Shown here one piece after another: positions 1-64,000 of a stretch of 64,000 nucleotides of DNA. The translations under genes and the position numbers were made by a program. Under the pieces are notes generated by a model. The model saw nothing but the letters and a program-made list of their open reading frames with translations. It had not been told where the DNA came from and ran no database searches. The first letter of the stretch is position 1; every line of letters begins with the position of its first letter. Source of the stretch: Brevundimonas subvibrioides (lineage in GTDB: Bacteria > Pseudomonadota > Alphaproteobacteria > Caulobacterales > Caulobacteraceae). The DNA lies in assembly GCF_027271155.1 (NCBI RefSeq), contig NZ_CP114542.1:2527001-2591000 (forward strand), written 5' to 3'.

Positions 1-1285
1 CCGCCTCCATCTCCTTGATGCGGATGGCATAGCCCTGGTTCGGCAGACGCATGTTGTCGAGGATACGCACCGACGGCATGACGAAGCCGTATTCCTGGGC
101 CAGGGCGCGGCGCAGGGCCCGCACCTGATCGGTCAGGCGGCGACCCTCCAGGTCGTTGATCAGCGTCAGCAGGGAATAGCCCAGCTCGATCTTGACCTCG
201 TCGATGGTCAGGGCGGTGCCGATGGGCTCCTCGACGTCGTCCTTGGGCTTGGCATTGGCGGCGTCGGTCTCGGCGGGCGGGGGCTTCAGCTTCGCCCGGC
301 CAAGGCGCCAGGCCATGAAGCCCGCGCCGATGGCCAGGGCCGCGAACGGGATGATCGGCATGCCGGGGATCAGGGCCAGCAGACCGGCTGCGGCCGACAC
401 CATGCCGAGGCTGACGGGATTGGTGGCCAGCTGCGCGACCAGAGCCTTGTCGGCCGAGCCCTCGACACCGGCCTTGGACACGAGGAAGCCCGCGGCGATG
501 GAGATGATGATGGCCGGGACCTGGGTGACCAGACCATCGCCGATGGTCAGCTGGATATAGGTGTTGGCCGCCTCGGCGATCGGCAGGCCATGCTGGACCG
601 TCCCGATCAGAATACCGCCGATGGCATTGATCGCCACGATGATCAGCCCTGCGACCGCGTCGCCGCGCACGAATTTGGACGCACCGTCCATGGCCCCGAA
701 GAAGGTCGATTCCTGCTCCAGTTCCTTGCGACGCAGCTTGGCCTGGTCCTCGGTGATCAGGCCCGAGGACAGGTCGGCATCGATGGCCATCTGCTTGCCC
801 GGCATGGAGTCGAGGGTGAAGCGGGCGCTGACCTCGGCGATGCGGGTCGAGCCCTTGGTGATGACCACGAAGTTCACCACCAGGATGATGGCGAAGATGA
901 TGATGCCGATGATGAAGCTGCCGCCCATCATCAACTGCCCGAAGGCGTTGATGACCTGACCGGCCGCGTCGTGGCCCTCGTGGCCGTGGCTGAGCACCAG
1001 CCGGGTCGAGGCCAGGTTCAGGCCCAGCCGGAACAGGGTCGAGACCAGCAGAACCGTCGGGAAGATGGCGAAGTCCAGCGGCCGCTTCATCATCAGCGCC
1101 GTCATCAGGATCAGCACGGACGAGACCAGGCTGATGGCCAGCAGCAGGTCCAGCAGGAACTTGGGCACCGGCAGGATCAGCAGCAGGATGACGCCGATCA
1201 CCCCGACGGCCATCCCTACTTCGCCACGCAGCAGCCAGCCCCGGATGTCGCCCCCGGTCGGACGGGCCATGCCGTCCTTCATCAT
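1..1285 (-). CDS. flhA: Flagellar export gate protein FlhA (3' end outside window)
   Basis: This is the N-terminal 428 residues or so of FlhA, the nonameric inner-membrane gate of the flagellar type III secretion apparatus. The protein begins MMKDGMARPTGG and continues with a hydrophobic stretch rich in Leu, Ile and Val, then the conserved segments FPTVLLVSTLFRLGLNLAST and QVPAIIISIAAGFLVSK. After the membrane block a charged linker enters the cytoplasmic domain (EYGFVMPSVRILDN). The gene continues past position 1, so the C-terminal cargo-binding domain is not visible. ATG codons at 1285, 1282 and 1270 are all in frame, so the exact start is uncertain. It is the last visible gene of the fliF operon, 14 bases after the beta-lactamase gene. 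Confidence 0.95.
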   Translation of the reverse strand, partial: MMKDGMARPTGGDIRGWLLRGEVGMAVGVIGVILLLILPVPKFLLDLLLAISLVSSVLILMTALMMKRPLDFAIFPTVLLVSTLFRLGLNLASTRLVLSHGHEGHDAAGQVINAFGQLMMGGSFIIGIIIFAIILVVNFVVITKGSTRIAEVSARFTLDSMPGKQMAIDADLSSGLITEDQAKLRRKELEQESTFFGAMDGASKFVRGDAVAGLIIVAINAIGGILIGTVQHGLPIAEAANTYIQLTIGDGLVTQVPAIIISIAAGFLVSKAGVEGSADKALVAQLATNPVSLGMVSAAAGLLALIPGMPIIPFAALAIGAGFMAWRLGRAKLKPPPAETDAANAKPKDDVEEPIGTALTIDEVKIELGYSLLTLINDLEGRRLTDQVRALRRALAQEYGFVMPSVRILDNMRLPNQGYAIRIKEMEA

Positions 1286-1299
1286 AACGGGCGTGTCGG

Positions 1300-2199
1300 T
1301 CACGCGCGACCCAGGCGGGTCAGGGCAAGGCGCGTCGCCTCGGCGATCACCGCGGCGTTCCGGGCATCCGAGGTGTCGCGGCCGGCGTGGTAGTAGGCGG
1401 CGACGATGACCGGATCACCGGTCGGTGGATACAGGATGCCGATGTCGTTGGTCGGTCCGTAGCCGCCGGTTCCGGTCTTGTGCGCGACCCGCCAGCCGTC
1501 CGGCACGCCGGCCTTGAGCCGGTCGACGCCGGTGGGGGATGAGACCATCCATCCCAGCAGCATGGTCTTCGACTCCGCCGACAGGGACGAGGTCGGGTCA
1601 ACGAACAGGCGATGCAGGTTGGCGGCGGACTGGCCCGGGGTGATGGTGTCCTTGTCGCCGTCCAGCCGGTTCATCTCGGGCTCGAAGCGATCGACGCGGG
1701 TCGTCTCGTCGCCGATGCCGCGGTAGAAGGCGCGCATGGCGTCGAGGCCGCCCAGCGCCTTCAGCAGCAGATTGGCGGCCGGATTGTCGGAGACCTCGAC
1801 CGTGCCCTTCATCAACTGTTCGACGGTCAGGCTCCCGCCGACGGCGGGTTCGGTCACCGGGGCGTGATCGAGCATGTCGGCACGGGTGATCGGAATGGCG
1901 CGGTCGAGCCGTTCCTGACCGGCCTGGACCCGCATCAGGATCGCGGCCGCCAGATACATCTTGAACGTCGAGCAATAGACAAACCGCTCGTCGCCGCGCG
2001 CGGTCAGCTGACGGCCCGAGCCGAGGTCGTGGGCGAAGACGCCGAGGCGGCCGCCGTGCTCTGCTTCAAGAGCGGACAGGTCGAACGCTTCGGGGACGGT
2101 CGGTGCCGGCGCAGCTGCGGGCGACGCCTTTGGCGCACAGCCCATCAGGCAGAGTGCACCGAGGCCACTCAGGACGCTTCTGCGGTCCGAGACGAACAT
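1300..2199 (-). CDS. bla: Class A beta-lactamase (serine hydrolase), exported
   Basis: This 299-residue protein has all the class A beta-lactamase motifs. They are the catalytic STFK at residues 77-80, SDN at 137-139, the omega-loop EPEMN at 173-177 (ExxxN with the general-base Glu) and KTG at 241-243. It should hydrolyse beta-lactams in the periplasm. The N-terminus carries a paired Arg (R6 R7) before a hydrophobic run ending LMGC at residues 18-21, so a Tat-type or lipoprotein signal with Cys21 as the acylated residue is likely. The gene lies between flbD (1-base gap) and flhA (14-base gap) on the same strand, with no obvious promoter of its own and only a weak ribosome site. It is therefore probably co-transcribed with the flagellar operon. 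The substrate range cannot be read from sequence. Confidence 0.93.
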   Translation of the reverse strand: MFVSDRRSVLSGLGALCLMGCAPKASPAAAPAPTVPEAFDLSALEAEHGGRLGVFAHDLGSGRQLTARGDERFVYCSTFKMYLAAAILMRVQAGQERLDRAIPITRADMLDHAPVTEPAVGGSLTVEQLMKGTVEVSDNPAANLLLKALGGLDAMRAFYRGIGDETTRVDRFEPEMNRLDGDKDTITPGQSAANLHRLFVDPTSSLSAESKTMLLGWMVSSPTGVDRLKAGVPDGWRVAHKTGTGGYGPTNDIGILYPPTGDPVIVAAYYHAGRDTSDARNAAVIAEATRLALTRLGRA

Positions 2200-2200
2200 C

Positions 2201-3598
2201 CTAGGCCGCGCTCACGCCGTAGCCGGCGGTGGCGATGCCGGTCTGGGGGGCCATGATCTGCGTGCCCTCGTCGGCGTATTCGTTCAACTTGTTGCGCAGG
2301 GTCCGGATCGAGATGCCCAGGATGTTGGCCGCATGGGTCCGGTTGCCGAGACAATGGGTCAGGGTGTCCAGGATCAACGTCTTTTCCATCTGGGCGACGG
2401 TCTGGCCGACATAGGCGCGAGACACCGCATCGGCGGTCTGGGCGGCGCGACCGGCCAGTCCATTGTCGACCGCCCCGCCCACTGCCCCCATCAGGGGTTG
2501 TCCGTCCGGCAGGCGGATGGCCTGCGCGTCGATCTCCGACCCGATGGCCAGCAGGACCGCACGGTGCATGGCGTTTTCCAGCTCCCGCACATTCCCGGGC
2601 CAGCGGTGGGCGGCCAGCGCACGGCGTGCATCCAGCGACAGCGGCCGCACCGGCACGCCATTGGCGGCGGCGTATTTCTTGACGAAGTGGTCGGCCAGGA
2701 CTGCCACGTCGCCCGGCCGCTCGCGCAGGGCGGGCAGGCGCAGGTTCACGACGTTCAGGCGGTACAGCAGGTCCTCGCGGAACGTGCCCTCGGCCACGGC
2801 CTTGGCCAGATCGCGGTTGGAGGTGGCGATGATGCGGATGTTGACCGGCACGGGCCTGGTGCCGCCGACCCTGTCGATGATCCGCTCCTGGATCGCGCGC
2901 AGCAGCTTGGCCTGAAGCCGGGCGTCCATCTCAGAGATTTCGTCCAGCAGCAGGGTTCCGCCGTCGGCCTCCTCGAACTTCCCGATCCGGCGGGCAACCG
3001 CGCCGGTGAAGGCCCCCTTCTCGTGGCCGAACAGTTCGGATTCCAGCAGATTGTCGGGGATGGCGGCACAGTTGACACTGATGAAAGGGCGTTCGGCGCG
3101 TTTGGAATGGGTATGGAGATAACGGGCCATTACCTCCTTACCGACGCCGCTTTCGCCGGTGATGAGGATAGAGGCCTCGGAGCGCGCGACCTGGTCGGCC
3201 AGCTTGATCACGGCCTGCATCGAGGGATCCGCCGAGATCAGCGGACGCTCGTCGTCGGCGACGGCGGCCAGGACGGCGGCGATCAGGTCGGCCTCGGGCG
3301 GAAGGGGGATGAACTCCTTGGCCCCCGCCCGGATGGCGGCGGCCGCCTTGTCCGCATCATTGTCGACGCCGCAGGCGACCACCGGCACGAAAATCCGTTC
3401 GGCCTCGTTGGCGGCGATCAGGGCCCCGATGTCGAGGTTGTAGTCGACCATCAGCAGGTCGGCCCCCTGCCCGCGCCGGAGCTGTTCGGTCGCCTGATCG
3501 GTGCGCTCGACGTGATTCACCTTGGCGCCGTGCGCCATGGCCATCTTCACCGCCGCCGCGAGCTGGCCCGAGAGCCGTCCAACCACCAGAAGCCGCAT
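2201..3598 (-). CDS. flbD: Flagellar sigma-54-dependent transcriptional regulator FlbD
   Basis: This 465-residue NtrC-family activator has an N-terminal receiver-like domain (about 1-115) and an AAA+ domain with Walker A GESGVGKE at 148-155. GAFTGA, the sigma-54 contact loop, lies at 195-200 and the Walker B residues D219/E220 follow. A C-terminal Fis-type helix-turn-helix includes AANILGISIRTLRNKL. In Caulobacter, FlbD turns on late flagellar operons with sigma-54 and represses the early fliF promoter, and its receiver is not controlled by a standard kinase. The position after fliN and before flhA fits that family. The palindromes at 7341-7353 and 25642-25658 are its likely binding sites in this window. 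Confidence 0.95.
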   Translation of the reverse strand: MRLLVVGRLSGQLAAAVKMAMAHGAKVNHVERTDQATEQLRRGQGADLLMVDYNLDIGALIAANEAERIFVPVVACGVDNDADKAAAAIRAGAKEFIPLPPEADLIAAVLAAVADDERPLISADPSMQAVIKLADQVARSEASILITGESGVGKEVMARYLHTHSKRAERPFISVNCAAIPDNLLESELFGHEKGAFTGAVARRIGKFEEADGGTLLLDEISEMDARLQAKLLRAIQERIIDRVGGTRPVPVNIRIIATSNRDLAKAVAEGTFREDLLYRLNVVNLRLPALRERPGDVAVLADHFVKKYAAANGVPVRPLSLDARRALAAHRWPGNVRELENAMHRAVLLAIGSEIDAQAIRLPDGQPLMGAVGGAVDNGLAGRAAQTADAVSRAYVGQTVAQMEKTLILDTLTHCLGNRTHAANILGISIRTLRNKLNEYADEGTQIMAPQTGIATAGYGVSAA

Positions 3599-3636
3599 AG
3601 GTCTTCTCCTCTACTTCTTACGCGCGATCCGAACGC

Positions 3637-3966
3637 CTAGGCGTTCGAATCCTCGGTCTTGACGATTTCCGTCATGGTCACGCCGAGACGATCCTCGACG
3701 ACGACGACCTCCCCGCGGGCGACCAGACGGTTGTTGACGAAGATGTCGATGGCCTCGCCGACCTTGCGGTCGAGCTCGAGCACCGAGCCACGATTGAGCT
3801 TGAGCAGCTGGGCGACCGTCATGTGGGCCTTGCCCAGCACGGCCGAGATGTTGACCGGCACATCGAAGACCGTCACCAGGTCAGAAGCGGACTTGTCCCC
3901 GGTGTCGTCGATGGTCGCCAGGGCGGTGGAGTCCGGAAACTCCTCAAGGGCAAGATCGTCGGCCAT
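3637..3966 (-). CDS. fliN: Flagellar motor switch protein FliN
   Basis: This 109-residue protein is mostly the SpoA/FliN C-ring domain, with the typical string VFDVPVNISAVLGKAHMTVA followed by GSVLELDRKVGEAIDIFVNN and RGEVVVVEDRLGVTMTEIV. FliN builds the lower C-ring of the flagellar motor and docks the FliH-FliI export ATPase complex. Its ATG overlaps the stop of fliH in a TGATG arrangement, which suggests translational coupling. The acidic N-terminal 30 residues are variable. A 38-base gap separates it from flbD. Confidence 0.95.
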   Translation of the reverse strand: MADDLALEEFPDSTALATIDDTGDKSASDLVTVFDVPVNISAVLGKAHMTVAQLLKLNRGSVLELDRKVGEAIDIFVNNRLVARGEVVVVEDRLGVTMTEIVKTEDSNA

Positions 3967-4628
3967 CAGTGTTGACCTCCATGGTCAAGGGATTCTGCAT
4001 GTCCGGCCTCAACGGCGAGGGCGGATCGGAGCGCGGTGGCAATGCGGTCGGCGGCGGCGGCAGGGTCGAAATCAGCGCGCCCGTCGGCCCACTCCAGCTG
4101 GAAGGCCGCGACCGGCCCGTCCGGGTCGTCGCGGAAGGCCACGAGGCCAGAGAAGCCTGCATCGACGCAGACCGCCTGGATCTTGGTGCGGGCAGCCTCG
4201 TCCAGGCCGGAGGCGCGCACGACCAGCCGGGGCGAGGCATCGATCTCCTGCCCCAAGGCTTCCAGCGCAGACTGCAAGGGACCCGTCGGTAGATGATCCA
4301 GGGCGATGGCGGCGATGACCCGGGCGGCGGCCATAGCCAGGTCGGCCGCCTGTTCGCGGTGCTGGTGGGCCACCTGGTTCAGGGCCGGCGCAGCCATGGC
4401 GACGGCCTGTCCGATCGAGGACAGGGCCATGGCCGTCAGGCTCGCGGCCTCGGCCAGGGCGGCCTCGCGGGCCTCCAGCCGGGCCTGGGCGACCAGGGCC
4501 TCGACCTCGGCCGGCAGATAGGCCCGCTTGGCAGGCCGGAAAGTTGAGGTCCGCACGACGCTGCCCGCCTCGTCGAACTCGGTGTCGAAGGCGAAGGGAC
4601 GGCTGCTGAGGGGGGCTGTCTCGACCAT
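3966..4628 (-). CDS. fliH: Flagellar export ATPase regulator FliH (FlbE in Caulobacter)
   Basis: This 220-residue protein sits where fliH/flbE lies in Caulobacter, between fliG and fliN. It starts with a proline-poor acidic segment (FAFDTEFDEAGSVVRTS). An Ala- and Glu-rich helical region follows (YLPAEVEALVAQARLEAREA), typical of the FliH coiled-coil stalk, and then a C-terminal globular part that would bind the FliI ATPase. FliH proteins diverge strongly, so the identification rests on position, length and the Ala/Glu-rich helix more than on motifs. The gap to fliG is 1 base and the overlap with fliN is 1 base. Confidence 0.85.
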   Translation of the reverse strand: MVETAPLSSRPFAFDTEFDEAGSVVRTSTFRPAKRAYLPAEVEALVAQARLEAREAALAEAASLTAMALSSIGQAVAMAAPALNQVAHQHREQAADLAMAAARVIAAIALDHLPTGPLQSALEALGQEIDASPRLVVRASGLDEAARTKIQAVCVDAGFSGLVAFRDDPDGPVAAFQLEWADGRADFDPAAAADRIATALRSALAVEAGHAESLDHGGQH

Positions 4629-4629
4629 G

Positions 4630-5661
4630 TCAGTAGATCAACTCGTCGTCGCCGGAGGCTCCGGCCAGCATGATCTCGCCGCGCGCCGCCAGATCCTTGG
4701 CGACCTGCACCATGGACATCTGGGCCGTGTCGACGTCCTTGAGCCTGACGGGGCCCATGGATTCCATGTCCTCGCGCATGATCTTGGACGCGCGCTCGGA
4801 CATATTGGTGAAGAACATCTCCCGCAGCGGCTCGGACGCGCCCTTCAGGGCCAGGCCCAGCGAGTCCTTCTCTACCGCGCGCAGCAGGGTCTGGACGCCG
4901 CCGGGGTCGAGCTTGGACAGATCCTCGAACACGAACATCAGGGCGCGGATGCGCTCGGCCGAATCGCGGTTGCGTTCCTCCAGCGCGCCGATGAACCGGG
5001 CCTCGGTCTGGCGGTCGAAGCTGTTGAAGATGTCGGCCATCATTTCGTGACTGTCGCGCTTGGAGGTCCGGGCCAGGTTCGACATGAACTCGGTGCGCAG
5101 GGTCTGTTCGATCTTGTCCAGGATTTCGCGCTGCACGGGCTCCATACGAAGCATCCGTTGAACGCACTCCAGGGCGAAGTCCTCGGGCAGGCTGGTCAGG
5201 ACGCGGGCGGCGTGCTCGGGCTTCACCTTGGACAGCACCACGGCCACGGTCTGGGGGTATTCGTTCTTCAGATAGTTGGCGAGGACCGCCTCGTTCACAT
5301 TGCCCAGCTTGTCCCACATGGTGCGACCGGCGGGACCGCGGATTTCCTCCATCAGCCCGTCGACGCGATCAGCCGGCATGAAGGAGGCCAGCAGACGTTG
5401 GGTCTGCTCGAAACTGCCCATGACCGCGCCGGAACCGGCCATGGACACGAACTCGACCATCAGTTCCTCGACCACGGTCGAGGACACATTGCCCAGCGAC
5501 GACATGGCCTGGGAGATTTCCTTGACCTCGTCGTCGTCCAGACCCTGCCACAGGCGGGTGTGCTCCTCGCCGAGCGCAAGCAGGATCACGGCCGCCTTTT
5601 CGGGACCGGTCAGCTTGTTGACGTCATCGACGGACGCCTTGCCGGATCCCCGCCCCGCCAT
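4630..5661 (-). CDS. fliG: Flagellar motor switch protein FliG
   Basis: This 343-residue FliG, the rotor subunit that couples the MS-ring to the C-ring and carries the torque residues, shows the N-terminal helical domain ([20 protein letters not shown]). The middle domain has the conserved EHPQT-like segment [12 protein letters not shown]. The C-terminal domain has charged torque-helix residues in [20 protein letters not shown], and the protein ends in a typical acidic tail. Its start overlaps the fliF stop by one base. Length and domain order are normal. Confidence 0.96.
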
Positions 5662-7295
5662 CAGCCTTCGTGCACCCAGCTACGGAGGATCGCGATCGAC
5701 TCGTCGGGATGCTTCTCGACGTAGTCGGCGAGCTTCTTGATCGAAGAGGCCTTAACCTGGCCCTCGATGCGGGCGATATCGATGCGCTGTTCCATCTCGG
5801 TCGGAGCAGCCAGCTGCCCCATCTCTCCGCCGATCACCGAGGCCTCAAGCGGGGTGATCGGAAACTGCCCTCCACCCGCCAGCGCCATCTGCTGGCCCCC
5901 GCCGCTGCCCGAAGCGCTCTTCAGCAGCGGGCGCAGGACGAAGAAGATCAGCAGCAGCGCTGTAACCAGCAGCACCAGCAACTCGACACCGCGCATGATG
6001 TCGTTCTTGGTGAAGTTCAGCAGGGGCGATCCAGCGTCGGTTCCGCCGGCTGTAACGAGAGCATCGCGGTTGAAGCGGACGTTCGTCACCCGGACCTGGT
6101 CGCCGCGCTCCTGGTTGTAGCCCATGGCGGCCTTCACCAGATCCTCGATCTGCGTGATCTCCTCGGCCGTGCGGGGGGCGTAGGTCGGCTGACCACCCGG
6201 CTGGGCCGCCGGGGTCAGCTTGCCGTCGACGGCGACCGCGACCGACAGCTTCTTGACCTCGCCGGGTTCCTTCACCGTGGTCGTCGTGGTGTTGGAAATC
6301 TCGTAGTTGGTCGTCTCGGTGTTGGCGGTCTCGGTCGAGCCCTGGGGGGTCGTGGTCGGGGGCGCACCACCGGGGATGTTGTTGGTCGCCGTGACCCCGC
6401 CGTCGGAGACGCCGGTCGTATCCTGGGACTGGCTGCCGTTGGACGAGGTCGAGCGGACGACCTGGCCGTCGGGATCGTATTTCTGCTCCTGGGTCGTGGA
6501 GCGCGTCATGTCGATGTCGGCGGTGACCTGGACACGCGCGGCCCCGGCCCCCACGACGCCCTCGACCAGATCCTTGATCCGTTGCTGCAATTGGGCCTCG
6601 GTCGCGCCCTTGGCCTCTTCGGCGGTGGAGGAGGTGAAACCCTCGTCATCGTCGGCTGCGGCCAGGGTCTGGTTCGTCTCGTCGACGACGGTGACCTTGG
6701 TGGGCTTCAGATTGGGGACCGAAGATGCGATCACGGCGCGGATGGCGCGGACCTGATCCGTCGACAGCTTGCGCCCGCCAAGGCCGACAACGACGGAGGC
6801 CGTCGGTTCGGCCGCATCCTGCTGGAACAGTTCGCGCCTGGGCAGGGCGATGGCGACGCGGGCAGACTGGACGCCACGCATGGACATGATGGTACGGGCC
6901 AGCTCGCCCTGCAGGGCGCGCTGCTCGCTGATCTGCTGCTGGAATTCGGTCTGGCCCAGCACCGACTGGGTGTCGAACAGCTCATAGCCGACCGAGCCGG
7001 ACGTCACGAGCCCCTTGCCGGCCAGCATCAGTCGCGCTTCGCCCACCTGATCGCGGTTGACCATGATGGTCGAACCGTCACCGCGCGTCGTGTATTTGAT
7101 GCCCGACTGTTCCAGCGAGGCCGTGATCTCACCCGCCTCACGCAGGTCCAGATTGGAATACAGAAGCGCGTCCGGGGCCTGGCCGACGCGCAGCATCACG
7201 GCGACCAGGACGGCAGCCACGCCCGCGCCGACGCCCAGCACCATGGCGAGGCGGCCGATCCCGAATCTCTGCAACGCCTCCGTAAAGCCGCCCAC
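5661..7295 (-). CDS. fliF: Flagellar MS-ring protein FliF
   Basis: This 544-residue MS-ring protein has one membrane segment near residues 18-37 and a second near 430-450 ([20 protein letters not shown]). Between them lies the periplasmic ring domain, with [18 protein letters not shown] and the segment [20 protein letters not shown] Thr/Ser/Gly-rich low-complexity loop follows in the middle. The start is a GTG at 7295 preceded by a GGCGGGG ribosome site. The nearby ATG at 7299 is out of frame. The gene heads the operon and is preceded by a CtrA box and a palindrome, matching class II flagellar control in Caulobacter. Confidence 0.96.
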
Positions 7296-7340
7296 GCATC
7301 CCCGCCAAACACTGTCGCGGGAGCCCAGACCCCTCCGCTA

Positions 7341-7353
7341 GGCAGAAAGTGCC
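7341..7353 (-). promoter_or_regulatory. Putative FlbD (ftr-like) palindrome in the fliF promoter
   Basis: An inverted repeat GGCA-N5-TGCC lies between the CtrA box and the fliF start, where Caulobacter fliF carries a FlbD repressor site. The same GGCA-N5-TGCC core occurs inside the larger palindrome of the fliL/flgF intergenic region (25642-25658). Assignment to FlbD is inferred from position and from the shared core; I have no binding data. Confidence 0.5.
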
Positions 7354-7363
7354 GCCCGTGTGG

Positions 7364-7378
7364 TTAACGGCGGTTTAA
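7364..7378 (-). promoter_or_regulatory. CtrA box upstream of the fliF operon
   Basis: The 15 bases read TTAACGGCGGTTTAA on the plus strand. This is an exact TTAA-N7-TTAA, the full consensus of the cell-cycle master regulator CtrA. The box is 69 bases upstream of the fliF GTG and would overlap the -35 region, as in the Caulobacter class II flagellar promoters. This predicts that the operon fliF-fliG-fliH-fliN-flbD-bla-flhA is switched on by CtrA~P in predivisional cells. Confidence 0.8.
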
Positions 7379-7452
7379 GTGGCGCGGTGAACGTCGAGAA
7401 AGTCCCCGGTTTCGTCACCCGGGTTTCGCCGCATCGACCGGATGACGACGAT

Positions 7453-8481
7453 TCAGACCCGGCTCTTCCGACTCGACGCCATTCTGGCGTCCAGTTGCGC
7501 AAGGACGCCCGACGCCCGCGACGGCAAGGTCTTGCCCGGATCGCGCAGGATGGCCGCGACGTCCCGGAACACGACCTCGGCCTGGAGGTCGCGGTTCAAC
7601 AGGTGCCAGCCATCGGGGTAGAAGGCCGTGCGCAGCTCGGGCCGATCCCCCGCCCGAATCAGGGCGCGCCGCATGGGGCCCGGCGCGATGATCTGGTCGT
7701 GGGCTCCATACATAAGCATCGTCGGGACGCGGACCTGGCCCAGCTCGCGCGACGCGCTCTCCATCAGATCGACGAGCCCGGACAGGGTGTCGAAGCGGGT
7801 GGCGCGGATGAACAGCGGGTCGGTGCCGTTCGCAACCAGTTCAGCCAGATTGTCCGTCGCCCGGATGTGACGCACGGCCCAGTCGGGGGCCTCCACGGCC
7901 CGCGAGCCCAGAAGGCGCGCGGCGGCCCACAGGCTGGCGCGGTTCATCACGTTCTGGCTGGACCAGCCCCAGACGGCAGGGGCGAGCAGGATCGCCTGAT
8001 CGGAAGCGGGCGGACGCTCCGAGGCGAAGGCCGATATGGCGACGGCCCCACCCATGCTCTCGCCGACCACCGCGATCCGGGCGTTCGGATGCCGGGCGCG
8101 GACAAGGGCAACGACGGTGCGCAGGTCCTCGACCATCACCGCCTCCCCGGCCCAGGTCCCGCGCCCCGGTGCCCGGCCGAAGCCACGCTGGTCATAGGCA
8201 TAGGTGGCGATGCCCCGTTCGGCCCACCACGGCCCGGCCAGGCGCCAGGCCGCGGAATGGTCGTTCATCCCGTGCAGGGCGACGAGCACCGCCCAGGGCT
8301 CGGCTTGAGCGGGCGTCCACAGGCGATACGGCAGGCGTGCGCCGTCCCGGACGATGAAGGCATCGGGTTCGATCAGGGGACCGGTGAAGTCCGGCCCGGG
8401 CGTGAGTGGCGGCTGGACATGGGGCAAGGCGCAGGCCCCGAGCCCCAGCATCAATCCTGTCAGCACCGTCCGGCGGATCAT
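7453..8481 (-). CDS. Alpha/beta hydrolase lipoprotein (lysophospholipase-like)
   Basis: This 342-residue serine hydrolase of the alpha/beta fold has the nucleophile elbow GESMGG, an oxyanion-region motif LHGMNDHSAAW, and a late DGWHLLNRD segment supplying the probable catalytic His. The fold resembles monoglyceride lipase or lysophospholipase L2. The chosen ATG at 8481 gives a clean lipoprotein signal, MIRRTVLTGLMLGLGAC, with the lipid-modified Cys at residue 17, so it should be tethered to a membrane in the periplasm. A longer reading frame upstream overlaps the glycosylase gene in another frame and is not used. The start overlaps the end of the upstream glycosylase gene by 4 bases. The substrate is unknown. 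Confidence 0.85.
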   Translation of the reverse strand: MIRRTVLTGLMLGLGACALPHVQPPLTPGPDFTGPLIEPDAFIVRDGARLPYRLWTPAQAEPWAVLVALHGMNDHSAAWRLAGPWWAERGIATYAYDQRGFGRAPGRGTWAGEAVMVEDLRTVVALVRARHPNARIAVVGESMGGAVAISAFASERPPASDQAILLAPAVWGWSSQNVMNRASLWAAARLLGSRAVEAPDWAVRHIRATDNLAELVANGTDPLFIRATRFDTLSGLVDLMESASRELGQVRVPTMLMYGAHDQIIAPGPMRRALIRAGDRPELRTAFYPDGWHLLNRDLQAEVVFRDVAAILRDPGKTLPSRASGVLAQLDARMASSRKSRV

Positions 8482-9074
8482 CGGCCCAGAATGCCTCGAA
8501 CCCTTTGACGAAGATACGGCACGACCTCGAGCTCGAACCACGGATTGCGCCGCAGCCAGGCGGTGTTCCGCCACGAGGGATGCGGCAACGGCAGGATGGA
8601 CGGACCATAGTCCCGCCAGGCGCCAACGGTCCCGGTCATGTTGGGCTTCACGCGGTCGCCCAGCGCCCAGACCTGGGCATAGCCGCCGACCAGCAGGGTC
8701 AGCTCGATCTGCGGCAGCGCCTCCAGCAGGCGGGGCCGCCACAGCTCGGCGCAGCGGCGTGGTGGAGGATAATCACCCCCCTTCGGCGCGGTGCCGGGAT
8801 AGCAGAAGGCCTGGGCTGCTACGCCGATCCGGTGATCGGCATAGAAGGTCTCATAATCCACGCCCATCCAGTTGCGCAGCCGGTCGCCCGACGGATCGGT
8901 GAACGGCAGGCCGCTTTCGTGAACGCGCCGCCCGGGTGCCTGGCCGCAGATCAGCAGGCGGGTTGCGGGAAAGACGCGAACCACCGGGCGTGGCGTGTGC
9001 GGCAGTTCACCCAGGCAAGCACGGCAGGCGCGGATATCCGAAAGGACAGCGTCCAGATCAGGCGAAGTCGTCAT
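8478..9074 (-). CDS. Uracil-DNA glycosylase family protein
   Basis: This 198-residue protein of the uracil-DNA glycosylase superfamily has the uracil-pocket and water-activating region ICGQAPGRRVHESGLPF and the late leucine-loop type motif LPLPHPSWRN. These proteins excise uracil or deaminated bases in base-excision repair. Subfamily assignment is uncertain, because the GQAPG motif is of the GxxPG type rather than the GQDPY of classic Ung. The ATG at 9074 is preferred over the more upstream one at 9104. It overlaps the end of the DUF3253 gene by 17 bases, so the two are probably co-expressed. Confidence 0.85.
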   Translation of the reverse strand: MTTSPDLDAVLSDIRACRACLGELPHTPRPVVRVFPATRLLICGQAPGRRVHESGLPFTDPSGDRLRNWMGVDYETFYADHRIGVAAQAFCYPGTAPKGGDYPPPRRCAELWRPRLLEALPQIELTLLVGGYAQVWALGDRVKPNMTGTVGAWRDYGPSILPLPHPSWRNTAWLRRNPWFELEVVPYLRQRVRGILGR

Positions 9075-9378
9075 CGACCTCGGGCTTGGGCGGCAGGGCG
9101 GCAAGCGCGGTGGCCGTCTCGGCCTCCGTCGGCAGGCGCAGACGGGTCACGCCCCGGAAGTTCGTGGGGTCCACGACCTTGCCCTTCTTGGTGATGGTCA
9201 GGCGGCCCTGACGCATCAGGTGCAGGGCCGTCGCCCGGACCTTGGGCAGGACGCGCTGCCACTGCTCGGTCTGGATGTGCTTGGCCACGTCCGCGGGCTC
9301 GACGGACTTGCCGCCGACGCCCTTGGGGTCCGCTTTCGCCAGGGTTTCAAAAATTGCCGCTTCGATTGGATCGCTCAT
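9058..9378 (-). CDS. DUF3253 domain protein
   Basis: This small 106-residue protein starts MSDPIEAAIFETL and has a winged-helix-like composition: a helical first half (VEPADVAKHIQTEQWQRVLP) and a basic C-terminal half (RQGRLTITKKGKVVDP, then RGVTRLRLP). It matches my recollection of DUF3253, a short family common in Alphaproteobacteria. The function is unknown, though the fold suggests nucleic-acid binding. The ATG at 9378 was chosen over the one 18 bases upstream because the family begins there. It overlaps the glycosylase gene and is divergent from the thioesterase gene. Confidence 0.75.
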   Translation of the reverse strand: MSDPIEAAIFETLAKADPKGVGGKSVEPADVAKHIQTEQWQRVLPKVRATALHLMRQGRLTITKKGKVVDPTNFRGVTRLRLPTEAETATALAALPPKPEVDDDFA

Positions 9379-9425
9379 CGGGCCTATATGCTGCACTGCA
9401 GAAACGAAAAGAAGGCAAACTTGGC

Positions 9426-9857
9426 ATGGTCGCCAAAGTCACGGTCACCGAAGGCGAGTTCACGGGCTGGAAAACCTACGACCTGCACGGCACGTTCGAC
9501 CAGGTCGTCGGACCATTCTACTTCAGGCCGGACCCCGACGGGCGCATGCGGTGCGCCTTCCGGGCCGAGCCCAAACACATGAACGCCGGTGACCGGATGC
9601 ACGGCGGCTGTCTGATGACATTCGCCGATATCGCCCTGTTCCAGACCGCCTATCAGGAGATGGAAGGCAAGAACGGCGTCACGGTGCAGCTGGATTCGAC
9701 GCTGATCGACGGGGCCTATGTCGGCGAACTGATCGAGGCGACGGGTGAGGTCGTGCGGGCAGGCGGGTCGCTGATCTTCGTTCGCGGTCAGATCACGACG
9801 GGCGAGCGTACGCTGATGACCTATTCCGGCATCATCCGGAAATTCACGCCGCGCTGA
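9426..9857 (+). CDS. PaaI-type hotdog thioesterase
   Basis: This 143-residue hotdog-fold thioesterase has the PaaI-family signature RMHGGCLMTFADIALF, with the Gly-Gly helix cap and an Asp near the active site. The C-terminal strand pattern is EVVRAGGSLIFVRGQI. It should hydrolyse an acyl-CoA thioester; the substrate is unknown. The ATG at 9426 is used because sequence upstream of it reads as the 5' region of the divergent DUF3253 gene. The gene converges on the GST gene and the two abut exactly. Confidence 0.85.
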   Translation: MVAKVTVTEGEFTGWKTYDLHGTFDQVVGPFYFRPDPDGRMRCAFRAEPKHMNAGDRMHGGCLMTFADIALFQTAYQEMEGKNGVTVQLDSTLIDGAYVGELIEATGEVVRAGGSLIFVRGQITTGERTLMTYSGIIRKFTPR

Positions 9858-10478
9858 TCAGATCCCTGCCTTGGCCGCCGGGCGGGCGCGACAGGCGTCG
9901 AGCCAGCGGGCCAGGTGGATGAATTCTTCGGGCGGGCGGTATTTGACCATGCGGGCAAAATCCAGCCCGACCGCCCCGACGACATCCGCGATCGTGAAAC
10001 GGTCCAGAGCGATGAATTCACGCTCGGCCAGATGCCGGTCCAGGGTCTTCATGAAGCGCTCGGCCGACAGCCGGTTGTAGTCGGCGACCTGGGGTTGCGG
10101 GGTGGCCTCCAGCACCGCCAGCGCCGGATGGGTCAGGCGCACGTTCAGCATGATGGGGTTGGCCAGATAGAATTCGCAGCGGCGGGTCCACATCTCGACG
10201 ATGGCCTGTTCGCGAGGGTCGTGACCGAAAAGATTGGGCTCAGGATAGAGCGCCTCCAGATAGCGGCAGATGGCGACGGACTCGGAGACCACCGTGCCGT
10301 CGTCCAGTTCCAGGGCGGGCACGTGTGGCACTCCCACCCGGGCGCGGTAATCCGGCGTCTTGTGATCCCCGGACATGATGTCGATCTGGACGATCTCGAC
10401 GTCCTCGATGCCCTTTTCCGCCATGACCCAGCGGACGCGCCGGGGGTTGGGGGCGCGGAAGGAATCGTACAGCTTCAT
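9858..10478 (-). CDS. Glutathione S-transferase family protein
   Basis: This 206-residue protein has the thioredoxin-like GST N-domain with the cis-Pro motif VPALELDDGTVVSESVAI and the ESVAICRYLE glutathione contact. The C-terminal helical domain includes RFTIADVVGAVGLDFA. It probably conjugates or removes glutathione from electrophiles; the substrate cannot be inferred. The start is the ATG at 10478. It is followed by the nucleoside transporter gene on the same strand with an 18-base gap, so the two may share a transcript. Confidence 0.88.
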   Translation of the reverse strand: MKLYDSFRAPNPRRVRWVMAEKGIEDVEIVQIDIMSGDHKTPDYRARVGVPHVPALELDDGTVVSESVAICRYLEALYPEPNLFGHDPREQAIVEMWTRRCEFYLANPIMLNVRLTHPALAVLEATPQPQVADYNRLSAERFMKTLDRHLAEREFIALDRFTIADVVGAVGLDFARMVKYRPPEEFIHLARWLDACRARPAAKAGI

Positions 10479-10496
10479 CGGATCAGCCTTTGCGGT

Positions 10497-11768
10497 TCAG
10501 CCGAATATGGAGGCGGGCATCGCGCCCACAACCGCCGCCGTCATCAGGGTGGCCAGGAAACCGGCGAACAGCGCCTTCCAGACCATCCCCAGCACCTCTT
10601 CCCGGCGCTCGGGGATCAGGACCGACAGGCCGGTGACCGTGATGCCGACCGATCCGATGTTGGCGAAGCCGCACAGGGCATAGGTCATCAGCATGCGGGT
10701 CCGCTCGCTCATGTCGCCGACCGGGATCTTGCCCAGTTCGATGAAGGCCACGAACTCTGTGAGCGTCAATTTGGTGCCGAGGAGCCAGCCCGCCTTGCCG
10801 GCCTCCGACCAGTCCACCCCGACCAGCCAGGCGACCGGCATGAACAGCCACCCCAGCAGGCGCTGGACCGTCACATGGTCGCCGAAGATCCAGAAACCGC
10901 CCAGCATCAGGTTGACCAGAGCCACCAGGGCCACAAACACGATCAGCACTGCCGAGATGTTCAGCACCACCATCAGCCCATCGGCCGTGCCCTTGACGAT
11001 GGCGTCGATGGCCGAGTCGTACTTCAGGGCCGAGCCATAGTCGGCGACCTGTCCCCCCTCGCCCGGTTTTTCGGGGATGATGATGCGGGCGAGCAGAACG
11101 CCGGCCGGGGCCGAGACGATGGATGCTACCAGGACGTGCCCTGCCGCATTGGGCAGGGTCGCGGACAGGATCGAGGCATAGGCGACCATGGTCGAACCGG
11201 CCACGGTCGCCAGGCCGACCACCATCATCAGGAAGATCTCGGACCGGGTCAGCTTGTCCAGGTAGGCGCGGATGACGATCGGGCTCTCGATCATGCCAAG
11301 GAAGATGTTGGCCGCGACCGCCAGGGCCGAGGCGCCGCCCAGACCCATGGTCTTCTGGAACAGGAAGCCGAAGCCCAGCGTCAGCCACTTCAGGATTTTC
11401 CAGTGCCACAGCAGAGCGGACAGCGCCGAGATCACCAGGATCAGCGGCAGCACGTTGAACGCGAAGGTGAACAGACCGCCCGGGTTGGTCACCGCATAGG
11501 GCTGATCGCCCCCTGCCAGATAGCCGAACACGAACTTGGTCCCCTCGGCGGTCGCCACGGCCAGACCATCGACGGCGCTGGTCACCGCCGCCAGCACGCC
11601 CTGCGATCCGGGAATGGCGAACAGCGCAAGAACCAGCAGGGCCTGGACGCCGATCGCGCCCAATGTCAGCCGCCAGGGAAACCGGCTCTTGGTCTCCGAC
11701 ATCAGCCAGCAGGCGGCGACGATGGCCACGAGGCCGCCCAGGCTCTGGAGGTTCAGCGTGGTGAACAT
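10497..11768 (-). CDS. Concentrative nucleoside transporter (NupC/CNT family)
   Basis: This 423-residue integral membrane protein has about ten hydrophobic segments and the CNT signature region FLFQKTMGLGGASALAVAAN and TYALCGFANIGSVGITVTGL. It should import nucleosides with H+ or Na+. The ATG at 11768 was chosen because family members begin just before the first membrane helix; the longer frame adds a non-conserved tail. A 150-base leader upstream contains interleaved complementary segments. A longer out-of-frame ORF on the same strand is a shadow of this gene. Confidence 0.9.
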   Translation of the reverse strand: MFTTLNLQSLGGLVAIVAACWLMSETKSRFPWRLTLGAIGVQALLVLALFAIPGSQGVLAAVTSAVDGLAVATAEGTKFVFGYLAGGDQPYAVTNPGGLFTFAFNVLPLILVISALSALLWHWKILKWLTLGFGFLFQKTMGLGGASALAVAANIFLGMIESPIVIRAYLDKLTRSEIFLMMVVGLATVAGSTMVAYASILSATLPNAAGHVLVASIVSAPAGVLLARIIIPEKPGEGGQVADYGSALKYDSAIDAIVKGTADGLMVVLNISAVLIVFVALVALVNLMLGGFWIFGDHVTVQRLLGWLFMPVAWLVGVDWSEAGKAGWLLGTKLTLTEFVAFIELGKIPVGDMSERTRMLMTYALCGFANIGSVGITVTGLSVLIPERREEVLGMVWKALFAGFLATLMTAAVVGAMPASIFG

Positions 11769-11920
11769 GGAAGGTTCCGTCCGGCCCCCTGCCGGCCCAT
11801 TCCGTTGAACCGAACCCGGCCCCTCTGGCAAGGGTGAGAGTCGTGGAGAGAAGAAAAGTGACTCTTACTTCTCCAACGGACCCTCCGGGTCGAAGGTTCG
11901 GGGTCACCTTAAGGGCCGCT
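11769..11920 (-). promoter_or_regulatory. Leader region of the nucleoside transporter gene with interleaved stems
   Basis: The untranslated region contains AGAGTC (11838-11843) complementary to GACTCT (11861-11866). GAGAAG (11849-11854) is complementary to CTTCTC (11869-11874). Because the pairs interleave, they would form a pseudoknot or two mutually exclusive hairpins. A GACCC-TCC-GGGTC hairpin (11880-11892) follows, and GGTGA (11834-11838) can close on TCACC (11905-11909). It matches no riboswitch that I recognise. The pairing is seen in sequence; a regulatory role is inference. Confidence 0.3.
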
Positions 11921-11991
11921 GGCGTCAAGATCGGTCGCACCCGGGATCGGCGATCACGACCGCCCGTCGGAGCGAGCGGCGGCTGTCGAGG

Positions 11992-12870
11992 TCAGGTCTG
12001 ATGCCGCACCAGCTTGCCGTAGTCGTCCATCAAGGTCAGCGAGATATCACCCGGCGTGAACGTATATTCGCCGATCGACTGGACGGGGGTCACCTCGGCG
12101 GCCGAGCCGGTCAGAAAGCACTCGGAGAAGGTCGACAGTTCCTCGGGACGGATGTGGCGAACGACCACCTCGATGCCCTTCGATTTCGCGATATCGATGA
12201 CGGTCTGGCGGGTGATGCCGTTCAGGATGTGGGTCACGTCGGGGGTGTGGATCACACCGTCCTGGACGAAGAAGACATTGGCACCGGTCGCCTCTGCGAC
12301 GTAGCCGCGCCAGTCCAGCATCATGGCGTCGGAGAAGCCGCGCCGCTCGGCCGCGTTCTTGGACATGGTGCAGATCATGTAGAGCCCGGCGGCCTTCGCC
12401 GTGGTGGGGGCAGTCATCGGATCGGGGCGACGCCACTTGGCCCACTCCAGCCGGATGCCCTTCTTCTTCACTTCCGGGTCGAAATAGCTGGGCCAGTCCC
12501 AGACCGCGATGGCGACGTGGACCTTGTTATTCAGGGCCGAGACGGAGGTCTGTTCCGGCCCGAGGTAGGCGACGGGGCGGACATAGGCGTCCTCCATGCC
12601 CATGCGCGCGCAGGTTTCCTTGCAGGCCGCGTCGATCTCGGCCACGCTGTATGGCAGCGCAAAATCCAGAAGTTCAGCGGAGCGGGCCAGACGCTCGGAA
12701 TGCTCTGTCAGCTTGAAGATTTCCCCGCCATACATACGCTCACCCTCGAACACCGACGAGCCGTAGTGCAGAGCATGGGTCAAAACGTGCGTTTTCGCTT
12801 CCCGCCAGGGCACGAAATCACCGTCCATCCAGATCCAGCCATCACGATCGTCGAAAGGAACCAAGGCCAT
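11992..12870 (-). CDS. ilvE: Branched-chain amino acid aminotransferase
   Basis: This 292-residue fold-type IV PLP enzyme carries out the last transamination step of leucine, isoleucine and valine synthesis. It shows the N-terminal HALHYGSSVFEGERMYGG motif and the PLP-lysine segment TAPTTAKAAGLY. The cofactor-binding EATGANVFFV and NGITRQTVIDIA segments follow. Length is normal. It is divergent from the response-regulator gene, with an 82-base gap that must hold both promoters. Confidence 0.94.
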   Translation of the reverse strand: MALVPFDDRDGWIWMDGDFVPWREAKTHVLTHALHYGSSVFEGERMYGGEIFKLTEHSERLARSAELLDFALPYSVAEIDAACKETCARMGMEDAYVRPVAYLGPEQTSVSALNNKVHVAIAVWDWPSYFDPEVKKKGIRLEWAKWRRPDPMTAPTTAKAAGLYMICTMSKNAAERRGFSDAMMLDWRGYVAEATGANVFFVQDGVIHTPDVTHILNGITRQTVIDIAKSKGIEVVVRHIRPEELSTFSECFLTGSAAEVTPVQSIGEYTFTPGDISLTLMDDYGKLVRHQT

Positions 12871-12952
12871 TGAACAACGTCTCCTGCGCAGATTGCTCGC
12901 TTAGAACGCTCGAAACGCCCGAGGTCAACGCCACGCGCGCGGGAATGTTCGC

Positions 12953-13672
12953 ATGAGCAGCAGCCGTTCAGGGCCTGTGGCGGGCGCCGGCGTCGGACGT
13001 CACCTGCTGATCGTCGACGACGACGACCGAATTCGCGAGCTGCTGAAGGAATATCTGGCGCGCGAGGGCTATCGCGTGACGGGGGCAGCGCACGCGGCCG
13101 CCGCCCGTCGCCTGATGGAGCTGATCGAGTTCGATCTGGTGGTTCTGGACGTCATGATGCCGGGCGAATCGGGACTGGAGCTGACGACCTGGGTTCGGTC
13201 CAAGGCGCAATTGTCCAGGACGCCCGTCCTGCTTCTGACCGCGCGCGGCGAGGCGGCGGACCGGATCGACGGCCTGTCGCGCGGAGCCGACGACTATATG
13301 TCCAAGCCCTTCGATCCCAGGGAACTGGCCCTGCGCATCGATGCGATCCTGAGGCGGACGGGGGTCAAGCCGATCATGCCGCGCGAGATCCGGCTGGGCA
13401 CCGCCATGTTCGACCTCGAACGGCTGGAGCTGACACGCGACGGTGCGCCGATGCGGCTGACCGAGGCCGAGGCGCAGTTGCTGAAGACCCTGGCGCTTCA
13501 CGCCCACGCCCCGGTCGAGCGCATGGACCTGTCACCGGACACCGCCGACATCACCGGCCGCGCCGTGGACGTGCAGGTCACCCGGCTGCGCAGGAAGCTG
13601 GAGGCGGATCCGAAGAACCCGCGCTATCTGCAGACCGTGCGGGGTGTGGGCTATATGCTGGCCCCGGACTGA
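12953..13672 (+). CDS. OmpR-family response regulator
   Basis: This 239-residue two-domain regulator has a receiver with DDDD near residues 22-25, the phospho-acceptor region VVLDVMMPGESG, and KPF as the conserved lysine site. A winged-helix OmpR/PhoB DNA-binding domain ends TVRGVGYMLAPD. The sensor kinase gene begins 1 base after its stop, so the two form a classic pair. The signal and regulon are unknown. Pairing beside ilvE recalls the PetR/OmpR-type systems of Alphaproteobacteria, but I do not assign a symbol. Confidence 0.92.
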   Translation: MSSSRSGPVAGAGVGRHLLIVDDDDRIRELLKEYLAREGYRVTGAAHAAAARRLMELIEFDLVVLDVMMPGESGLELTTWVRSKAQLSRTPVLLLTARGEAADRIDGLSRGADDYMSKPFDPRELALRIDAILRRTGVKPIMPREIRLGTAMFDLERLELTRDGAPMRLTEAEAQLLKTLALHAHAPVERMDLSPDTADITGRAVDVQVTRLRRKLEADPKNPRYLQTVRGVGYMLAPD

Positions 13673-13673
13673 G

Positions 13674-15017
13674 ATGCGCCTGATCCCCTTCCCCGTCGTG
13701 GCGCGCGTTCTGAAGCGCCAGTTGCCGACGACGTTGTGGGGGCGGTCGCTGCTGATCATCGTGTTGCCGATCCTGATCATGCAGGGGGCGGTGACCTGGG
13801 CCTTCTTCGACATGCACTGGCAGACCGTCACGGCGCGCCTGTCCGAAGGCCTGGCGGGCGACGTGGCCTGGGCGGCCGAGAGCTATCGCGACGACCCGAC
13901 GCCCTCCAACCTGGCCGCGATCGCCGACCGGGGCGAACGGTCCATGCAGCTGTCGATCGCGCTGCGACCGGATGCGAAATTGCCAGGGGAACAACGACGC
14001 GGGCCGATCGGCGTGGTGGACCGCACCCTGGAGGCCGCTCTGGCGTCGCGCCTGGACCAGCCCTTCTGGTTCGATACGACCCGTTATCCCGCCTATGTCG
14101 ACATTCAGGTACAGCAGCGCGACGGGGTCTTGCGGATCATCGCGCCGCGCGAACGGGCCGTGGCCACCCAGGCCCACATCTTCGTCCTGTGGCTGATGCT
14201 GGCGACGGTCCTGCTGATGAGCGTGGCGATCCTGTTCATCCGCAACCAGGTCCGGGCCATCGAGAGGCTGGCCGAGGCGGCAGAGGCCTTCGGGCGGGGT
14301 GAGATGTCGCCCAAGTTCAAGCCGCACGGCGCGCGCGAGGTGCGTCAGGCCGCGGTCGCCTTCCTGGCCATGCGCGACCGGATCCAGCGTCATATCGAAC
14401 AGCGGACGGCGCTGCTGGCTTCTGTCAGCCACGACCTGCGCACGCCCCTGACCCGGCTGCGGCTGGAGCTGGCCCTGGCTCCCCCGTTCAAGCGTCAGAG
14501 CGCCATGAAGGGCGACCTGGACGAGATGGAGCACATGATCGACGAATACCTGGCCTTCGCAAAAGGCGAGGCCGGTGAGGCCCCGCAGCCGGTGGATGTG
14601 GCGGCCCTGCTGAAGGCGACGGGCGAGGACGTGAAGCGCGCCGGAGCCGAAGTCGAGATCACCGCCCCGACCAGTCTGACGGCATCCCTGCGGCCCCTCG
14701 CCTTCAAGCGAGCGCTGGCCAATCTGGCGGGCAATGCGGCGGCGCACGGCGAGCATGTCCGGCTGACCGCGCGCGCCCTGTCGTCCGGCGGGTTCGAGAT
14801 CGCGGTCGAGGACGACGGACCCGGCATTCCCGACGACCTGCACGAGGAGGCCTTTCGCCCCTTCAGCCGGCTGGACGAAAGCCGGAACCAGAACCGCAAG
14901 GGTGTCGGCCTGGGTCTGGCCATCGCGCGCGATGTGGCGCGCGGGCACGGTGGGGACATTACACTGGCGCGCAGCGATCTGGGCGGCCTGCGGGCCCTGA
15001 TCCGGCTGCCCGGCTGA
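13674..15017 (+). CDS. Sensor histidine kinase
   Basis: This 447-residue membrane kinase has a first transmembrane helix around residues 24-45, a periplasmic sensor segment of about 110 residues, and a second helix (LWLMLATVLLMSVAILFI). A HAMP domain follows, then the H-box LASVSHDLRTPLTRLRLEL with the phosphorylated His. The ATPase domain has N (NLAGNAAAHGE), DDGPGIP and GVGLGLAI boxes. It overlaps nothing and starts at the ATG 1 base after the response-regulator stop. EnvZ-like in layout; the stimulus is unknown. Confidence 0.92.
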   Translation: MRLIPFPVVARVLKRQLPTTLWGRSLLIIVLPILIMQGAVTWAFFDMHWQTVTARLSEGLAGDVAWAAESYRDDPTPSNLAAIADRGERSMQLSIALRPDAKLPGEQRRGPIGVVDRTLEAALASRLDQPFWFDTTRYPAYVDIQVQQRDGVLRIIAPRERAVATQAHIFVLWLMLATVLLMSVAILFIRNQVRAIERLAEAAEAFGRGEMSPKFKPHGAREVRQAAVAFLAMRDRIQRHIEQRTALLASVSHDLRTPLTRLRLELALAPPFKRQSAMKGDLDEMEHMIDEYLAFAKGEAGEAPQPVDVAALLKATGEDVKRAGAEVEITAPTSLTASLRPLAFKRALANLAGNAAAHGEHVRLTARALSSGGFEIAVEDDGPGIPDDLHEEAFRPFSRLDESRNQNRKGVGLGLAIARDVARGHGGDITLARSDLGGLRALIRLPG

Positions 15018-15102
15018 GGCCCGATCACATTTGCGGGCGCAGGACTGGCCAAGGGCCTGGCCGAAGCCCATCTTCGCCGGATCAGCATTGCAGGAGATCG
15101 TC

Positions 15103-15597
15103 ATGCGTCGCTTCGCCTTCATCGCCCCCCTTGCCCTTGTCGTCGGTATGGCCGCATCGCCGGCTCTGGCCCAGGACCCTCAGGTCAACGTCACTGTGGG
15201 CGGCGATCTGATCGACAAGGTCGAGGAACTGGGCCAGCGGGACGTGGACCGGCAGGTGGAACGGCTGACCACCGTCGTCGCGCGTGAACTGGCGCGGAGC
15301 GGCAGCCTCGAAGGGGCCCAGATCAACCTTGTCCTGACCGATCTGAAACCCAATCGTCCCACCTTCCAGCAAGCCGTCGACAAGCCCGGCCTTTCGATCA
15401 TCGACAGCATCTCGATCGGCGGGGCCACGATCGAGGGCGAGGTCGTAACCGCCGATGGTCAGCGTCTGCCGGTCAGCTATTCGCGCTATTCCACGACCCT
15501 GGCCGACGTCTATGGCTACAGCACCTGGCAGGATGCGGAGCAGGCCTATGGACGCCTGGCCTCGAACCTGGCGTCAGGCCGCCTGGTTACCCGCTAG
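15103..15597 (+). CDS. Exported hypothetical protein
   Basis: This 164-residue protein has a clear Sec signal peptide (MRRFAFIAPLALVVGMAASPALA, cleavage after ALA). The mature part contains DLKPNRPTFQQ and a conserved-looking IDSISIGGATIEGEV, so it is probably a small periplasmic beta-rich domain. The ATG at 15103 follows a good CAGGAG ribosome site. It converges on proC and overlaps it by 24 bases. No function can be assigned; proximity to the two-component pair is suggestive only. Confidence 0.75.
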   Translation: MRRFAFIAPLALVVGMAASPALAQDPQVNVTVGGDLIDKVEELGQRDVDRQVERLTTVVARELARSGSLEGAQINLVLTDLKPNRPTFQQAVDKPGLSIIDSISIGGATIEGEVVTADGQRLPVSYSRYSTTLADVYGYSTWQDAEQAYGRLASNLASGRLVTR

Positions 15598-16326
15598 GGC
15601 CTTCGCACGGGCGATCGCCGCGTCGACGGCGTCGCGTGCGGCGGCCGTGAAATCCGAGCGGTCGAGCGCATCCAGACCGGCGCGAGTCGTCCCGCCCGGT
15701 GAAGCGATCCGCGAGACAAGGTCGTCCAGGGAGACGCCGGTGCCGGCACCGGCACCGGCCGAGCGCAGGGCACCGCGAGCAAGGCGTTGAGCGGCCTCCA
15801 GCGGCAGTCCCGCCTGCTCACCCGCCGCCGACAGCGCCTGGGTAAGGGCATAGAAGAAGGCCGGCGCGGACCCGGCCACAGCCGTTGCAGCATCCATCAA
15901 CGATTCGTCATCCAGATCGACCGTGTCGGCCACCGGATCGAACAGGCGGTGCGCGAGGGCCCGGGCTGGCGCATCATCGGACCAGATGGCGGCGACGCCC
16001 TGGCCCTGTGCGACGGCGGTTGTCGGCATGACGCGGACGACCGGATGTCCCGGCAGCATCGCCGCGATATCCGCCGCGCGAACGCCGGCCATGACGGACA
16101 CCAGTGTGGTGCCAGACGGCAGGCTCGCCGACAGCGGGGCCAGGGCCTCGCGCCAGGCGGCGGGTTTCACCGCGATCACCAGCGCTCGCGTGTCGGGTGG
16201 ACAGACCGCTGGCACGTCGCGGGTGAGGATGGCGGGATCCGCAACTGTGCCCGTCAGCCGCCATCCTTCGGTGATGGCCGACCCGAGCCGGCCGTGACCG
16301 AGAAGGGTGACCCCGCCGACGGCCAT
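15574..16326 (-). CDS. proC: Pyrroline-5-carboxylate reductase
   Basis: This 250-residue NAD(P)H-dependent reductase catalyses the last step of proline synthesis. The Rossmann segment is LLGHGRLGSAI. VKP follows (VIAVKPAAWREAL), then the conserved MPTTAVAQGQG. The C-terminal dimer domain has LAEQ-like helices and RIASPGGTTRAGL, the family signature. Somewhat short for ProC (usually about 270). Operon partner of the YbjN-domain gene (1-base gap). Confidence 0.9.
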   Translation of the reverse strand: MAVGGVTLLGHGRLGSAITEGWRLTGTVADPAILTRDVPAVCPPDTRALVIAVKPAAWREALAPLSASLPSGTTLVSVMAGVRAADIAAMLPGHPVVRVMPTTAVAQGQGVAAIWSDDAPARALAHRLFDPVADTVDLDDESLMDAATAVAGSAPAFFYALTQALSAAGEQAGLPLEAAQRLARGALRSAGAGAGTGVSLDDLVSRIASPGGTTRAGLDALDRSDFTAAARDAVDAAIARAKALAGNQAA

Positions 16327-16327
16327 G

Positions 16328-16828
16328 TCAGGCCGTGCCGACGGTCTCGAACAGGCAGGAGTCGATCGCGTCCTGGGGCTTCTTGTTGCCGCGGATCATG
16401 AAGTCAAAGGCCGGATAGTAGCGGTCCGAGGCCTCCACCGCAGCATCGATCATGGACGCGGCCTGGGCGAGGGTCGGGCGTTCGCCGTGCGGCAGGGCCA
16501 GCGAGTGGCGGAAGACGATCTCGCCGTCCTCGGCCCAGACCTCGAAATGACCCATCCAGGTGCGCTGATTGACCATGGAAACCAGTTCATAGGCCGCGTT
16601 CCGACGGGACTTGGTCGCACGCAGGTCCAGCGCGCAGCACAGCTGAAGGCAGTCTCCCTCGGGCCGCCAGGCGAACCACAGCTCATAGTCCTTCCAGTCG
16701 CCGGCCAGGGCGAATGCCAGGTCGCCGTCGTCGGTCCGGTCGAACGGCAGATTTTCGGCGTTCAGGACATGCTCGACCACATCCAGCGGATCAAAGGGGG
16801 TGTCGGTTTCGTGGCCAACAGCATCCAT
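16328..16828 (-). CDS. YbjN domain-containing protein
   Basis: This 166-residue protein has the YbjN-fold pattern: an N-terminal helix (DPLDVVEHVLNAENLPF), alternating strands (DLAFALAGDWKDYELWFAW) and NAAYELVSMVNQRTWMGHFE, then a long helix at the C-terminus. YbjN proteins resemble type III secretion chaperones in fold, and their role in Alphaproteobacteria is unknown. It lies just upstream of proC on the same strand with a 1-base gap, a common arrangement in Caulobacterales as far as I recall. Confidence 0.8.
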   Translation of the reverse strand: MDAVGHETDTPFDPLDVVEHVLNAENLPFDRTDDGDLAFALAGDWKDYELWFAWRPEGDCLQLCCALDLRATKSRRNAAYELVSMVNQRTWMGHFEVWAEDGEIVFRHSLALPHGERPTLAQAASMIDAAVEASDRYYPAFDFMIRGNKKPQDAIDSCLFETVGTA

Positions 16829-16907
16829 CAGGTAAACTCGATCTCGCGGGAGGTCGGCCGCGACTCAGCGACCTTGGGAAGACGGTAGGCGTGTTCGCGG
16901 ATTCGGC

Positions 16908-17198
16908 TCAACCGGCTGCGTCGGGAAGACGAGTTCCGTCTGTGGACGTTCCCGTTTTCGGCGCTTTAGGCTTGGCCGTAGCCGCCTTCTGAAGCTCGGC
17001 GACCTCGGCGCGCAGCGCGGTGATCTGGGCTTTCAGCACATCGAACTCGTCGCGGCGGACCAGATCCATCTCGGCCGCGATGCGATCGGACTGGGCGCGA
17101 AAGGCCGCCTTGGCCTCATCGCCGGCCGCCTGGGCCAGGCCCATCGCGCTGGTCGACAGCTTGGCGAACTCGTCGAGGAAAGGGTTGCGGGTCTGCAT
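16908..17198 (-). CDS. ubiK: UbiK-type accessory factor (BMFP domain)
   Basis: This 96-residue protein has an amphipathic N-terminal helix (NPFLDEFAKLSTSAMGLAQA) and a long coiled coil (AALRAQ-type heptads through DEFDVLKAQITALRAEVAEL). A Lys/Pro-rich tail follows. This is the BMFP/UbiK family, which assists ubiquinone synthesis and binds membrane lipids. Divergent from lgt. The gene symbol is by family similarity. Confidence 0.75.
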   Translation of the reverse strand: MQTRNPFLDEFAKLSTSAMGLAQAAGDEAKAAFRAQSDRIAAEMDLVRRDEFDVLKAQITALRAEVAELQKAATAKPKAPKTGTSTDGTRLPDAAG

Positions 17199-17307
17199 GA
17201 TCGTCTCCGGCCCGGGGCGGCGGGCGTCGTTAAGGGAGGGTTGCCTGATATGGTGAACGAACCCTTACCCGGCCAGCCCTGCATAAGCCCAAACGGGGCC
17301 GAAACGT

Positions 17308-17323
17308 GTCACGCTCGCGTGAC
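17308..17323. promoter_or_regulatory. Palindrome between ubiK and lgt
   Basis: GTCACG-CTCG-CGTGAC is a perfect 6-bp inverted repeat in the 175-base divergent region between ubiK and lgt. It could be an operator or a short hairpin in one leader. The sequence shows the symmetry only. Confidence 0.3.
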
Positions 17324-17373
17324 GCATCGACCCTTGCTAAAGGGCTGCGACAGCCGTTTCAGGAGCGCCGCGC

Positions 17374-18288
17374 TTGCCCTTTCCCGAGTTCGACCCGGTC
17401 CTGATCCACCTCGGCCCCCTGCCGATCCGCTGGTACGCCCTGGCCTATGTGATGGGCATCGTGCTGGGCTGGGTCTATGCGGCCAGGATCCTCAAGAGCC
17501 CGCGCGTCTGGCTTCCGGGCAGACCTCCCATCAACACGGTGCAGCTGGACGATCTGGTGCTGTGGATTACGCTGGGCATCATCCTGGGCGGCCGGTTCGG
17601 CTATGCGCTGTTCTACAAGCCGGTCATGTATGCCCAGCTTGTCGGTGAGTTGTTTCCCAAATTGTTCCCACACGGCGTCACCTGGGGTGAGCGGCTGGAG
17701 CTGTTCCAGCTATGGACGGGGGGCATGTCGTTCCACGGCGGCCTGATCGGCCCCACGATCGCAGTCCTGCTGTTTGCCAGGAAGCACAAGGTCAACCCTC
17801 TGAGCCTCGGGGACATGCTTCTTCCCGTCGGAACAATCGGCCTGTGCTTTGGCCGGTTGGCCAATTTCATCAATGGCGAACTGTGGGGCCGCGTTACCGA
17901 CGTGCCCTGGGCCGTCCGGTTCTGCAATGCGCGGATCGAGCAGATTTACGGGTTTTGCCCTGCGGGCAACGAACCCCGCCATCCCAGCCAGCTGTACGAG
18001 GCGGGGCTGGAGGGTATCGTGCTGTTCGGCATTCTTTGGCTGGCGGTCTGGAAATGGCGGCTGCTCAGCAAGCCGGGCTACATCACCGGCCTGTTCCTGG
18101 TCGGCTACGGACTGATCCGCGCCCTGCTGGAAAACGTCCGACAGCCGGATGTGGGGCTGGACCATCTGCCCTTTGGCCTGACCATGGGCATGATCCTGTC
18201 CATCCCGATGATCCTGATCGGCGCCTGGCTGATCCGGCGGGCGTGGATGCGGCCGCCGGCGGTGACGGCGGAGTCGGTCGAGGCCTGA
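17374..18288 (+). CDS. lgt: Prolipoprotein diacylglyceryl transferase
   Basis: This 304-residue inner-membrane enzyme transfers diacylglycerol from phosphatidylglycerol to the lipobox Cys of prolipoproteins. The protein has about seven membrane helices, the catalytic-region motif SFHGGLIGPT and the signature GRLANFINGELWGR. The start is a TTG at 17374 behind a strong CAGGAG ribosome site at 17360-17365. It is followed by the MidA-like methyltransferase gene after 4 bases. Confidence 0.95.
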   Translation: MPFPEFDPVLIHLGPLPIRWYALAYVMGIVLGWVYAARILKSPRVWLPGRPPINTVQLDDLVLWITLGIILGGRFGYALFYKPVMYAQLVGELFPKLFPHGVTWGERLELFQLWTGGMSFHGGLIGPTIAVLLFARKHKVNPLSLGDMLLPVGTIGLCFGRLANFINGELWGRVTDVPWAVRFCNARIEQIYGFCPAGNEPRHPSQLYEAGLEGIVLFGILWLAVWKWRLLSKPGYITGLFLVGYGLIRALLENVRQPDVGLDHLPFGLTMGMILSIPMILIGAWLIRRAWMRPPAVTAESVEA

Positions 18289-18292
18289 GACC

Positions 18293-19366
18293 ATGGCGCT
18301 GAAGGACAGGCTGGCCCGCGAGATCGCCCTGACCGGGCCGATGACGGTGGCCGACTATGTCACCCGGTGCCTGCACGATCCGACCGACGGCTACTACGCC
18401 ACGCGACCGGCGCTGGGCGAAAGCGGCGACTTCATCACCGCGCCGCTGATCAGCCAGATGTTCGGCGAACTGATCGGCCTGTGGGCGGTCGAGACCTGGC
18501 AGAGGCTCGGGGCACCCGAACGGTTCAGACTGGTCGAGGTGGGCCCCGGCGACGGCACCTTGATGGACGATGCCCTGCGGGCGGCGCGGGTGGTGCCCGG
18601 ATTCCTGGAGGCCTGCGACCTGATCCTGATCGAGCCCAGTGGGCCGCTGCGGGACGTCCAGGCCCGCAGGCTGGCGCAGGCCGACGTATCGCCGCGCTGG
18701 ATCAGGACGCTGGGCCAGATCGACACCGATGCACCGGTCATCCTGATCGCCAACGAGGTGCTGGACTGCCTGCCCGCGCGTCAGTTCGTCCGCACCGAAG
18801 GTGGCTGGGCCGAGCGGCGGGTGGGGGTCAGGGACGACGGCGCTCTGACGTTCGGACTGGTTGGGATCACGGGCGGCTTCGAGCGGCCGGAGTTCGCGGT
18901 GGAGCCCGGGCAGGTGATCGAGGCGTCGGAGCAGCAGGCCGCCTTCGGGCGGGACCTGGCGGTCCTGATGGCCGAGACCTCGGGCGCGGCCCTGCTGATC
19001 GACTATGGCCGCGACCGGCCGGGCGTGGGTGACACGCTTCAGGCCCTGCGGCGGCACACGAAGGTCGATGTTCTGTCGACGCCGGGCGAGGCGGACGTCA
19101 CACAGTGGGCGGACTTCCCCGGCGTTCTGGAGGCGGCGATCCGGGCCGGGGCTGACGTCACCGGCTGCATCGGTCAGGGCGACTTCCTGCGGCGGCTGGG
19201 GATCGAGGCACGGGCCGAACGGTTGGCGGCGGGACGGCCCCATGCCGCACCGATGATCGGACGCCAGCTGGCCCGGCTGACGGCCCCGGACCAGATGGGC
19301 GAGCTGTTCAAGGCGGCGGCGATCTTCTCGCCCCGCAGCCTGGGCGTGCCGGGGTTCGGGACATGA
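18293..19366 (+). CDS. MidA/NDUFAF7-like SAM-dependent methyltransferase
   Basis: This 357-residue member of the family (DUF185) methylates an arginine of the NDUFS2-type subunit during complex I assembly in mitochondria. It begins with a helical segment MTVADYVTRCLHDPTDGYYA, then SGDFITAPLISQMFGELIG, the SAM-binding VEVGPGDGTLMDD and VLDCLPARQF. Length is typical. Its stop overlaps the start of pgeF by 4 bases. The exact substrate in bacteria is not established by sequence. Confidence 0.88.
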   Translation: MALKDRLAREIALTGPMTVADYVTRCLHDPTDGYYATRPALGESGDFITAPLISQMFGELIGLWAVETWQRLGAPERFRLVEVGPGDGTLMDDALRAARVVPGFLEACDLILIEPSGPLRDVQARRLAQADVSPRWIRTLGQIDTDAPVILIANEVLDCLPARQFVRTEGGWAERRVGVRDDGALTFGLVGITGGFERPEFAVEPGQVIEASEQQAAFGRDLAVLMAETSGAALLIDYGRDRPGVGDTLQALRRHTKVDVLSTPGEADVTQWADFPGVLEAAIRAGADVTGCIGQGDFLRRLGIEARAERLAAGRPHAAPMIGRQLARLTAPDQMGELFKAAAIFSPRSLGVPGFGT

Positions 19367-20136
19367 GCGCACCTGAGCCGATCACCCATCCGTTGCTGAC
19401 GCAAGGCGGCATCCGCCACGGGTTCTTCACGCGGCACGGCGGGGCCTCCACCGGCCTGTATGAAGGCCTGAACACCGGCCTGGGGTCGGCGGACGATCCG
19501 GCGGCGGTGGCGGAGAACCGCAGGCGGGTGGCCGAAGCGATGGGCGGTGGGTCGGACGATCTGGCGGGCTGCTACCAGATCCATTCTGCCATCACGCGTG
19601 TCGCCGACGGCCCCTGGCGCGGGGACCGGCCCGAGGGCGACGCGGTGGTGTCACGGACGCCCGGCGTGATCTGCGCCGTCCTGACCGCCGACTGCGCGCC
19701 CGTGCTGCTGGCCGATGCCGAAGCGGGCGTCGTGGGCGCGGTTCACGCGGGCTGGAAGGGGGCGCTGGGCGGCATCGTCCATTCCGCCGTGACGGCGATG
19801 GAGGCCCTGGGGGCGCGGCCGGACCGGATCGTCGCCGTGGTCGGCCCCTGCATCGCCCAGCCGTCCTATGAGGTCGGGGCCGATTTCCAGGACCGGTTCG
19901 AACACCACGATCCGGGGTCGGGCCGGTTCTTTGCGGCCGGTGTGGCTGCGGACCGCCGCATGTTCGACCTGCCGGGTTTCGTGCTGTGGCGGCTGGAACA
20001 GGCGGGCGTCGGCGCGGCGGCCTGGACGGGCCACGACACCTGCGCCGACGAGACCCTCTTCTATTCCAACCGCCGGGCCTTCCAGCGCGGCGAGCCGGAT
20101 TTCGGGCGGCTGATGTCGGCGATCTGTCTGGGGTGA
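19363..20136 (+). CDS. pgeF: PgeF-family multicopper oxidase-like protein (YfiH)
   Basis: This 257-residue protein has the laccase-domain signature: GFFTRHGGASTGLYEGLN near the start, TADCAPVLLADAEAGVVGAVHAGWKG with the metal ligands His and Cys, and VGPCIAQPSYEVG. The family includes a purine nucleosidase/phosphorylase and a peptidoglycan-editing activity in E. coli. Overlaps the methyltransferase gene by 4 bases, so lgt, this methyltransferase and pgeF form one plus-strand operon. Confidence 0.9.
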   Translation: MSAPEPITHPLLTQGGIRHGFFTRHGGASTGLYEGLNTGLGSADDPAAVAENRRRVAEAMGGGSDDLAGCYQIHSAITRVADGPWRGDRPEGDAVVSRTPGVICAVLTADCAPVLLADAEAGVVGAVHAGWKGALGGIVHSAVTAMEALGARPDRIVAVVGPCIAQPSYEVGADFQDRFEHHDPGSGRFFAAGVAADRRMFDLPGFVLWRLEQAGVGAAAWTGHDTCADETLFYSNRRAFQRGEPDFGRLMSAICLG

Positions 20137-20159
20137 GGTCTTTCGGACCAGACCGGAGA

Positions 20160-20202
20160 GTGAGTCACCCCGGCTGAAATGCCGTGACTCACCGTGACTC
20201 AC
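20160..20202 (+). repeat. GTGAGTCAC/GTGACTCAC inverted and tandem repeats after pgeF
   Basis: GTGAGTCAC at 20160-20168 is the reverse complement of GTGACTCAC at 20184-20192, giving a 9-bp stem that could act as the pgeF terminator without a T-run. A second GTGACTCAC follows at 20194-20202, ten bases on. They sit at the junction with the lower-GC insert. Whether they are a terminator or part of an insertion boundary is open. Confidence 0.4.
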
Positions 20203-20415
20203 GGCGACCCGAGTTCTTTCAAATCAATGCGTTGGCACGTCAGGCCAGAGTCACCCTGCCAGATTATCGGAAATCTGGCGCACCCCATCAGCGGCAGGAG
20301 CAGTTGCGACCTGTCAAAGACCCGGCGATCCAGATGGGTGCCGGAGCAAAGAGAGCAAGCCCTCGATGGGAATTAATTCCTACCTGTGCACTTTGCATAC
20401 CGGAAGGATTATCCT

Positions 20416-20646
20416 ATGACAGCCGATGACAGGCCGGGCCTAGAACACAAAATCGCAGACATGATCGGTGTCCGGGAGTATGCGGAGGGACACACAGTGG
20501 AGCTGCGGCAAGATGCATCGGGAAGAATGTTGGTGCGCGCCTACAATGAGGGACGGCACAACTGCGTTGAAATCGATCTCGCTGATCTCTTACACTGGGT
20601 TCGAGTTTATAGAGCTCAACCTGATTTCCGAAACGTCACCGCTTGA
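20416..20646 (+). CDS. Small hypothetical protein of the lower-GC insert
   Basis: This 76-residue protein begins MTADDRPGLEHK and contains EYAEGHTVELRQDASG and a C-terminal ADLLHWVRVYRAQPDF helix. A GGAAGGA ribosome site lies 9 bases upstream of the ATG at 20416. I do not recognise the family. It is the first of three plus-strand genes in a stretch with lower GC than the flanks, and is followed closely by the gene ending at 21169. Confidence 0.6.
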   Translation: MTADDRPGLEHKIADMIGVREYAEGHTVELRQDASGRMLVRAYNEGRHNCVEIDLADLLHWVRVYRAQPDFRNVTA

Positions 20647-20653
20647 AGTCGTC

Positions 20654-21169
20654 TTGGATGAGATTTTCAAGTGTATAGCGGCTGGTCTAGTTTATCCTGC
20701 ACTTCATTTGGCGCTGTCAGTGCCGGACGTATGTTCGTCTCTTGAAACTGCACACGATGAAGATGCCCGTTTCCGCATTCAGAGACGTTATGTGGCGTGG
20801 TGTGAAACCTACCTCTCCCAAGAGTTTCTTGTGTTCACTGCAAGTGATTGTTGGGCGTTAAGGGGTGGTGTTTTGCACAATGGAATGTTCGCTTCCCATC
20901 CCGGATCGCAATACGATCGAATTCTGTTCACTCTCCCGAACCCTCGCATGACACTACACGAGAACATATCCAGGAATAACGGTGGAATTATTGAGAGCGC
21001 CCTACAACTAGACGCTAAGCTATTCTGTGAGGCTATGGCGACGGCGGCTCGACGCTGGTATCTGCTGAAAAAGGATGATCCAAAAGTTGTCCAAAACCTT
21101 CCCAATTTGGTCCGCGTTCGACCTAATGGCGTTTCTCCTCATATCGTTGGCGTGCCCCTCATCGCATAG
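20654..21169 (+). CDS. Hypothetical protein with DCWALRGGVLHNG motif
   Basis: About 171 residues starting at the TTG at 20654; an ATG at 20549 in the same frame would overlap the previous gene, so the start is uncertain. The N-terminal part reads VLDEIFKCIAAGLVYPALHL and the middle has RRYVAWCETYL and SDCWALRGGVLHNGM. I associate this pattern with an uncharacterised family frequent in mobile and defence-rich regions, but I cannot name it with certainty. AT content is higher than in neighbouring core genes, suggesting recent transfer. Confidence 0.6.
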   Translation: MDEIFKCIAAGLVYPALHLALSVPDVCSSLETAHDEDARFRIQRRYVAWCETYLSQEFLVFTASDCWALRGGVLHNGMFASHPGSQYDRILFTLPNPRMTLHENISRNNGGIIESALQLDAKLFCEAMATAARRWYLLKKDDPKVVQNLPNLVRVRPNGVSPHIVGVPLIA

Positions 21170-21178
21170 GAGTTTTGG

Positions 21179-21325
21179 GTGTCCGAAGCAGCCGTAGAGA
21201 AGCGTCGCGACGAGGTAATCAAGCGAATGCTCGCCACCCCGCCGCAGCCGAAGATCAGTCCCAAGAAGCGGAAGGCCTCTTCCGACGCATCCTCGCCAGA
21301 CGCCAAGCCTGAAACCCAAACATAG
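21179..21325 (+). CDS. Very small basic protein (48 aa)
   Basis: A GTG at 21179 follows a strong AGGAG ribosome site (21168-21172) with a 6-base spacer. The 48 residues begin VSEAAVEKRRDEVIKRMLAT and end in a Lys/Pro/Ser-rich tail. The start lies 9 bases after the preceding stop, so the gene is probably translationally coupled to it. No function is known. The reverse strand here also reads through an IS-derived frame, but the ribosome site and codon pattern support the plus-strand gene. Confidence 0.6.
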   Translation: MSEAAVEKRRDEVIKRMLATPPQPKISPKKRKASSDASSPDAKPETQT

Positions 21326-21330
21326 GCTTG

Positions 21331-21561
21331 GTCAGTCTGTCGGTACGTCAGGCGCTTGCCGATCGATCCGATGATCGCAAGGTCCGTCCGTTCCCCGTCA
21401 TTGATGCCCAGCAGGGCGCGGGTGTTGTGGCGGAAGCCAAACTCGGTGACGTATCGGTTCAGGTGTTTCTCAGAGCAGTGTTGATAGACGCCCTTCATGC
21501 CCTTCTTGAAGACACCGACGAAGCCTTCCGCCGAGTTCGTGGTCACGTCGACACGGGCATA
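21331..21561 (-). pseudogene. IS1595-type (ISXO2-like) transposase remnant
   Basis: The frame encodes the C-terminal part of an IS1595-family DDE transposase: TTNSAEGFVGVFKKGMKGVY, QHCSEKHLNRYVTEFGFRHN and IGSIGKRLTYRQ. The upstream two-thirds of the transposase, including the first catalytic residues and zinc-binding part, is absent. The surrounding frame (21139-21660) continues into unrelated sequence at both ends. No terminal inverted repeats are evident. It is a scar of an insertion next to the three-gene insert. Confidence 0.8.
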
Positions 21562-21693
21562 ATCGCTATGATCACTTCTCGATGCTTTAGGCACAGCGAC
21601 CGATCGGGGTCGGGAGCAGCCATCTAGATCATCCCCCCAAGCGGTCGCCCCGGCCGGCACGCGGGGGCGAGGGAGCCCGGGCCCTCGCGGATC

Positions 21694-21951
21694 CTAGCTT
21701 TCCGCCTCGACCACGCCGCTCTGGAAATACGGCTCCACCGGGCCCTGCAGCTTGACGGTCAGGGCATTGCCCTTGCGATCGACGCGCTTGCCGACGGCCA
21801 GGCGGACCCAGCCTTCGGACACGCAGTATTCGTCGACATTGGTCTTTTCCTCGCCCTTGAACCGGATGCCCACGCCCCGCGCCAGGATGTCGGCGTCATA
21901 GTATTTGCTGGCGGGGTTGACCGAGAGGCGGTCGGGAGGCGTGTCGGACAT
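21694..21951 (-). CDS. DUF3297 family protein
   Basis: This 85-residue protein begins MSDTPPDRLSVNPASKYYDA and continues ILARGVGIRFKGEEKTNVDE and GWVRLAVGKRVDRKGNALTV. It matches the short DUF3297 family, a conserved glutathione-related or unknown-function protein of Proteobacteria. The ATG at 21951 is used; the longer frame upstream is not conserved. Function unknown. Confidence 0.8.
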   Translation of the reverse strand: MSDTPPDRLSVNPASKYYDADILARGVGIRFKGEEKTNVDEYCVSEGWVRLAVGKRVDRKGNALTVKLQGPVEPYFQSGVVEAES

Positions 21952-22031
21952 GGCGGGGCCTTCGAGCGGCGGAGCGGAGCGGAGGCGGGTGATACCCCTC
22001 CCCGCTCCCGGTGCCAACCGTGGGGCGGCGT

Positions 22032-23000
22032 TTACTGCACCGACTGGCGGGGCGCGGTCGGGTTCGACGGCGGAGAGGTTGGCGTCGTCGGGGCGTAAGG
22101 CTGCGGACCGGTCGTGGCCGAGGCCTGGTTTGCGGCAGGCGCACGGGGGCTGGACCGGGTCGGTGTCGTGGGCCGACGGGTCTGGCGGGGGGTCGGGCGC
22201 GTCTGGGGCGCACGGTTCGCGGCCGGCTGGGTCGTCGGCGGCGTGGCGGCCGTGGTGTTCGAGGCCGGCGTGGTGCCGGCCGTCGTGGGTGCGGGCGGGG
22301 TCGCGGCAGCGGTCTGGGTCGGACCCGTGGTCGGCGGCGTGGCAGCGGCAGCGGCGGCGGCGCGCGCGGCCAGCTGCTGGGCCTGGAAGCGGCGGGCCAG
22401 TTTCTCGGTCAGCTCGCGGGCGGCGGGGGCGGGCATCTGGGCCAGGATGGCCGACAGGCCGCGCGGGCGCATGGCGGCGGCGATGGGCAGGCGCACGCTG
22501 TCGTCCAGGGTTTCGAAGACGGCAGCGGCCTCACGCGGGCGCATGGCGGAATAGACGGCGACAAGCCGTTCGGTCTCGGCTCTCTGGCGCTCGTCGACCT
22601 GACCCAGCAGGCCCTGGACCTCGGCCTTGATGGCGTTCAGGGCCTGGACCTTGGCGTCCAGCTTGGCCTCGGCGGCGACCATCAGTGGCAGGGTTGTGGC
22701 GAAATCGGCGTCTCGGGCGTCCAGTTCGGTGCGGCGGGCAGACAGGGACTGGATGATGCGCAGCTCTGCCGGCGAGATCCCCGCCTGCTGGGCCAGCTGT
22801 TCCGGCGACAGGGCGCAAACCGCCGGAGCAGGGCGGTTGGCGGCGGGCGCAGCGGCGGCCTCGCCCACGGCGGTGGTCGCCTCCTCGGCCCAGGCCCTGG
22901 CCCCCTCGAACAGGCCGGGGCCCGCGCCGACGGCCCGCACGGCCACGACCCCGCCGATGGCGATGGCGATGAGGGGCAGGAGGCGGGGCAGCTTGGCCAT
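22032..23000 (-). CDS. MotE-family flagellar protein
   Basis: This 322-residue protein has an N-terminal membrane anchor (LPRLLPLIAIAIGGVVAVRA) and a coiled coil (AEAKLDAKVQALNAIKAEVQ). The MgtE-N-like helical domain has AVYSAMRPREAAAVFETLDD and PRGLSAILAQMPAPAARELT. A long Thr/Pro/Ala low-complexity tail follows. The family includes MotE, a chaperone for periplasmic motor protein MotC in rhizobia. It is last in the fliL-fliM-DUF6468 gene run, and a 71-base gap separates it from DUF6468. The ATG at 23000 is chosen because the upstream extension is not conserved-looking. Confidence 0.8.
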   Translation of the reverse strand: MAKLPRLLPLIAIAIGGVVAVRAVGAGPGLFEGARAWAEEATTAVGEAAAAPAANRPAPAVCALSPEQLAQQAGISPAELRIIQSLSARRTELDARDADFATTLPLMVAAEAKLDAKVQALNAIKAEVQGLLGQVDERQRAETERLVAVYSAMRPREAAAVFETLDDSVRLPIAAAMRPRGLSAILAQMPAPAARELTEKLARRFQAQQLAARAAAAAAATPPTTGPTQTAAATPPAPTTAGTTPASNTTAATPPTTQPAANRAPQTRPTPRQTRRPTTPTRSSPRAPAANQASATTGPQPYAPTTPTSPPSNPTAPRQSVQ

Positions 23001-23071
23001 TGTCGTCGATCCAGTGGTCTCGCCCCGCACGGCGTCCGCCACCAGGTGGCGAACATCGGGGCACTAAAAAT

Positions 23072-23752
23072 TCAGGCGGCGAAGAGGTCGTCGTCGAGGC
23101 TAGCCTTGGCGCGGTTGAGGCTTTGCTTCGCGGTTTGGTTAGCGGTCAGGGCATGCAGGATGGCCTGGACGTTCCCGGCCCCGGCGGTAGCCTTGGCGGG
23201 GGCCGCCATGCCCTGGATGCGCTCGGCAAGCGCGGCCATGCGGAAGGCGCGGTCATCGGGATCGGGCGCGCGGGTCGGGGCAGCCTTGACGGTCGCCCCT
23301 GCCTTCAGGAGTGAGGGGGTAGCGGAGCGACCGGATGGGGACGACCCGGCGATGCGCGCGCGATCGGAGTCCGGCCCGCCTTGCCTTCCCCTGCCGGTCT
23401 CCGCTTCGCTTCGACCCGCTCCCCGATCCACAAGCGAGCCTTCGTCGACCCCGTCCCGGGGAGACAGAGGCGCGCTGCGTGCGCCACTGGCGATCAGCTG
23501 TTCCAGATCGGTCTTCAACTGCCGCGCCTTCATGATACGATCGTGCAGCAGGTCGGCGTCCTCGCCGGAGGCCCGCAGGGAGGCCAGGGCACTCTCGGCC
23601 CGGCCGCAGGCGGCGTTCAATTCGGTGACGGCACCGGCAAAGGCAAGCTGGCCGGCGCGGAGCTGGGTCAGCTTCTTCTCCAGCCGCACGCCATAGGCGA
23701 TGGCGGCGACCAGCAAGAGCATAAGCACGCCGTCAAGGATCATGCCGGTCAT
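23072..23752 (-). CDS. DUF6468 domain protein, flagellar operon
   Basis: This 226-residue protein has an N-terminal transmembrane helix (MILDGVLMLLLVAAIAYGV) and a helical domain reading RLEKKLTQLRAGQLAFAGAV. Around residues 90-150 lies an Arg/Ser/Gly-rich low-complexity insert, and the helical end reads QAILHALTANQTAKQSLNRA. DUF6468 genes sit next to fliM in Caulobacterales. The 1-base gap to fliM supports co-translation. Role unknown, presumably in motor assembly. Confidence 0.78.
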   Translation of the reverse strand: MTGMILDGVLMLLLVAAIAYGVRLEKKLTQLRAGQLAFAGAVTELNAACGRAESALASLRASGEDADLLHDRIMKARQLKTDLEQLIASGARSAPLSPRDGVDEGSLVDRGAGRSEAETGRGRQGGPDSDRARIAGSSPSGRSATPSLLKAGATVKAAPTRAPDPDDRAFRMAALAERIQGMAAPAKATAGAGNVQAILHALTANQTAKQSLNRAKASLDDDLFAA

Positions 23753-23753
23753 G

Positions 23754-24842
23754 TCAGCGCCTTCCCCGGGTGAGGCTGTTGGCCGCCTCGATACTGATGG
23801 GCGCATCGACGCGCACGGCGATGTACTGACCCTTCCGGCCCATCTTGCCGGTGGTGACAGGGATCGAGCCGCAGCGGATGGAGACGTCGGACTCCGGCGT
23901 CGCGTTCAGCATGAAGGTGTCGCCGACCTGCAGGTTCAGGACGGTGGACAGGGACGCGGATTGCTCGTCCAGCACGACGCGGACCTCGGTTTCGGTCGTC
24001 CAGAGCTCGGTGGCCAGGTGACCTTCCCAGATGTTGTCGCGGCCGAACTTCTCGCCCATGAACTGCTGCAGCAGCAATTTGCGGATCGGCTCCAGCGTCG
24101 CATAGGGCAGCAGGAGCTCGACCCGCCCGCCGCGGTCTTCCATGTCGATGCGCAGCTTCACCAGGATGGCCGCGTTCGCAGGGCGCGCGATCGCGGCAAA
24201 GCGCGGATTGGTCTCCAGCCGGTCCAGGTTGAGGTGGACCGGGGTCAGGGGCTCGAACGCCGCCTGGGCATCGGCGAGGATGACCTCGACCATCCGCTGG
24301 ACCAGCACGCGCTCGATCGTGGTGTAGGGCCGGCCCTCGATGCGAAGCGCCGCCGTACCGCGACGGCCTCCCAGCAGCACATCGACGATCGAATAGATCA
24401 GGTTGGAATCGACCGTCAGCAGGCCGAAATTGTCCAGCTCCTCAGCCCGGAACACCGCCAGGATGGCCGGCAAGGGGATCGAGTTCAGATAGTCGCCGAA
24501 CCGGATCGAGGAGATGTTGTCGAGGCTGACCTCGACGTTGTCGGAGGTGAAGTTGCGAAGGCTGGTCGTCATCAACCGCACCAGGCGGTCGAAGACGATT
24601 TCCAGCATCGGCAGCCGCTCGTAGCTGACGAGGGCGGAGTTGATGATGGCGCGGATGCCGGTGCGTTCGGTCCCATCCTCGTCGCCCATATCGAAGCCGA
24701 GCAGGCTGTCGATCTCGTCCTGGTTCAGGACGCGTTCGGTCGCACCGCCCAGGCGGTCGTCCGCGAAGCTCTCGGAGTCGGCGAAGGGTTCGGCCGCAGC
24801 GACGGGACCCGGCTCGGTGTCGGCAACGCCCGTGTCAGACAT
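23754..24842 (-). CDS. fliM: Flagellar motor switch protein FliM
   Basis: This 362-residue C-ring protein binds CheY-P. The N-terminal CheY-binding motif is NQDEIDSLLGF at about 40-50, preceded by an acidic extension. The middle domain has MLEIVFDRLVRLMTTSLRNF and YSIVDVLLGGRRG. The C-terminal SpoA domain contains VSIRCGSIPVTTGKMGRKGQ. The ATG at 24842 is preferred to a GTG 9 bases upstream. It follows fliL by about 66 bases on the same strand. Confidence 0.95.
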   Translation of the reverse strand: MSDTGVADTEPGPVAAAEPFADSESFADDRLGGATERVLNQDEIDSLLGFDMGDEDGTERTGIRAIINSALVSYERLPMLEIVFDRLVRLMTTSLRNFTSDNVEVSLDNISSIRFGDYLNSIPLPAILAVFRAEELDNFGLLTVDSNLIYSIVDVLLGGRRGTAALRIEGRPYTTIERVLVQRMVEVILADAQAAFEPLTPVHLNLDRLETNPRFAAIARPANAAILVKLRIDMEDRGGRVELLLPYATLEPIRKLLLQQFMGEKFGRDNIWEGHLATELWTTETEVRVVLDEQSASLSTVLNLQVGDTFMLNATPESDVSIRCGSIPVTTGKMGRKGQYIAVRVDAPISIEAANSLTRGRR

Positions 24843-24908
24843 CAGGCGCACCTGTGCCGGGTGGTGATGCGCTTATCCGGAAACTGCTGACACGTTTCGG
24901 CATCATGC

Positions 24909-25577
24909 CTATTGAACCAGCATTTCTTCGATCAGCACGGCGTCAACGCGCGACGGCGCGGCGATCAGATTCACCCGGCGCAGGATCTCGGCGCGCAGCT
25001 GATACGTCCCCTGCGAGCCCGCCAGATCTTCGGGTCGCAGTTCGCGCAGGAAGCCCTGGAACATGTCCTGCATGCGGGGCATCTGGCCCTGCAGGGTCTC
25101 GGCCAGTTCGGCGTCGTGCATCTCCAGCGTCAGGGTCAGCTTCAGGAAGGTCGGCTTGCCGTCCGGCGACTGAATGTTCACGACCATGTCGGGCAGGGTG
25201 TAGAAGGTGATGCCGTCCGGGCCCTCGGAGATCTTGCCCAGCGACGGATCGGCCTCGTCACCCTCGCCTTCCTTCTTCTCGCCGTGACCGCCCTTCTTTT
25301 CTTCCTTCTTCTCGGCCCCGTGGCCGCCCTTGGCCTCCTTTTCGCCGTGCTCTCCCCCGGCGGCCGCGGGCTTGGGCTGGAGCATGAAATACGCCCCCGC
25401 TCCGCCGCCACCCAGGACCAGCAGGGCCACGGGCGCGATGATGAAGAGCAGCGGCAGTTTCTTCTTCTTGGGCGCGTCGTCGCCGTCCTGCGCGTCGGCA
25501 CCGTGGGCGACGGCCAGCTTGGTGGCATCATCGGCGTCGGCCGGTGCCTTGTCCTTCTTCTTGCCAAACTTGAACAT
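24909..25577 (-). CDS. fliL: Flagellar basal body-associated protein FliL
   Basis: This 222-residue inner-membrane protein of the stator-rotor interface has a cytoplasmic Lys/Asp-rich N-terminus (MFKFGKKKDKAPADADDATK). A single membrane helix is formed by LPLLFIIAPVALLVLGGGGA. A Gly/His/Lys/Glu-rich periplasmic linker precedes the conserved FliL domain (FYTLPDMVVNIQSPDGKPTF). The ATG at 25577 is chosen by the family start; a longer frame runs into the promoter region. It is divergent from flgF. Confidence 0.93.
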   Translation of the reverse strand: MFKFGKKKDKAPADADDATKLAVAHGADAQDGDDAPKKKKLPLLFIIAPVALLVLGGGGAGAYFMLQPKPAAAGGEHGEKEAKGGHGAEKKEEKKGGHGEKKEGEGDEADPSLGKISEGPDGITFYTLPDMVVNIQSPDGKPTFLKLTLTLEMHDAELAETLQGQMPRMQDMFQGFLRELRPEDLAGSQGTYQLRAEILRRVNLIAAPSRVDAVLIEEMLVQ

Positions 25578-25623
25578 CGGCGCGTCCCGGAAAATCCCAA
25601 TGTCCGAGATGCGGCGCGTTTGG

Positions 25624-25638
25624 TTAACGCGAGGTGTA
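25624..25638 (-). promoter_or_regulatory. Possible CtrA half-site in the fliL promoter region
   Basis: TTAA-CGCGAGG-TGTA has the N7 spacing of a CtrA box with one perfect half (TTAA) and one degenerate half. It lies 47 bases upstream of fliL. fliLM is CtrA-dependent in Caulobacter, so a site is expected here, but the match is partial. Confidence 0.4.
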
Positions 25639-25641
25639 AAT

Positions 25642-25658
25642 CCGGCAAGATTTGCCGG
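25642..25658. promoter_or_regulatory. Palindromic FlbD enhancer candidate between fliL and flgF
   Basis: CCGGCAA-GAT-TTGCCGG is a perfect 7-bp inverted repeat about 55 bases upstream of the sigma-54 promoter of flgF and 65 bases upstream of fliL. It contains the GGCA-N5-TGCC core also seen in the fliF promoter. Position upstream of a sigma-54 promoter and the shared core suggest an ftr element bound by FlbD, acting as enhancer for flgF. This is inference from architecture. Confidence 0.55.
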
Positions 25659-25712
25659 GTGCGGAACGACGCCCCCCCGCCGAAAGCCCCACGACCGCTG
25701 GATTAACCCTGT

Positions 25713-25727
25713 TGGCACGGTCGTTGC
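25713..25727 (+). promoter_or_regulatory. Sigma-54 promoter of the flgFGAH operon
   Basis: TGGCACG-GTCG-TTGC matches the sigma-54 consensus exactly, with GG at -24 and GC at -12 correctly spaced. Transcription should start about 12 bases after the GC, near 25739, just before the AAGGAG ribosome site of flgF. This is the class III flagellar promoter type activated by FlbD. Confidence 0.9.
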
Positions 25728-25756
25728 GAGGACCCGTTCGAAGGAGCCTCGCCGCC

Positions 25757-26494
25757 GTGGAAAATGCCGCCTACATCGGACTGTCCCGCCAGATGACGCT
25801 GCGCCGCGAGCTCGACATCGCGGCCAACAACATCGCCAATGCGGAGACGACGGGCTTCAAGGTCGAGCAGTTGCTGCTCGGTACCGAGATCGGCCAGCGG
25901 GCCCGCAACGACGCCGTGCGCCCGGGCGTCAGCTTCGTTCTGGACAAGGGCGTGGGCCGCGACTTCGGCCAGGGTGCCCTGAACGAGACCGGCCGGACGC
26001 TGGATTTCGCGATCGACGGCGAAGGGGCCTTCTTCAAGATCCAGGACGGGGCAGGCGAGGCCTATACCCGCGACGGGGCCTTCACGGTCGATCCGACGGG
26101 ACAGCTGGTGACCAAGTCGGGCCTACCGGTGCTGGGCGACGGCGGGCCGATCGTCGTCGATCCGGCCAGGGGAGCCCTGACCGTGGCCGAGGACGGCACG
26201 ATCAGCCAGGACGGCCAGCTCCTCGGCACGCTGACCCTGGCCCGGTTCGACGATCTGGCGGTGCTGTCCAAGGACGGCGACGGCCTCTACCGCAATGCCT
26301 CCAATGCCCCCGCGCTCGACGCGACGGGCGTGCAGGTGCGCCAGGGGATGCTGGAGGGATCCAACGTCAACACCCTGATCGAGATCACCAATCTGATCGA
26401 GATCAACCGCGCCTACGAACGCGCGACCAAGATGATCGAGAATGTCCAGGACCTGTCCCGCCGCTCGGTCGAGCGGCTGGGCCGGTCATCATGA
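25757..26494 (+). CDS. flgF: Flagellar basal-body rod protein FlgF
   Basis: This 245-residue proximal rod protein starts at a GTG at 25757 behind AAGGAG (25741-25746). The N-terminus ENAAYIGLSRQMTLRRELDI and DIAANNIANAETTGFKVEQL is the rod/hook anchoring motif. The C-terminal EGSNVNTLIEITNLIEINRA helix closes the coiled coil. A longer frame begins before the promoter and is not used. First gene of the sigma-54-dependent operon. Confidence 0.94.
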   Translation: MENAAYIGLSRQMTLRRELDIAANNIANAETTGFKVEQLLLGTEIGQRARNDAVRPGVSFVLDKGVGRDFGQGALNETGRTLDFAIDGEGAFFKIQDGAGEAYTRDGAFTVDPTGQLVTKSGLPVLGDGGPIVVDPARGALTVAEDGTISQDGQLLGTLTLARFDDLAVLSKDGDGLYRNASNAPALDATGVQVRQGMLEGSNVNTLIEITNLIEINRAYERATKMIENVQDLSRRSVERLGRSS

Positions 26495-26554
26495 TGGCGT
26501 TCCTCAAGCCGCGAGGCGCCGCGCGCCAAGCGACCGGGACAATGGAGTAGAATA

Positions 26555-27343
26555 ATGCGCGCTCTCAGAACCGCTGCCTCGGGCATGTCCGCCCAGCAGC
26601 TGAACGTGGAGGTCATCTCCAACAACATCGCCAACATGAACACGGTGGGCTACAAGCGTCAGCGCGCCGAGTTCCAGGACCTGATCTATCAGAACGTCGA
26701 ACGGATGGGCGCGCAGTCGTCCAGCCAGGGCACGATCGTCCCCACGGGCATCCAGGTCGGTCTGGGCGTCAAGGCGGGCAGCGTCTACCGGATCACAGAG
26801 CAGGGCACGCCGACCCAGACCGGCAACGACTACGATATCGCGATCGACGGAAAAGGCTATTTCCAGGTCACCATGCCCTCGGGCGAGATCGGCTATACCC
26901 GCGCCGGCAATTTCTCGCTGAGCGCCGAAGGCCAGCTGGTGACCGAGGACGGATATGCCGTCGAACCGGCCATCTCCATCCCGCAGGACGCGATCGACGT
27001 CAGCATCTCCAAGAGCGGCCAGGTTCAGGTCACCACGGCCGGATCGCCGGAGCCCACCGTCGTCGGGCAGCTGGAGCTGGCCAACTTCTTCAACGAAGCC
27101 GGGCTTGAGGCGATCGGCGACAACCTGCTGCTGGAAACGGCCGCCTCCGGACCGGCGACCCCTGGCACACCGGGCGACGCCGGCTTCGGGCAACTTCTGC
27201 AGGGTTACACCGAGGCGTCGAACGTCGACGCCGTAACCGAGATCAGCGCCCTGATCGTCGCCCAGCGGGCCTATGAGATGAACTCCAAGGTCATCACCAC
27301 CGCCGACGAGATGATGAGCGTCTCGGCCCAGGTGAAGAGCTAG
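26555..27343 (+). CDS. flgG: Flagellar distal rod protein FlgG
   Basis: This 262-residue distal rod protein has the N-terminal MRALRTAASGMSAQQLNVEV and SNNIANMNTVGYKRQRAEFQ motif. The FlgG-specific insertion region SSQGTIVPTGIQVGLGVKAG follows, then GYTEASNVDAVTEISALIVA and QRAYEMNSKVI at the C-terminus. Length is exactly normal. It follows flgF by 60 bases and precedes flgA by 4. Confidence 0.97.
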   Translation: MRALRTAASGMSAQQLNVEVISNNIANMNTVGYKRQRAEFQDLIYQNVERMGAQSSSQGTIVPTGIQVGLGVKAGSVYRITEQGTPTQTGNDYDIAIDGKGYFQVTMPSGEIGYTRAGNFSLSAEGQLVTEDGYAVEPAISIPQDAIDVSISKSGQVQVTTAGSPEPTVVGQLELANFFNEAGLEAIGDNLLLETAASGPATPGTPGDAGFGQLLQGYTEASNVDAVTEISALIVAQRAYEMNSKVITTADEMMSVSAQVKS

Positions 27344-27347
27344 GATC

Positions 27348-27968
27348 ATGCGGGCTCTTTCCCTGATCGCCGCGCTCGGCCTGCTGGCCTCCCCTGCCCT
27401 CGCCGGGCCGGTCACCCTGAAGGCCAATCCGGTCGACGACGACGGCCGCGTCACCCTGGGCGACGTGTTCGACGGGGCCGGACCGGCCGCCAATTTCGTT
27501 CTGGCCAGCCGGGCGGGGCCGTCCGTCGTGTTCGAGGCGTCCCAGCTCCAGGCCATCGCCTCCCGCAACGGGCTGCAATGGGCCAATCCGAACGGCCTGC
27601 GTCGCGTGGTGGTCCGCCAGGCCTCGCTGGCCCCGGCCACGGGCGGCAATATCGTGACGGCTGCGACGGCCGGCCCTTCGGCCGTCACCCCGCCCGCGCC
27701 CACCGTCGCGGCCCCCCTGCAGCGCCAGGCCCGCGCGGCCCGCGTGATCGCCCGCAACGACATGGTCGAGGTCGCCTATGCCGTCGGCGGCGTGACGCTG
27801 ACGGTCACCGGACGCGCCACCCGCGACGCCGCCCCCGGCGAGAGCGTGCCGATCCTGAACGTCGTTTCCGGCCGCACGATCGATGCCGTCGCCATCGGCC
27901 CGGGCCGCGCCATCACGGGCCCGGAGGCCCAGGCCGCCCGTGACCAGCTCCAGTTCGCCTCGCGCTAG
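27348..27968 (+). CDS. flgA: Flagellar P-ring assembly chaperone FlgA
   Basis: This 206-residue periplasmic chaperone for FlgI P-ring assembly has an N-terminal signal (MRALSLIAALGLLASPALA). It then shows VTLGDVFDGAGPAANFVLAS and a C-terminal SAF-like domain (ARVIARNDMVEVAYAVGGVT, ESVPILNVVSGRTIDAVAIG). Length is typical. It starts 4 bases after flgG and ends 12 bases before flgH. Confidence 0.92.
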   Translation: MRALSLIAALGLLASPALAGPVTLKANPVDDDGRVTLGDVFDGAGPAANFVLASRAGPSVVFEASQLQAIASRNGLQWANPNGLRRVVVRQASLAPATGGNIVTAATAGPSAVTPPAPTVAAPLQRQARAARVIARNDMVEVAYAVGGVTLTVTGRATRDAAPGESVPILNVVSGRTIDAVAIGPGRAITGPEAQAARDQLQFASR

Positions 27969-27980
27969 AAAGATCCCGAC

Positions 27981-28706
27981 ATGCGTAAGTCCATCCTCGC
28001 CCTCGCCCTTGCCTCGCTGACCCTGGGAGCCTGCTCCACGGTGGTCGAGACGGTCCAGGGGCCGCAGCTGGCCCCCATCGGCTACCCGGCCCAGCTGGTG
28101 CCGGTGAGCCAGGCCTATACGACGGTCCCGGAACCGCGCTCGGCCAGCGCCAACTCGCTGTGGCGGGCCGGCGCGCGGGCCTTCTTCGGCGACCAGCGCG
28201 CGCGCCAGATCGGTGACATCCTGACTGTCAACATCGACATCGACGATCAGGCGCAGACATCGAACACCACGAGCCGCAGCCGGACCAACGATATCGCGGG
28301 CGGCGTGACCAACTTCCTCGGGCTGGAGAACAGCCTGGGCCGCGCCTTTCCCGGCGGTTTTACTCCACAGAATCTGGTCGGCCTCGAAGGGTCGTCGAAC
28401 GCCAACGGCACCGGCTCGGTCAGCCGGTCGGAGAAGGTCAGCCTGACCATCGCCGCGGTGGTCACGGACATCCTTTCCAACGGCAACCTGGTGATCCAGG
28501 GTCGGCAGGAAGTGCGCACCAACCGCGAGGTCCGCGAACTGACCGTCGCCGGCATCGTCCGGCCCGAGGACATCTCCTCGGCCAACACCATCGCCCACAC
28601 CCAGATCGCCGAAGCCCGCATCAGCTACGGCGGCCGCGGTGACATCAGCCGCGTCCAGGCGACACCGGCGGCGCAGGGCCTGGTCGAGCGGTTCAGTCCC
28701 TTTTGA
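27981..28706 (+). CDS. flgH: Flagellar L-ring lipoprotein FlgH
   Basis: This 241-residue outer-membrane lipoprotein forms the L-ring. It carries the lipobox LTLGAC, with Cys at about residue 18. The conserved FlgH core includes GDILTVNIDIDDQAQTSNTT and NGNLVIQGRQEVRTNREVRE, and the end reads RISYGGRGDISRVQ. It is the last gene of the flgFGAH operon, and a block of 53-bp tandem repeats starts 6 bases after its stop. Confidence 0.96.
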   Translation: MRKSILALALASLTLGACSTVVETVQGPQLAPIGYPAQLVPVSQAYTTVPEPRSASANSLWRAGARAFFGDQRARQIGDILTVNIDIDDQAQTSNTTSRSRTNDIAGGVTNFLGLENSLGRAFPGGFTPQNLVGLEGSSNANGTGSVSRSEKVSLTIAAVVTDILSNGNLVIQGRQEVRTNREVRELTVAGIVRPEDISSANTIAHTQIAEARISYGGRGDISRVQATPAAQGLVERFSPF

Positions 28707-28711
28707 GCGGG

Positions 28712-28911
28712 GGCGCTAACGCTCGCGACGCGGTCGCTCGCTGCATGAGCGCATTCTGGCTAGAGGCGCTAACGCTCGCGACGCGGTCGCTCGCTGCATG
28801 AGCGCATTCTGGCTAGAGGCGCTAACGCTCGCGACGCGGTCGCTCGCTGCATGAGCGCATTCTGGCTAGAGGCGCTAACGCTCGCGACGCGGTCGCTCGC
28901 TGCATGAGCGC
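28712..28911. repeat. 53-bp tandem repeat, 3.8 copies, each with an internal hairpin
   Basis: Units begin GGCGCTAACG at 28712, 28765, 28818 and 28871, exactly 53 bases apart and apparently identical; the fourth is cut after 41 bases. Each unit contains GCGAC-GCG-GTCGC, a perfect short hairpin, nested between GCGCT and AGCGC which can pair outside it. It starts 6 bases after flgH. It looks like an expanded REP-like terminator hairpin. Since 53 is not a multiple of 3 it is not coding. Confidence 0.95.
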
Positions 28912-28984
28912 GGGGTTGGCCAGATTTCGGGCGTGAACCGTTAACGGGGACCCGCGTTGGACGATCAGACGCAAGGTTCCCGCC

Positions 28985-29248
28985 ATGTTCAAGATTCTGA
29001 TCCCCGCAGTCTGCGCCCGAGGCCTCCTCGCCGTCGCGGCCCGGTCGCGATCGGCTGATGCCCGTTGGGAGGACGCTGTTCAGGCCGCACCGGTGATGAG
29101 CTGGAGCCTTCAGCATGAAGGCGATCTGGCCAGCAGAGGCCGGATGGCCGTGCTTGGCGACGCGGGATCTTTCCAGCTGATGGCCACGGCCGATGAACGT
29201 CGCGCAGTGGGTGATTTTCTGTCCTATTGTTCGATGGGTCGCGCCTGA
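28985..29248 (+). CDS. Hypothetical protein, shortened member of a local paralogue trio
   Basis: This 87-residue protein has a poorly formed signal-like start (MFKILIPAVCARGLLAVAAR) followed by MSWSLQHEGDLASRG and a C-terminal ADERRAVGDFLSYC. Its WxL..EG and final R..F..YC pattern resemble the start and end of the next two proteins, as if the middle had been lost. The 22-base overlap with the next frame suggests coupling. Function unknown; may be decaying. Confidence 0.5.
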   Translation: MFKILIPAVCARGLLAVAARSRSADARWEDAVQAAPVMSWSLQHEGDLASRGRMAVLGDAGSFQLMATADERRAVGDFLSYCSMGRA

Positions 29249-29685
29249 CGGCCCGTCGACGGGACGGATCCTTGACCCTTCTGGCCATCATCGCAGCGAC
29301 CGCTGCCCTTCAGGGCGGCTGGACCTGGACGCTCTATGAGGGCGAGGGGCCTCTGGTGCTCGCGAACGAGGTTCCCGACACGGCGCAACTGCGGACGACC
29401 TTCCAGTGCGCGCCCGGGTCCGGCGTGGCCCGTGTCGATCTGTATGGCGGACCGGGCGGATCGGGGTTCGCCACCCTTACCTCCGGCGGTGCCTCCGCCA
29501 CCGCCGAAACGACGCGCGTCAGCGATCGGCAATCTGTCGTGCTCCGAACGGACCATCCGGTGTTCGGCGCGTTCATGGTGACCGGCACGCTCGACGTGGC
29601 GGTCGGCGAGCGGCATCAGACCGTGGAGGTCCCGGCCACCCACCGGGGCAGGTTGAGACGGTTCGCGGAGCTTTGCGCAGGATGA
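29227..29685 (+). CDS. Exported hypothetical protein, paralogue 2 of the trio
   Basis: About 152 residues from a TTG at 29227, or 137 from a TTG at 29272. The hydrophobic stretch LTLLAIIAATAALQGG looks like an export signal. The mature domain reads WTWTLYEGEGPLVLANEVPD and TTFQCAPGSGVARVDLYGG, then ends RFAELCAG. The ATGA overlap with the next gene at 29682 indicates an operon. No family recognised. Confidence 0.65.
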   Translation: MFDGSRLTARRRDGSLTLLAIIAATAALQGGWTWTLYEGEGPLVLANEVPDTAQLRTTFQCAPGSGVARVDLYGGPGGSGFATLTSGGASATAETTRVSDRQSVVLRTDHPVFGAFMVTGTLDVAVGERHQTVEVPATHRGRLRRFAELCAG

Positions 29686-30203
29686 CCCCCATGCCCCTTC
29701 ACCCGTTCGCCTGGCTATCGATACTGGGGACCCTCGTCCTGACCTCGGCCTGTGCCAGCGTCGAACCCGTCAGCAAGGCTCCAGCGCGTGCGGCCATTGC
29801 CGCGCCGCAACCGGTCGCAGGCTACGACTGGCACCTGACGACCGACGAAGGCTTCGCCCGGCTGGCCTATGGCATCGCCGAAAGCGACGATCTCAGGCTG
29901 GGACTGGACTGCGCGGCCGGGTCGTCGCGCGTCGATATCACGGCCACGGCGCCGATGGGCGCGCGGACGCTTTTGCTGGAATCCGGGGGCGAAACCGAAC
30001 GGTTCGCTGCCGAGGGCGAGCCGTCGCAGCTTTCGGACGACGATCTTCTGACGGCCTCGGCCGCGGCCGAAATCCCTGTGTTCCAGAGCTTTCGCCGCCT
30101 GGGCTGGATCGCGCAGTGGACCGGCAGCGACAGCCGCGAGACCTATGTGGCCCACCCGGAATCCCGGGCGGACATCGAGCGGTTCTTCGCCCTCTGCGAC
30201 TGA
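29682..30203 (+). CDS. Exported hypothetical protein, paralogue 3 of the trio
   Basis: This 173-residue protein starts MTPMPLHPFAWL at an ATG overlapping the previous stop (ATGA). The hydrophobic signal ends LTSACASV, a possible lipobox. The mature part mirrors its neighbour: YDWHLTTDEGFARLAYGIAE, DLRLGLDCAAGSSRVDITAT and the ending DIERFFALCD. Converges on and abuts msrA. Function unknown. Confidence 0.72.
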   Translation: MTPMPLHPFAWLSILGTLVLTSACASVEPVSKAPARAAIAAPQPVAGYDWHLTTDEGFARLAYGIAESDDLRLGLDCAAGSSRVDITATAPMGARTLLLESGGETERFAAEGEPSQLSDDDLLTASAAAEIPVFQSFRRLGWIAQWTGSDSRETYVAHPESRADIERFFALCD

Positions 30204-30887
30204 TCAGGCCTCGACGCCGACCCCGATCGGACAGACGACGCCCGTGCCGCCGATGCCGCAATAGCCGTTCGGGTTCTTGGCCAGATAGCCCTGGTGATAG
30301 CCCTCGGCGAAATAGAAGGGCCCGGCCCGGGTGATCTCGGTCGTGATCGTGCCGCGACCGGCGTTCGTCAGGGCCGACTGATAGGCGTCGCGCGACGCCT
30401 CGGCCCGGGCCTTCTGCTCCTCGTCCAGATAGTAGATCGCCGAGCGGTAGGTCGAGCCGATGTCGTTGCCCTGGCGCATGCCCTGGGTCGGGTCGTGGCC
30501 TTCCCAGAAGGTCTTCAGCAGTTCGGCATAGGTGATTCTGGCCGGATCGAACACGACCTGGACGACCTCAGTCTGGCCGGTCAGGCCGGTGCAGGTTTCC
30601 TCATAGGTCGGATTGGGCGTGATGCCGCCGGAATAGCCCACCGCCGTCACCCAGACCCCCGGCAGCGTCCAGAACTTGCGCTCCACGCCCCAGAAGCAAC
30701 CCATGCCGAAGATCGCGGTCTGGAACCCTTCCGGATGCGGCCCCTTCAGCGGGCGGCCCAGCACGAAATGGACCTCGTCGGTCGGCAGCGGCGTGGCACG
30801 GCCCGGCAGGGCGGTGTCGGGCGTCGGCAGGGTGGTCTTGGCGCTCATGGTCGAAAACATCCGCGAGAAAAAGGACATGGCAGCCAT
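30204..30887 (-). CDS. msrA: Peptide-methionine (S)-S-oxide reductase MsrA
   Basis: This 227-residue enzyme reduces methionine-S-sulfoxide in proteins. It has the catalytic GCFWG motif and downstream conserved [36 protein letters not shown] and the C-terminal [17 protein letters not shown] with resolving Cys. Two ATGs at 30887 and 30878 are possible starts; the longer frame that continues through the tRNA gene is not real. It converges on the exported-protein trio. Confidence 0.93.
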
Positions 30888-30969
30888 ATGGGTACCCGGC
30901 CCGGTCTTGCCCAGAGGTCGGGGGCCAGACGACGCTTGCCGGACGCGTCCGCCTGTTCTATCAGCCTGC

Positions 30970-30994
30970 CCTCCCCGGGCGACCTCCGGGGAGG
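30970..30994. repeat. GC-rich hairpin (CCTCCCCGG / CCGGGGAGG)
   Basis: A perfect 9-bp stem with a 7-base loop sits between msrA and tRNA-Ser, 19 bases before the tRNA. It lacks a T-run. It could be a REP-type element or affect tRNA transcription; the sequence only shows the hairpin. Confidence 0.4.
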
Positions 30995-31012
30995 TTTGCC
31001 GTGTGGTCAAAC

Positions 31013-31102
31013 GGACAGGTGGCGGAGTGGTCGATCGCGCACGCTTGGAAAGCGTGTGTAGGTGAAAGCCTACCGAGGGTTCGAATCCCTCTCTGTCCGC
31101 CA
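31013..31102 (+). tRNA. tRNA-Ser (GGA anticodon)
   Basis: A 90-base tRNA with encoded CCA. The acceptor stem GGACAGG pairs with TCTGTCC (one G-U). The anticodon stem CACGC/GCGTG encloses the loop TTGGAAA with anticodon GGA at 31047-31049. A long variable arm of the serine type follows, and the T-arm is GAGGG-TTCGAAT-CCCTC. It marks the left edge of the accessory island; no second copy of its 3' end is visible at the right side. Confidence 0.97.
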
Positions 31103-31475
31103 CCGTCCCCGCCCAGCGGTCTCATCTTAGCCTTCAGCGCCAAAGCCTCCGGAATTCCGGGCCCTTTTCGGCCCGTTCCTGAACCGCTTTCGGTAGAAAT
31201 CCCGCCTTCTTGCCTGTTTCGCCCTCAATCCTTTGGGCGCGACTCTGCGCGTCTACGGCCGTACACCGTTTGGGTGCCTGTTTTCCTGTTATCCCGCATT
31301 TCGAGGACGTTTCGGGGAGGCGGATTTGCGCCAAAGCTCGCAAACCCCGACGTGGCCCGGCTTCGCCCTCCGTTGATCGTCAACCCACCGCGATCAGGAA
31401 CAGGCGATAACAGGCCCTGCCGCGCAGCTTATCAGGACCTACGAAGGCGAGGATCAGGGCCTGCAGACTGTCCGG
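31103..31475. other. Non-coding region between tRNA-Ser and the serine recombinase
   Basis: No credible gene is seen in these 373 bases. An inverted repeat CCTGTTATC (31285-31293) / GATAACAGG (31406-31414) spans 130 bases. Such a region next to a recombinase gene is where an attachment site would be expected, but no crossover core can be identified from this window alone. Confidence 0.4.
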
Positions 31476-33053
31476 TCAGACGGAGAAGCCGAGGGCCTTG
31501 CGCTGCGCATCCCATGAGACCGGGATGTCCACATCGCGCAGGGACTGCAGCGTCAGGCCCACGGGCTGACGTCCGTCCATGATCGCCTGCTGAATGTCGG
31601 GGGCGAGGAAGGCCAGCCGGACCAGATGGCGGATGTAGGGATCGTTGACGCCGGTCGCGTCACGCCAGAGCGGCGTACGACTTGCCGTATGGATTCCCGC
31701 CTTCGCCAGCTCGGCATGGGCGCGGCGTAGACCCGCGACGAGGGTGCGATCGACGCGCCGACGATCCTGATGGGCACCCCGCTCGAGCCAGGCGCGCCCG
31801 CCGCGACGTTGCAGCGCCACGGGCACGATCAGCCGTATGACGCCTGCGTCGTCGGGCGGCGGCAGATCGTGGATCGCCCGGGCCTGGGCCGACAGGCTGA
31901 GAATCAGCACGATCCGTTCCGGATGCAGCCGCACCTCCGTGACCAGATCTCGCAGCGCCGCCCAGTCCGCCAGCGGCTGACAGATCAGCTCACGCAGCGT
32001 GTTGGCGACCGCCTGCTCCACGGCCGGCGCGGCGACCCGTCGAAGGCTGTCGTCATTCGCGTCGGCGAGCTGTCCTTGCTGCACCTTCGCCTTCACGTAG
32101 TAGCGGTAGATGCCGTCGCCCTTTCGGGCGGTTACCGGGCTCATCGGCTGGCCCGCCGCATCGCGGATCAGGCCGGTGAGCAGCGCGGGCGAGCGCCGGA
32201 CTCTCTGCTGGCGCGGGGTGGTGTTGGCGTCGAGCAGGGTCTGGACGCGATCAAACAGGTCGCGGTCGAGGATCGGCGGATGCAGGCCGGGCCAGACCTT
32301 CTCCTTGTGCACGATCTCGCCGACGTAGACCCGGTTGCGCAGCATGCCGAACACCGCGCCGCGCGGAAACGGCGTCCCGCCGGTCGTATTGCCCGCGCCC
32401 GAAGTGCGCCTGCGCGACAGGACGCCGGCCGCCTTCATCTCGCGGCACAGGACGTGGACCGAGCCCAGCTCGAGATAGCGTTCGAAAATCCAGCGGACGG
32501 TGCGGGCCTCCTCCGACTCGATCGTCAGGGTCCTCTCGTGCGGGAGGTAGCCAAAGGGGGCGTTGCCGCCCATCCACATTCCTTTGGCCTTTGAAGCCGC
32601 GATCTTGTCGCGGATACGCTCGCCGGTGACCTCGCGCTCGAACTGGGCGAAGGACAGGAGGACATTGAGCGTCAACCGGCCCATCGAGGTCGTGGTGTTG
32701 AAGGCCTGGGTCACCGAGACGAACGAGACGCTGGACCGGTCGAAGCGATCGACGATGCGGGCGAAGTCCGGCAGCGACCGGGTCAGGCGGTCGACCTTGT
32801 AGACCACCACCACATCCACCTTGCCCGCGTCGATGTCCGCCAGCAGGCGGACCAGACCGGGCCGCTCCATGTTGCCGCCGGAGAAGCCACCATCGTCGTA
32901 GCGGGCCGGCAGCAACTGCCACCCCTCCCCGGCCTGCGACTTCACATAGGCCTCGCAAGCCTCGCGCTGGGCGTCGAGCGAGTTGAAACTCTGGTCGAGC
33001 CCCTCCTCTGAGCTCTTCCGCGTATAGATCGCACAGCGTAGCCGGGGTGCCAC
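31476..33053 (-). CDS. Large serine recombinase
   Basis: This 525-residue site-specific recombinase of the large serine type has the resolvase catalytic domain: YTRKSSEEG near residues 10-18, with Ser14 as the likely nucleophile. VVYKVDRLTRSLPDF and FAQFEREVTGERIRDKI follow. The recombinase domain includes WMGGNAPFGYLPHE and a VYVGEIVHKE region. A zinc ribbon expected in many large serine recombinases (CxxC pairs) is not evident. It precedes DUF2924 and DUF3489 in reverse order, a frequent alphaproteobacterial mobile-element module. It may have mobilised the island. Confidence 0.9.
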   Translation of the reverse strand: MAPRLRCAIYTRKSSEEGLDQSFNSLDAQREACEAYVKSQAGEGWQLLPARYDDGGFSGGNMERPGLVRLLADIDAGKVDVVVVYKVDRLTRSLPDFARIVDRFDRSSVSFVSVTQAFNTTTSMGRLTLNVLLSFAQFEREVTGERIRDKIAASKAKGMWMGGNAPFGYLPHERTLTIESEEARTVRWIFERYLELGSVHVLCREMKAAGVLSRRRTSGAGNTTGGTPFPRGAVFGMLRNRVYVGEIVHKEKVWPGLHPPILDRDLFDRVQTLLDANTTPRQQRVRRSPALLTGLIRDAAGQPMSPVTARKGDGIYRYYVKAKVQQGQLADANDDSLRRVAAPAVEQAVANTLRELICQPLADWAALRDLVTEVRLHPERIVLILSLSAQARAIHDLPPPDDAGVIRLIVPVALQRRGGRAWLERGAHQDRRRVDRTLVAGLRRAHAELAKAGIHTASRTPLWRDATGVNDPYIRHLVRLAFLAPDIQQAIMDGRQPVGLTLQSLRDVDIPVSWDAQRKALGFSV

Positions 33054-33055
33054 GG

Positions 33056-33445
33056 TCAGTCCTGCCGCAGGCCGAAGAACTTCGGCCCGTTGCGCTGAGT
33101 GCCGCTGATGGCGGTGGCGATGCCCGACAGGCTCTTCCAGCGTCGGCCGGCGTAGAGGTAGCCGCCTTCCACCTTCTCCACCTCATGACGCTGACCCTGC
33201 CACTCCCGGACAATGCGGGCCCCGTCATCGACCTCGCCGCCCCGCGCCGCCTGTCCGCGAAGCTGGCGACGCAACGTCTGGTCGATGCCGCCGAAGGCCG
33301 AGGTCTGGATCAGCCACGCAAGGCTGCGGCGCACCAGTTCGACCGATCGCAGGCTCGGAGGCGCGCCAAAGCGCGTCCTCCATTCCTGCCGCAGCTCCTG
33401 CAGGCTCATCGTCTCCAGCGCCCCGGCCGCCTCGTCGGGGCTCAC
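33056..33445 (-). CDS. DUF2924 domain protein
   Basis: This 129-residue protein contains SLQELRQEWRTRFGAPPSLR and an Arg-rich LVRRSLAWLIQ, then GGYLYAGRRWKSLSGIATAI and ends ISGTQRNGPKFFGL. This is DUF2924, found beside serine recombinases in prophage-like elements and possibly their accessory or directionality factor. It overlaps DUF3489 by 4 bases and is 2 bases from the recombinase, so the three are co-transcribed. Confidence 0.88.
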   Translation of the reverse strand: MSPDEAAGALETMSLQELRQEWRTRFGAPPSLRSVELVRRSLAWLIQTSAFGGIDQTLRRQLRGQAARGGEVDDGARIVREWQGQRHEVEKVEGGYLYAGRRWKSLSGIATAISGTQRNGPKFFGLRQD

Positions 33446-33921
33446 GAGGCGGCCCCGGTCAGGCGGTAGAGGCGACCGCCCTCGCCGGCCTCCGAGGTCG
33501 CGGCCAGGCCATGGGTCTTCTTCAGGGCCCCGGCCATGAAGCCCCGCACCGAGTGCGGTAGCCAGGCGGTGGCGTCCGAGATCTGCGCCACCGTCACGCC
33601 GTCGGGCCGGCCAAGCATCTCGATCACGGTCGCCGCCTTGGTGCCGGGCTTGGGTACTCGACCGCTAACGGGCGGCGACGCTTCCACCGAGACGTCCGGT
33701 GCCTGGGAGTCTCCGGGCGGCACCGGCTGCGGCGTCAGGCCAATGGCGGTGCGCCCCTCTTGCGTGAGGCTCCAGAGATCGCTCTCCCCGGTCAGGAGGC
33801 CTCGCCGGGCCAAGATGACGGCGGTCGCACGGGCGCGGGGCGCGATCTCGAAAGGCTCATCCCCGGTCTCGGCGATGCGGCGCAGAAGAATGCCCTGGGC
33901 GGTTGAGAGCTTGTCGGTCAT
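33442..33921 (-). CDS. DUF3489 domain protein
   Basis: This 159-residue protein has an N-terminal winged-helix-like part (SAQGILLRRIAE) and a C-terminal DUF3489-like half. That half reads GTKAATVIEMLGRPDGVTVA, then DATAWLPHSVRGFMAGALKK and AGEGGRLYRL. These proteins look like small DNA-binding regulators of the recombinase module. The leader upstream of its start carries a hairpin element shared with the region upstream of 50948. Confidence 0.85.
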   Translation of the reverse strand: MTDKLSTAQGILLRRIAETGDEPFEIAPRARATAVILARRGLLTGESDLWSLTQEGRTAIGLTPQPVPPGDSQAPDVSVEASPPVSGRVPKPGTKAATVIEMLGRPDGVTVAQISDATAWLPHSVRGFMAGALKKTHGLAATSEAGEGGRLYRLTGAAS

Positions 33922-33990
33922 TGGGTGGCTCCGATTAGCGGCGGGATGGCCGCACGACCCGAAGCCCCGGTCGCGAGACGCCGTGGGCGG

Positions 33991-34050
33991 GCCCGGCGTT
34001 CTCCGCCGGGCGCGTCCTCATCACGCTCTGGTCGCGAGCGAAGTCCAGTC
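33991..34050 (-). promoter_or_regulatory. Shared leader element, copy 1 (upstream of DUF3489)
   Basis: A GCCCGG...CCGGGC hairpin (33991-34011) is followed on the plus strand by TCACGCTCTG (34021-34030) and, ten bases later, AAGTCCAGTC (34041-34050). The same order and near-identical sequence recurs at 50991-51046 before an unrelated gene. On the minus strand it would be promoter plus 5' leader. Conservation is seen; function is inferred. Confidence 0.5.
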
Positions 34051-34071
34051 CAAATCAGAGAGCCGGCGAGC

Positions 34072-34284
34072 CTAAGTCGGGGGATCGAGAAGATGTCCGG
34101 CTGGCGTATCCAAGGCCTGCGCAATCCGCTCAAGGACGGTGATGGTCGGGTTGCGAACAAGTCGCTCAATACCACTCACATAGGTACGGTCCACGCCTGC
34201 GGCGTCGGCTAGCACCTCCTGCGACCAGCCTTTGGCCTTCCGTAGGCGCTTCATGTTAGCGGCGAGCCGCCTGCGGACTTCCAT
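34072..34284 (-). CDS. XRE-family transcriptional regulator
   Basis: This 70-residue helix-turn-helix protein reads MEVRRRLAANMKRLRKAKGW, then SQEVLADAAGVDRTYVSGIE and ITVLERIAQALDT. It is a single cro/C1-type domain. A GTG 36 bases upstream is an alternative start. It is divergent from the PD-(D/E)XK-like gene and may repress it, a typical control arrangement in restriction and defence modules. Confidence 0.88.
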   Translation of the reverse strand: MEVRRRLAANMKRLRKAKGWSQEVLADAAGVDRTYVSGIERLVRNPTITVLERIAQALDTPAGHLLDPPT

Positions 34285-34378
34285 CGCCGCAATCGTCGGC
34301 GAGGATGACCATCGGGCCACGGACTATGATACCCATTTTCCGCTGGACTTCATCGATGCCCAGAGCGACCACCCGGAT

Positions 34379-35260
34379 ATGTTCGACGCCTGGTCCAGTC
34401 ACGCCTCGGTTCTCCGCGAGAAGGTCTTTGAGCACATCTTCCTCGGTGACCTGACGCGAGCCCTGCTTCGCTCGGGCCGCCGGTGCGAGGTGCTGCGGGC
34501 GGAGTTCGACGGCTCGGGCTTCGACCTTGCCCTGGAGGCGGACGGGGTCCTGCGCCACATCCAGCTCAAGGCGATGCGTGCGGACGGCAAGCGCGCCGAC
34601 GTCGATATCCACACCGCCCTGGCGGCCAAGCCCAGCGGGTGTGTGATCTGGATGCTGGTTGATCCTGCCACTTTCACCACTACGGCTTGGCGCTGGTTCG
34701 GAGGAGCGCCGGGCGAGCCTCTCCCGTCACTAGGGGACAAGAACGTCCGGCACGCCAAGGCCAACAGTCAGGGCAAGAAGGCCGAACGGCCAGATCTGCG
34801 GAAGGTGGGTCGGGGCCGGTTCGAGACCGTCACAACAATGGACATGCTGATCGAGCGGCTGTTCGGCGATGCCCACGCCCGGGAAGTCCTGAGATTGAAA
34901 GCTCATCTGGCGCGACAGCCAGCGCTGCCCTCCTCGGCACCAGCATGGATGCGGCTGGTGCAGCAGGGGATGTTCGACGCCCTGCCCGAACAGGTCGATG
35001 CAGATGAATCGGTCGATCTGGCTCACCTGGTGGACGGCTATGCGCTCGCGGGGCTTGAGACGCCCGACGCCATCCAGATGGCTTTGGCCGGACGGCGGCC
35101 CGAGAGTTTCGACGACCTCGGGCCTGCAGCGCTCTGGGCGGCGATGTTTGTCGAACACCGCCGCCTCAGATTTGGCCAGGAGGAGAGCAAAGACGATCTG
35201 CGCTGGTTCGAAGACGCCTACGCCCGGCTACGACGCATTATGATCAACCCGATCAGGTGA
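34379..35260 (+). CDS. Hypothetical protein with PD-(D/E)XK-like core
   Basis: About 293 residues from the ATG at 34379. The N-terminal half has REKVFEHIFLGDLTRALL, then FDGSGFDLALEADG and RHIQLKAMRADGKR. The E, D and Q-L-K spacing is what a PD-(D/E)XK nuclease fold would show, with Gln in the E/Q position. The C-terminal half has a helical segment and no recognised domain. With the divergent XRE regulator it could be a restriction-like effector. A start upstream is possible because the open frame continues to 34232. Converges on DUF5681 with an 8-base overlap. Confidence 0.6.
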   Translation: MFDAWSSHASVLREKVFEHIFLGDLTRALLRSGRRCEVLRAEFDGSGFDLALEADGVLRHIQLKAMRADGKRADVDIHTALAAKPSGCVIWMLVDPATFTTTAWRWFGGAPGEPLPSLGDKNVRHAKANSQGKKAERPDLRKVGRGRFETVTTMDMLIERLFGDAHAREVLRLKAHLARQPALPSSAPAWMRLVQQGMFDALPEQVDADESVDLAHLVDGYALAGLETPDAIQMALAGRRPESFDDLGPAALWAAMFVEHRRLRFGQEESKDDLRWFEDAYARLRRIMINPIR

Positions 35261-35735
35261 AGTTGCGCACCTTCCGCTCCTCCCACAGCCTGTTCTTCTC
35301 GGCCATGCGACGGTCCCATTCTTCCTGGGAGACCACCAGAACGCCCGTCCTCTGCTTTTCGGCCTTCTTTTCATAGGCATCCACCAAGGCCTCAAGCCTG
35401 GCCATCTCGCGGAACTGGAACTGCACGAGTGCGTTCGTGTCGCCGTAGACGCCGGCTGCGCTGTCCACATGCTGCAGAAGCAGCTTCTGCGACGGCGCAT
35501 GGCCGGCCAGAGCTTTCTGCGCCACCGCCATCAGGACGCCGCGATAAACGGTCGTCGTCTCCCTCTCGCCGTTCCGGTTGGTGATCGTGATCGGCGTCTC
35601 GGCGACCTCGAATGCAGCCAGTCGATTGACCATCGGCAGACGGTGTCGTTCGGGCTCCTTTCGCGGGCGGCCGAGCGGGTTACCGGACTGCCCCTTCCGG
35701 AACCGTCCGTCGCGCCTTTCCTCTTCTTCCATCAT
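35253..35735 (-). CDS. DUF5681 domain protein
   Basis: This 160-residue protein has the DUF5681 hallmark RFRKGQSGNPLGRPRK at the N-terminus, followed by a helical domain (RGVLMAVAQKALAGHAPSQK). DUF5681 proteins occur in phage and mobile elements next to ParB-like methyltransferases or terminases. It overlaps the methyltransferase gene by 4 bases. Role unknown. Confidence 0.85.
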   Translation of the reverse strand: MMEEEERRDGRFRKGQSGNPLGRPRKEPERHRLPMVNRLAAFEVAETPITITNRNGERETTTVYRGVLMAVAQKALAGHAPSQKLLLQHVDSAAGVYGDTNALVQFQFREMARLEALVDAYEKKAEKQRTGVLVVSQEEWDRRMAEKNRLWEERKVRNFT

Positions 35736-37090
35736 GCCGGCTCCATCTCGAGGGCAGCGTCGGCACGGGCTTCCATCTCTGCCGCACGGCGCGCGCCAAG
35801 CTCAGCGAAGGTCTCGCCCGTCTCCGCGAGCACCGCCGACTTTCCGGTCAGCGCTTCCCATCGGCCGATCGTCACCTCGCAGTACGTCGGCTCATATTCG
35901 ATGAGCCTTGCCCTGCGGCGCGTCTTCTCCGCCGCGATCAGCGTCGAGCCAGAGCCGCCGAAACAGTCGAGCACCACCTCGCCCCGCTTCGAGGCATCCT
36001 TGATCGCGTCCATCACTAGCGACACGGGCTTCACCGTCGGGTGCAGCTCGAGCTCCGACCCCTTCCCGGTCTTCCTCACGCCGCGGCAGTTCCAGACGTT
36101 CGTCCTGAAACGGCCGTGCTTCCCCAGTTCGACGGTGTTCAGGTGCGCGGCCTGACCCACCTTCCACACGAAGACCAGCTCATGCTGGCTCCGGTAGAAG
36201 GACCCCATCCCGGCCGTATCCTTGGCCCAGACACATACGTTCAGCAGACCCGAATAGGCGGTCCGTCCGGCCGCCATCATCTCCTCGACATGGCGCCAGT
36301 CCATGCATTGATAGTGGACGGCCCCGTCGATGGAGACCCCGGCGGCGTTACGGAAGGCAGCGGCGAGGAATTCAGTGAACTGCGCCGGCGTCATTTCTCC
36401 CGACGCCATCGCGAACTCAGCGTGCTTCACCTTTCCCAGACCGCCGACGAAGCCGTCGATCGGGACATTGTAAGGCGGATCCGAGAACACCAACCTGGCC
36501 CGGTCATCGCTCATCACCCTGAAGAAGTCCTTCGGCTCACGAGCGTCGCCGCACAGCAGCCTGTGATCGCCGAGCGTCCACAAATCGCCCCGCTCCACCG
36601 TCGCCGTCGCGCGCTTCTTCTCCGGCGCGGCGTCGAGCGCGGTGTCCTTCGCCGATCCGCCGTCGAGCAGCACCTCCATCTCTCCCGTCGAGAAGCCCGT
36701 CACCTCCAGATCGAAGTCAACCAGCAGCTCCAGTTCGCCGAGTTCGAGCTTTAGTAGATCGTCGTCCCAGCCCGACTTCTCCGCCAGACGGTTATCGGCC
36801 AAGGCATAGGCGCGCAGATCGGCGTCCGAGAGGTGCGACAGCGCCAGCGTCGGCACCTCGGCCATCCCCAGCGACTTCGCAGCCTCAACCCGGCCATGGC
36901 CCGCGACGATCCGCCCGCTCGCGTCCGTCAGGACCGGGTTGGTGAACCCGAACTGACGGATCGAGGCGGCGATCTGCGCCAGTTGCTTCTGCGAGTGCCT
37001 CCGGGCGTTGCGCTGCGCCGGCTTCAGTTCGCCGGGCGGCCTCATCACCACCTGCGGCGCCCACGCGTGGATGTTCGGGTGTTCCGTCAT
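35732..37090 (-). CDS. ParB-domain DNA methyltransferase (N6-adenine/N4-cytosine type)
   Basis: This 452-residue fusion has an N-terminal ParB/sulfiredoxin-like domain (ELKPAQRNARRHSQKQLAQI, then VLTDASGRIVAGHGRVEAAK). A beta-class DNA methyltransferase domain follows, with catalytic DPPY in FSDPPYNVPIDG and the SAM-binding DCFGGSGSTLIAAEKT later. The order DPPY before FxGxG indicates class beta. ATG at 37090 with GGGAG upstream. A solitary phage-type methyltransferase, probably anti-restriction or regulatory; no cognate endonuclease is adjacent. Confidence 0.9.
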   Translation of the reverse strand: MTEHPNIHAWAPQVVMRPPGELKPAQRNARRHSQKQLAQIAASIRQFGFTNPVLTDASGRIVAGHGRVEAAKSLGMAEVPTLALSHLSDADLRAYALADNRLAEKSGWDDDLLKLELGELELLVDFDLEVTGFSTGEMEVLLDGGSAKDTALDAAPEKKRATATVERGDLWTLGDHRLLCGDAREPKDFFRVMSDDRARLVFSDPPYNVPIDGFVGGLGKVKHAEFAMASGEMTPAQFTEFLAAAFRNAAGVSIDGAVHYQCMDWRHVEEMMAAGRTAYSGLLNVCVWAKDTAGMGSFYRSQHELVFVWKVGQAAHLNTVELGKHGRFRTNVWNCRGVRKTGKGSELELHPTVKPVSLVMDAIKDASKRGEVVLDCFGGSGSTLIAAEKTRRRARLIEYEPTYCEVTIGRWEALTGKSAVLAETGETFAELGARRAAEMEARADAALEMEPA

Positions 37091-37232
37091 CTCAGTCTCC
37101 CTGGTCTCGCCAGGGAACCGGATTGGCCCCTGCCGCAAGACGCACCTCGCCGTAAAAGCGAAGTGCTCCGGGGAGCCGGTGCCTGTGTGGGGACGCCAAG
37201 GCGGTTGTGGCCATATCTCGCGGACGGAATCA

Positions 37233-37273
37233 ACCCTCGTTCGGCCGGACCGTCGGCCCGCCCGAACGAGGGT
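37233..37273 (-). terminator. Strong inverted repeat downstream of the 37279 gene
   Basis: ACCCTCGTTCGG (37233-37244) and CCGAACGAGGGT (37262-37273) form a perfect 12-bp stem with a 17-base loop, starting 5 bases after the stop of the upstream minus-strand gene. No T-run follows, so intrinsic termination is uncertain. Confidence 0.55.
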
Positions 37274-37278
37274 CGATC

Positions 37279-37557
37279 TCAGGCTCGCAGCATCCTGGCC
37301 GAGATGACATCCAGTCCGGTGCCACTGTCGGTGCCGATATACTCGACCATCCATGCCTGCTTTCCTGCGGCGGGCGGGCCGGCGAGCCAGAATGCGCCCT
37401 CCATCACCAGGCAGCCGACGCAGAGGGTAGTGCGTCCCTTCGTCTTTCCGGCCAGCCAGGCCAGCACCCTTTCCCTGATCATTTGCGACCTCTCTTCGGA
37501 GGGGGCACCCGAAAGGGACGGTACGGGCAGGAGATTGAAGTCGTCGATATTCAGCAT
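37279..37557 (-). CDS. Small hypothetical protein
   Basis: A 92-residue protein starting MLNIDDFNLLPVPSLSGAPS and containing EERSQMIRERVLAWLAGKTK, CVGCLVMEGAFWLAGPPAAG and KQAWMVEYIGTDSGTGLDVI. No domain recognised; the C..C pair and hydrophobic middle are noted only. Precedes the ParB-methyltransferase on the same strand with a hairpin between. Start chosen at the ATG at 37557. Confidence 0.5.
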   Translation of the reverse strand: MLNIDDFNLLPVPSLSGAPSEERSQMIRERVLAWLAGKTKGRTTLCVGCLVMEGAFWLAGPPAAGKQAWMVEYIGTDSGTGLDVISARMLRA

Positions 37558-37870
37558 GCGTGACCTTGAATCTGGCCCTCGGGCCATTGATGATCGCGAG
37601 TTCTCCTCGCGGCCCTGACCGCATCCCGCAGTCATTCCACGCTATCTGCAGGGTCTGCATCGCGCCGACGCCAAAGGCACCGCCCTGCCCTTCACATCAG
37701 GCAGCCGCCATACAGCACATCGAAATCGATCGGAGGACCAACGTTTCTCATGGCCGGTAAGCGCCAAGACCGGACGTTGATGCCCTGCCGAGAAGTCGAC
37801 CTTCGCATTCAAGCGGCGTAATGTTCTGGGGCTTAGGTCGAAGGCCGATTGCAAAGCCTGAGAGGACGCA
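37558..37870. other. Intergenic region, nothing recognised
   Basis: These 313 bases separate a minus-strand small gene from the plus-strand antitoxin gene and must hold their divergent promoters. I see no gene, repeat or RNA. Confidence 0.4.
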
Positions 37871-38533
37871 GTGCGCACACCATCGGATTGGATCGAACTT
37901 GGCCGGCGAGGGGCTTTTACCACAACGCAGGTTGCAGTGCTGCTGGACGTTGAGCCGACCAAAGTGGCGTCTTGGCTATCTGGACGTCCGCCGCTCATTG
38001 AGACTGATCTGCCGTCAGTCGCAGGCCGGATTGCCTTGTCATTCGACGGGCTGATCGAAGCGCGTGCCGTCAACTACCTCCTCTCTGAAGGCATTCCGCG
38101 TCGTCGACTTGGAAAGGCAATGGACGCGATGCGTCTGCGGTGGGCTGATCCACATCCGCTAGCGCGCGAGCGGACCCTCACTACAGACGGCTCTGCTGTG
38201 CTTGAACTGAACGGCGACCGCATCATCGATCTGCTCACTGACGCCTATCTACATCCGGAGATCCTTCGGCCGGCGCTGGCTGGACGTGTTGTTTTCAAGA
38301 GCGGGCGGGCTGCATGGCTTGAGCCCTTTCCGGACGAGATGCCTTTAGTTCGCATTGACCCGTCCCGGGCGTTCGGCCGGCCTGTTGTGGTGGAGGAGAC
38401 CACATCGGTACCCACAGAGACGCTGGCCAACTCAGCGTTTGTGGACGGAACGGCCGAGGCTGCAGATTGGTTTGGCGTGACAGGCCAGGCGGTGGATCAA
38501 GCTGTCGCTTTTGAACGGCGTATCGCAGCTTGA
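37871..38533 (+). CDS. Antitoxin-like protein (HTH plus DUF433-like C-terminus)
   Basis: This 220-residue protein starts at a GTG behind GAGAGGAC. The N-terminal AFTTTQVAVLLDVEPTKVAS segment is a MerR-type or HTH-17 helix-turn-helix. The C-terminal region VRIDPSRAFGRPVVVEETTS and AADWFGVTGQAVDQAVAFER matches DUF433, which usually pairs with PIN-like toxins. The downstream gene starts within its stop (TTGA), as in coupled toxin-antitoxin pairs. Role as antitoxin is inferred from the pair. Confidence 0.75.
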   Translation: MRTPSDWIELGRRGAFTTTQVAVLLDVEPTKVASWLSGRPPLIETDLPSVAGRIALSFDGLIEARAVNYLLSEGIPRRRLGKAMDAMRLRWADPHPLARERTLTTDGSAVLELNGDRIIDLLTDAYLHPEILRPALAGRVVFKSGRAAWLEPFPDEMPLVRIDPSRAFGRPVVVEETTSVPTETLANSAFVDGTAEAADWFGVTGQAVDQAVAFERRIAA

Positions 38534-39015
38534 CGCTTATCCGCTTCGACGAATGCATAAATCCTCGCATCGTCGATGCAATACGAGCGATCCGAGTTCC
38601 GCCCGAAATCGAGTTAGAGACCCCGCAAGAACTGGCTCAACGGGGCCAGCCAGATGTCGGATGGATTGAAGAGTTTGGGGCCCGCGGCGGACGCTTGGTC
38701 GTTTCCGGCGACGGAAACATGCGCCGGGTCCAGCTTGAGCGAGCGGCACTTGAGGCCTCCGGGCTGATCGCGGTGTTCCCCCATATGAAATGGTACGGCG
38801 GCTTGGGTCGGTGGGGGCAAGCAGCATTCTTCATGGCTTGGTGCCCCAGCATTGTGCGGCTGGCGCAGGAGGCAGAACCCGGCGCTCATTTCCGCATTCC
38901 ACCCTCGTTGTCGGGCGAGTTTGCTAGCTTGGAACGCCTCAAGTCACTCGCAGAAATCGAGTCGGATAGAGAAGAGAAGGCTGTCCGTCGCGCGGCAGCA
39001 AGACCGGACCGCTAA
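38530..39015 (+). CDS. PIN-like domain toxin candidate
   Basis: This 161-residue protein starts at a TTG overlapping the antitoxin stop. The N-terminus MTLIRFDECINPRIVDAIRA carries the first acidic residues (DE) of DUF5615/Mut7-C-type PIN-like domains. VVSGDGNMRRVQLERAAL supplies a further Asp. Such proteins are predicted RNases. The pair with DUF433 is a known toxin-antitoxin layout. Catalytic competence is not provable here. Confidence 0.72.
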   Translation: MTLIRFDECINPRIVDAIRAIRVPPEIELETPQELAQRGQPDVGWIEEFGARGGRLVVSGDGNMRRVQLERAALEASGLIAVFPHMKWYGGLGRWGQAAFFMAWCPSIVRLAQEAEPGAHFRIPPSLSGEFASLERLKSLAEIESDREEKAVRRAAARPDR

Positions 39016-39139
39016 GCCTAGCGACTGAACAGCGCCAGTTGCAGACATTGACGTGGCGCCCGAACCCGGACGCTCCTACGTCCGATTGGCGGTAGCTTTG
39101 ATATCGTCGGCCTTAGTGCGCGCGGATCGTATAGCGCAA

Positions 39140-39415
39140 TCAATCGGGGATATCGGGCTCATCCCCCCACAGGCCAGAGCCACCTCGATTGCTCGCCCCA
39201 CTACCCGCCTTATTGGCGGCGGCAAACGGTGACTTAGTGGAGGCGCTATGGGTCGAACGATAAACGAGCCTGTCGCTGACTATAGTCCCAACATAATGGC
39301 CATCGGGGCCGTAAACCCTGTCGCCGTGAATCCGTCCTACGACTTGGCCCGAACGGCTGTACACTTTGTCGCCAGACACCTGCAGCGGCCGGCCGTCCTT
39401 CGTGTGCAATCCCAT
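39140..39415 (-). CDS. 4-fold beta flower-like protein
   Basis: This 91-residue protein has a repeat of short beta units: DGRPLQVSGDKVYSRSGQVV, GRIHGDRVYGPDGHYVGTIV and SDRLVYRS. It ends with a Ser/Gly-rich tail. It resembles the 4-fold beta flower family, predicted to be ligand- or lipid-binding and often near defence genes. ATG at 39415 with GGAG 6 bases upstream. It sits between the toxin-antitoxin pair and the ubiquitin-like operon. Function unknown. Confidence 0.6.
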   Translation of the reverse strand: MGLHTKDGRPLQVSGDKVYSRSGQVVGRIHGDRVYGPDGHYVGTIVSDRLVYRSTHSASTKSPFAAANKAGSGASNRGGSGLWGDEPDIPD

Positions 39416-39510
39416 TGATTTCTCCAACGGCCGAGTCCGGTCTTCAGCAGCCTCTTCGCTTGTCCGGCTAAGCCTTTCTATTGGTGTAAGGGGCCATCTA
39501 CCCGCGCACC

Positions 39511-40869
39511 TTATTTCGAGACCACCACATATCCATGCTCGTAGGTTCCGCCGACCGCTACCCCTCCTTCAACATCATCGAGGCAAGTCAGGGCTCCTGC
39601 CAAAACGTCCATCGCAAGTCCGCCGTGCAGGCGACGCAAAAGCTCCGAAATCACCAGCACACCCGCAAAGATGCCCACGAAGGGGACGCCAACCGTCCTT
39701 GAGGCCAATTGCGCGAGGCCACACGCGTCTAGGCCTCTCTCCTTCAGCGCGGCATAGGCCGGCATGTGAGAGACATTCGGTCCGCCCGCCATCACCGTCG
39801 ACGGCCAAATCGCCTTGGCGGTCCGCGCGCCGGGGAACACATGCATCGCAACATTGCGGAAGCTCTGCGGGCCCGCACCCAACCCCGATTCGACGACTAG
39901 ACCGAACCCACCATCTTCGAGGGCCGCGCGGGCGATGGGGTTGTCCACCCCGCACAGGGCGACGCCCGGCTCATGCTGTTGGCGGCGAGTCCAGTGGCCG
40001 TAACGTCGCTCTTCAAGAAAGGTGGCGAAACCACGATCCTCCAACCAGGCCGCGACCATGCGCGTCTTCATCTGGCCCAGCATGTCCAGACGGGTTAGCA
40101 CGGACGTGCTGTCATTCGATTCCACCAGCCGATCATCATCCTGCAGAACCAGCTCGAGCCCGCCGCGAGGATAAGGCAGCGTAGCGAGGAGCCAGGCATA
40201 GGCCTGTCCGAGATTGCCGAGGCCGATCAGCCAGAGCTTTGACGGCAGGAAGCTCAGGTCAGGCTCGCCAAGGTCGCCGATCGTCCAGTCCGAACCGGGT
40301 TGCCACAGCGAGAACCCCGCCGCTCGCTTGCCCGCCATCGGGTGGTCGCCCGCATGGTAGGCGAAGACTTCCGCGGCGCAGATCGCCGCCGCCAGCGCCG
40401 GGGCCAGCGGCACTTGCTCGTCATCGGCAAGGCGCCAACCTTCGTCAGACGGAACCACCCCTCCGCGCCATCCCTCCCAGGTCATGCACCACACCGGCGA
40501 GCCCGAGGCGGTCACGTCAGCCGTGCCGATCATCGCAACCGGGCAGCGTGGTTTGGCCATCTCGGAGACATGCCCTCCGAGGTCAAGCACGGCGTCAGCC
40601 AGCGAGGGTTGGAGCGACAGCGGCACGAGGACGGGCACGTCCAGCGGGCCGACTACATGAACGCCGCCAAGAAACGTCCGGCGGGCTAGGTTGACCAGGG
40701 TTAGCAGCGCGATCTGCGCGGCGGGGCTGCTGCGAATCTCCGGGCCGACGGCGATAGTCAGGCCGAAGCTTTCCAGCAGGCCCATCGCCTCCTCGGCGGT
40801 CTGCGCCCGGCCGTTGTCCATGAAGTATTTGGCAGTTCGGTTGAAGCGCGAGTGAAGCGGCTCGGTCAT
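39511..40869 (-). CDS. bilD: E1-like activating enzyme, BilD-type
   Basis: This 452-residue E1/ThiF-fold protein has a divergent N-terminal half, then the nucleotide motif LWLIGLGNLGQA at about 213-222. An acidic DDD (244-246) for Mg-ATP follows, then VALCGVDNPIARAALEDGG. Cys383 in DACGLAQLAS is the candidate thioester residue. It would adenylate the C-terminus of the ubiquitin-like protein encoded by the first gene of the operon. It is last in the order Ubl-E2-JAB-E1, the layout of Bil operons. ATG at 40869, 1 base after the JAB stop. Confidence 0.85.
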   Translation of the reverse strand: MTEPLHSRFNRTAKYFMDNGRAQTAEEAMGLLESFGLTIAVGPEIRSSPAAQIALLTLVNLARRTFLGGVHVVGPLDVPVLVPLSLQPSLADAVLDLGGHVSEMAKPRCPVAMIGTADVTASGSPVWCMTWEGWRGGVVPSDEGWRLADDEQVPLAPALAAAICAAEVFAYHAGDHPMAGKRAAGFSLWQPGSDWTIGDLGEPDLSFLPSKLWLIGLGNLGQAYAWLLATLPYPRGGLELVLQDDDRLVESNDSTSVLTRLDMLGQMKTRMVAAWLEDRGFATFLEERRYGHWTRRQQHEPGVALCGVDNPIARAALEDGGFGLVVESGLGAGPQSFRNVAMHVFPGARTAKAIWPSTVMAGGPNVSHMPAYAALKERGLDACGLAQLASRTVGVPFVGIFAGVLVISELLRRLHGGLAMDVLAGALTCLDDVEGGVAVGGTYEHGYVVVSK

Positions 40870-40870
40870 G

Positions 40871-41392
40871 TCAGCTCCAAGGGCCGGTGTAGAGGAAGCC
40901 GGGGCTGGTCTTGGGAGAGCGGTCGCTCCACCGGTGGCTGCCCTGGTATTCGTAGATGCCGACTTCGCCCCACGGGATCGGCGCGATGGCAAAGTTGGGC
41001 AGGATGATTCCGACGTGGCCGGCGCGGGCCACCATCGGATTGGTCCGGTCGGCCTCGCTTTGGAAGGCGCGGCCGCCATGGGTGTGGATGTCGGCCACCA
41101 CGGTCAGCTGGTGTTCGCGGCAGAGCGCCCACAGTTTGGCGAAGGCGGGCGCATGCAGAATGCAGACCCCACTGTCGTAAGCTTCAGGTTCGAGCTCGTC
41201 ATAGAAAACGACGCGGGTCACTTCGCGCCGCCCGCCCCGCAGCTGGCCGAGCAGGAACACCCCGGCTTCGTGCTGGCGTTCCCCCCGCCGGTCGAGTTCG
41301 GCGACGACCGCGTCCCACAGCACAGAGGGACAGCTGAGGCGGTGGTCAGGCGCGACGAGCGCCCGAATAGTCGCTTTGATGGAAGAGATCAT
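40871..41392 (-). CDS. bilC: JAB/JAMM deconjugating peptidase, BilC-type
   Basis: This 173-residue metalloprotease of the JAB/MPN fold has Glu42 upstream and HxH-x6-SxxD at residues 103-115 ([16 protein letters not shown]), the zinc-binding and catalytic JAMM pattern. It should cleave the ubiquitin-like modifier from targets or process its C-terminus. ATG at 41392 has a GGAG ribosome site 8 bases upstream. It overlaps the end of the E2 gene by 47 bases. Third gene of the operon. Confidence 0.85.
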
Positions 41393-41831
41393 AAAGCTGC
41401 TCCAGGTAGCAGATGATGCCGCGGCCGGGTTGCCAGAGGCGGCTCGGATGGTCGTTGCGCCAGGCGTCGTGGCCCTCGATCGAGAGCCGGTCGCAGGGCA
41501 GGTAGAGGCAGACACCGAGCTTCCAGTCGGGGCGGAAGATGGACGGGATGATCGTCTTCCCGGTGGGCCAGCGGTCGAACGCCAGCGGGCTGTTGGCCGC
41601 CACATCCCAGGGCTGGGCGGTGACGGGCGTCTGCCGATAGCCGGAGCACTCGTAGCGGAAGGCATATTCTTCCGGTCCGACTTCCCGGGCTTCGGCGGCG
41701 ACCGCGATGAAGACGTAGGGCCAGTCGGTGGCCACGTGGCGCCAGCGCCCCTCCACCTCGCCGCACCGGAATTCTGGCGCGGCGAGGTCTTGGTCGAGGA
41801 GCAGCCGGTCGGGAGAGACCGCGATGTTCAT
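41346..41831 (-). CDS. bilB: E2-like conjugating enzyme, BilB-type
   Basis: This 161-residue protein resembles a UBC/E2 fold. Strand-rich [20 protein letters not shown] and [20 protein letters not shown] lead to [20 protein letters not shown] and [14 protein letters not shown], then a C-terminal helix. Cys108 or Cys113 in VCLYLPCD is the likely thioester residue. It starts immediately after the Ubl stop. Family identity rests on context and the E2-like core; sequence similarity to canonical E2 enzymes is weak. Confidence 0.78.
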
Positions 41832-42326
41832 CTAGCCCTCGACGCGCTTTTCGGGAACAAGGTCGAAGCAGACCGAGCAGACCGGTGCCGCGGTCAGCTG
41901 GCGCAGGGGCGTGTCCGTGGCCGGGCGGTCCGTCGAGCCGCAGAGCTGGAGCACGTGCTCGGCAGCGTCGTTGGCGTCGAGCCCGAACGTCTTGACCGCC
42001 CAGGCCTTCACCTTCTTGACGCGAGCGCCGGGCGCGAAGGTCTGGTCGGCCGTCTTTTCGAGGTAGTTCACCGTCACCTTGATCTTGCGGCACTTGGTGA
42101 CGTGGATCCGGCAGCCCCGCTTGATCGGCAGGAGCAGCTCGCCCTTCTTAGGCTTGCGCTTCAGCGGCTCGTCTTCTTCATCGAGGAAGACGAAGCTGTC
42201 GTCGCCGAGCTCGACGCCGAGCTTGGCGAGGATCTCGAAGAGCTGCTCGTAGGTGGGTTCCGCCGGCAGGGTCGCCTCAACGAGGCTGTCCGAGCCCTGG
42301 ACTTGGATGAAAACGATGGTGGTCAT
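41832..42326 (-). CDS. bilA: Tandem ubiquitin-like protein, BilA-type
   Basis: This 164-residue protein has two ubiquitin-like halves: residues 1-78 (MTTIVFIQVQGSDSLVEATL, then KPKKGELLLPIKRGCRIHVT) and 80-164 (KIKVTVNYLEKTADQTFAPG, then VLQLCGSTDRPATDTPLRQL). It ends in RVEG with a terminal Gly, the attachment residue expected for a ubiquitin-like modifier. The two-domain layout recalls ISG15. First gene of the four-gene operon, 86 bases downstream of the ImmA-helicase gene. Confidence 0.85.
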   Translation of the reverse strand: MTTIVFIQVQGSDSLVEATLPAEPTYEQLFEILAKLGVELGDDSFVFLDEEDEPLKRKPKKGELLLPIKRGCRIHVTKCRKIKVTVNYLEKTADQTFAPGARVKKVKAWAVKTFGLDANDAAEHVLQLCGSTDRPATDTPLRQLTAAPVCSVCFDLVPEKRVEG

Positions 42327-42412
42327 GTCGGTGTCCTTTCCGTCCGCCTGAATGGCGTTCTGAAAAGGAAGCGACGTCAGGCCGAGAAAACCGGAAGCCG
42401 GTCAGGCCGAGA

Positions 42413-45400
42413 TCATGCCCCGCAGATGAAATAGCAGGGGCAACCGGGGCATCGTTGCGGATCGGGCTTCGGGTGGAATTCCCCCCGCTCGATCCCGGTA
42501 ATGGCGTCGGTATATTCGCCAAGAAGCTTGTCGTCTTTCCCCGCCTCCATCGGCGCCGCTTCGTTGGTCGCGGGGTAGTAGGCTTCCACCGACACGCGAC
42601 ACCCGGGGTAACGCTGAGCGGCTCCGCGCCGAAGGAGCGCATAGATGCGGTTCTCCGCCTCTGACTTGGATTTGCGACCGGTACGGACCCGTTGAACACG
42701 CACACTTCCGTCGGCGACCAGCACCACCCGGTCCGGCTCGTATGTCACCACTCGTCCTTCGAGCTGAACGGACCAGGGCTCGCGGTCATACTCGCCCGCC
42801 TCGGTGGCAATGAGCCTTGCAATGGAGACCACCATGCTGTCCGCCGCGGACCGGTAGTAGCCATTGAAGCCATGATGCACTGGCCCGTGCATCTCCCATT
42901 GCCTTGCGAGTTCTGCGCGAGCCTGCTCCGGGCTTGCTGGCGCTCCGTCGCGTGCCTGTTGCTCAAGCCACGCCATGGTCCGGTAGACGCAGCGATGGAA
43001 ACGCAGGTAAGGCGAGGCCTCGCGGCCACCCCGTAATCCATCGACCACTTCGTACTGGTAGCGGGCGGGGCATCGTAGATAAATGTCGAGTTCGCGCTCA
43101 GCGTAGCTATCTTGCCGTCCACGCGGCGCCCACACGGGAGCCGGTTGGACCTGGGGAGCGGGTCCAGCGAACCGCGTGACCATTACGTGGCGTGCGACCG
43201 TATCGAGGAACTTGGAAGCGCTGGCATTGACCTGTGTGTACCGTTGGGCGCGACTGAGGCAGAGATAGTCGCGTGCGCGCGACAAGCCGACGAAGAAAAG
43301 ACATTCCTCTTCGGCGTCGTGATCCTCCTTCTGCATCACCAGTTTAGCCAGCGACGCCGGAGGCGGGCACCGCGCCCATTGGCGGTTGCTGGGCATATAG
43401 CGTGTAGCTAGCGCGGGAAGATGGACACCCCGGAATTCCAGCCCCTTGCTTCCGTGGATGGTCATGACGCGGACGGCGTCGAAGTCGGAGGCCTCCGAGA
43501 CGACGGCCCGGTATCGGCTATCCTGGTTTAACGCCTCGATCCGGCGGATGCGCTCGAGAAAGGCTTTACGGCCAGGATCGCGCAGGGCGGACCCGCCGTG
43601 CAGGTCGCGTTGCTCGCTGCACACTTTTAGGAGCTGATAAATGGCGATCAGTTGTTGCTGCGCTTTCGGGTGGTTAGATTCGAGCAGCGGACGAAGGTAA
43701 TCGCTCCGCTCGAACAACCAGCTCGTCACGAGTGTCCAAGGTGAGGTCGCCGAACCAAACCCGGCCAATTGCCCAGCGAGTTTTGACAACCCGGTTTTGC
43801 CCGCTTCGCTAATCCCTTCCATCTCGGTCAGCCGATGGAGGGCGTCGAAGATCGTGGCATCGTTTTCCTCGGCCCACTGAATAACAACGAGGGCGTCGGC
43901 TTTGCTCGCACCGTACTCAGGTAGCTGGGCGAGCCGCACCAAGCCAATCCCACCGAACTCGGCGTCGATGGCAACGAGCGAAAGAAGGTCGCGAATATCG
44001 TCGCGCTCGAACAAGTCGCCGAGATAGAGCAGCGGCACGTTCAGCTGTTCCAGCACGCCAGTGATGCGCGAGAGCGTGAGGTGGCTGCGGGCGAGGATGA
44101 CCTGGTCCCGATAGGCGATGCCGGCGGCGCGTAAGGCTTCGATCTGATCGCGTATAGCTGCGGCTTCCTCGGCGACGGTGTCGGCGACGGTGAGCGTCAC
44201 CTCGCCGAGTTCACCGCGATGCGCATTCCAATTTGCGGCTGCGCCGGGATCGGCCGCCATGTGCCTTGAGAATGCGGAGAAGGCGCGCACGACCGGCCCG
44301 CCTGAACGGTAGTTACTTGTGAGCGAGAGCTTGGCGCCGCGGAAATCGGTTTGGAAACGTCCGACGTTGGCGGGCTCCGCACCGCGGAACCGGTAAATCG
44401 ACTGGCGTTGATCGCCGACCACCCAGACATCCTGGCAGGCACCCGCGAGTACCTGCAGGAGGCGCGCGCTGGCGAGGTTCACGTCTTGATACTCGTCGAC
44501 CAGGATATGTTGGAAACGCTCACGATACTCGTTGCGAATATCGTCGTGGTCGGTAACGAGCTGCACCGCGAGCATCACGAGATCGCCGAAATCCATGGCG
44601 TCCGCTTCGCGCAGCAGCTCCTGATAGATTTTGTAGATGTGCCCGACTTCGACGGCTTTCTCGGCCGCTTCATCGCCGGGGTTCAATGCCAACGCAGCTT
44701 CCGCTTCCGCCAGATATTGCTCGGGCGAGAGTAGCTCGTCTTTGCAGCGCGAGATCGCGCCGAGCACGTGGACCAGCTCGAAGGCCGGCTCATAGAGGTT
44801 CTGGTAGTGCCGCAACGGCAGGCGCGTGAGATTGTCCTCGAGCAAGGCCAACTGGGTCGTCTGATCAAGGATTTTGACGTTCGCGGTGCGGCCGACGCGG
44901 CTCGGCCATTTCGTGACGAGCTCCAACCCGAACTGGTGGAACGTCCCGACCCACATCTCGATGGATTCATCGGGATGCGAGACTGACAGCCGCTCGCGCA
45001 TTTCCTCCGCAGCCTTGTTGGAGAAGGTGAGTGCGAGGAATGTACCGGGGAGCGCGCCGGCCCGGAGTACGTGCCCGATCCGGTGTACCAGGGTGCGCGT
45101 TTTCCCGGTGCCTGGGCCTGCATCGAGCAAGAGCGGCCCGCCGGACCAAGTGGCAGCTTTCTGCTGGCTGTCATCCAACGCGACAGCTGGGCCCGGCTGT
45201 GCAGCTGGCGGAGCCATGAGCGGAGGAAGTAGTAGGGCGCGGATCGCCTGGTTCAGCACTAACCCATAGGGAAGGCCGAGCTCTTCAGCGATCTCTGAAG
45301 GACGGCGGCGCTGTCCGACCAGCCGGCTACGCAGCCAATCGGCCGGACAGAGAAATTCACCGGCGAACACATCCGCCTGAATTTCCTTCCGCTCGCGCGG

Positions 45401-45766
45401 CGAGTGACCTTCGACCACGCCAGCGCCGCTGTCGATGATGTCGCCGCCGAGCTGGGATTGAACGCTGCGAACTTCCGTTGTTGCGTCGTGGTGCAGTTGC
45501 GAGTGCCCGATCTCGTGCGCGATGACGACGACTTCGTCCTTAGGATCCTGACCGCGCACCACATAAACAAGTCCATCGTCTCGGATGAACATGCCGTAGA
45601 CCCCGTCGCCAAAACGCTCGCCCGGATCGCAAGGCTTCAGCTCCAAGTCGCCTTCCTTGATCGCCGCATCAACGAGCGCCCGGCCGCGGCGATCGCCGTT
45701 CGCTCGCGCCAGGGCGAGTCCATGACAACGCCTGGCTTTCAGCCGGATGTCACGCCAGGCGTCCAT
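42413..45766 (-). CDS. ImmA/IrrE metalloprotease - UvrD helicase - nuclease fusion
   Basis: This 1117-residue protein has three parts. Residues about 1-180 form an ImmA/IrrE-type zinc protease with AHEIGHSQLHH (HEIGH at 84-88) and EIQADVFAGEFLC at 128-140. A UvrD/Rep superfamily-1 helicase follows, with Walker A GPGTGKT at 217-223, LVDEYQDVN, GDQRQSIYRFRGAEP and MTIHGSKGLEFRGV. The C-terminal PD-(D/E)XK nuclease-like segment has an early Cys in YLRCPARYQYE and a closing cluster CPGCPCYFICGA, probably an AddB/RecB-like Fe-S nuclease. Such a fusion would link protein cleavage to DNA unwinding and cutting. It is third in an operon with a sigma-like and an HTH gene. Confidence 0.85.
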   Translation of the reverse strand: MDAWRDIRLKARRCHGLALARANGDRRGRALVDAAIKEGDLELKPCDPGERFGDGVYGMFIRDDGLVYVVRGQDPKDEVVVIAHEIGHSQLHHDATTEVRSVQSQLGGDIIDSGAGVVEGHSPRERKEIQADVFAGEFLCPADWLRSRLVGQRRRPSEIAEELGLPYGLVLNQAIRALLLPPLMAPPAAQPGPAVALDDSQQKAATWSGGPLLLDAGPGTGKTRTLVHRIGHVLRAGALPGTFLALTFSNKAAEEMRERLSVSHPDESIEMWVGTFHQFGLELVTKWPSRVGRTANVKILDQTTQLALLEDNLTRLPLRHYQNLYEPAFELVHVLGAISRCKDELLSPEQYLAEAEAALALNPGDEAAEKAVEVGHIYKIYQELLREADAMDFGDLVMLAVQLVTDHDDIRNEYRERFQHILVDEYQDVNLASARLLQVLAGACQDVWVVGDQRQSIYRFRGAEPANVGRFQTDFRGAKLSLTSNYRSGGPVVRAFSAFSRHMAADPGAAANWNAHRGELGEVTLTVADTVAEEAAAIRDQIEALRAAGIAYRDQVILARSHLTLSRITGVLEQLNVPLLYLGDLFERDDIRDLLSLVAIDAEFGGIGLVRLAQLPEYGASKADALVVIQWAEENDATIFDALHRLTEMEGISEAGKTGLSKLAGQLAGFGSATSPWTLVTSWLFERSDYLRPLLESNHPKAQQQLIAIYQLLKVCSEQRDLHGGSALRDPGRKAFLERIRRIEALNQDSRYRAVVSEASDFDAVRVMTIHGSKGLEFRGVHLPALATRYMPSNRQWARCPPPASLAKLVMQKEDHDAEEECLFFVGLSRARDYLCLSRAQRYTQVNASASKFLDTVARHVMVTRFAGPAPQVQPAPVWAPRGRQDSYAERELDIYLRCPARYQYEVVDGLRGGREASPYLRFHRCVYRTMAWLEQQARDGAPASPEQARAELARQWEMHGPVHHGFNGYYRSAADSMVVSIARLIATEAGEYDREPWSVQLEGRVVTYEPDRVVLVADGSVRVQRVRTGRKSKSEAENRIYALLRRGAAQRYPGCRVSVEAYYPATNEAAPMEAGKDDKLLGEYTDAITGIERGEFHPKPDPQRCPGCPCYFICGA

Positions 45767-45769
45767 CGC

Positions 45770-46384
45770 TTATGCGTCCTCAAGCCAGTACGATATCCGC
45801 TCGGGCGACATCGTACTTTTGCGAACGATTTCCGCGTAGCTCGACTGCACCACGGTCGGCGTTTTGGACGCCTTCGCATGTCCCACTTGGGGATGGTCGA
45901 CAGCGTAGTTCACTGCCCAATCAAACTGCGCGGCGGTCACTCGGAGTTTGTCGAGCAGGGCTTGGGTAAGCCGCGATCCGACAGGCGGTTTCATCCATCC
46001 GTTGAAGAGTGCGGCAATCACATCGCGGCCGATATCCAGCGATTTGCTTAGCTCAGGCTTGGTAAGGCCCACGGCACCGAGGAGTTGATCGAAGGTCGCT
46101 TGCTTCCCGCCGCTCGACTGCGATGCCATCTCGGCACGATAAATCGCGTTGAGGGTCCGGCTGTGGGCGCGGCTCAGCATCTGCTCGCTGATTTCTTCTT
46201 CCACCGCATCGCCGGTGCCGGCTCCCCACTCGCGCATGAGACCCGCGTGATCGCGAATGTCGTCAGCGAATTCCGGATAGCGCTTGGTCCAACGGATGAT
46301 GTCATCCACCGTCGGCGACGCGCAGTCGCGATAGAATGCGAAAAGGACCTCGTCTCGCCGCGTGGCTTTGGTTTGGTCCGTCAT
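45770..46384 (-). CDS. HTH-containing regulator of the ImmA-helicase operon
   Basis: This 204-residue protein starts MTDQTKATRRDEVLFAFYRD. A region at about 93-150 (ATFDQLLGAVGLTKPELSKS, then VIAALFNGWMKPPVG) resembles an XRE-type helix-turn-helix. An N-terminal helical domain precedes it. Given the ImmA/IrrE protease encoded next (3-base gap), it may be a repressor cleaved by it, as DdrO is by IrrE. That role is inference. It overlaps the sigma-like gene by 4 bases. Confidence 0.65.
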   Translation of the reverse strand: MTDQTKATRRDEVLFAFYRDCASPTVDDIIRWTKRYPEFADDIRDHAGLMREWGAGTGDAVEEEISEQMLSRAHSRTLNAIYRAEMASQSSGGKQATFDQLLGAVGLTKPELSKSLDIGRDVIAALFNGWMKPPVGSRLTQALLDKLRVTAAQFDWAVNYAVDHPQVGHAKASKTPTVVQSSYAEIVRKSTMSPERISYWLEDA

Positions 46385-47034
46385 AGCTCAGCTCCCAAGA
46401 TCGTTTTGAGTTCTTCCTTTGCTTCCTTCACCCAGGTCTCCGCCGTTTTTGTGGAGACCCCGAGTGCTCGGGCAATCGAGTGGCCGTTAGTCCCGCCACG
46501 CTGGGCACCATCCATGTACAGACGGATTGCGAGTGCCTTGCGCGGGTCCTTCATTTTTCTGAGGACGCTCTCGACATAGGCCTCGCCCTCCTGAACGGCG
46601 GGCACCGCGCAACGCGATAGGACGCCCTCATCCCCGCCGGCTGCGTCGTCGCGGCGCTTATCCTCTCGCATCTCACGCCTGATCTCGTCGTGCGCCCGAA
46701 ATTTAAGGCGAGCGAAGAAGGCTTCCCGCATGCCGGCCCCGTCCGCCGATGTGGGATCCAGTACGGCTTCGATCAGCTGGCCGTGCACTTCCTCGATGAT
46801 CTTCCACCCGCGGTCACGCCGGTTGGTTCCAACCACGCTCCTGAGGGTCCTGAGTATGCGACGGTTAAGCTCATCCATAAGTGCGCCAACCACATGTCGG
46901 TGCGCGGTGAGATCGATCTGTTGGACGGCTGCAACCATGCTCTCGCTCCGAATAGCCGGAAGCGATTGGTCTCGAATGGCCAGCCGCCAAGCCTCAAGGT
47001 CGTTGGGATCAGGTCCCTCGTCTTGTGTTTCCAT
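46381..47034 (-). CDS. Sigma factor-like protein
   Basis: This 217-residue protein has an ECF/sigma-70-like layout: a helical region around AFFARLKFRAHDEIRREMRE (region 2-like) and a C-terminal helix-turn-helix GHSIARALGVSTKTAETWVK (region 4-like). It starts METQDEGPDP at an ATG behind GAGGGTGAG. It could direct transcription of its own operon. First of three tightly spaced genes. Confidence 0.7.
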   Translation of the reverse strand: METQDEGPDPNDLEAWRLAIRDQSLPAIRSESMVAAVQQIDLTAHRHVVGALMDELNRRILRTLRSVVGTNRRDRGWKIIEEVHGQLIEAVLDPTSADGAGMREAFFARLKFRAHDEIRREMREDKRRDDAAGGDEGVLSRCAVPAVQEGEAYVESVLRKMKDPRKALAIRLYMDGAQRGGTNGHSIARALGVSTKTAETWVKEAKEELKTILGAEL

Positions 47035-47417
47035 TTCTCACCCTCAATCGATCGTCGACGCACTCCTTCAGCAGAGCGAAGCTGGTTGAAAAAAACCGGA
47101 AGCACTTCGATAGATTTTTGGCGAAGCCCCCACCGCAGCCAGAACTCTACAGTTACAGAGCGCACTTTGGGGGAGAATTCGTGGAGCGCGTCAACCCGCG
47201 GTCGCGCCAAGGCAGAATGGCACCCTTTGCCGGGCAACCTGCGGTGGGTTTTTGGATCCGGGATGCCGGTCTGACATCCAGCGTGGAATGCCGTTACGCC
47301 GCTAAGGAGGAATCACTCGTTTCGTGAACCTTCCGCTGAAGAGACATTCCGGAGGCCTGCTATGAGTCACGTCCAGAAGTTGGCTCGTGGAAACGACGTC
47401 AAACCATACCGGCAGCA
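47035..47417. other. Intergenic region upstream of the sigma-like gene
   Basis: These 383 bases separate the EcoRII-type gene from the sigma-like gene, both on the minus strand, and must carry the operon promoter. A plus-strand AAGGAGGA with a downstream GTG and ATG occurs near 47303-47362, but the open frames it would serve run antisense into the restriction gene and look spurious. No repeat or RNA recognised. Confidence 0.4.
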
Positions 47418-48779
47418 CTACGCCCAAGCGGGCATCCGGGCATCTCGCAATTCACCTCCGAAGAACGACGCAAAATCCACCACGTTGGCGTGGCGGACGT
47501 ACTCGGTGGACTTCGACGACTTCAGGCTCTCGGGCACGACGAGGGTGATGTTCATCGAGGCCATGTCCTCGATGGCGTTGGCCGCGATCGTTTCATCGAC
47601 GGTGGCCAAGAACAGGTCTCTGCCGCCCATTTCCCGCTCCACCTGCTTCCACCGTTCGCGCAGCGTCGTCTTGGCGCTGAGGATCAGTCCCCTCGCCGGC
47701 CCTTTCAGGTCGGCCCGAAGGTGTTTCAGCGATGGCAGCACGAAATCCGGGCGCTTTTTCGCGTCCATGACGACCTGTTTTGCGAACGGGATCTTGCCCG
47801 CAATCAGCATCGCCTCAATCTGGTGCTCGAACGAGTAGCCAGCTCGGGATTTCCGCTGCTGGCTGGCAGAAAGCATGATGCGGTCGATCTCGCCGACGCT
47901 GTCGACCATCCGCCGGACGACCGATCGCATGTCCATATCGGCGGGCTGATCCCCGAACACGGCCCGCACCAGTTCGACCGCGCGTTCCTTGCGCTGGTAG
48001 TCCCGAAACAGGTCCCATTCGATGACGCGGCTGATCTCGCGGATGGCGTCGCCGGGGGCGTCCAGCGCAAACGGATCGAGCGTGGCCATGCCGCGACCCT
48101 CCAAGAAGGCTGTGCGCGCGAGTTCGGCCAGCACCGCGGTGGTCGGCATGGCAGCACGGTCGCCGGCGAAGCGGGCGATATCACCAGCCAGCCAGGCCGT
48201 GGCAACCTCCTCGGCGAAGTCCATGATCAGGTCGCGCTCCTGCGCGACGACCGCAGCGGGCTCGAGGACGCCGACCGTAAAGTCGGCGCCGAGGCCCAGG
48301 GTCTCGGTCAGGACGCCGGCGGCGTCAGAGCCGGAGTCGATCGTCAGACACAGGTATGCCGGGTCCTCGACACCGGGCTTTGGCGCCATGACCAGCCATG
48401 ACGCCGGGCCCAGATCGCCGAACGCGGCCTTTGGCACGCCGGTCATGTGGGTCTCGGCGCCCTTGCTCGTGTAGTTCACAAGCCGGGTTTTCCTCCGCTC
48501 ATCGACCTGGGGCCACTCGGTCAGAAAGAAGACCTCGCGGATCTCGTCGGCCCCCTCTGCGTCCCGCGCCTTCACAGTCAGTGGCGGGAAGAAGCCGCCA
48601 TCGCGCTGGGCGGGCGGGATATAGACGCCGGCCTGATGCTTGTTGGCCAGACGGGCCCAGTCCCGGTCGTTGTTCGACAGCTTCTTGACCAGAACCTGGG
48701 GGGCACGGGCCAGCAGGTCCGCCAGCATGGCGCCGGTCGCATCATCCCGGTCAAACAGGTCGGGCTGTGGCGGCATCAT
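47418..48779 (-). CDS. Type II restriction endonuclease, EcoRII C-terminal family
   Basis: This 453-residue endonuclease has the EcoRII C-terminal catalytic pattern near its end: YSFEHQIEAMLI, then RPDFVLPSLKHLRADLKG and LSAKTTLRERWKQV. The D and K acids form the PD-(D/E)XK-like active site. The N-terminal half would be the effector/recognition domain. EcoRII recognises CCWGG, so the same target is plausible given the Dcm-type methyltransferase downstream in the cluster. Starts 76 bases after the vsr gene, same strand. Confidence 0.85.
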   Translation of the reverse strand: MMPPQPDLFDRDDATGAMLADLLARAPQVLVKKLSNNDRDWARLANKHQAGVYIPPAQRDGGFFPPLTVKARDAEGADEIREVFFLTEWPQVDERRKTRLVNYTSKGAETHMTGVPKAAFGDLGPASWLVMAPKPGVEDPAYLCLTIDSGSDAAGVLTETLGLGADFTVGVLEPAAVVAQERDLIMDFAEEVATAWLAGDIARFAGDRAAMPTTAVLAELARTAFLEGRGMATLDPFALDAPGDAIREISRVIEWDLFRDYQRKERAVELVRAVFGDQPADMDMRSVVRRMVDSVGEIDRIMLSASQQRKSRAGYSFEHQIEAMLIAGKIPFAKQVVMDAKKRPDFVLPSLKHLRADLKGPARGLILSAKTTLRERWKQVEREMGGRDLFLATVDETIAANAIEDMASMNITLVVPESLKSSKSTEYVRHANVVDFASFFGGELRDARMPAWA

Positions 48780-48855
48780 GTCTCCGGGTCGGTCGAGCAG
48801 TGATAAGCGTACGGCGAGACGCGCGCCAGCAGCATGGGCCTCCGGATCGACGCCG

Positions 48856-49308
48856 TCAGCCGCCCCGGATTTCCAAAGCGGGCTCGGTTCCCCGTAGCCA
48901 CGCCTCGCACCCGTCCAGCACGGCTTCCAGCGGCAGCCTGGTCCGGCCCTTCAGGGCGCATTCCCAGACCACGCCGACCCGCCATCCGGCGGCCTCCAGC
49001 GCGGCCGTCGAGCGCGAGTCGACGACCTGGTTGCGGGCGATCTTGGCCCGCCAGAACTCCGGCCGTGTCGAGGGCATCCGGAACAGGTGACAGTCGTGGC
49101 CGTGCCAGAAGCAGCCGTGTGCGAACAGCACCGCACGCCGCGCCGGGAAGACCAGATCCGGCTTTCCGGGGAGATCTTTCGCGTGCAGCCGGTACCGCAG
49201 GCCGCGCGCATGCAGGCCGTGACGCAGGATCATTTCCGGCTTTGTGTTTTTGCCCCGGATGCCGGACATCATCCGGCTGCGGGTTGCGGCGTCGACGACG
49301 TCAGGCAA
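48856..49308 (-). CDS. vsr: Very short patch repair endonuclease Vsr
   Basis: This 150-residue Vsr nicks T-G mismatches created by deamination of 5-methylcytosine. It carries [16 protein letters not shown], the catalytic Asp region [13 protein letters not shown] and the zinc motif [12 protein letters not shown]. It overlaps the methyltransferase gene by 8 bases. Presence with a cytosine methyltransferase is the usual pairing. Confidence 0.95.
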
Positions 49309-50542
49309 CCTCGCGCTCAGGCTCCTGCCGGGCGAGGGCTGTCATCAGATGCGGCTCCATGTGTTTCGCGATCGCCTCGATGACCGGCACCACCACGGCG
49401 TTGCCGAACTGCCGATAGGCCTGGGTGTCGGAGACGCGGATTTTCATGGGCGGTCGGCCGGGCTGGTCGAAACCCATGAGACGAGCGCACTCCCGCGGTG
49501 TCAGCCGGCGCGGGATCTTTCCCTTGCCCTGATCGATCAGGATCTCCGAGCCGTCCTTGTGGTAGCGGGCCGACAGGGTGCGGGCGACGTCCTGTGGCCC
49601 CACCAGACCGAAGCCAAAGCCATTGCCCTTCAGGCGGTGTTTCTCAGCGTAGTTTTGCAGGTAGGTCCAGAGGTGCTGACTGAGGGTGTACTTCGCGGCC
49701 GCCGGTCCCTGTGAGCCCTCGCTGTAATCCTCCATAGGCGGCGTCTCGTAGCCGTTGGCGCCATGGAGGATCGAGGCGAGGGTCGGCTTCTCGTCAGGGA
49801 TTGGCAAATCTAGCATCGAGAAGGTGGTCGGATCGCGGAAGCCCACGATGAAGATCCGCTCCCGGTGCTGCGGCGTCCAGGCGCGGCCGTCCACCGTGCG
49901 ATAGCTGATGTGGTAGCCGAGCCGCTCCTGCAGGACCTCCTTGATGACCTCGAAGGTACGGCCCTTGTCGTGGCTGGTCAGGTTCTTCACGTTCTCCAGC
50001 AGGAAGGCCGCCGGACGGTGGTGGGCGATGATCCGCGCCACGTCGAAGAACAGGGTCCCTTGCGTCTCGTCGGCGAAGCCATGGGCCCGGTTCAGGGAGT
50101 TCTTCTTCGACACGCCGGCTAGGGAGAAGGGCTGACACGGAAAGCCTGCCAGCAGGACATCAAACTCGGGGATGTCGGCTTCGGCGACATTGCGGATGTC
50201 GCCGGCGATCGGATGCGGATCGTGAGGGAAGTTGGCCTGGTAGGTGATCTGGGAAAACTTGTCCCATTCGCTGGTGAACACACACCGGCCGCCGATGCTC
50301 TCGAACCCGCGGCGCAGGCCGCCGATGCCCGCGAACAGGTCGATGAACCGGAAGGCGGCGGGCTTGGAAAGGTCTTCGGGCGGCGTCGGGGTGTGGGCGC
50401 GCAGCACCTCCAGCACGGCCTTCCTCGGTTTCGCCTCCCCGCGCTCCCAGCGGTAGCCCGTGCGCTCGTCATACCCTGCCAGTTCAGCGGCCTCGGCGAC
50501 TGAAAGACCGGCCTGGAGGCGGAGGGTGTGGAAGTCTGACAA
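49301..50542 (-). CDS. dcm: DNA cytosine-5 methyltransferase (Dcm-type) with N-terminal HTH
   Basis: This 413-residue enzyme has an N-terminal helix-turn-helix ([20 protein letters not shown]), then motif [16 protein letters not shown] and the catalytic PCQ at residues 135-137 (FPCQPFS). ENV (LLENVKNL) and the C-terminal motifs IX-X ([16 protein letters not shown]) follow. It should methylate the inner cytosine of the EcoRII-type site. Overlaps vsr by 8 bases. The HTH may autoregulate, as in some solitary Dcm proteins. Confidence 0.95.
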
Positions 50543-50598
50543 GAATCACCTCTGGGTCGATTTCCGACACCGTGGCGTCATTCGACACAAAGAACAAG

Positions 50599-50772
50599 TC
50601 AAGAACCTTGAGGCCGCGCGACACGGCTGGAGAGCACCTCGTCGATCGCCCGGAGCCGGTCGCGGATCACAACCAAGCGGTCGTAGCTGACTTCGCGATC
50701 GTAGGTTTCCTGCGCCAGCCGGTAAGCCTCGCGGCGGAGCCGCGCGCGTGTTTTCTGGTCTTCGGTCCTCAT
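50599..50772 (-). CDS. Small hypothetical protein upstream of dcm
   Basis: A 57-residue protein starting MRTEDQKTRARLRREAYRLA and rich in Arg and Glu. It begins at the ATG overlapping the stop of the preceding small gene (ATGA) and ends 56 bases before the dcm start. Frame shift from other reading frames is clear by codon usage. Function unknown; too short for a confident call. Confidence 0.5.
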   Translation of the reverse strand: MRTEDQKTRARLRREAYRLAQETYDREVSYDRLVVIRDRLRAIDEVLSSRVARPQGS

Positions 50773-50948
50773 GCCGCAAGCGCCTTACGGCCCTCGGCGG
50801 TGATGGAAATTCTATCGTTCTGGACGATCAGCAGCTCCCGTTCGATCAGCGTCGTGACCGCCAGCTCGATTTCCAGCGGCGGCGGCATGCTAGGGCCGAC
50901 ATCGGCACTGGCGGCCAGTTCGAGTATTTCCCGGTGAATGTGCAGCAT
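50769..50948 (-). CDS. Small winged-helix-like protein
   Basis: A 59-residue protein starting MLHIHREILELAASADVGPS, with LEIELAVTTLIERELLIVQN and RISITAEGRKALAA. The helix-strand pattern with a terminal EGRKALA is common in small winged-helix proteins. A GGAGG ribosome site lies 7 bases upstream of the ATG at 50948. A hairpin leader shared with DUF3489 precedes it. Coupled by ATGA to the next small gene. Confidence 0.55.
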   Translation of the reverse strand: MLHIHREILELAASADVGPSMPPPLEIELAVTTLIERELLIVQNDRISITAEGRKALAA

Positions 50949-50990
50949 GGGTGCCTCCGTTCAGGGGCATCAAGAGCCCCACCAAGGCGA

Positions 50991-51046
50991 GCCCGGACTG
51001 GCCGGGCGTAGTGACACTCACGCTCTGTCTCTCGGGGAAGTCCAGT
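50991..51046 (-). promoter_or_regulatory. Shared leader element, copy 2 (upstream of the small winged-helix gene)
   Basis: A GCCCGG...CCGGGC hairpin (50991-51007) is followed by TCACGCTCTG (51018 on) and GAAGTCCAGTC (ending 51046). The layout and most bases match the copy at 33991-34050, 17 kb away before DUF3489. The distance from element to gene start is similar. Likely a promoter and leader shared by island genes. Confidence 0.5.
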
Positions 51047-51182
51047 CGAGCACTGCATTCACCCTGCAAAAGACTCTTATGCGATCCTGGGTTTGATCAG
51101 GAATTACGCACCTCGATCGTCCGTGGAGAAAGCTTCCCTACCCTGAAATTCCTCGGCCCTTCTGACCTCCGGTGCGAATCTT

Positions 51183-51938
51183 TCACCCTGAGCCCGTGCG
51201 CCGGACTGTTGCTTCTGCATCCACAAAGACAGCATCCACAACTTCGCGCAGATCCTCGGGCGTCAGCGCGCCGAGCGCGACGATCTCATTTCGCATGCGT
51301 ATCCTGATGACCGCCGAACGCATGACTGGCTGCATAGCGGCGCGCCCGTAGCGTGAGGCGGCAGCCAGCCAGCCCTCCGCCAGCGCACAGGAGAGTGTCC
51401 GACTCGCCGCGATGGCGGGCCGCTCCAGTATTGCGACAAAGGCGTCTTCGGTCAGGCCCTCGACCAACCCCCACCGATCGCTATGACCGTCTCCCCGGTC
51501 AAGTACCGTGCCGCGCATCCACAAGCGCTGGAAGGTGTTTCGCACCCCGCCGTGATGACGATCTGGTGCCTCTCCATATCGCCACACGGTAATCGGCCGG
51601 AACAGATAGGCCGCTATAAAGGCCCAGACGTCATCGCGATGCGCTTCGCCTGACTGGAAGATCGGCAACTGCGCCAGATGCCGGGCGCAGGCAGCGTCGA
51701 ACGTCGCTCGTGCCGCGACCGTCGTGGCGTTCGGGTAGCCCGCCTCGCGAGCGACCTTTTCCACACCCTCCTTGAGGGCGATGAGGTCTGCGCCGTGCAG
51801 CCGGCTTCCGCCTACCGCCCCGTAGGTGATGGCGTCAGGCAGGTCGATGACCCCCGCCGTGCTGGCGGGCCCGGGCGGGGCAGACAGCAGCTGGTCCACG
51901 GCGGCGGCGCTCAGGCGAGGAAGAAGCGTGATCGGCAT
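51183..51938 (-). CDS. DUF6339 family protein
   Basis: This 251-residue protein contains LRRLS-like start (MPITLLPRLSAAAVDQLLSA) and a core around DDVWAFIAAYLFRPITVWRY and RNTFQRLWMRG. I recognise this as DUF6339, found with Z1, PD-(D/E)XK and ATPase genes in Streptomyces and other bacteria. Function unknown, presumably a structural part of the system. It starts 2 bases after the preceding gene stop. Confidence 0.75.
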   Translation of the reverse strand: MPITLLPRLSAAAVDQLLSAPPGPASTAGVIDLPDAITYGAVGGSRLHGADLIALKEGVEKVAREAGYPNATTVAARATFDAACARHLAQLPIFQSGEAHRDDVWAFIAAYLFRPITVWRYGEAPDRHHGGVRNTFQRLWMRGTVLDRGDGHSDRWGLVEGLTEDAFVAILERPAIAASRTLSCALAEGWLAAASRYGRAAMQPVMRSAVIRIRMRNEIVALGALTPEDLREVVDAVFVDAEATVRRTGSG

Positions 51939-51940
51939 CG

Positions 51941-52822
51941 TCAGAGCCTTACGCTGGCGAGTATGGCAGACCGGAACTCCCCGGGCCGGTTCTCGAGGGC
52001 GGCCTTCGCTGCGGCGACGTCCGGAAAGGCCTGCCCCAGCCAGTGCGCCACCCGTCCCGCAACGGAAGCCGGTTCAGCGCTGTGGAAATCATCGTCCCAT
52101 CCTGCCCTCAGCGCGGCTTCGCACATCTGGGACACGACATCTCCCATGATGGCCTGAAGGGTCAATCCGTCCCCTTCCTGAACGCGGTCCACGAAATCTT
52201 CCTCGTCGATGTTCAGATAGAGGCGTGCAGCTCCGTGGAAGTCGCGCCCCGGACTGGCGGGGCTCCACGAGAGCATCCAGAGCGCGGCTTCGTGGGGGCG
52301 ACCGGCGAAAACGGCGGAGAAACTGATGACTTCCATGGGGAAGCGTGGATCATCACCCTCGATCCGGGTGACGCATCGCTCATCCCACAGCCGGGACGCT
52401 GCTCGGCTGGGTGCGAGTGGATCGAGTGGCTCCACAGCGGAAACCAGCAGGACGGAGGTCCTCAGGCTAAGCTGAACCGAGAGGCGGGAGGGATCAACGC
52501 GGATGGCGATCGCGCAGGGCTCTCCGGGCTTTAGCGGCAGGCGGGTCTGCAGTACGACTTCCCGGGGGAGGTCACCCGGCCCTGTGCCGGCCTCGATGAG
52601 GACCTCCAGCGCGTAGGGCTCGTCACCGAGCCCTAATTCGGCTGAGGCCTTCAGGTGGTCGAACGTAATGACCCGTTCCACACTGACGGCGCTGGCGTAA
52701 TCCCAATCAGGCGTGATTTCCCCGAGCGGGGCCGGCGACTGGTCACCCACGGTGATCATCCATGGCCGGGCGACGATCGCCGCATCCAGTCGGTTGAAGG
52801 GTGCCGCGGTCCGGCGGCTCAT
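51941..52822 (-). CDS. Hypothetical protein of the Z1/GHKL operon
   Basis: This 293-residue protein begins MSRRTAAPFNRLDAAIVARP. It has alternating strands (CAIAIRVDPSRLSVQLSLRT) and a late LTLQAIMGDVVSQMCEAALR helix. No domain recognised. It overlaps the ATPase gene by ATGA and precedes DUF6339, so it is a fixed operon member. Could be an adaptor linking the ATPase to DNA. Confidence 0.55.
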   Translation of the reverse strand: MSRRTAAPFNRLDAAIVARPWMITVGDQSPAPLGEITPDWDYASAVSVERVITFDHLKASAELGLGDEPYALEVLIEAGTGPGDLPREVVLQTRLPLKPGEPCAIAIRVDPSRLSVQLSLRTSVLLVSAVEPLDPLAPSRAASRLWDERCVTRIEGDDPRFPMEVISFSAVFAGRPHEAALWMLSWSPASPGRDFHGAARLYLNIDEEDFVDRVQEGDGLTLQAIMGDVVSQMCEAALRAGWDDDFHSAEPASVAGRVAHWLGQAFPDVAAAKAALENRPGEFRSAILASVRL

Positions 52823-54714
52823 GCGGGGTCCGCAGCAAGAAGGGATGCCCTGAGACCGACGGCGCAGTCATCCGGCACGGAGACGCGAATTGTGAGTTCG
52901 CCTTCGAAGTCGCCTATGTCCATCAGCGGCTGGACCTGGAAGCTGGCATCGCCGTCCCCCTCGACCTCGATGACGGCAGGCGGGTTGACGACATCCAGCC
53001 CCGCAGCCGCAACGTCGCCGCCGTCCATCGATATGGTGGGGGTGAGATCAAGCAGGGTGTGGGCGCCGCGGCCCGACACGGTCAGGGTGAACAAGGCGGT
53101 GCGCTCGCCCTTGAACATCTCCAGCCGCTCAAACGTCGGCTGGCTGACGTGACGACGTCCTGGCGTGCCGCCGCCCCCGCCACCTCTCCCGCCGCCCCGG
53201 GACGGCCCGCCGGCGCCAACGCCTGCAAGGAAGGCGCCGAGCATGCCGGCGACGGCCGCGACCGACCCCGTCGATCCTTCGCTTCCTCCCGAGGCCGCCC
53301 CGGGAGCAGCGACCTCGGTAACCGCCTCCTTCAGTCGGACCAGCGCCATTTTCACCCAGGTTCGCGCCGGACCCTTGGGCAGGGCGGATGGGTCCCAGAC
53401 GTCGTGGGCGGCGGGCTCGGAGCTTGCAAAAGCCTCCTCGACCTCCTTCTCGTCGCTGGTCACGAAGACTCCGGCCCATTCGGTCCGTTCGTCCGGAAGC
53501 ACAGGCCCTTCCATGTAACAGACAACCATTTCCGCCGGACGCATGAGAGCGATGCACGACGACCGTTTCGGCAGGAGACCCTCGGCACGGAACGCTGGCA
53601 GGCGATCGGCGCGCACACCCCGGCTGATCGCCAGGCGTCCGAGGAAAGTCTGGGGCCGGTAGCTTCTGATCTCGCGGCCCTTCCCGGCCCGGATCTCGTT
53701 CATGGCCCGCGCGAACAGATCGAGCGGCGGGCAGTGTTCGGGGCGGGGCGTCTCAAGGGTAACACCCTCGATCTCCACGGTCAGGGTGACACGCCGGTCG
53801 TCCGGCGTTGTCTCGAGCATGCGCGGCCAGAAGTTCCAGAGGGCACGCTCAAGGATGTGAACGCCGATGTCCGACGCGTCAGACGACACAGTACTGCCAT
53901 CCCCTCCGTCCTCGTCCACGGCATCGAGCCGTAGGTCGGGGTCGAGGATCAGGATCGAGGTCCCCGTTGCGCCTGGGTCGTCTCTCGGCGCGGCGCCCAG
54001 CGCCTGCGATAGCGCCCGAGCGGCGTCGCCGGTCGCCGGCTCGCCGACCTTTCCAGCGTCATCGCCCTCTCCACGAACACCCCACCAGTGTCGTCCTGTA
54101 TAGCGGCTGATAAACCCGTCGCCCTCATCGCGGTCACCGGATTCACCGAGATGACACCCCATCAGTCGACGGGAGTCCGCCCCCGGCGCCGGATCATGGG
54201 CAAGGGTGTCGATGAGGATCGTGGAACACCGGCTCGTCCGGTAGAGAGACGCCTTGCCGAAGCCATAGGTGCCGCCACCGAGGTCGGTGTTCCTGCGGGT
54301 GCCGACATTGCGCATAAAGTCGATGAAGTCAGTGCGCTCAATGCCGGCCGGAATTCGGTCCGCGCGGGTGGGGCCGCCAAGGCCCGTCGTCCCGAAGTCG
54401 CAGATCTCCAGCACGCGCGGCGCATTTGAACCGAGGAAGGCCGTGAGCGCGGCTGCGGAACTGGCGATGAAGGGCAGCTCGGCGAGCACCTGATCACGCA
54501 GGACCGCGACCTGATCAGGCGTAAGAGTGCGCAGGCGGATCAGGATCCGCGGCCCCGTCCCGAGCTTGGCTGCGTCACAGCTGTTCTGGATAGCTTCGCG
54601 CAGCACCAGCTGCAGCCCGTCCAGACGGGGAGCTCCGAGAAGCCGTTCAAACCCCCCGTCACCCATATTGCCGGTCGGCGCGTATGGTTCGGAATACAGA
54701 CCAAGACGCGTCAC
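52819..54714 (-). CDS. GHKL-type ATPase of the Z1/PD-(D/E)XK operon
   Basis: This 631-residue protein has an N-terminal Hsp90/MutL-like ATP-binding fold: VLREAIQNSCDAAK (N-box with E40, N44, D47), a D-x-G-type ICDFGTTGLGG, and GGGTYGFGKASLY (G2 box near 147). A Gly/Arg-rich linker near 505-525 leads to a beta-rich C-terminal domain. The gene order with Z1 and a nuclease recalls predicted MutL-like restriction systems. Overlaps the DUF4420 gene and the 293-residue gene by ATGA each. Confidence 0.75.
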   Translation of the reverse strand: MTRLGLYSEPYAPTGNMGDGGFERLLGAPRLDGLQLVLREAIQNSCDAAKLGTGPRILIRLRTLTPDQVAVLRDQVLAELPFIASSAAALTAFLGSNAPRVLEICDFGTTGLGGPTRADRIPAGIERTDFIDFMRNVGTRRNTDLGGGTYGFGKASLYRTSRCSTILIDTLAHDPAPGADSRRLMGCHLGESGDRDEGDGFISRYTGRHWWGVRGEGDDAGKVGEPATGDAARALSQALGAAPRDDPGATGTSILILDPDLRLDAVDEDGGDGSTVSSDASDIGVHILERALWNFWPRMLETTPDDRRVTLTVEIEGVTLETPRPEHCPPLDLFARAMNEIRAGKGREIRSYRPQTFLGRLAISRGVRADRLPAFRAEGLLPKRSSCIALMRPAEMVVCYMEGPVLPDERTEWAGVFVTSDEKEVEEAFASSEPAAHDVWDPSALPKGPARTWVKMALVRLKEAVTEVAAPGAASGGSEGSTGSVAAVAGMLGAFLAGVGAGGPSRGGGRGGGGGGTPGRRHVSQPTFERLEMFKGERTALFTLTVSGRGAHTLLDLTPTISMDGGDVAAAGLDVVNPPAVIEVEGDGDASFQVQPLMDIGDFEGELTIRVSVPDDCAVGLRASLLAADPA

Positions 54715-55718
54715 GGCAGGGAGGCCGCGAGCCGCGCTTCCTGCGCCTGCATCTCCGCTTCATCAGCCCTGAAGGCCTCCGCTACGGCCGGATCCAGCTC
54801 ATACGACAGGCCTTGAATTCCAGCTGGCATGGCCCCCGCCTTAAACGCGGAGGCGACAATCCTCGGGAAGCCCGGCTCTACTGTCCAGGCGTCGATGCCT
54901 TCGCAGTTGAACGACATACGGTTCCAGTCTTTATCATCCGGATCATGGCACCCGAGGGCAGCGAGCCCGCTGCGCAGTCCAGCTGAACGTCCGGAGTGTT
55001 GTTCTATGTCGGCCACGAGCGAGGATACCGTTGCTCCGCCCTGTGTGCGCTCCAGCGCGACGCGCCAGAGCTGCAGGGTTCCGCCGGCCGGCGCCTCCAG
55101 TTGGTCGGCGGACGAAATCGTGACCCGGCCCGCAGAGCGGCTGGCGGATTTGACCTCGATGGCATGCGATCCGCCACGGAAGTCATGGCGCTCGGGAACA
55201 GGTCCGAACCAGAGGGCGGGCGCACCCGAATGACGCGCGGCGAGCCGTCGCATAACAACAAGCTCGGCGATGAGGCCGCGGATGATACGATCATCAACCG
55301 CCTCGGTATCGTGGCTGGCGAACAGGGCGCCCAGATCAGTGATCGCTGTGACCAGCGCATCTTTTGCGGGCTCCCCACTGATGACGCGGGTCAGAACGGC
55401 CTCCACCAGATCCGCGAAGGCCCGGTCGAGCCGCGGATCAAGGCAGGTCACGACCAGATACGCACGACGCTGTCCGTCGCCTGTCAGTAATGCGGCGCCG
55501 ACCTCCAACGCAGGTGGCGTGTCAAGGGATGGCCGCCGCGTGCCCGCCGCCACGGGAAGGAGCAACTGGGACCGGCCCTGTTCATCGAGCGCAAGCGCTG
55601 CCGCGCCATGTCCGGTGTCGATGGTCAAGGTGCTTACGGGCAGCCCGTCTGGTGTGGCGACACCGCCGCTGCGCAGGGAGGTCCAGCGGGTATGGATTTC
55701 GGTGACCAGACTAGACAA
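54711..55718 (-). CDS. PD-(D/E)XK motif protein (DUF4420)
   Basis: This 335-residue protein has the nuclease pattern in GGSHAIEVKSASRSAGRV (E and K of the E-x-K pair) with Asp upstream, and the DUF4420-like DDRIIRGLIAELVVMRRLAA. The family is a predicted restriction-type nuclease that pairs with Z1 ATPases. It overlaps the Z1 gene by 8 bases and the GHKL gene by 4 bases. Confidence 0.82.
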   Translation of the reverse strand: MSSLVTEIHTRWTSLRSGGVATPDGLPVSTLTIDTGHGAAALALDEQGRSQLLLPVAAGTRRPSLDTPPALEVGAALLTGDGQRRAYLVVTCLDPRLDRAFADLVEAVLTRVISGEPAKDALVTAITDLGALFASHDTEAVDDRIIRGLIAELVVMRRLAARHSGAPALWFGPVPERHDFRGGSHAIEVKSASRSAGRVTISSADQLEAPAGGTLQLWRVALERTQGGATVSSLVADIEQHSGRSAGLRSGLAALGCHDPDDKDWNRMSFNCEGIDAWTVEPGFPRIVASAFKAGAMPAGIQGLSYELDPAVAEAFRADEAEMQAQEARLAASLP

Positions 55719-58332
55719 CGGCAGGCTCTTCCAGACCCGCGGCGTCGACGGCGTCCATATCTTCCTGCTCCATCGCCTCGAGTTCCTCGGCCGACGGCGG
55801 CGCCAGTTCGACGCTGACGAGGTCGCCGCCGTGATCTTTTGAGAGGGGCATCACAAGCCCCAGGCCGATGACGTCGTGAACGGCGTCCATGGCGACGCGC
55901 GCCTTGCTTCCCGCCTTCGCCGGAGAAGCCCGGTCGATCGGGTAGAGAAGGAGAAGCGGGCGCTCACCAAGCGCTTCGCGACGCTCCGTCTTGAGCTCCT
56001 CCCAGTCGCCGTCCCCGGTGTCCCCGGGAACATCGAAGGCAATGTCGGCGCGCGACATGAGGCCCTTGATGTCGGCCAAGGCGTCAAGGCCGGAGAGCCG
56101 GGAGCGCCTGACCATGCTCACCGGGCCCAGATCCCCGAGCGGCTCGGCCGACGAAGCTCCGTCGGGCGAGGTGACGACCCCGATATTCCAGTGTTGAAGA
56201 GCCGGATGATCCTGCTCCAGGAACTGAAGAAGAAGTCCGGTATCGAGGTCCTGATGGGTCGCATCGATGCTATAGTCCCGGATGAACCGGATCACGGCGC
56301 TGCGCGGAACGTCGCGGAACAGCGGGCGGGTAAAGCTCGTATCGCGGCTGCCTTCCGCGCCTGCGGCCTCGACCAGCCGGCTGGCGGCCTTCCAGTTGGC
56401 TTCGAGCAGCTCGGCGTTTTTGCGGGCAAAACGGATGGTCTGGAGATGCCTGCCCCAGTAGCCGATGCTGACACGACGCGCGTGTCGCATCTTGTTCCTC
56501 GCGACGATGGCCATTCCCGGAATTCTCCGGATGCGAACGGCAAAGTCCATCGGGGTCACCATGGGCTGGCGACTATAGCTGCCGATGTCCTCCCGGATCT
56601 CTGCCTCAACAGCAGCAAGAGACTGGAAGCGCACGCGCAGCGCTTCCGGCATCCAGAGGCGCGGCAGGTCCTCATAGCCGTTCCGGTAGCCAAACCACCG
56701 CCCCATCTGAAGCAGGGTGTCGTACTGGTTGGACGTACGCAGGAAATAACTGACGCAAAGGCCTTCAAGCGTCAGTCCCCGCGCCAGGATGCTGCCCCCG
56801 ACCACGATGTAGGTGACGGGCCCGGAGTTGTAGTCGATACGGTCGTCGCTGGCGCCGTTTTCGACCGGCACGTGCAGGGCTTCCAGGACCGCGGGCACGA
56901 AACCGCTGATCTCGCTGAACATCTCGCTGCCGCTAGGCCGGGCTACGCGCCCGGCCTCCTCGTTCCATACCTGTTCCAGCGCCGTGCAGATCGCGCCCGT
57001 CCCGTTCACCAACGCCTTGCGGTTCTCATCCAGCCAGCCCTCGATCAGTGCGGCGACTCTTTCATGCATGATGATCGCCGACGATGTGTGGACCAGCATC
57101 GACATGTGTTCCTGCTCCTGGCCTCTCGCCCGTCGGGCGGCGCAGGACGCAATGAAGTACAGGATCGCCTTCTCGAGGCTTGCGGTCATCTCAACCACAA
57201 AGGTGGCCTGTGCCTTCTGGCTAGGCGCCTGCAGTTTGGCCTCTTCGTCGGCCGTCACCTCGCGGACGACATCCATGCCTTCCTCATCCGGCTGCGGGTT
57301 TTCGGGATCGGCAGGCGTGCGGCCGAACAGCTTTTGGGTCCCGAAATAACCTTCGGGCAGCGGCAGGGCAGTAATAAAATCTCTAGGATAGAGATCATCC
57401 AGTGTGTCGGTCTGGTCGGCGTAGGGATTGATCAGGACGTTGGCGAAGGGCGTGGCGGTGTAGCCGACGTAGGACACCGAGGGCAGCGCCTTCAGGATCA
57501 GGCGGATCTGTTCATTGATCCGCGACATGTCCATCTCCTTGGAGGCGGAGTTCACCGTGGCCTGGTCGCATTCGTCATCAATCAGAAGAACCTTCAGCCG
57601 GCGCATGTCGGAGGCCGGGGTTTTGTCAATCACCTTCAGCAGGCGTTCCAGCGGTGCGACGTTCTTCTTCATCACAGCGATCTGGGCCCGGTCCATACCC
57701 ATCAGGTGGCCCTGCGCCGGGATCTGAAACTCGCCCTTGATGTCTGTGGTCGTCAGCAGATGCCAGAGCGAGGGATGGCGTTTGACAATGTCCGCTTCGA
57801 GCCGGCGCTGGGTCTGCTGGCGCAGTTTGTCGGTCAGGCCGGCGAAGACGAGGATCAGACTGTAGCCGCGATCGACGGCCTTCGAAATGACTGCCGTCAT
57901 ATTGGCCGTCTTGCCGGACTGAACGTAGCCGACGACCAGACCGCGCGACGAGAAAGTCTGCTGTCGAGGATTTTCCAACAGCGATACGACCTCGCTGGAC
58001 GCCCCGTCGATGACATCGACCGTCTCCTCGTCCCAGCCCTTTGCGCCGGTCAGATAGGTCTTCAGCGCGCTCCAATGATGATCGCCCGGCTGGGGTCCGT
58101 GGTACCACTCCGGCCGCTCGCGCAGTATCGAGTTGCGGCGAAGAATAGTGATCCGGAATTCTTGCTTCAGCAGCTCTGCCGCTTCCGCGAGATCCGCCCA
58201 TGCTGGCGAGTCAGGCGGCAGCAGCCCCTCTAGGCTTCGGCGCACTGATAGTGCGGCCGCGTCTATGTCTCCCGTTCCCGGCAAAGCGTCGCGGACAAGT
58301 TTCAGAAATTGAAGGGCTTGGGCAGACGGCAA
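55711..58332 (-). CDS. Z1 domain ATPase/helicase-like endonuclease component
   Basis: This 873-residue protein has Walker A GYVQSGKTANM (K141) and a DEAD-like LLIDDECDQATVNSAS Walker B region around 255-265. The Z1 domain covers the C-terminal half, with the segment GPVTYIVVGGSILARGLTLE. Z1 proteins are superfamily-2-like ATPases in predicted restriction systems. The start is a TTG at 58332 behind GGAG, chosen because no ATG is nearby. First gene of the five-gene operon, with about 260 bases of upstream region. Confidence 0.85.
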   Translation of the reverse strand: MPSAQALQFLKLVRDALPGTGDIDAAALSVRRSLEGLLPPDSPAWADLAEAAELLKQEFRITILRRNSILRERPEWYHGPQPGDHHWSALKTYLTGAKGWDEETVDVIDGASSEVVSLLENPRQQTFSSRGLVVGYVQSGKTANMTAVISKAVDRGYSLILVFAGLTDKLRQQTQRRLEADIVKRHPSLWHLLTTTDIKGEFQIPAQGHLMGMDRAQIAVMKKNVAPLERLLKVIDKTPASDMRRLKVLLIDDECDQATVNSASKEMDMSRINEQIRLILKALPSVSYVGYTATPFANVLINPYADQTDTLDDLYPRDFITALPLPEGYFGTQKLFGRTPADPENPQPDEEGMDVVREVTADEEAKLQAPSQKAQATFVVEMTASLEKAILYFIASCAARRARGQEQEHMSMLVHTSSAIIMHERVAALIEGWLDENRKALVNGTGAICTALEQVWNEEAGRVARPSGSEMFSEISGFVPAVLEALHVPVENGASDDRIDYNSGPVTYIVVGGSILARGLTLEGLCVSYFLRTSNQYDTLLQMGRWFGYRNGYEDLPRLWMPEALRVRFQSLAAVEAEIREDIGSYSRQPMVTPMDFAVRIRRIPGMAIVARNKMRHARRVSIGYWGRHLQTIRFARKNAELLEANWKAASRLVEAAGAEGSRDTSFTRPLFRDVPRSAVIRFIRDYSIDATHQDLDTGLLLQFLEQDHPALQHWNIGVVTSPDGASSAEPLGDLGPVSMVRRSRLSGLDALADIKGLMSRADIAFDVPGDTGDGDWEELKTERREALGERPLLLLYPIDRASPAKAGSKARVAMDAVHDVIGLGLVMPLSKDHGGDLVSVELAPPSAEELEAMEQEDMDAVDAAGLEEPAVV

Positions 58333-58594
58333 GGCGACGTACTCCTTGGAAGCATGGTTCCGATTGAACCGATTCGGGACGCTGAAGAGAGGACGAGAAA
58401 CCGACCGCGGTCAACGCGCACCGGTTGCGCGGTGCCCCAAGAGCCAGACCACCCTACGGCGTGCGGCCTCAGTAGATCCTGAATTCTGACCATTCCGGGC
58501 ATTTCGGGTTCATATCCATCACTCTTGCCGGGGACCAATCTGACGTTGATCGCGCAATCAGGATGACACCCTTCTTTTCCCGCGGAACAAGCGT

Positions 58595-59746
58595 CTACAG
58601 ATCCAGATCAGTCACGAAGCGACGAGACTTGATCGGATCGATCCGATCGGCTTCGCTCAGCCCCCATACTACCCATTGCTCCAATCCGTCCGGCACCGTG
58701 GCAGCGCCAGTTGCGTATGCGGCGGTCACAGCCGCCACATACCGCCTTATCCGAGCGGCGCGTTCCAGTGCGTCTGCCCCGTCGATCAGCGCATCGATGC
58801 GCGCGGCGGCGGCGGCCTCCTCGCGCTTGATCCGGTCGAGTTCTGCCTTTTCTGCAGCAAGCCGGGCTTCTTGAAGCCGGCGCTGGTAGTCTTCACAGTG
58901 CCACTTGTATGACATCAAGGCCAATGCCCGTTGATCCTCCTCGACCTGAAGAAGGATGCTCTGAACGATGTAAGTCGCTTGACGCTCCAGCGGCGCCTTG
59001 TCTTCTCGCCAAGAGCGTTTTGGCGCCTCGCGACCACCGTGATCGACAATGTCAAACCGCAGACGCTCGCGCTCCCCTTTTGGAGCTTGGTGCCTGCTTG
59101 AGAAGTAGCCGACGGGCGACGCACCTTCCACTGTCAGGTTGATGCAGGTCCACCTCCCTCCCACGCTCACACTGAACTGTTCTCCAGCATGCGCACTGCC
59201 GCTCACCTTGCAACCGAGGCGCTGGAGTTCATTGAGGATGCTGGAGAGAACACGCAATCGACGCTGCTGGATCGCGCTGACAAACTTCTGGCTGTCGTAA
59301 GGCGGGTATGGGCCCTTCGCTGCAGGTCGACTCTCATCCTGCTTCAGCAGCCTAGCGACGATCGGATGGGGGCGGTCAAGACTCACCGCGACTTTGACAT
59401 GCTCGACGGCAGCGCGGATTTCTCCCTGGACCTGGGCCAGGTTGCGAAAAACGGGCGGACCAACAAGGGCGGGATCGGAGCGCTCGTCGATATCAGCGTC
59501 ATCCGTAACGCGAGAAGTCAGATCAAGCGCTGGAAAATAGTTGGCCATAACAAACGGCAAGGCCGGAAGGGGAACTATCCGGGCGACTTTCCCGGCCTCC
59601 TTTTTGGCCCACCAGCCCCTCGGCGGTACCGGTACATGCGCGACCCGGCAGCGTTTTGCCAACGCAACATCGGAGATCCCCATCGACGCCGCCAAGGTGC
59701 GCATCGGCTGAGACCAGACCTGCTCGTAAAGCTCCTCCCGTATCAT
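58595..59746 (-). CDS. Hypothetical protein with N-terminal HTH-like motif
   Basis: This 383-residue protein starts MIREELYEQVWSQPMRTLAA and continues ISDVALAKRCRVAHVPVPPR, a pattern of a widely distributed island protein with a helix-turn-helix start. A coiled-coil region rich in Arg, Glu and Ala follows near 285-325. No function known. It is the last gene before the right edge of the island. Codon use and GC content do not stand out strongly. Confidence 0.6.
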   Translation of the reverse strand: MIREELYEQVWSQPMRTLAASMGISDVALAKRCRVAHVPVPPRGWWAKKEAGKVARIVPLPALPFVMANYFPALDLTSRVTDDADIDERSDPALVGPPVFRNLAQVQGEIRAAVEHVKVAVSLDRPHPIVARLLKQDESRPAAKGPYPPYDSQKFVSAIQQRRLRVLSSILNELQRLGCKVSGSAHAGEQFSVSVGGRWTCINLTVEGASPVGYFSSRHQAPKGERERLRFDIVDHGGREAPKRSWREDKAPLERQATYIVQSILLQVEEDQRALALMSYKWHCEDYQRRLQEARLAAEKAELDRIKREEAAAAARIDALIDGADALERAARIRRYVAAVTAAYATGAATVPDGLEQWVVWGLSEADRIDPIKSRRFVTDLDL

Positions 59747-60142
59747 AGCCGCGTCCTTAGGCCCACCTCTGCTGCGCGGGATTGCATACGCTCAATACCG
59801 ACACGGCGGGATAATCTTCAAAAGGCCGCGAGTACTCACTTAATGACCTTATCCCGGGTTAGGCGAACGGGCCAGCGGGCTTATTTGGCGTTTTTGTCAG
59901 GATAAGACATGGGCCCCCTGCCCCTCCGCGCCTAACGGCCATTCCCCGAAATGGTGCCCTGAGTTATCCGAATCCCTGCGTCCTCTCGGCCAGGTCGTGA
60001 CGCCGGCGGGCGTCGAGACGCTGCAGAAGACGCAGCCTCACGCCGCAGCGTCATGACATTTTTTGTCACTGCCGATGGCGGGTCCGGGTGCTTCTCTCGC
60101 TGAGCAAGGCGGGTCGTCGCCCGAACCCTCAGGAGGCTTTCG
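59747..60142. other. Non-coding right border of the island
   Basis: These 396 bases hold no credible gene. An inverted repeat CGGGATAA (59807-59814) / TTATCCCG (59849-59856) occurs, and TTATCCCG also appears near the recombinase side at 31290. A strong AGGAGG ribosome site for the next gene ends the region. No sequence identical to the left side is long enough to prove an att pair. Confidence 0.4.
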
Positions 60143-60730
60143 ATGAACAGGTTCATTCTCGCGGGGCTGTCTCTGGCCATCGCCGCTTCGCCGCCCCAGA
60201 CGATGGCCCAGGCCCGACTGACGCCCGCAGCGGCCATGGAGGAAATCGTCTCGATCGACGCACGGAACTGGGTCTGGAACCGCTATGACCGGGGCAGTAT
60301 GCGCGATGTGCAGATCGACCAGACCTCTCCCGACGGCCGGGTCCTCGTTTTTTACGGGAACTATACCTACAACGGTGGTTCCGGCGGCTGGGCGAGGGCC
60401 CGCTATGTGGATGGTCAGTTCTCCTGCATCGAGTTCTGGGATTATGCAGGCAGCTGCCGTGCCTTGGGCCAGACGCCCTCACAAGCGGTCGCAGCAGGCC
60501 TGTTTACCCTCGCCGTGGTCGGGGTCGCCGGCGCGGCGATCGCCGGATCGGGCTCCTCGGGGTCAGCAGCCCAGGACCGTGGCTATAGACCCGAAGACGA
60601 TCCCCGAAATTACAACCGCCCCGACAACAACCGCCCGGCACCCTCCAGCCCCGCGTCCGCCCCGGCCCGGCAAACCCCGATTGGCGGCGAGGGCGGTCTG
60701 TATGGCTGCGCGTCTCCGCCCTGCTGGTAG
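60143..60730 (+). CDS. Exported hypothetical protein with Pro/Asn-rich tail
   Basis: This 195-residue protein has a signal peptide MNRFILAGLSLAIAASPPQT. A conserved-looking domain follows, with NWVWNRYDRGSMRDVQIDQT, VLVFYGNYTYNGGSGGWARA and QFSCIEFWDYAGSCRAL. A hydrophobic helix (AAGLFTLAVVGVAGAAIAGS) and a disordered C-terminal tail rich in Pro, Asn and Arg come next. It starts behind AGGAGG. Function unknown. Confidence 0.7.
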   Translation: MNRFILAGLSLAIAASPPQTMAQARLTPAAAMEEIVSIDARNWVWNRYDRGSMRDVQIDQTSPDGRVLVFYGNYTYNGGSGGWARARYVDGQFSCIEFWDYAGSCRALGQTPSQAVAAGLFTLAVVGVAGAAIAGSGSSGSAAQDRGYRPEDDPRNYNRPDNNRPAPSSPASAPARQTPIGGEGGLYGCASPPCW

Positions 60731-60837
60731 AGCATCGGCGAACCGTCGGCCTGACGATGACGAACACTGTCATTTGATCGTCGCGCATGGGGGCTTAGGG
60801 TTGCACAGGGTCAAGCTTGACCATGGGGAGTTAAGGC

Positions 60838-61572
60838 ATGCGGATGAAGCGGGTGGGTGCCATTCTGGCGGCGGGGGTTTCGACACTGGTACTGGCGACG
60901 GGCCCCGCCTTGGCCCAGGACCGATCGGGCCAGAATTCAGCGGCGGTCGAGGCTCAGGCCGTTGCGGGCGGATCGGGCGTCGCTCGCTTCGACGCCGCTA
61001 TGCGCCTTGCCGAGATCGGCCGCGAAGCCCGCGATCCGGTCCTGCTGGTCGCCGCCGCCCGGGCCGTGGCCCTGGTCGGACGCACGCCGGGCACGGATGA
61101 GGGCCAGACGGGGGAGGCTCCCGCCGGGACCAAGCCTCGCCCGGCCCAGGGCGCGACCCGCGCCGAGACCCCGGCCCAGGACCTGGTCGCTCAACTGTTG
61201 GGTGAGGCCCGTCTGTTGGCCCCGGCCGGAGACGAGACCGTCGCGGCCCTGATCGCCGAGACCGAACAGAGCGCCAGCCGCGGCACGGTGGCCGGCCCCC
61301 ACACCCACGACGTCCGGCTGCTGGCCAACCGCTACTACGACACGATCGAGACCTTCACGGCAGGCCGCCTGGCCGAGGCCGCGATCGCGGGCGACGGCGA
61401 CACCGACGTGGACCTGGAGGTCTATGACCAGAACGGCAATCTGTTGTGCAGCTCGCTTTCGTCCGACGACACGGAATACTGCGGCTGGACGCCCGCCTGG
61501 ACCGGTCAGTTCCGGATCCGCATCACCAATCTGGGCTGGGTCTATAACGACGTGCGCCTCGCCGTGAACTGA
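60838..61572 (+). CDS. Exported protein with pre-peptidase C-terminal (PPC)-like domain
   Basis: This 244-residue protein has a signal peptide ending LATGPALAQ. A helical middle reads MRLAEIGREARDPVLLVAAA. The C-terminal beta-sandwich GDGDTDVDLEVYDQNGNLLC and TGQFRIRITNLGWVYNDVRL resembles PPC domains of secreted proteases. No protease domain is attached. Precedes the TPR-CHAT gene on the same strand and may encode its partner. Confidence 0.65.
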   Translation: MRMKRVGAILAAGVSTLVLATGPALAQDRSGQNSAAVEAQAVAGGSGVARFDAAMRLAEIGREARDPVLLVAAARAVALVGRTPGTDEGQTGEAPAGTKPRPAQGATRAETPAQDLVAQLLGEARLLAPAGDETVAALIAETEQSASRGTVAGPHTHDVRLLANRYYDTIETFTAGRLAEAAIAGDGDTDVDLEVYDQNGNLLCSSLSSDDTEYCGWTPAWTGQFRIRITNLGWVYNDVRLAVN

Positions 61573-61702
61573 GGGCCTGAGGAAGGCACGATTGGGTGCC
61601 GTCGACGGGTCGTCCGCGCGGCGGGGCGGGGAGGCGTGGTATCATTTCCGCCGCCCGAGACGACCTGTCTTTCATGGTGTTCGCACAGCGAGGATTCTGC
61701 CG

Positions 61703-64000
61703 ATGACATCGCAACCTTCATCTCGCGCTCGGTCATTCAGGCCCCTGATTATTGCGGCGGTGTCTGTATTCGCGTTGCAGACCGGGAGCGTCTGCGCCCA
61801 AGCCGGGCCAGAGCCTGCCGGCGCAGGCACTGAGGTGTCCCGGGCAGACCGGCAAATCTCGCCAGACCGGCCGATCCCGCCGCCAATCAGGGCGATGACG
61901 CCGGACGAAAAGGCGGAGTACGACACTTGGGTCGTTGAAGCAGATCAAGCTACTAACGACCGACGTTTCGACGATGCGCGGGTCATCTTTGAACGCGTCC
62001 TCGCGCGCGAGGAGCAGACATTCGGTCCCAACCACCCTAAGGTGGCCGAAACATTGAGTATTCTCGGTTTAGCGCTATACAACATGCAGCGCTATCCTGA
62101 GGCTGAACGTCTTGTTCGACGCGCGCTCACGATCAATGAAATCGTGTTCGGGGATTATAGTCGTATCGCGGCAATGAGTTCTAATAGTCTTGCGGTTATT
62201 GTTTCTCTTCAAAACCAGTACGACGAAGCCCAAATCTTATTCGAACGTGCTTTGATTATTCTCAATTCGGAGGCTGATCCTGACACTGCAAACATAGCGG
62301 TAATAATTAATAACTTGGGCCGAAATCTCCAAGCGATGGGAAGAAATGATGAAGCCCAAACCATGCTTGAACATGCACTGTTACTTAGACAGGGCACCCT
62401 TGATGAAAATGATCAAGAAATTGCTACCAGCTTCAACAACTTAGCCGGTATCCTAGAAACTCAGTATAAATATCGCGAAGCCCAATTACTGTATGAGCGC
62501 GCGCTAGAGATGCGCGTTTCTTTGCTGGGAACCAGTCATCCTGACACGATAATCAGCCTTCACAATCTCACTTCAAATCTCAATTCACAAGGAAAATATA
62601 GCGAGGCATTGAACGTCATTCTAGGAATTCAAGGCACAAACGACCTTACAAGCGCGTTGAACGATCCCGCAACTGCGGACAGGCTTAACGATTTCGGTTT
62701 CAGCTTGAACGCCTTGGGCCGCTACTACGAGGCCCAGCCATTTTACGAACGTGCCCTCATGATCAGGGAGGCCACACTCCCGCGAGACCATCCAGACATC
62801 GCCACCGGCCTCAACAACCTAGCAAGCAATCTATACGACCAAGGTCGATACGACGAGGCCCAGCCTCTCTATGAACGGGCCTTAGCGATACAGGAGGCTG
62901 TCCTCAGACCCAACCATCCCGACACCGCCACCAGCCTTAGCAACCTCGCCGTCAACCTCAACGCCCAGCACCTCTATACCGAGGCCCAACCCCTCCTCGA
63001 GCGAGCGCTCAGGATCAACGAAGCAGCCTTAGGACGAGACCATTTTACAACAGCAGCCCGCCTCGACAATCTGGCCTCAAACCTCGATGCCCAAGGTCGA
63101 TACACCCAAGCCCAACCCCTCCACGAGCGCGCTCGAAGGATCGTTGAGGACACAGTTGGACCAGACCATCCAGAAGCCGCCCTCAGCCTAAACAACCAAG
63201 CCTACAATCAATACTTCCAAAGCCACTACGCCGAGGCCCGGCTCCTTTTCGAGCGAGCGCTCGTGATCAGGCAAGCCGCCCTCGGACCGCACCATCCCGA
63301 CACCGCCTTTTCGGCGGAGAACACAGCGATCTCGGCTTTGGGGTCCGGTATGGCCTTGGCCGCGCTCACACCCGCCCGTCAGGCCCTGGAGATCCGACGA
63401 ACCCTGGCGCTGCGGGAGGGTGGCAACCGAGATGAGGCCTCCCAGGTTCGTCTCGCCGATGCGACGGGTAACGCCGCCGTGGTCTTCACCCGCGCGGCCT
63501 GGTCGGTGGATCGGTCGGGCGCGGGCGATGACGCCCTGAGGGCCGAGGCCTTCCAGGCCGTGCAGTGGCAGGAGGGGTCCTCGGCCGGCCGCGCCCAGGT
63601 GCGGGCGGCGGCGCGCCGGGCGCTCAGCCCGGCAGGGCAGGCCTTGGCGCGGGAGTGGGAGACGGCACTCGAGGAGCGTGCCGGTCTGGACCGCCAGTTC
63701 TCCGCCGCCGCCGGCGGAACCGATGAAGCGGCCCGGACCCGGCAGGCCGATCTGGTCCGCCGGCGCGATACGCTGGACGCCCGGATCACAGATCTGACGA
63801 CGCAGCTTGAGCGGGATTACCCGCAGTACCTCGAACTGCTCAACCCCTCGTCCCTGTCTGTGGCGGACCTCCAGCCCCTGCTGCATGAGAGCGAGGCCCT
63901 GGTGCTGGTCTCGCCGGGGGATGCACGCATGCCCGAGGGTCAGCGTCGGGGGATCGTGTTCGTGGTGACCCGCGAGGGCTTCGACTGGGCCGAGGTGGGC
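61703..64000 (+). CDS. Exported TPR-CHAT protein (3' end outside window)
   Basis: At least 766 residues. The start MTSQPSSRARSFRPLIIAAV leads into a signal peptide ending VCAQ. About eleven 42-residue tetratricopeptide repeats of the kinesin light chain type follow (e.g. YDEAQPLYERALAIQEAVLR, TSLSNLAVNLNAQ) between about 61930 and 63350. A helical region and the beginning of a CHAT (caspase-like) domain come next (HESEALVLVSPGDARM). GC content of roughly 62100-62700 is clearly lower than in both ends, suggesting a mosaic origin. CHAT proteins are predicted cysteine peptidases; the catalytic His/Cys lie beyond the window. Confidence 0.85.
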   Translation, partial: MTSQPSSRARSFRPLIIAAVSVFALQTGSVCAQAGPEPAGAGTEVSRADRQISPDRPIPPPIRAMTPDEKAEYDTWVVEADQATNDRRFDDARVIFERVLAREEQTFGPNHPKVAETLSILGLALYNMQRYPEAERLVRRALTINEIVFGDYSRIAAMSSNSLAVIVSLQNQYDEAQILFERALIILNSEADPDTANIAVIINNLGRNLQAMGRNDEAQTMLEHALLLRQGTLDENDQEIATSFNNLAGILETQYKYREAQLLYERALEMRVSLLGTSHPDTIISLHNLTSNLNSQGKYSEALNVILGIQGTNDLTSALNDPATADRLNDFGFSLNALGRYYEAQPFYERALMIREATLPRDHPDIATGLNNLASNLYDQGRYDEAQPLYERALAIQEAVLRPNHPDTATSLSNLAVNLNAQHLYTEAQPLLERALRINEAALGRDHFTTAARLDNLASNLDAQGRYTQAQPLHERARRIVEDTVGPDHPEAALSLNNQAYNQYFQSHYAEARLLFERALVIRQAALGPHHPDTAFSAENTAISALGSGMALAALTPARQALEIRRTLALREGGNRDEASQVRLADATGNAAVVFTRAAWSVDRSGAGDDALRAEAFQAVQWQEGSSAGRAQVRAAARRALSPAGQALAREWETALEERAGLDRQFSAAAGGTDEAARTRQADLVRRRDTLDARITDLTTQLERDYPQYLELLNPSSLSVADLQPLLHESEALVLVSPGDARMPEGQRRGIVFVVTREGFDWAEVG

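Follow-up and report, generated by a model that had tools for sequence, protein, structure and literature searches.

Bacterial ISG15-like (Bil) systems consist of a ubiquitin-like modifier, an E2, a JAMM peptidase and an E1, the same four parts that are named for BilABCD in the available text of a review (PMC11354881). In the CapH+CapP arrangement, an HTH protein and an IrrE-type peptidase stand ahead of an immune operon, and CapP is activated by single-stranded DNA (ssDNA) according to PMC13373217. Similarly, ssDNA activates the peptidase PprI (IrrE) of Deinococcus and leads to repressor cleavage; as described in the available text (PMC10904395), the PprI-DdrO pair is without a helicase fusion or a sigma factor, and it is not a defence operon. 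The LexA/UmuD-type S24 autoproteases are likewise regulators inactivated by proteolysis on DNA damage. Bub operons have other modifiers, other arrangements of E1, E2 and JAB, and DUF6527; the operons called multiubiquitin-type here are taken to be probable Bub operons in view of PMC13373217.

A 64,000-nt stretch of the Brevundimonas subvibrioides genome (the window) was analysed. The locus at 39511-42326 shares with Bil the gene order, the four protein families, the tandem modifier with a Gly end, the candidate E1 and E2 Cys residues and the JAMM motif, but differs by a three-gene control cassette in front. As in CapH+CapP, a probable HTH protein and an IrrE-type peptidase precede an immune operon, and other Bil loci have such proteins at the corresponding position; the zinc peptidase residues of IrrE were kept in 33 of 33 cassette proteins. 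In CapH+CapP, however, IrrE is free-standing beside an HTH repressor, whereas in the window it is part of a fusion with a helicase and a dead nuclease, and the cassette has a sigma/LuxR-type gene besides. The IrrE peptidase is also held in common with PprI-DdrO, and the cassette as a whole with the multiubiquitin-type operons. The Bil part is known; the whole operon with its cassette is a new variant. A literature search, with the primary Bil and Bub papers outside its reach, returned no paper that connects Bil or multiubiquitin operons with a fusion of IrrE and UvrD, and the word "helicase" is absent from the available portion of the main text of PMC1779556.

The Bil genes and their active sites

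A preliminary description had placed a four-gene Bil block here, in the order Ubl, E2, JAB, E1. Indeed, all four proteins matched the PADLOC models for BilA (E-value 5.5e-52), BilB (3.6e-63), BilC (3e-64) and BilD (1.2e-167), an assignment that upheld the order. The genes are consecutive, real and intact; the JAMM gene shares 47 nt with the E2 gene, and an open frame at 39511-41079 is a mere upstream extension of the E1 frame. Pfam alone recognised DUF7665 in the E2, with JAB and ThiF sub-threshold, and an NCBIfam scan gave nothing beyond weak MoeB matches to the E1. On sequence grounds, the block is a new member of the known Bil system; its anti-phage role in the window is a prediction.

Table 1. 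Features of the window and of related loci. Window positions are numbered from its first base; those of the other loci follow the numbering of each locus.
Feature	Position	Strand	Length	Basis or remark
BilD, E1-like, candidate Cys383	39511..40869	-	452 aa	PADLOC, alignment, profile search
BilC, JAMM deconjugase (predicted)	40871..41392	-	173 aa	PADLOC, alignment
BilB, E2-like (DUF7665), candidate Cys113	41346..41831	-	161 aa	PADLOC, Pfam, alignment
BilA, tandem ubiquitin-like modifier, Gly164 at C-terminus	41832..42326	-	164 aa	PADLOC, AF2, Foldseek
CTTCCGGTTTT-N12-TCGCT, second copy, in 86-nt gap before bilA	42370..42397	-		promoter-like motif
Fusion of IrrE/M78 peptidase, UvrD helicase and a PD-(D/E)XK domain lacking (D/E)xK; proposed DNA sensor	42413..45766	-	1117 aa	Pfam, residue tallies
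p204, probable regulator of HTH type and proposed target of IrrE cleavage	45770..46384	-	204 aa	AF2, relatives
Sigma/LuxR-type factor (putative)	46381..47034	-	217 aa	own Pfam matches sub-threshold, relatives pass
CTTCCGGTTTT-N12-TCGCT, before first cassette gene (sigma-like)	47075..47102	-		promoter-like motif
Mre11/Rad50-like pair, L062	9574-14299			
Mre11/Rad50-like pair, L071	9498-13303			
Mre11/Rad50-like pair, L073	12175-15333			

The modifier had been called ISG15-like and two-domained, and the folding of the 164-residue protein as two ubiquitin-like domains had been set as a test. The AF2 model (mean pLDDT 93.6) consists of two consecutive beta-grasp halves, and a Foldseek search with it returned human ISG15 as the top PDB match, followed by other ISG15 and linear di-ubiquitin entries; both points thus stood. 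TM-scores were near 0.4, which we read as probably reflecting a differing orientation of the two halves in the model. A single-sequence PDB search with BilA found no Bil structure, and a search of the PDB with a BilA profile gave nothing convincing. The C-terminus reads RVEG and is followed directly by the stop codon. The proposal that no maturation is needed agrees with the homologues, of which 119 of the 120 listed (375 were found) end in Gly and the remaining one in RVEGAA. Since the homologues end in Gly, BilC more probably removes the modifier from conjugates than processes its precursor.

The JAMM motif reported for BilC was confirmed by alignment, HxH and S..D being kept in 23 of 23 proteins and Glu42 in 22, the exception being a cut fragment. 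In BilD, residues G216, G218, G221, D244, K268, D309 and C383 were identical in all 14 aligned sequences and N252 in nearly all; judged from this alignment, BilD retains its ATP-site residues and the candidate catalytic Cys. The only solved BilD (8tyz, 535 aa) was the best PDB match of the 14-sequence BilD profile (E 2.4e-7), and no Bil structure came up when the PDB was searched with single sequences of BilB and of three BilD proteins. Because 8tyz was reached by the profile alone, the window-type BilD group lies far from the solved BilD. Residues C113, E119 and H121 of the window BilB are spaced as C138, E144 and H146 of the published active site (C138, E144, H146 and H151 in the available text of PMC11354881), but the fourth His is displaced. 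Position 113 was Cys in 14 of 23 BilB proteins, Trp, Tyr or Leu in 8 (L057, L058, L062, L066, L067, L069-L071) and unreadable in L007; the E2 proteins with Trp, Tyr or Leu there may lack activity or rely on a different Cys.

Just downstream of bilD, at 39140-39427, is a gene for a 95-aa protein with sub-threshold beta-flower Pfam matches. A two-gene pair on the plus strand (37871-39015), the second member PIN-like (PF18478), is possibly a toxin-antitoxin pair.

The upstream genes and their promoter-like motifs

Directly upstream of bilA, three further genes lie on the same strand. The four Bil genes of the preliminary description stood, but its limit of the operon did not: the assignment of the three genes to the operon is supported, and the predicted unit comprises seven genes, from 47034 down to 39511. 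The protein adjoining BilA combines the Pfam domains IrrE/M78, UvrD and PDDEXK_1. Its HExxH, Glu128, Walker A Lys and Walker B DE were invariant in 33 of 33 large proteins, a tally that leaves out the broken helicase genes of L007 and L100. The acidic residue of (D/E)xK was present in none of the 33, the Lys was left in 3 and the first Asp in 26. Four Cys of a type known to ligate Fe-S clusters in this superfamily were conserved, three of them in all 33 and the full set, including the Cys at 899, in 24 of 24. The union of a dead nuclease with a peptidase and a helicase that both look active suggests that the fusion acts as a sensor rather than as a nuclease.

The window sigma-like protein fell under every Pfam cut-off. 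Relatives passed, that of L073 with Sigma70_r4 (the region 4 HTH) and that of L063 with GerE instead, and 3 of the 11 homologues listed carry the source name "sigma factor". In the AF2 model of p204 (mean pLDDT 82.3, pTM 0.52), a helical N-domain is followed by a disordered segment, then by five helices at 98-163 and finally by a loose tail. By eye, the five-helix region probably resembles Xre-type HTH domains, and HTH_31 was found just below the Pfam cut-off in one relative; a search of the PDB with a p204 profile gave nothing convincing. In P0196 and P0197 the p204 N-domain is kept (51% over 37% of the query) and an S24 LexA/UmuD-type autoprotease domain replaces the rest, whereas a Pfam scan of p204 itself found no S24 domain. 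By analogy, these fusions independently point to proteolytic release upon DNA damage, as is proposed for p204. In a plasmid search with P0196, the 15 matches listed of 4238 records covered the S24 part only, and no context was gained.

Two copies of a promoter-like motif precede the first cassette gene and bilA. The window held exactly two matches to the pattern (0.00 by chance), the only ones in the whole 2,973,988-base genome (none in the reversed control), a count that speaks to specificity only, the pattern having been derived from these two sites. The pair was present at both places in 10 of the 13 Bil loci with the cassette; the non-Bil type described below was found in L071, a diverged pair was made out by eye in L061, and L062 had none. 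At non-Bil loci, TT[AT]CCG-N16/17-CGATT was found in the gap of 13 of 17, the other 4 being without a gap motif. Of those 13, 11 had a further copy within the sigma-like gene, usually 190-215 nt ahead of p204; as this copy is also coding, its presence may owe something to conservation of the encoded protein.

The positions after the -35-like block covaried between the two sites. For the Bil type, 104 of 110 positions agreed across 10 loci as against 89.8 on permutation (0 of 20,000 permutations as high), and for the other type, 93 of 110 across 10 loci as against 79.1 (4 of 20,000), figures inflated somewhat by the relatedness of the loci. Loci L074 and L092, with a gap spacing of 16, were left out of this test, and one of two upstream sites was used for L064. 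Ungapped similarity between the gap and the upstream region exceeded that of all control tiles in 10 of the 12 Bil loci tested, but did not do so in L071 or in any of the 13 testable non-Bil loci, nor in the window, where 4 of 62 tiles were as good and the pair is not significant by plain similarity. No inverted repeats common to the two promoter regions of the window were found. The two promoter-like copies are predicted to form a private promoter pair.

Occurrence of the cassette beside ubiquitin-like operons

The cassette was read at 35 loci, in 34 of which it lay beside a ubiquitin-like operon. In 13 it preceded Bil (the window, L001-L005, L007, L059, L061-L064 and L071; in L062 blastp identified the helicase but neither of the two short genes that precede it), and in 21 it adjoined a multiubiquitin-type operon, recognised by Pfam, annotation or blastp. 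It stood before that operon in 20 of these (L055, L056, L073, L075-L079, L081, L082, L089-L093 and L096-L100) and back to back with it in L080; in the remaining locus, L074, IS66 followed. The E2 and E1 of L093 were found by blastp and its multiubiquitin gene was not found, while in L096 an IS5 element separates the helicase from the multiubiquitin gene. All six window-like Bil contigs with more than 6 kb before bilA (L001-L005 and L007) carried the cassette genes in identical order, the helicase gene of L007 being split in two pieces. L007 and L100, with broken helicase genes, are counted among the 35. Outside the 35 are L006 (151 nt upstream of bilA), L014-L029 (partial or distant BilD matches), L060 (weak BilC/BilD relatives) and seven more plasmids in which, by coordinates alone, the helicase lies about 1.6 kb before bilD.

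The plasmid loci were hand-picked from ranked lists (15 non-Bil rows from lists of 40 and 60), and the genome samples form the unchosen part of the set. Searched with a profile of the IrrE segment, 385 genomes of the class yielded 5 carriers and 398 of the phylum yielded 6, the window genome being in both. In these unchosen genomes a ubiquitin-like operon lay beside the cassette in 10 of 10 distinct genomes, in G340 by coordinates; the G340 locus and L001 (a Dongia contig) give the same identities and probably represent one genome. Carriers of the cassette belong to three proteobacterial classes and also include a planctomycete and a cyanobacterium. The association of the cassette with ubiquitin-like operons is strongly supported. 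A search of the window genome with the Multi_ubiq Pfam model gave no match and is uninformative, since the control also matched nowhere.

Ten Bil loci were without the full cassette (L008, L057, L058, L065-L070 and L072). Next to bilA, six of these (L057, L058, L066, L067, L069 and L070) had an IrrE peptidase and an HTH, either joined in one protein or apart, L065 had the first two cassette genes only, and no regulator was found in L008, L068 and L072, the search of L008 being by tblastn with the window genes over 2.98 kb only. On the BilD tree (22 rows) cassette carriage required 4 changes, at least 2 of them forced, and on the helicase tree (33 rows, without L007 and L100) the payload required 3, at least 2 forced. 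Locus L071 is the clear swap, with a Bil payload behind a multiubiquitin-type cassette. In several cassette loci a Mre11/Rad50-like pair (a DNA repair exonuclease and an AAA/YhaN ATPase) follows the ubiquitin-like operon (Table 1).

A proposed control mechanism and its alternatives

We consider it probable, though well short of certain, that a DNA-damage-sensing three-gene control cassette and BilABCD form one operon. Phage infection or damage would expose ssDNA, which the helicase/dead-nuclease part would engage, switching on the IrrE peptidase. The peptidase would cut p204, a repressor or anti-sigma factor, and the freed sigma-like factor would fire its own promoter and that before bilA. BilD would then adenylate BilA at Gly164 and, via Cys383, hand it to BilB at Cys113, from where it would reach its targets; BilC would remove it again. 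By analogy, the control part would follow the scheme of CapH+CapP or PprI-DdrO, extended by a sigma factor and by a peptidase that is carried on a helicase. This mechanism is moderately supported. Weighing against it are the sub-threshold matches of the sigma-like protein, the derivation of the p204 HTH from a model of pTM 0.52 and a sub-threshold Pfam match, the three Bil loci in which no regulator was found, the fourth with two cassette genes, the lack of significance of the window pair of sites by plain similarity and the four non-Bil loci with no gap motif; the layout of autoregulation also differs between the types, the second non-Bil site lying inside the sigma-like gene.

An effector or DNA-processing role of the fusion, resembling Gabija and with Bil acting alongside, would fit the intact helicase motifs and the PADLOC matches of the UvrD part to the GajB and DRT helicase models. 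It is ranked lower and thought unlikely because (D/E)xK is lost in 33 of 33 proteins; moreover, the IrrE site is strictly conserved, IrrE and a dead nuclease are fused to the helicase, and GajA was unmatched among the 8 proteins scanned with PADLOC. The constant linkage with two kinds of conjugation system could instead mean that the cassette proteins are substrates or targeting partners of BilA, conjugation toggling the sensor as E1/E2 act on the CBASS cyclase; yet one cassette type serves both Bil and multiubiquitin enzymes and other Bil loci are without it, and we regard this as distinctly unlikely.

That the operon serves a DNA-damage stress response and not phage defence would accord with the IrrE and S24 logic and with the Mre11/Rad50-like genes after several loci. 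The window, however, is a defence island, and Bil systems protect against phage (PMC11354881), leaving little credence for such a role. A mobile-looking defence island beside tRNA-Ser might also gather unrelated genes by hitchhiking, but this has close to no probability against an association that recurs in 34 of 35 loci across so wide a range of bacteria.

The switching-on of bacterial ubiquitin-like defences is little known, and the cassette brings together a promoter that can be tested, candidates for the protease and for its substrate, and a putative sensor fused to a helicase. It also ties Bil to multiubiquitin systems through common control. With the chances evenly balanced, it may be a dedicated, exchangeable alarm cassette common to two kinds of ubiquitin-like system: an IrrE protease carried on a helicase would sense DNA damage and set free a private sigma factor, which would act on no promoters other than those of the cassette and of the conjugation operon. 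If so, Bil would be an infection-inducible ISG15, on at infection rather than constantly, and its logic would parallel that of interferon-induced ISG15.
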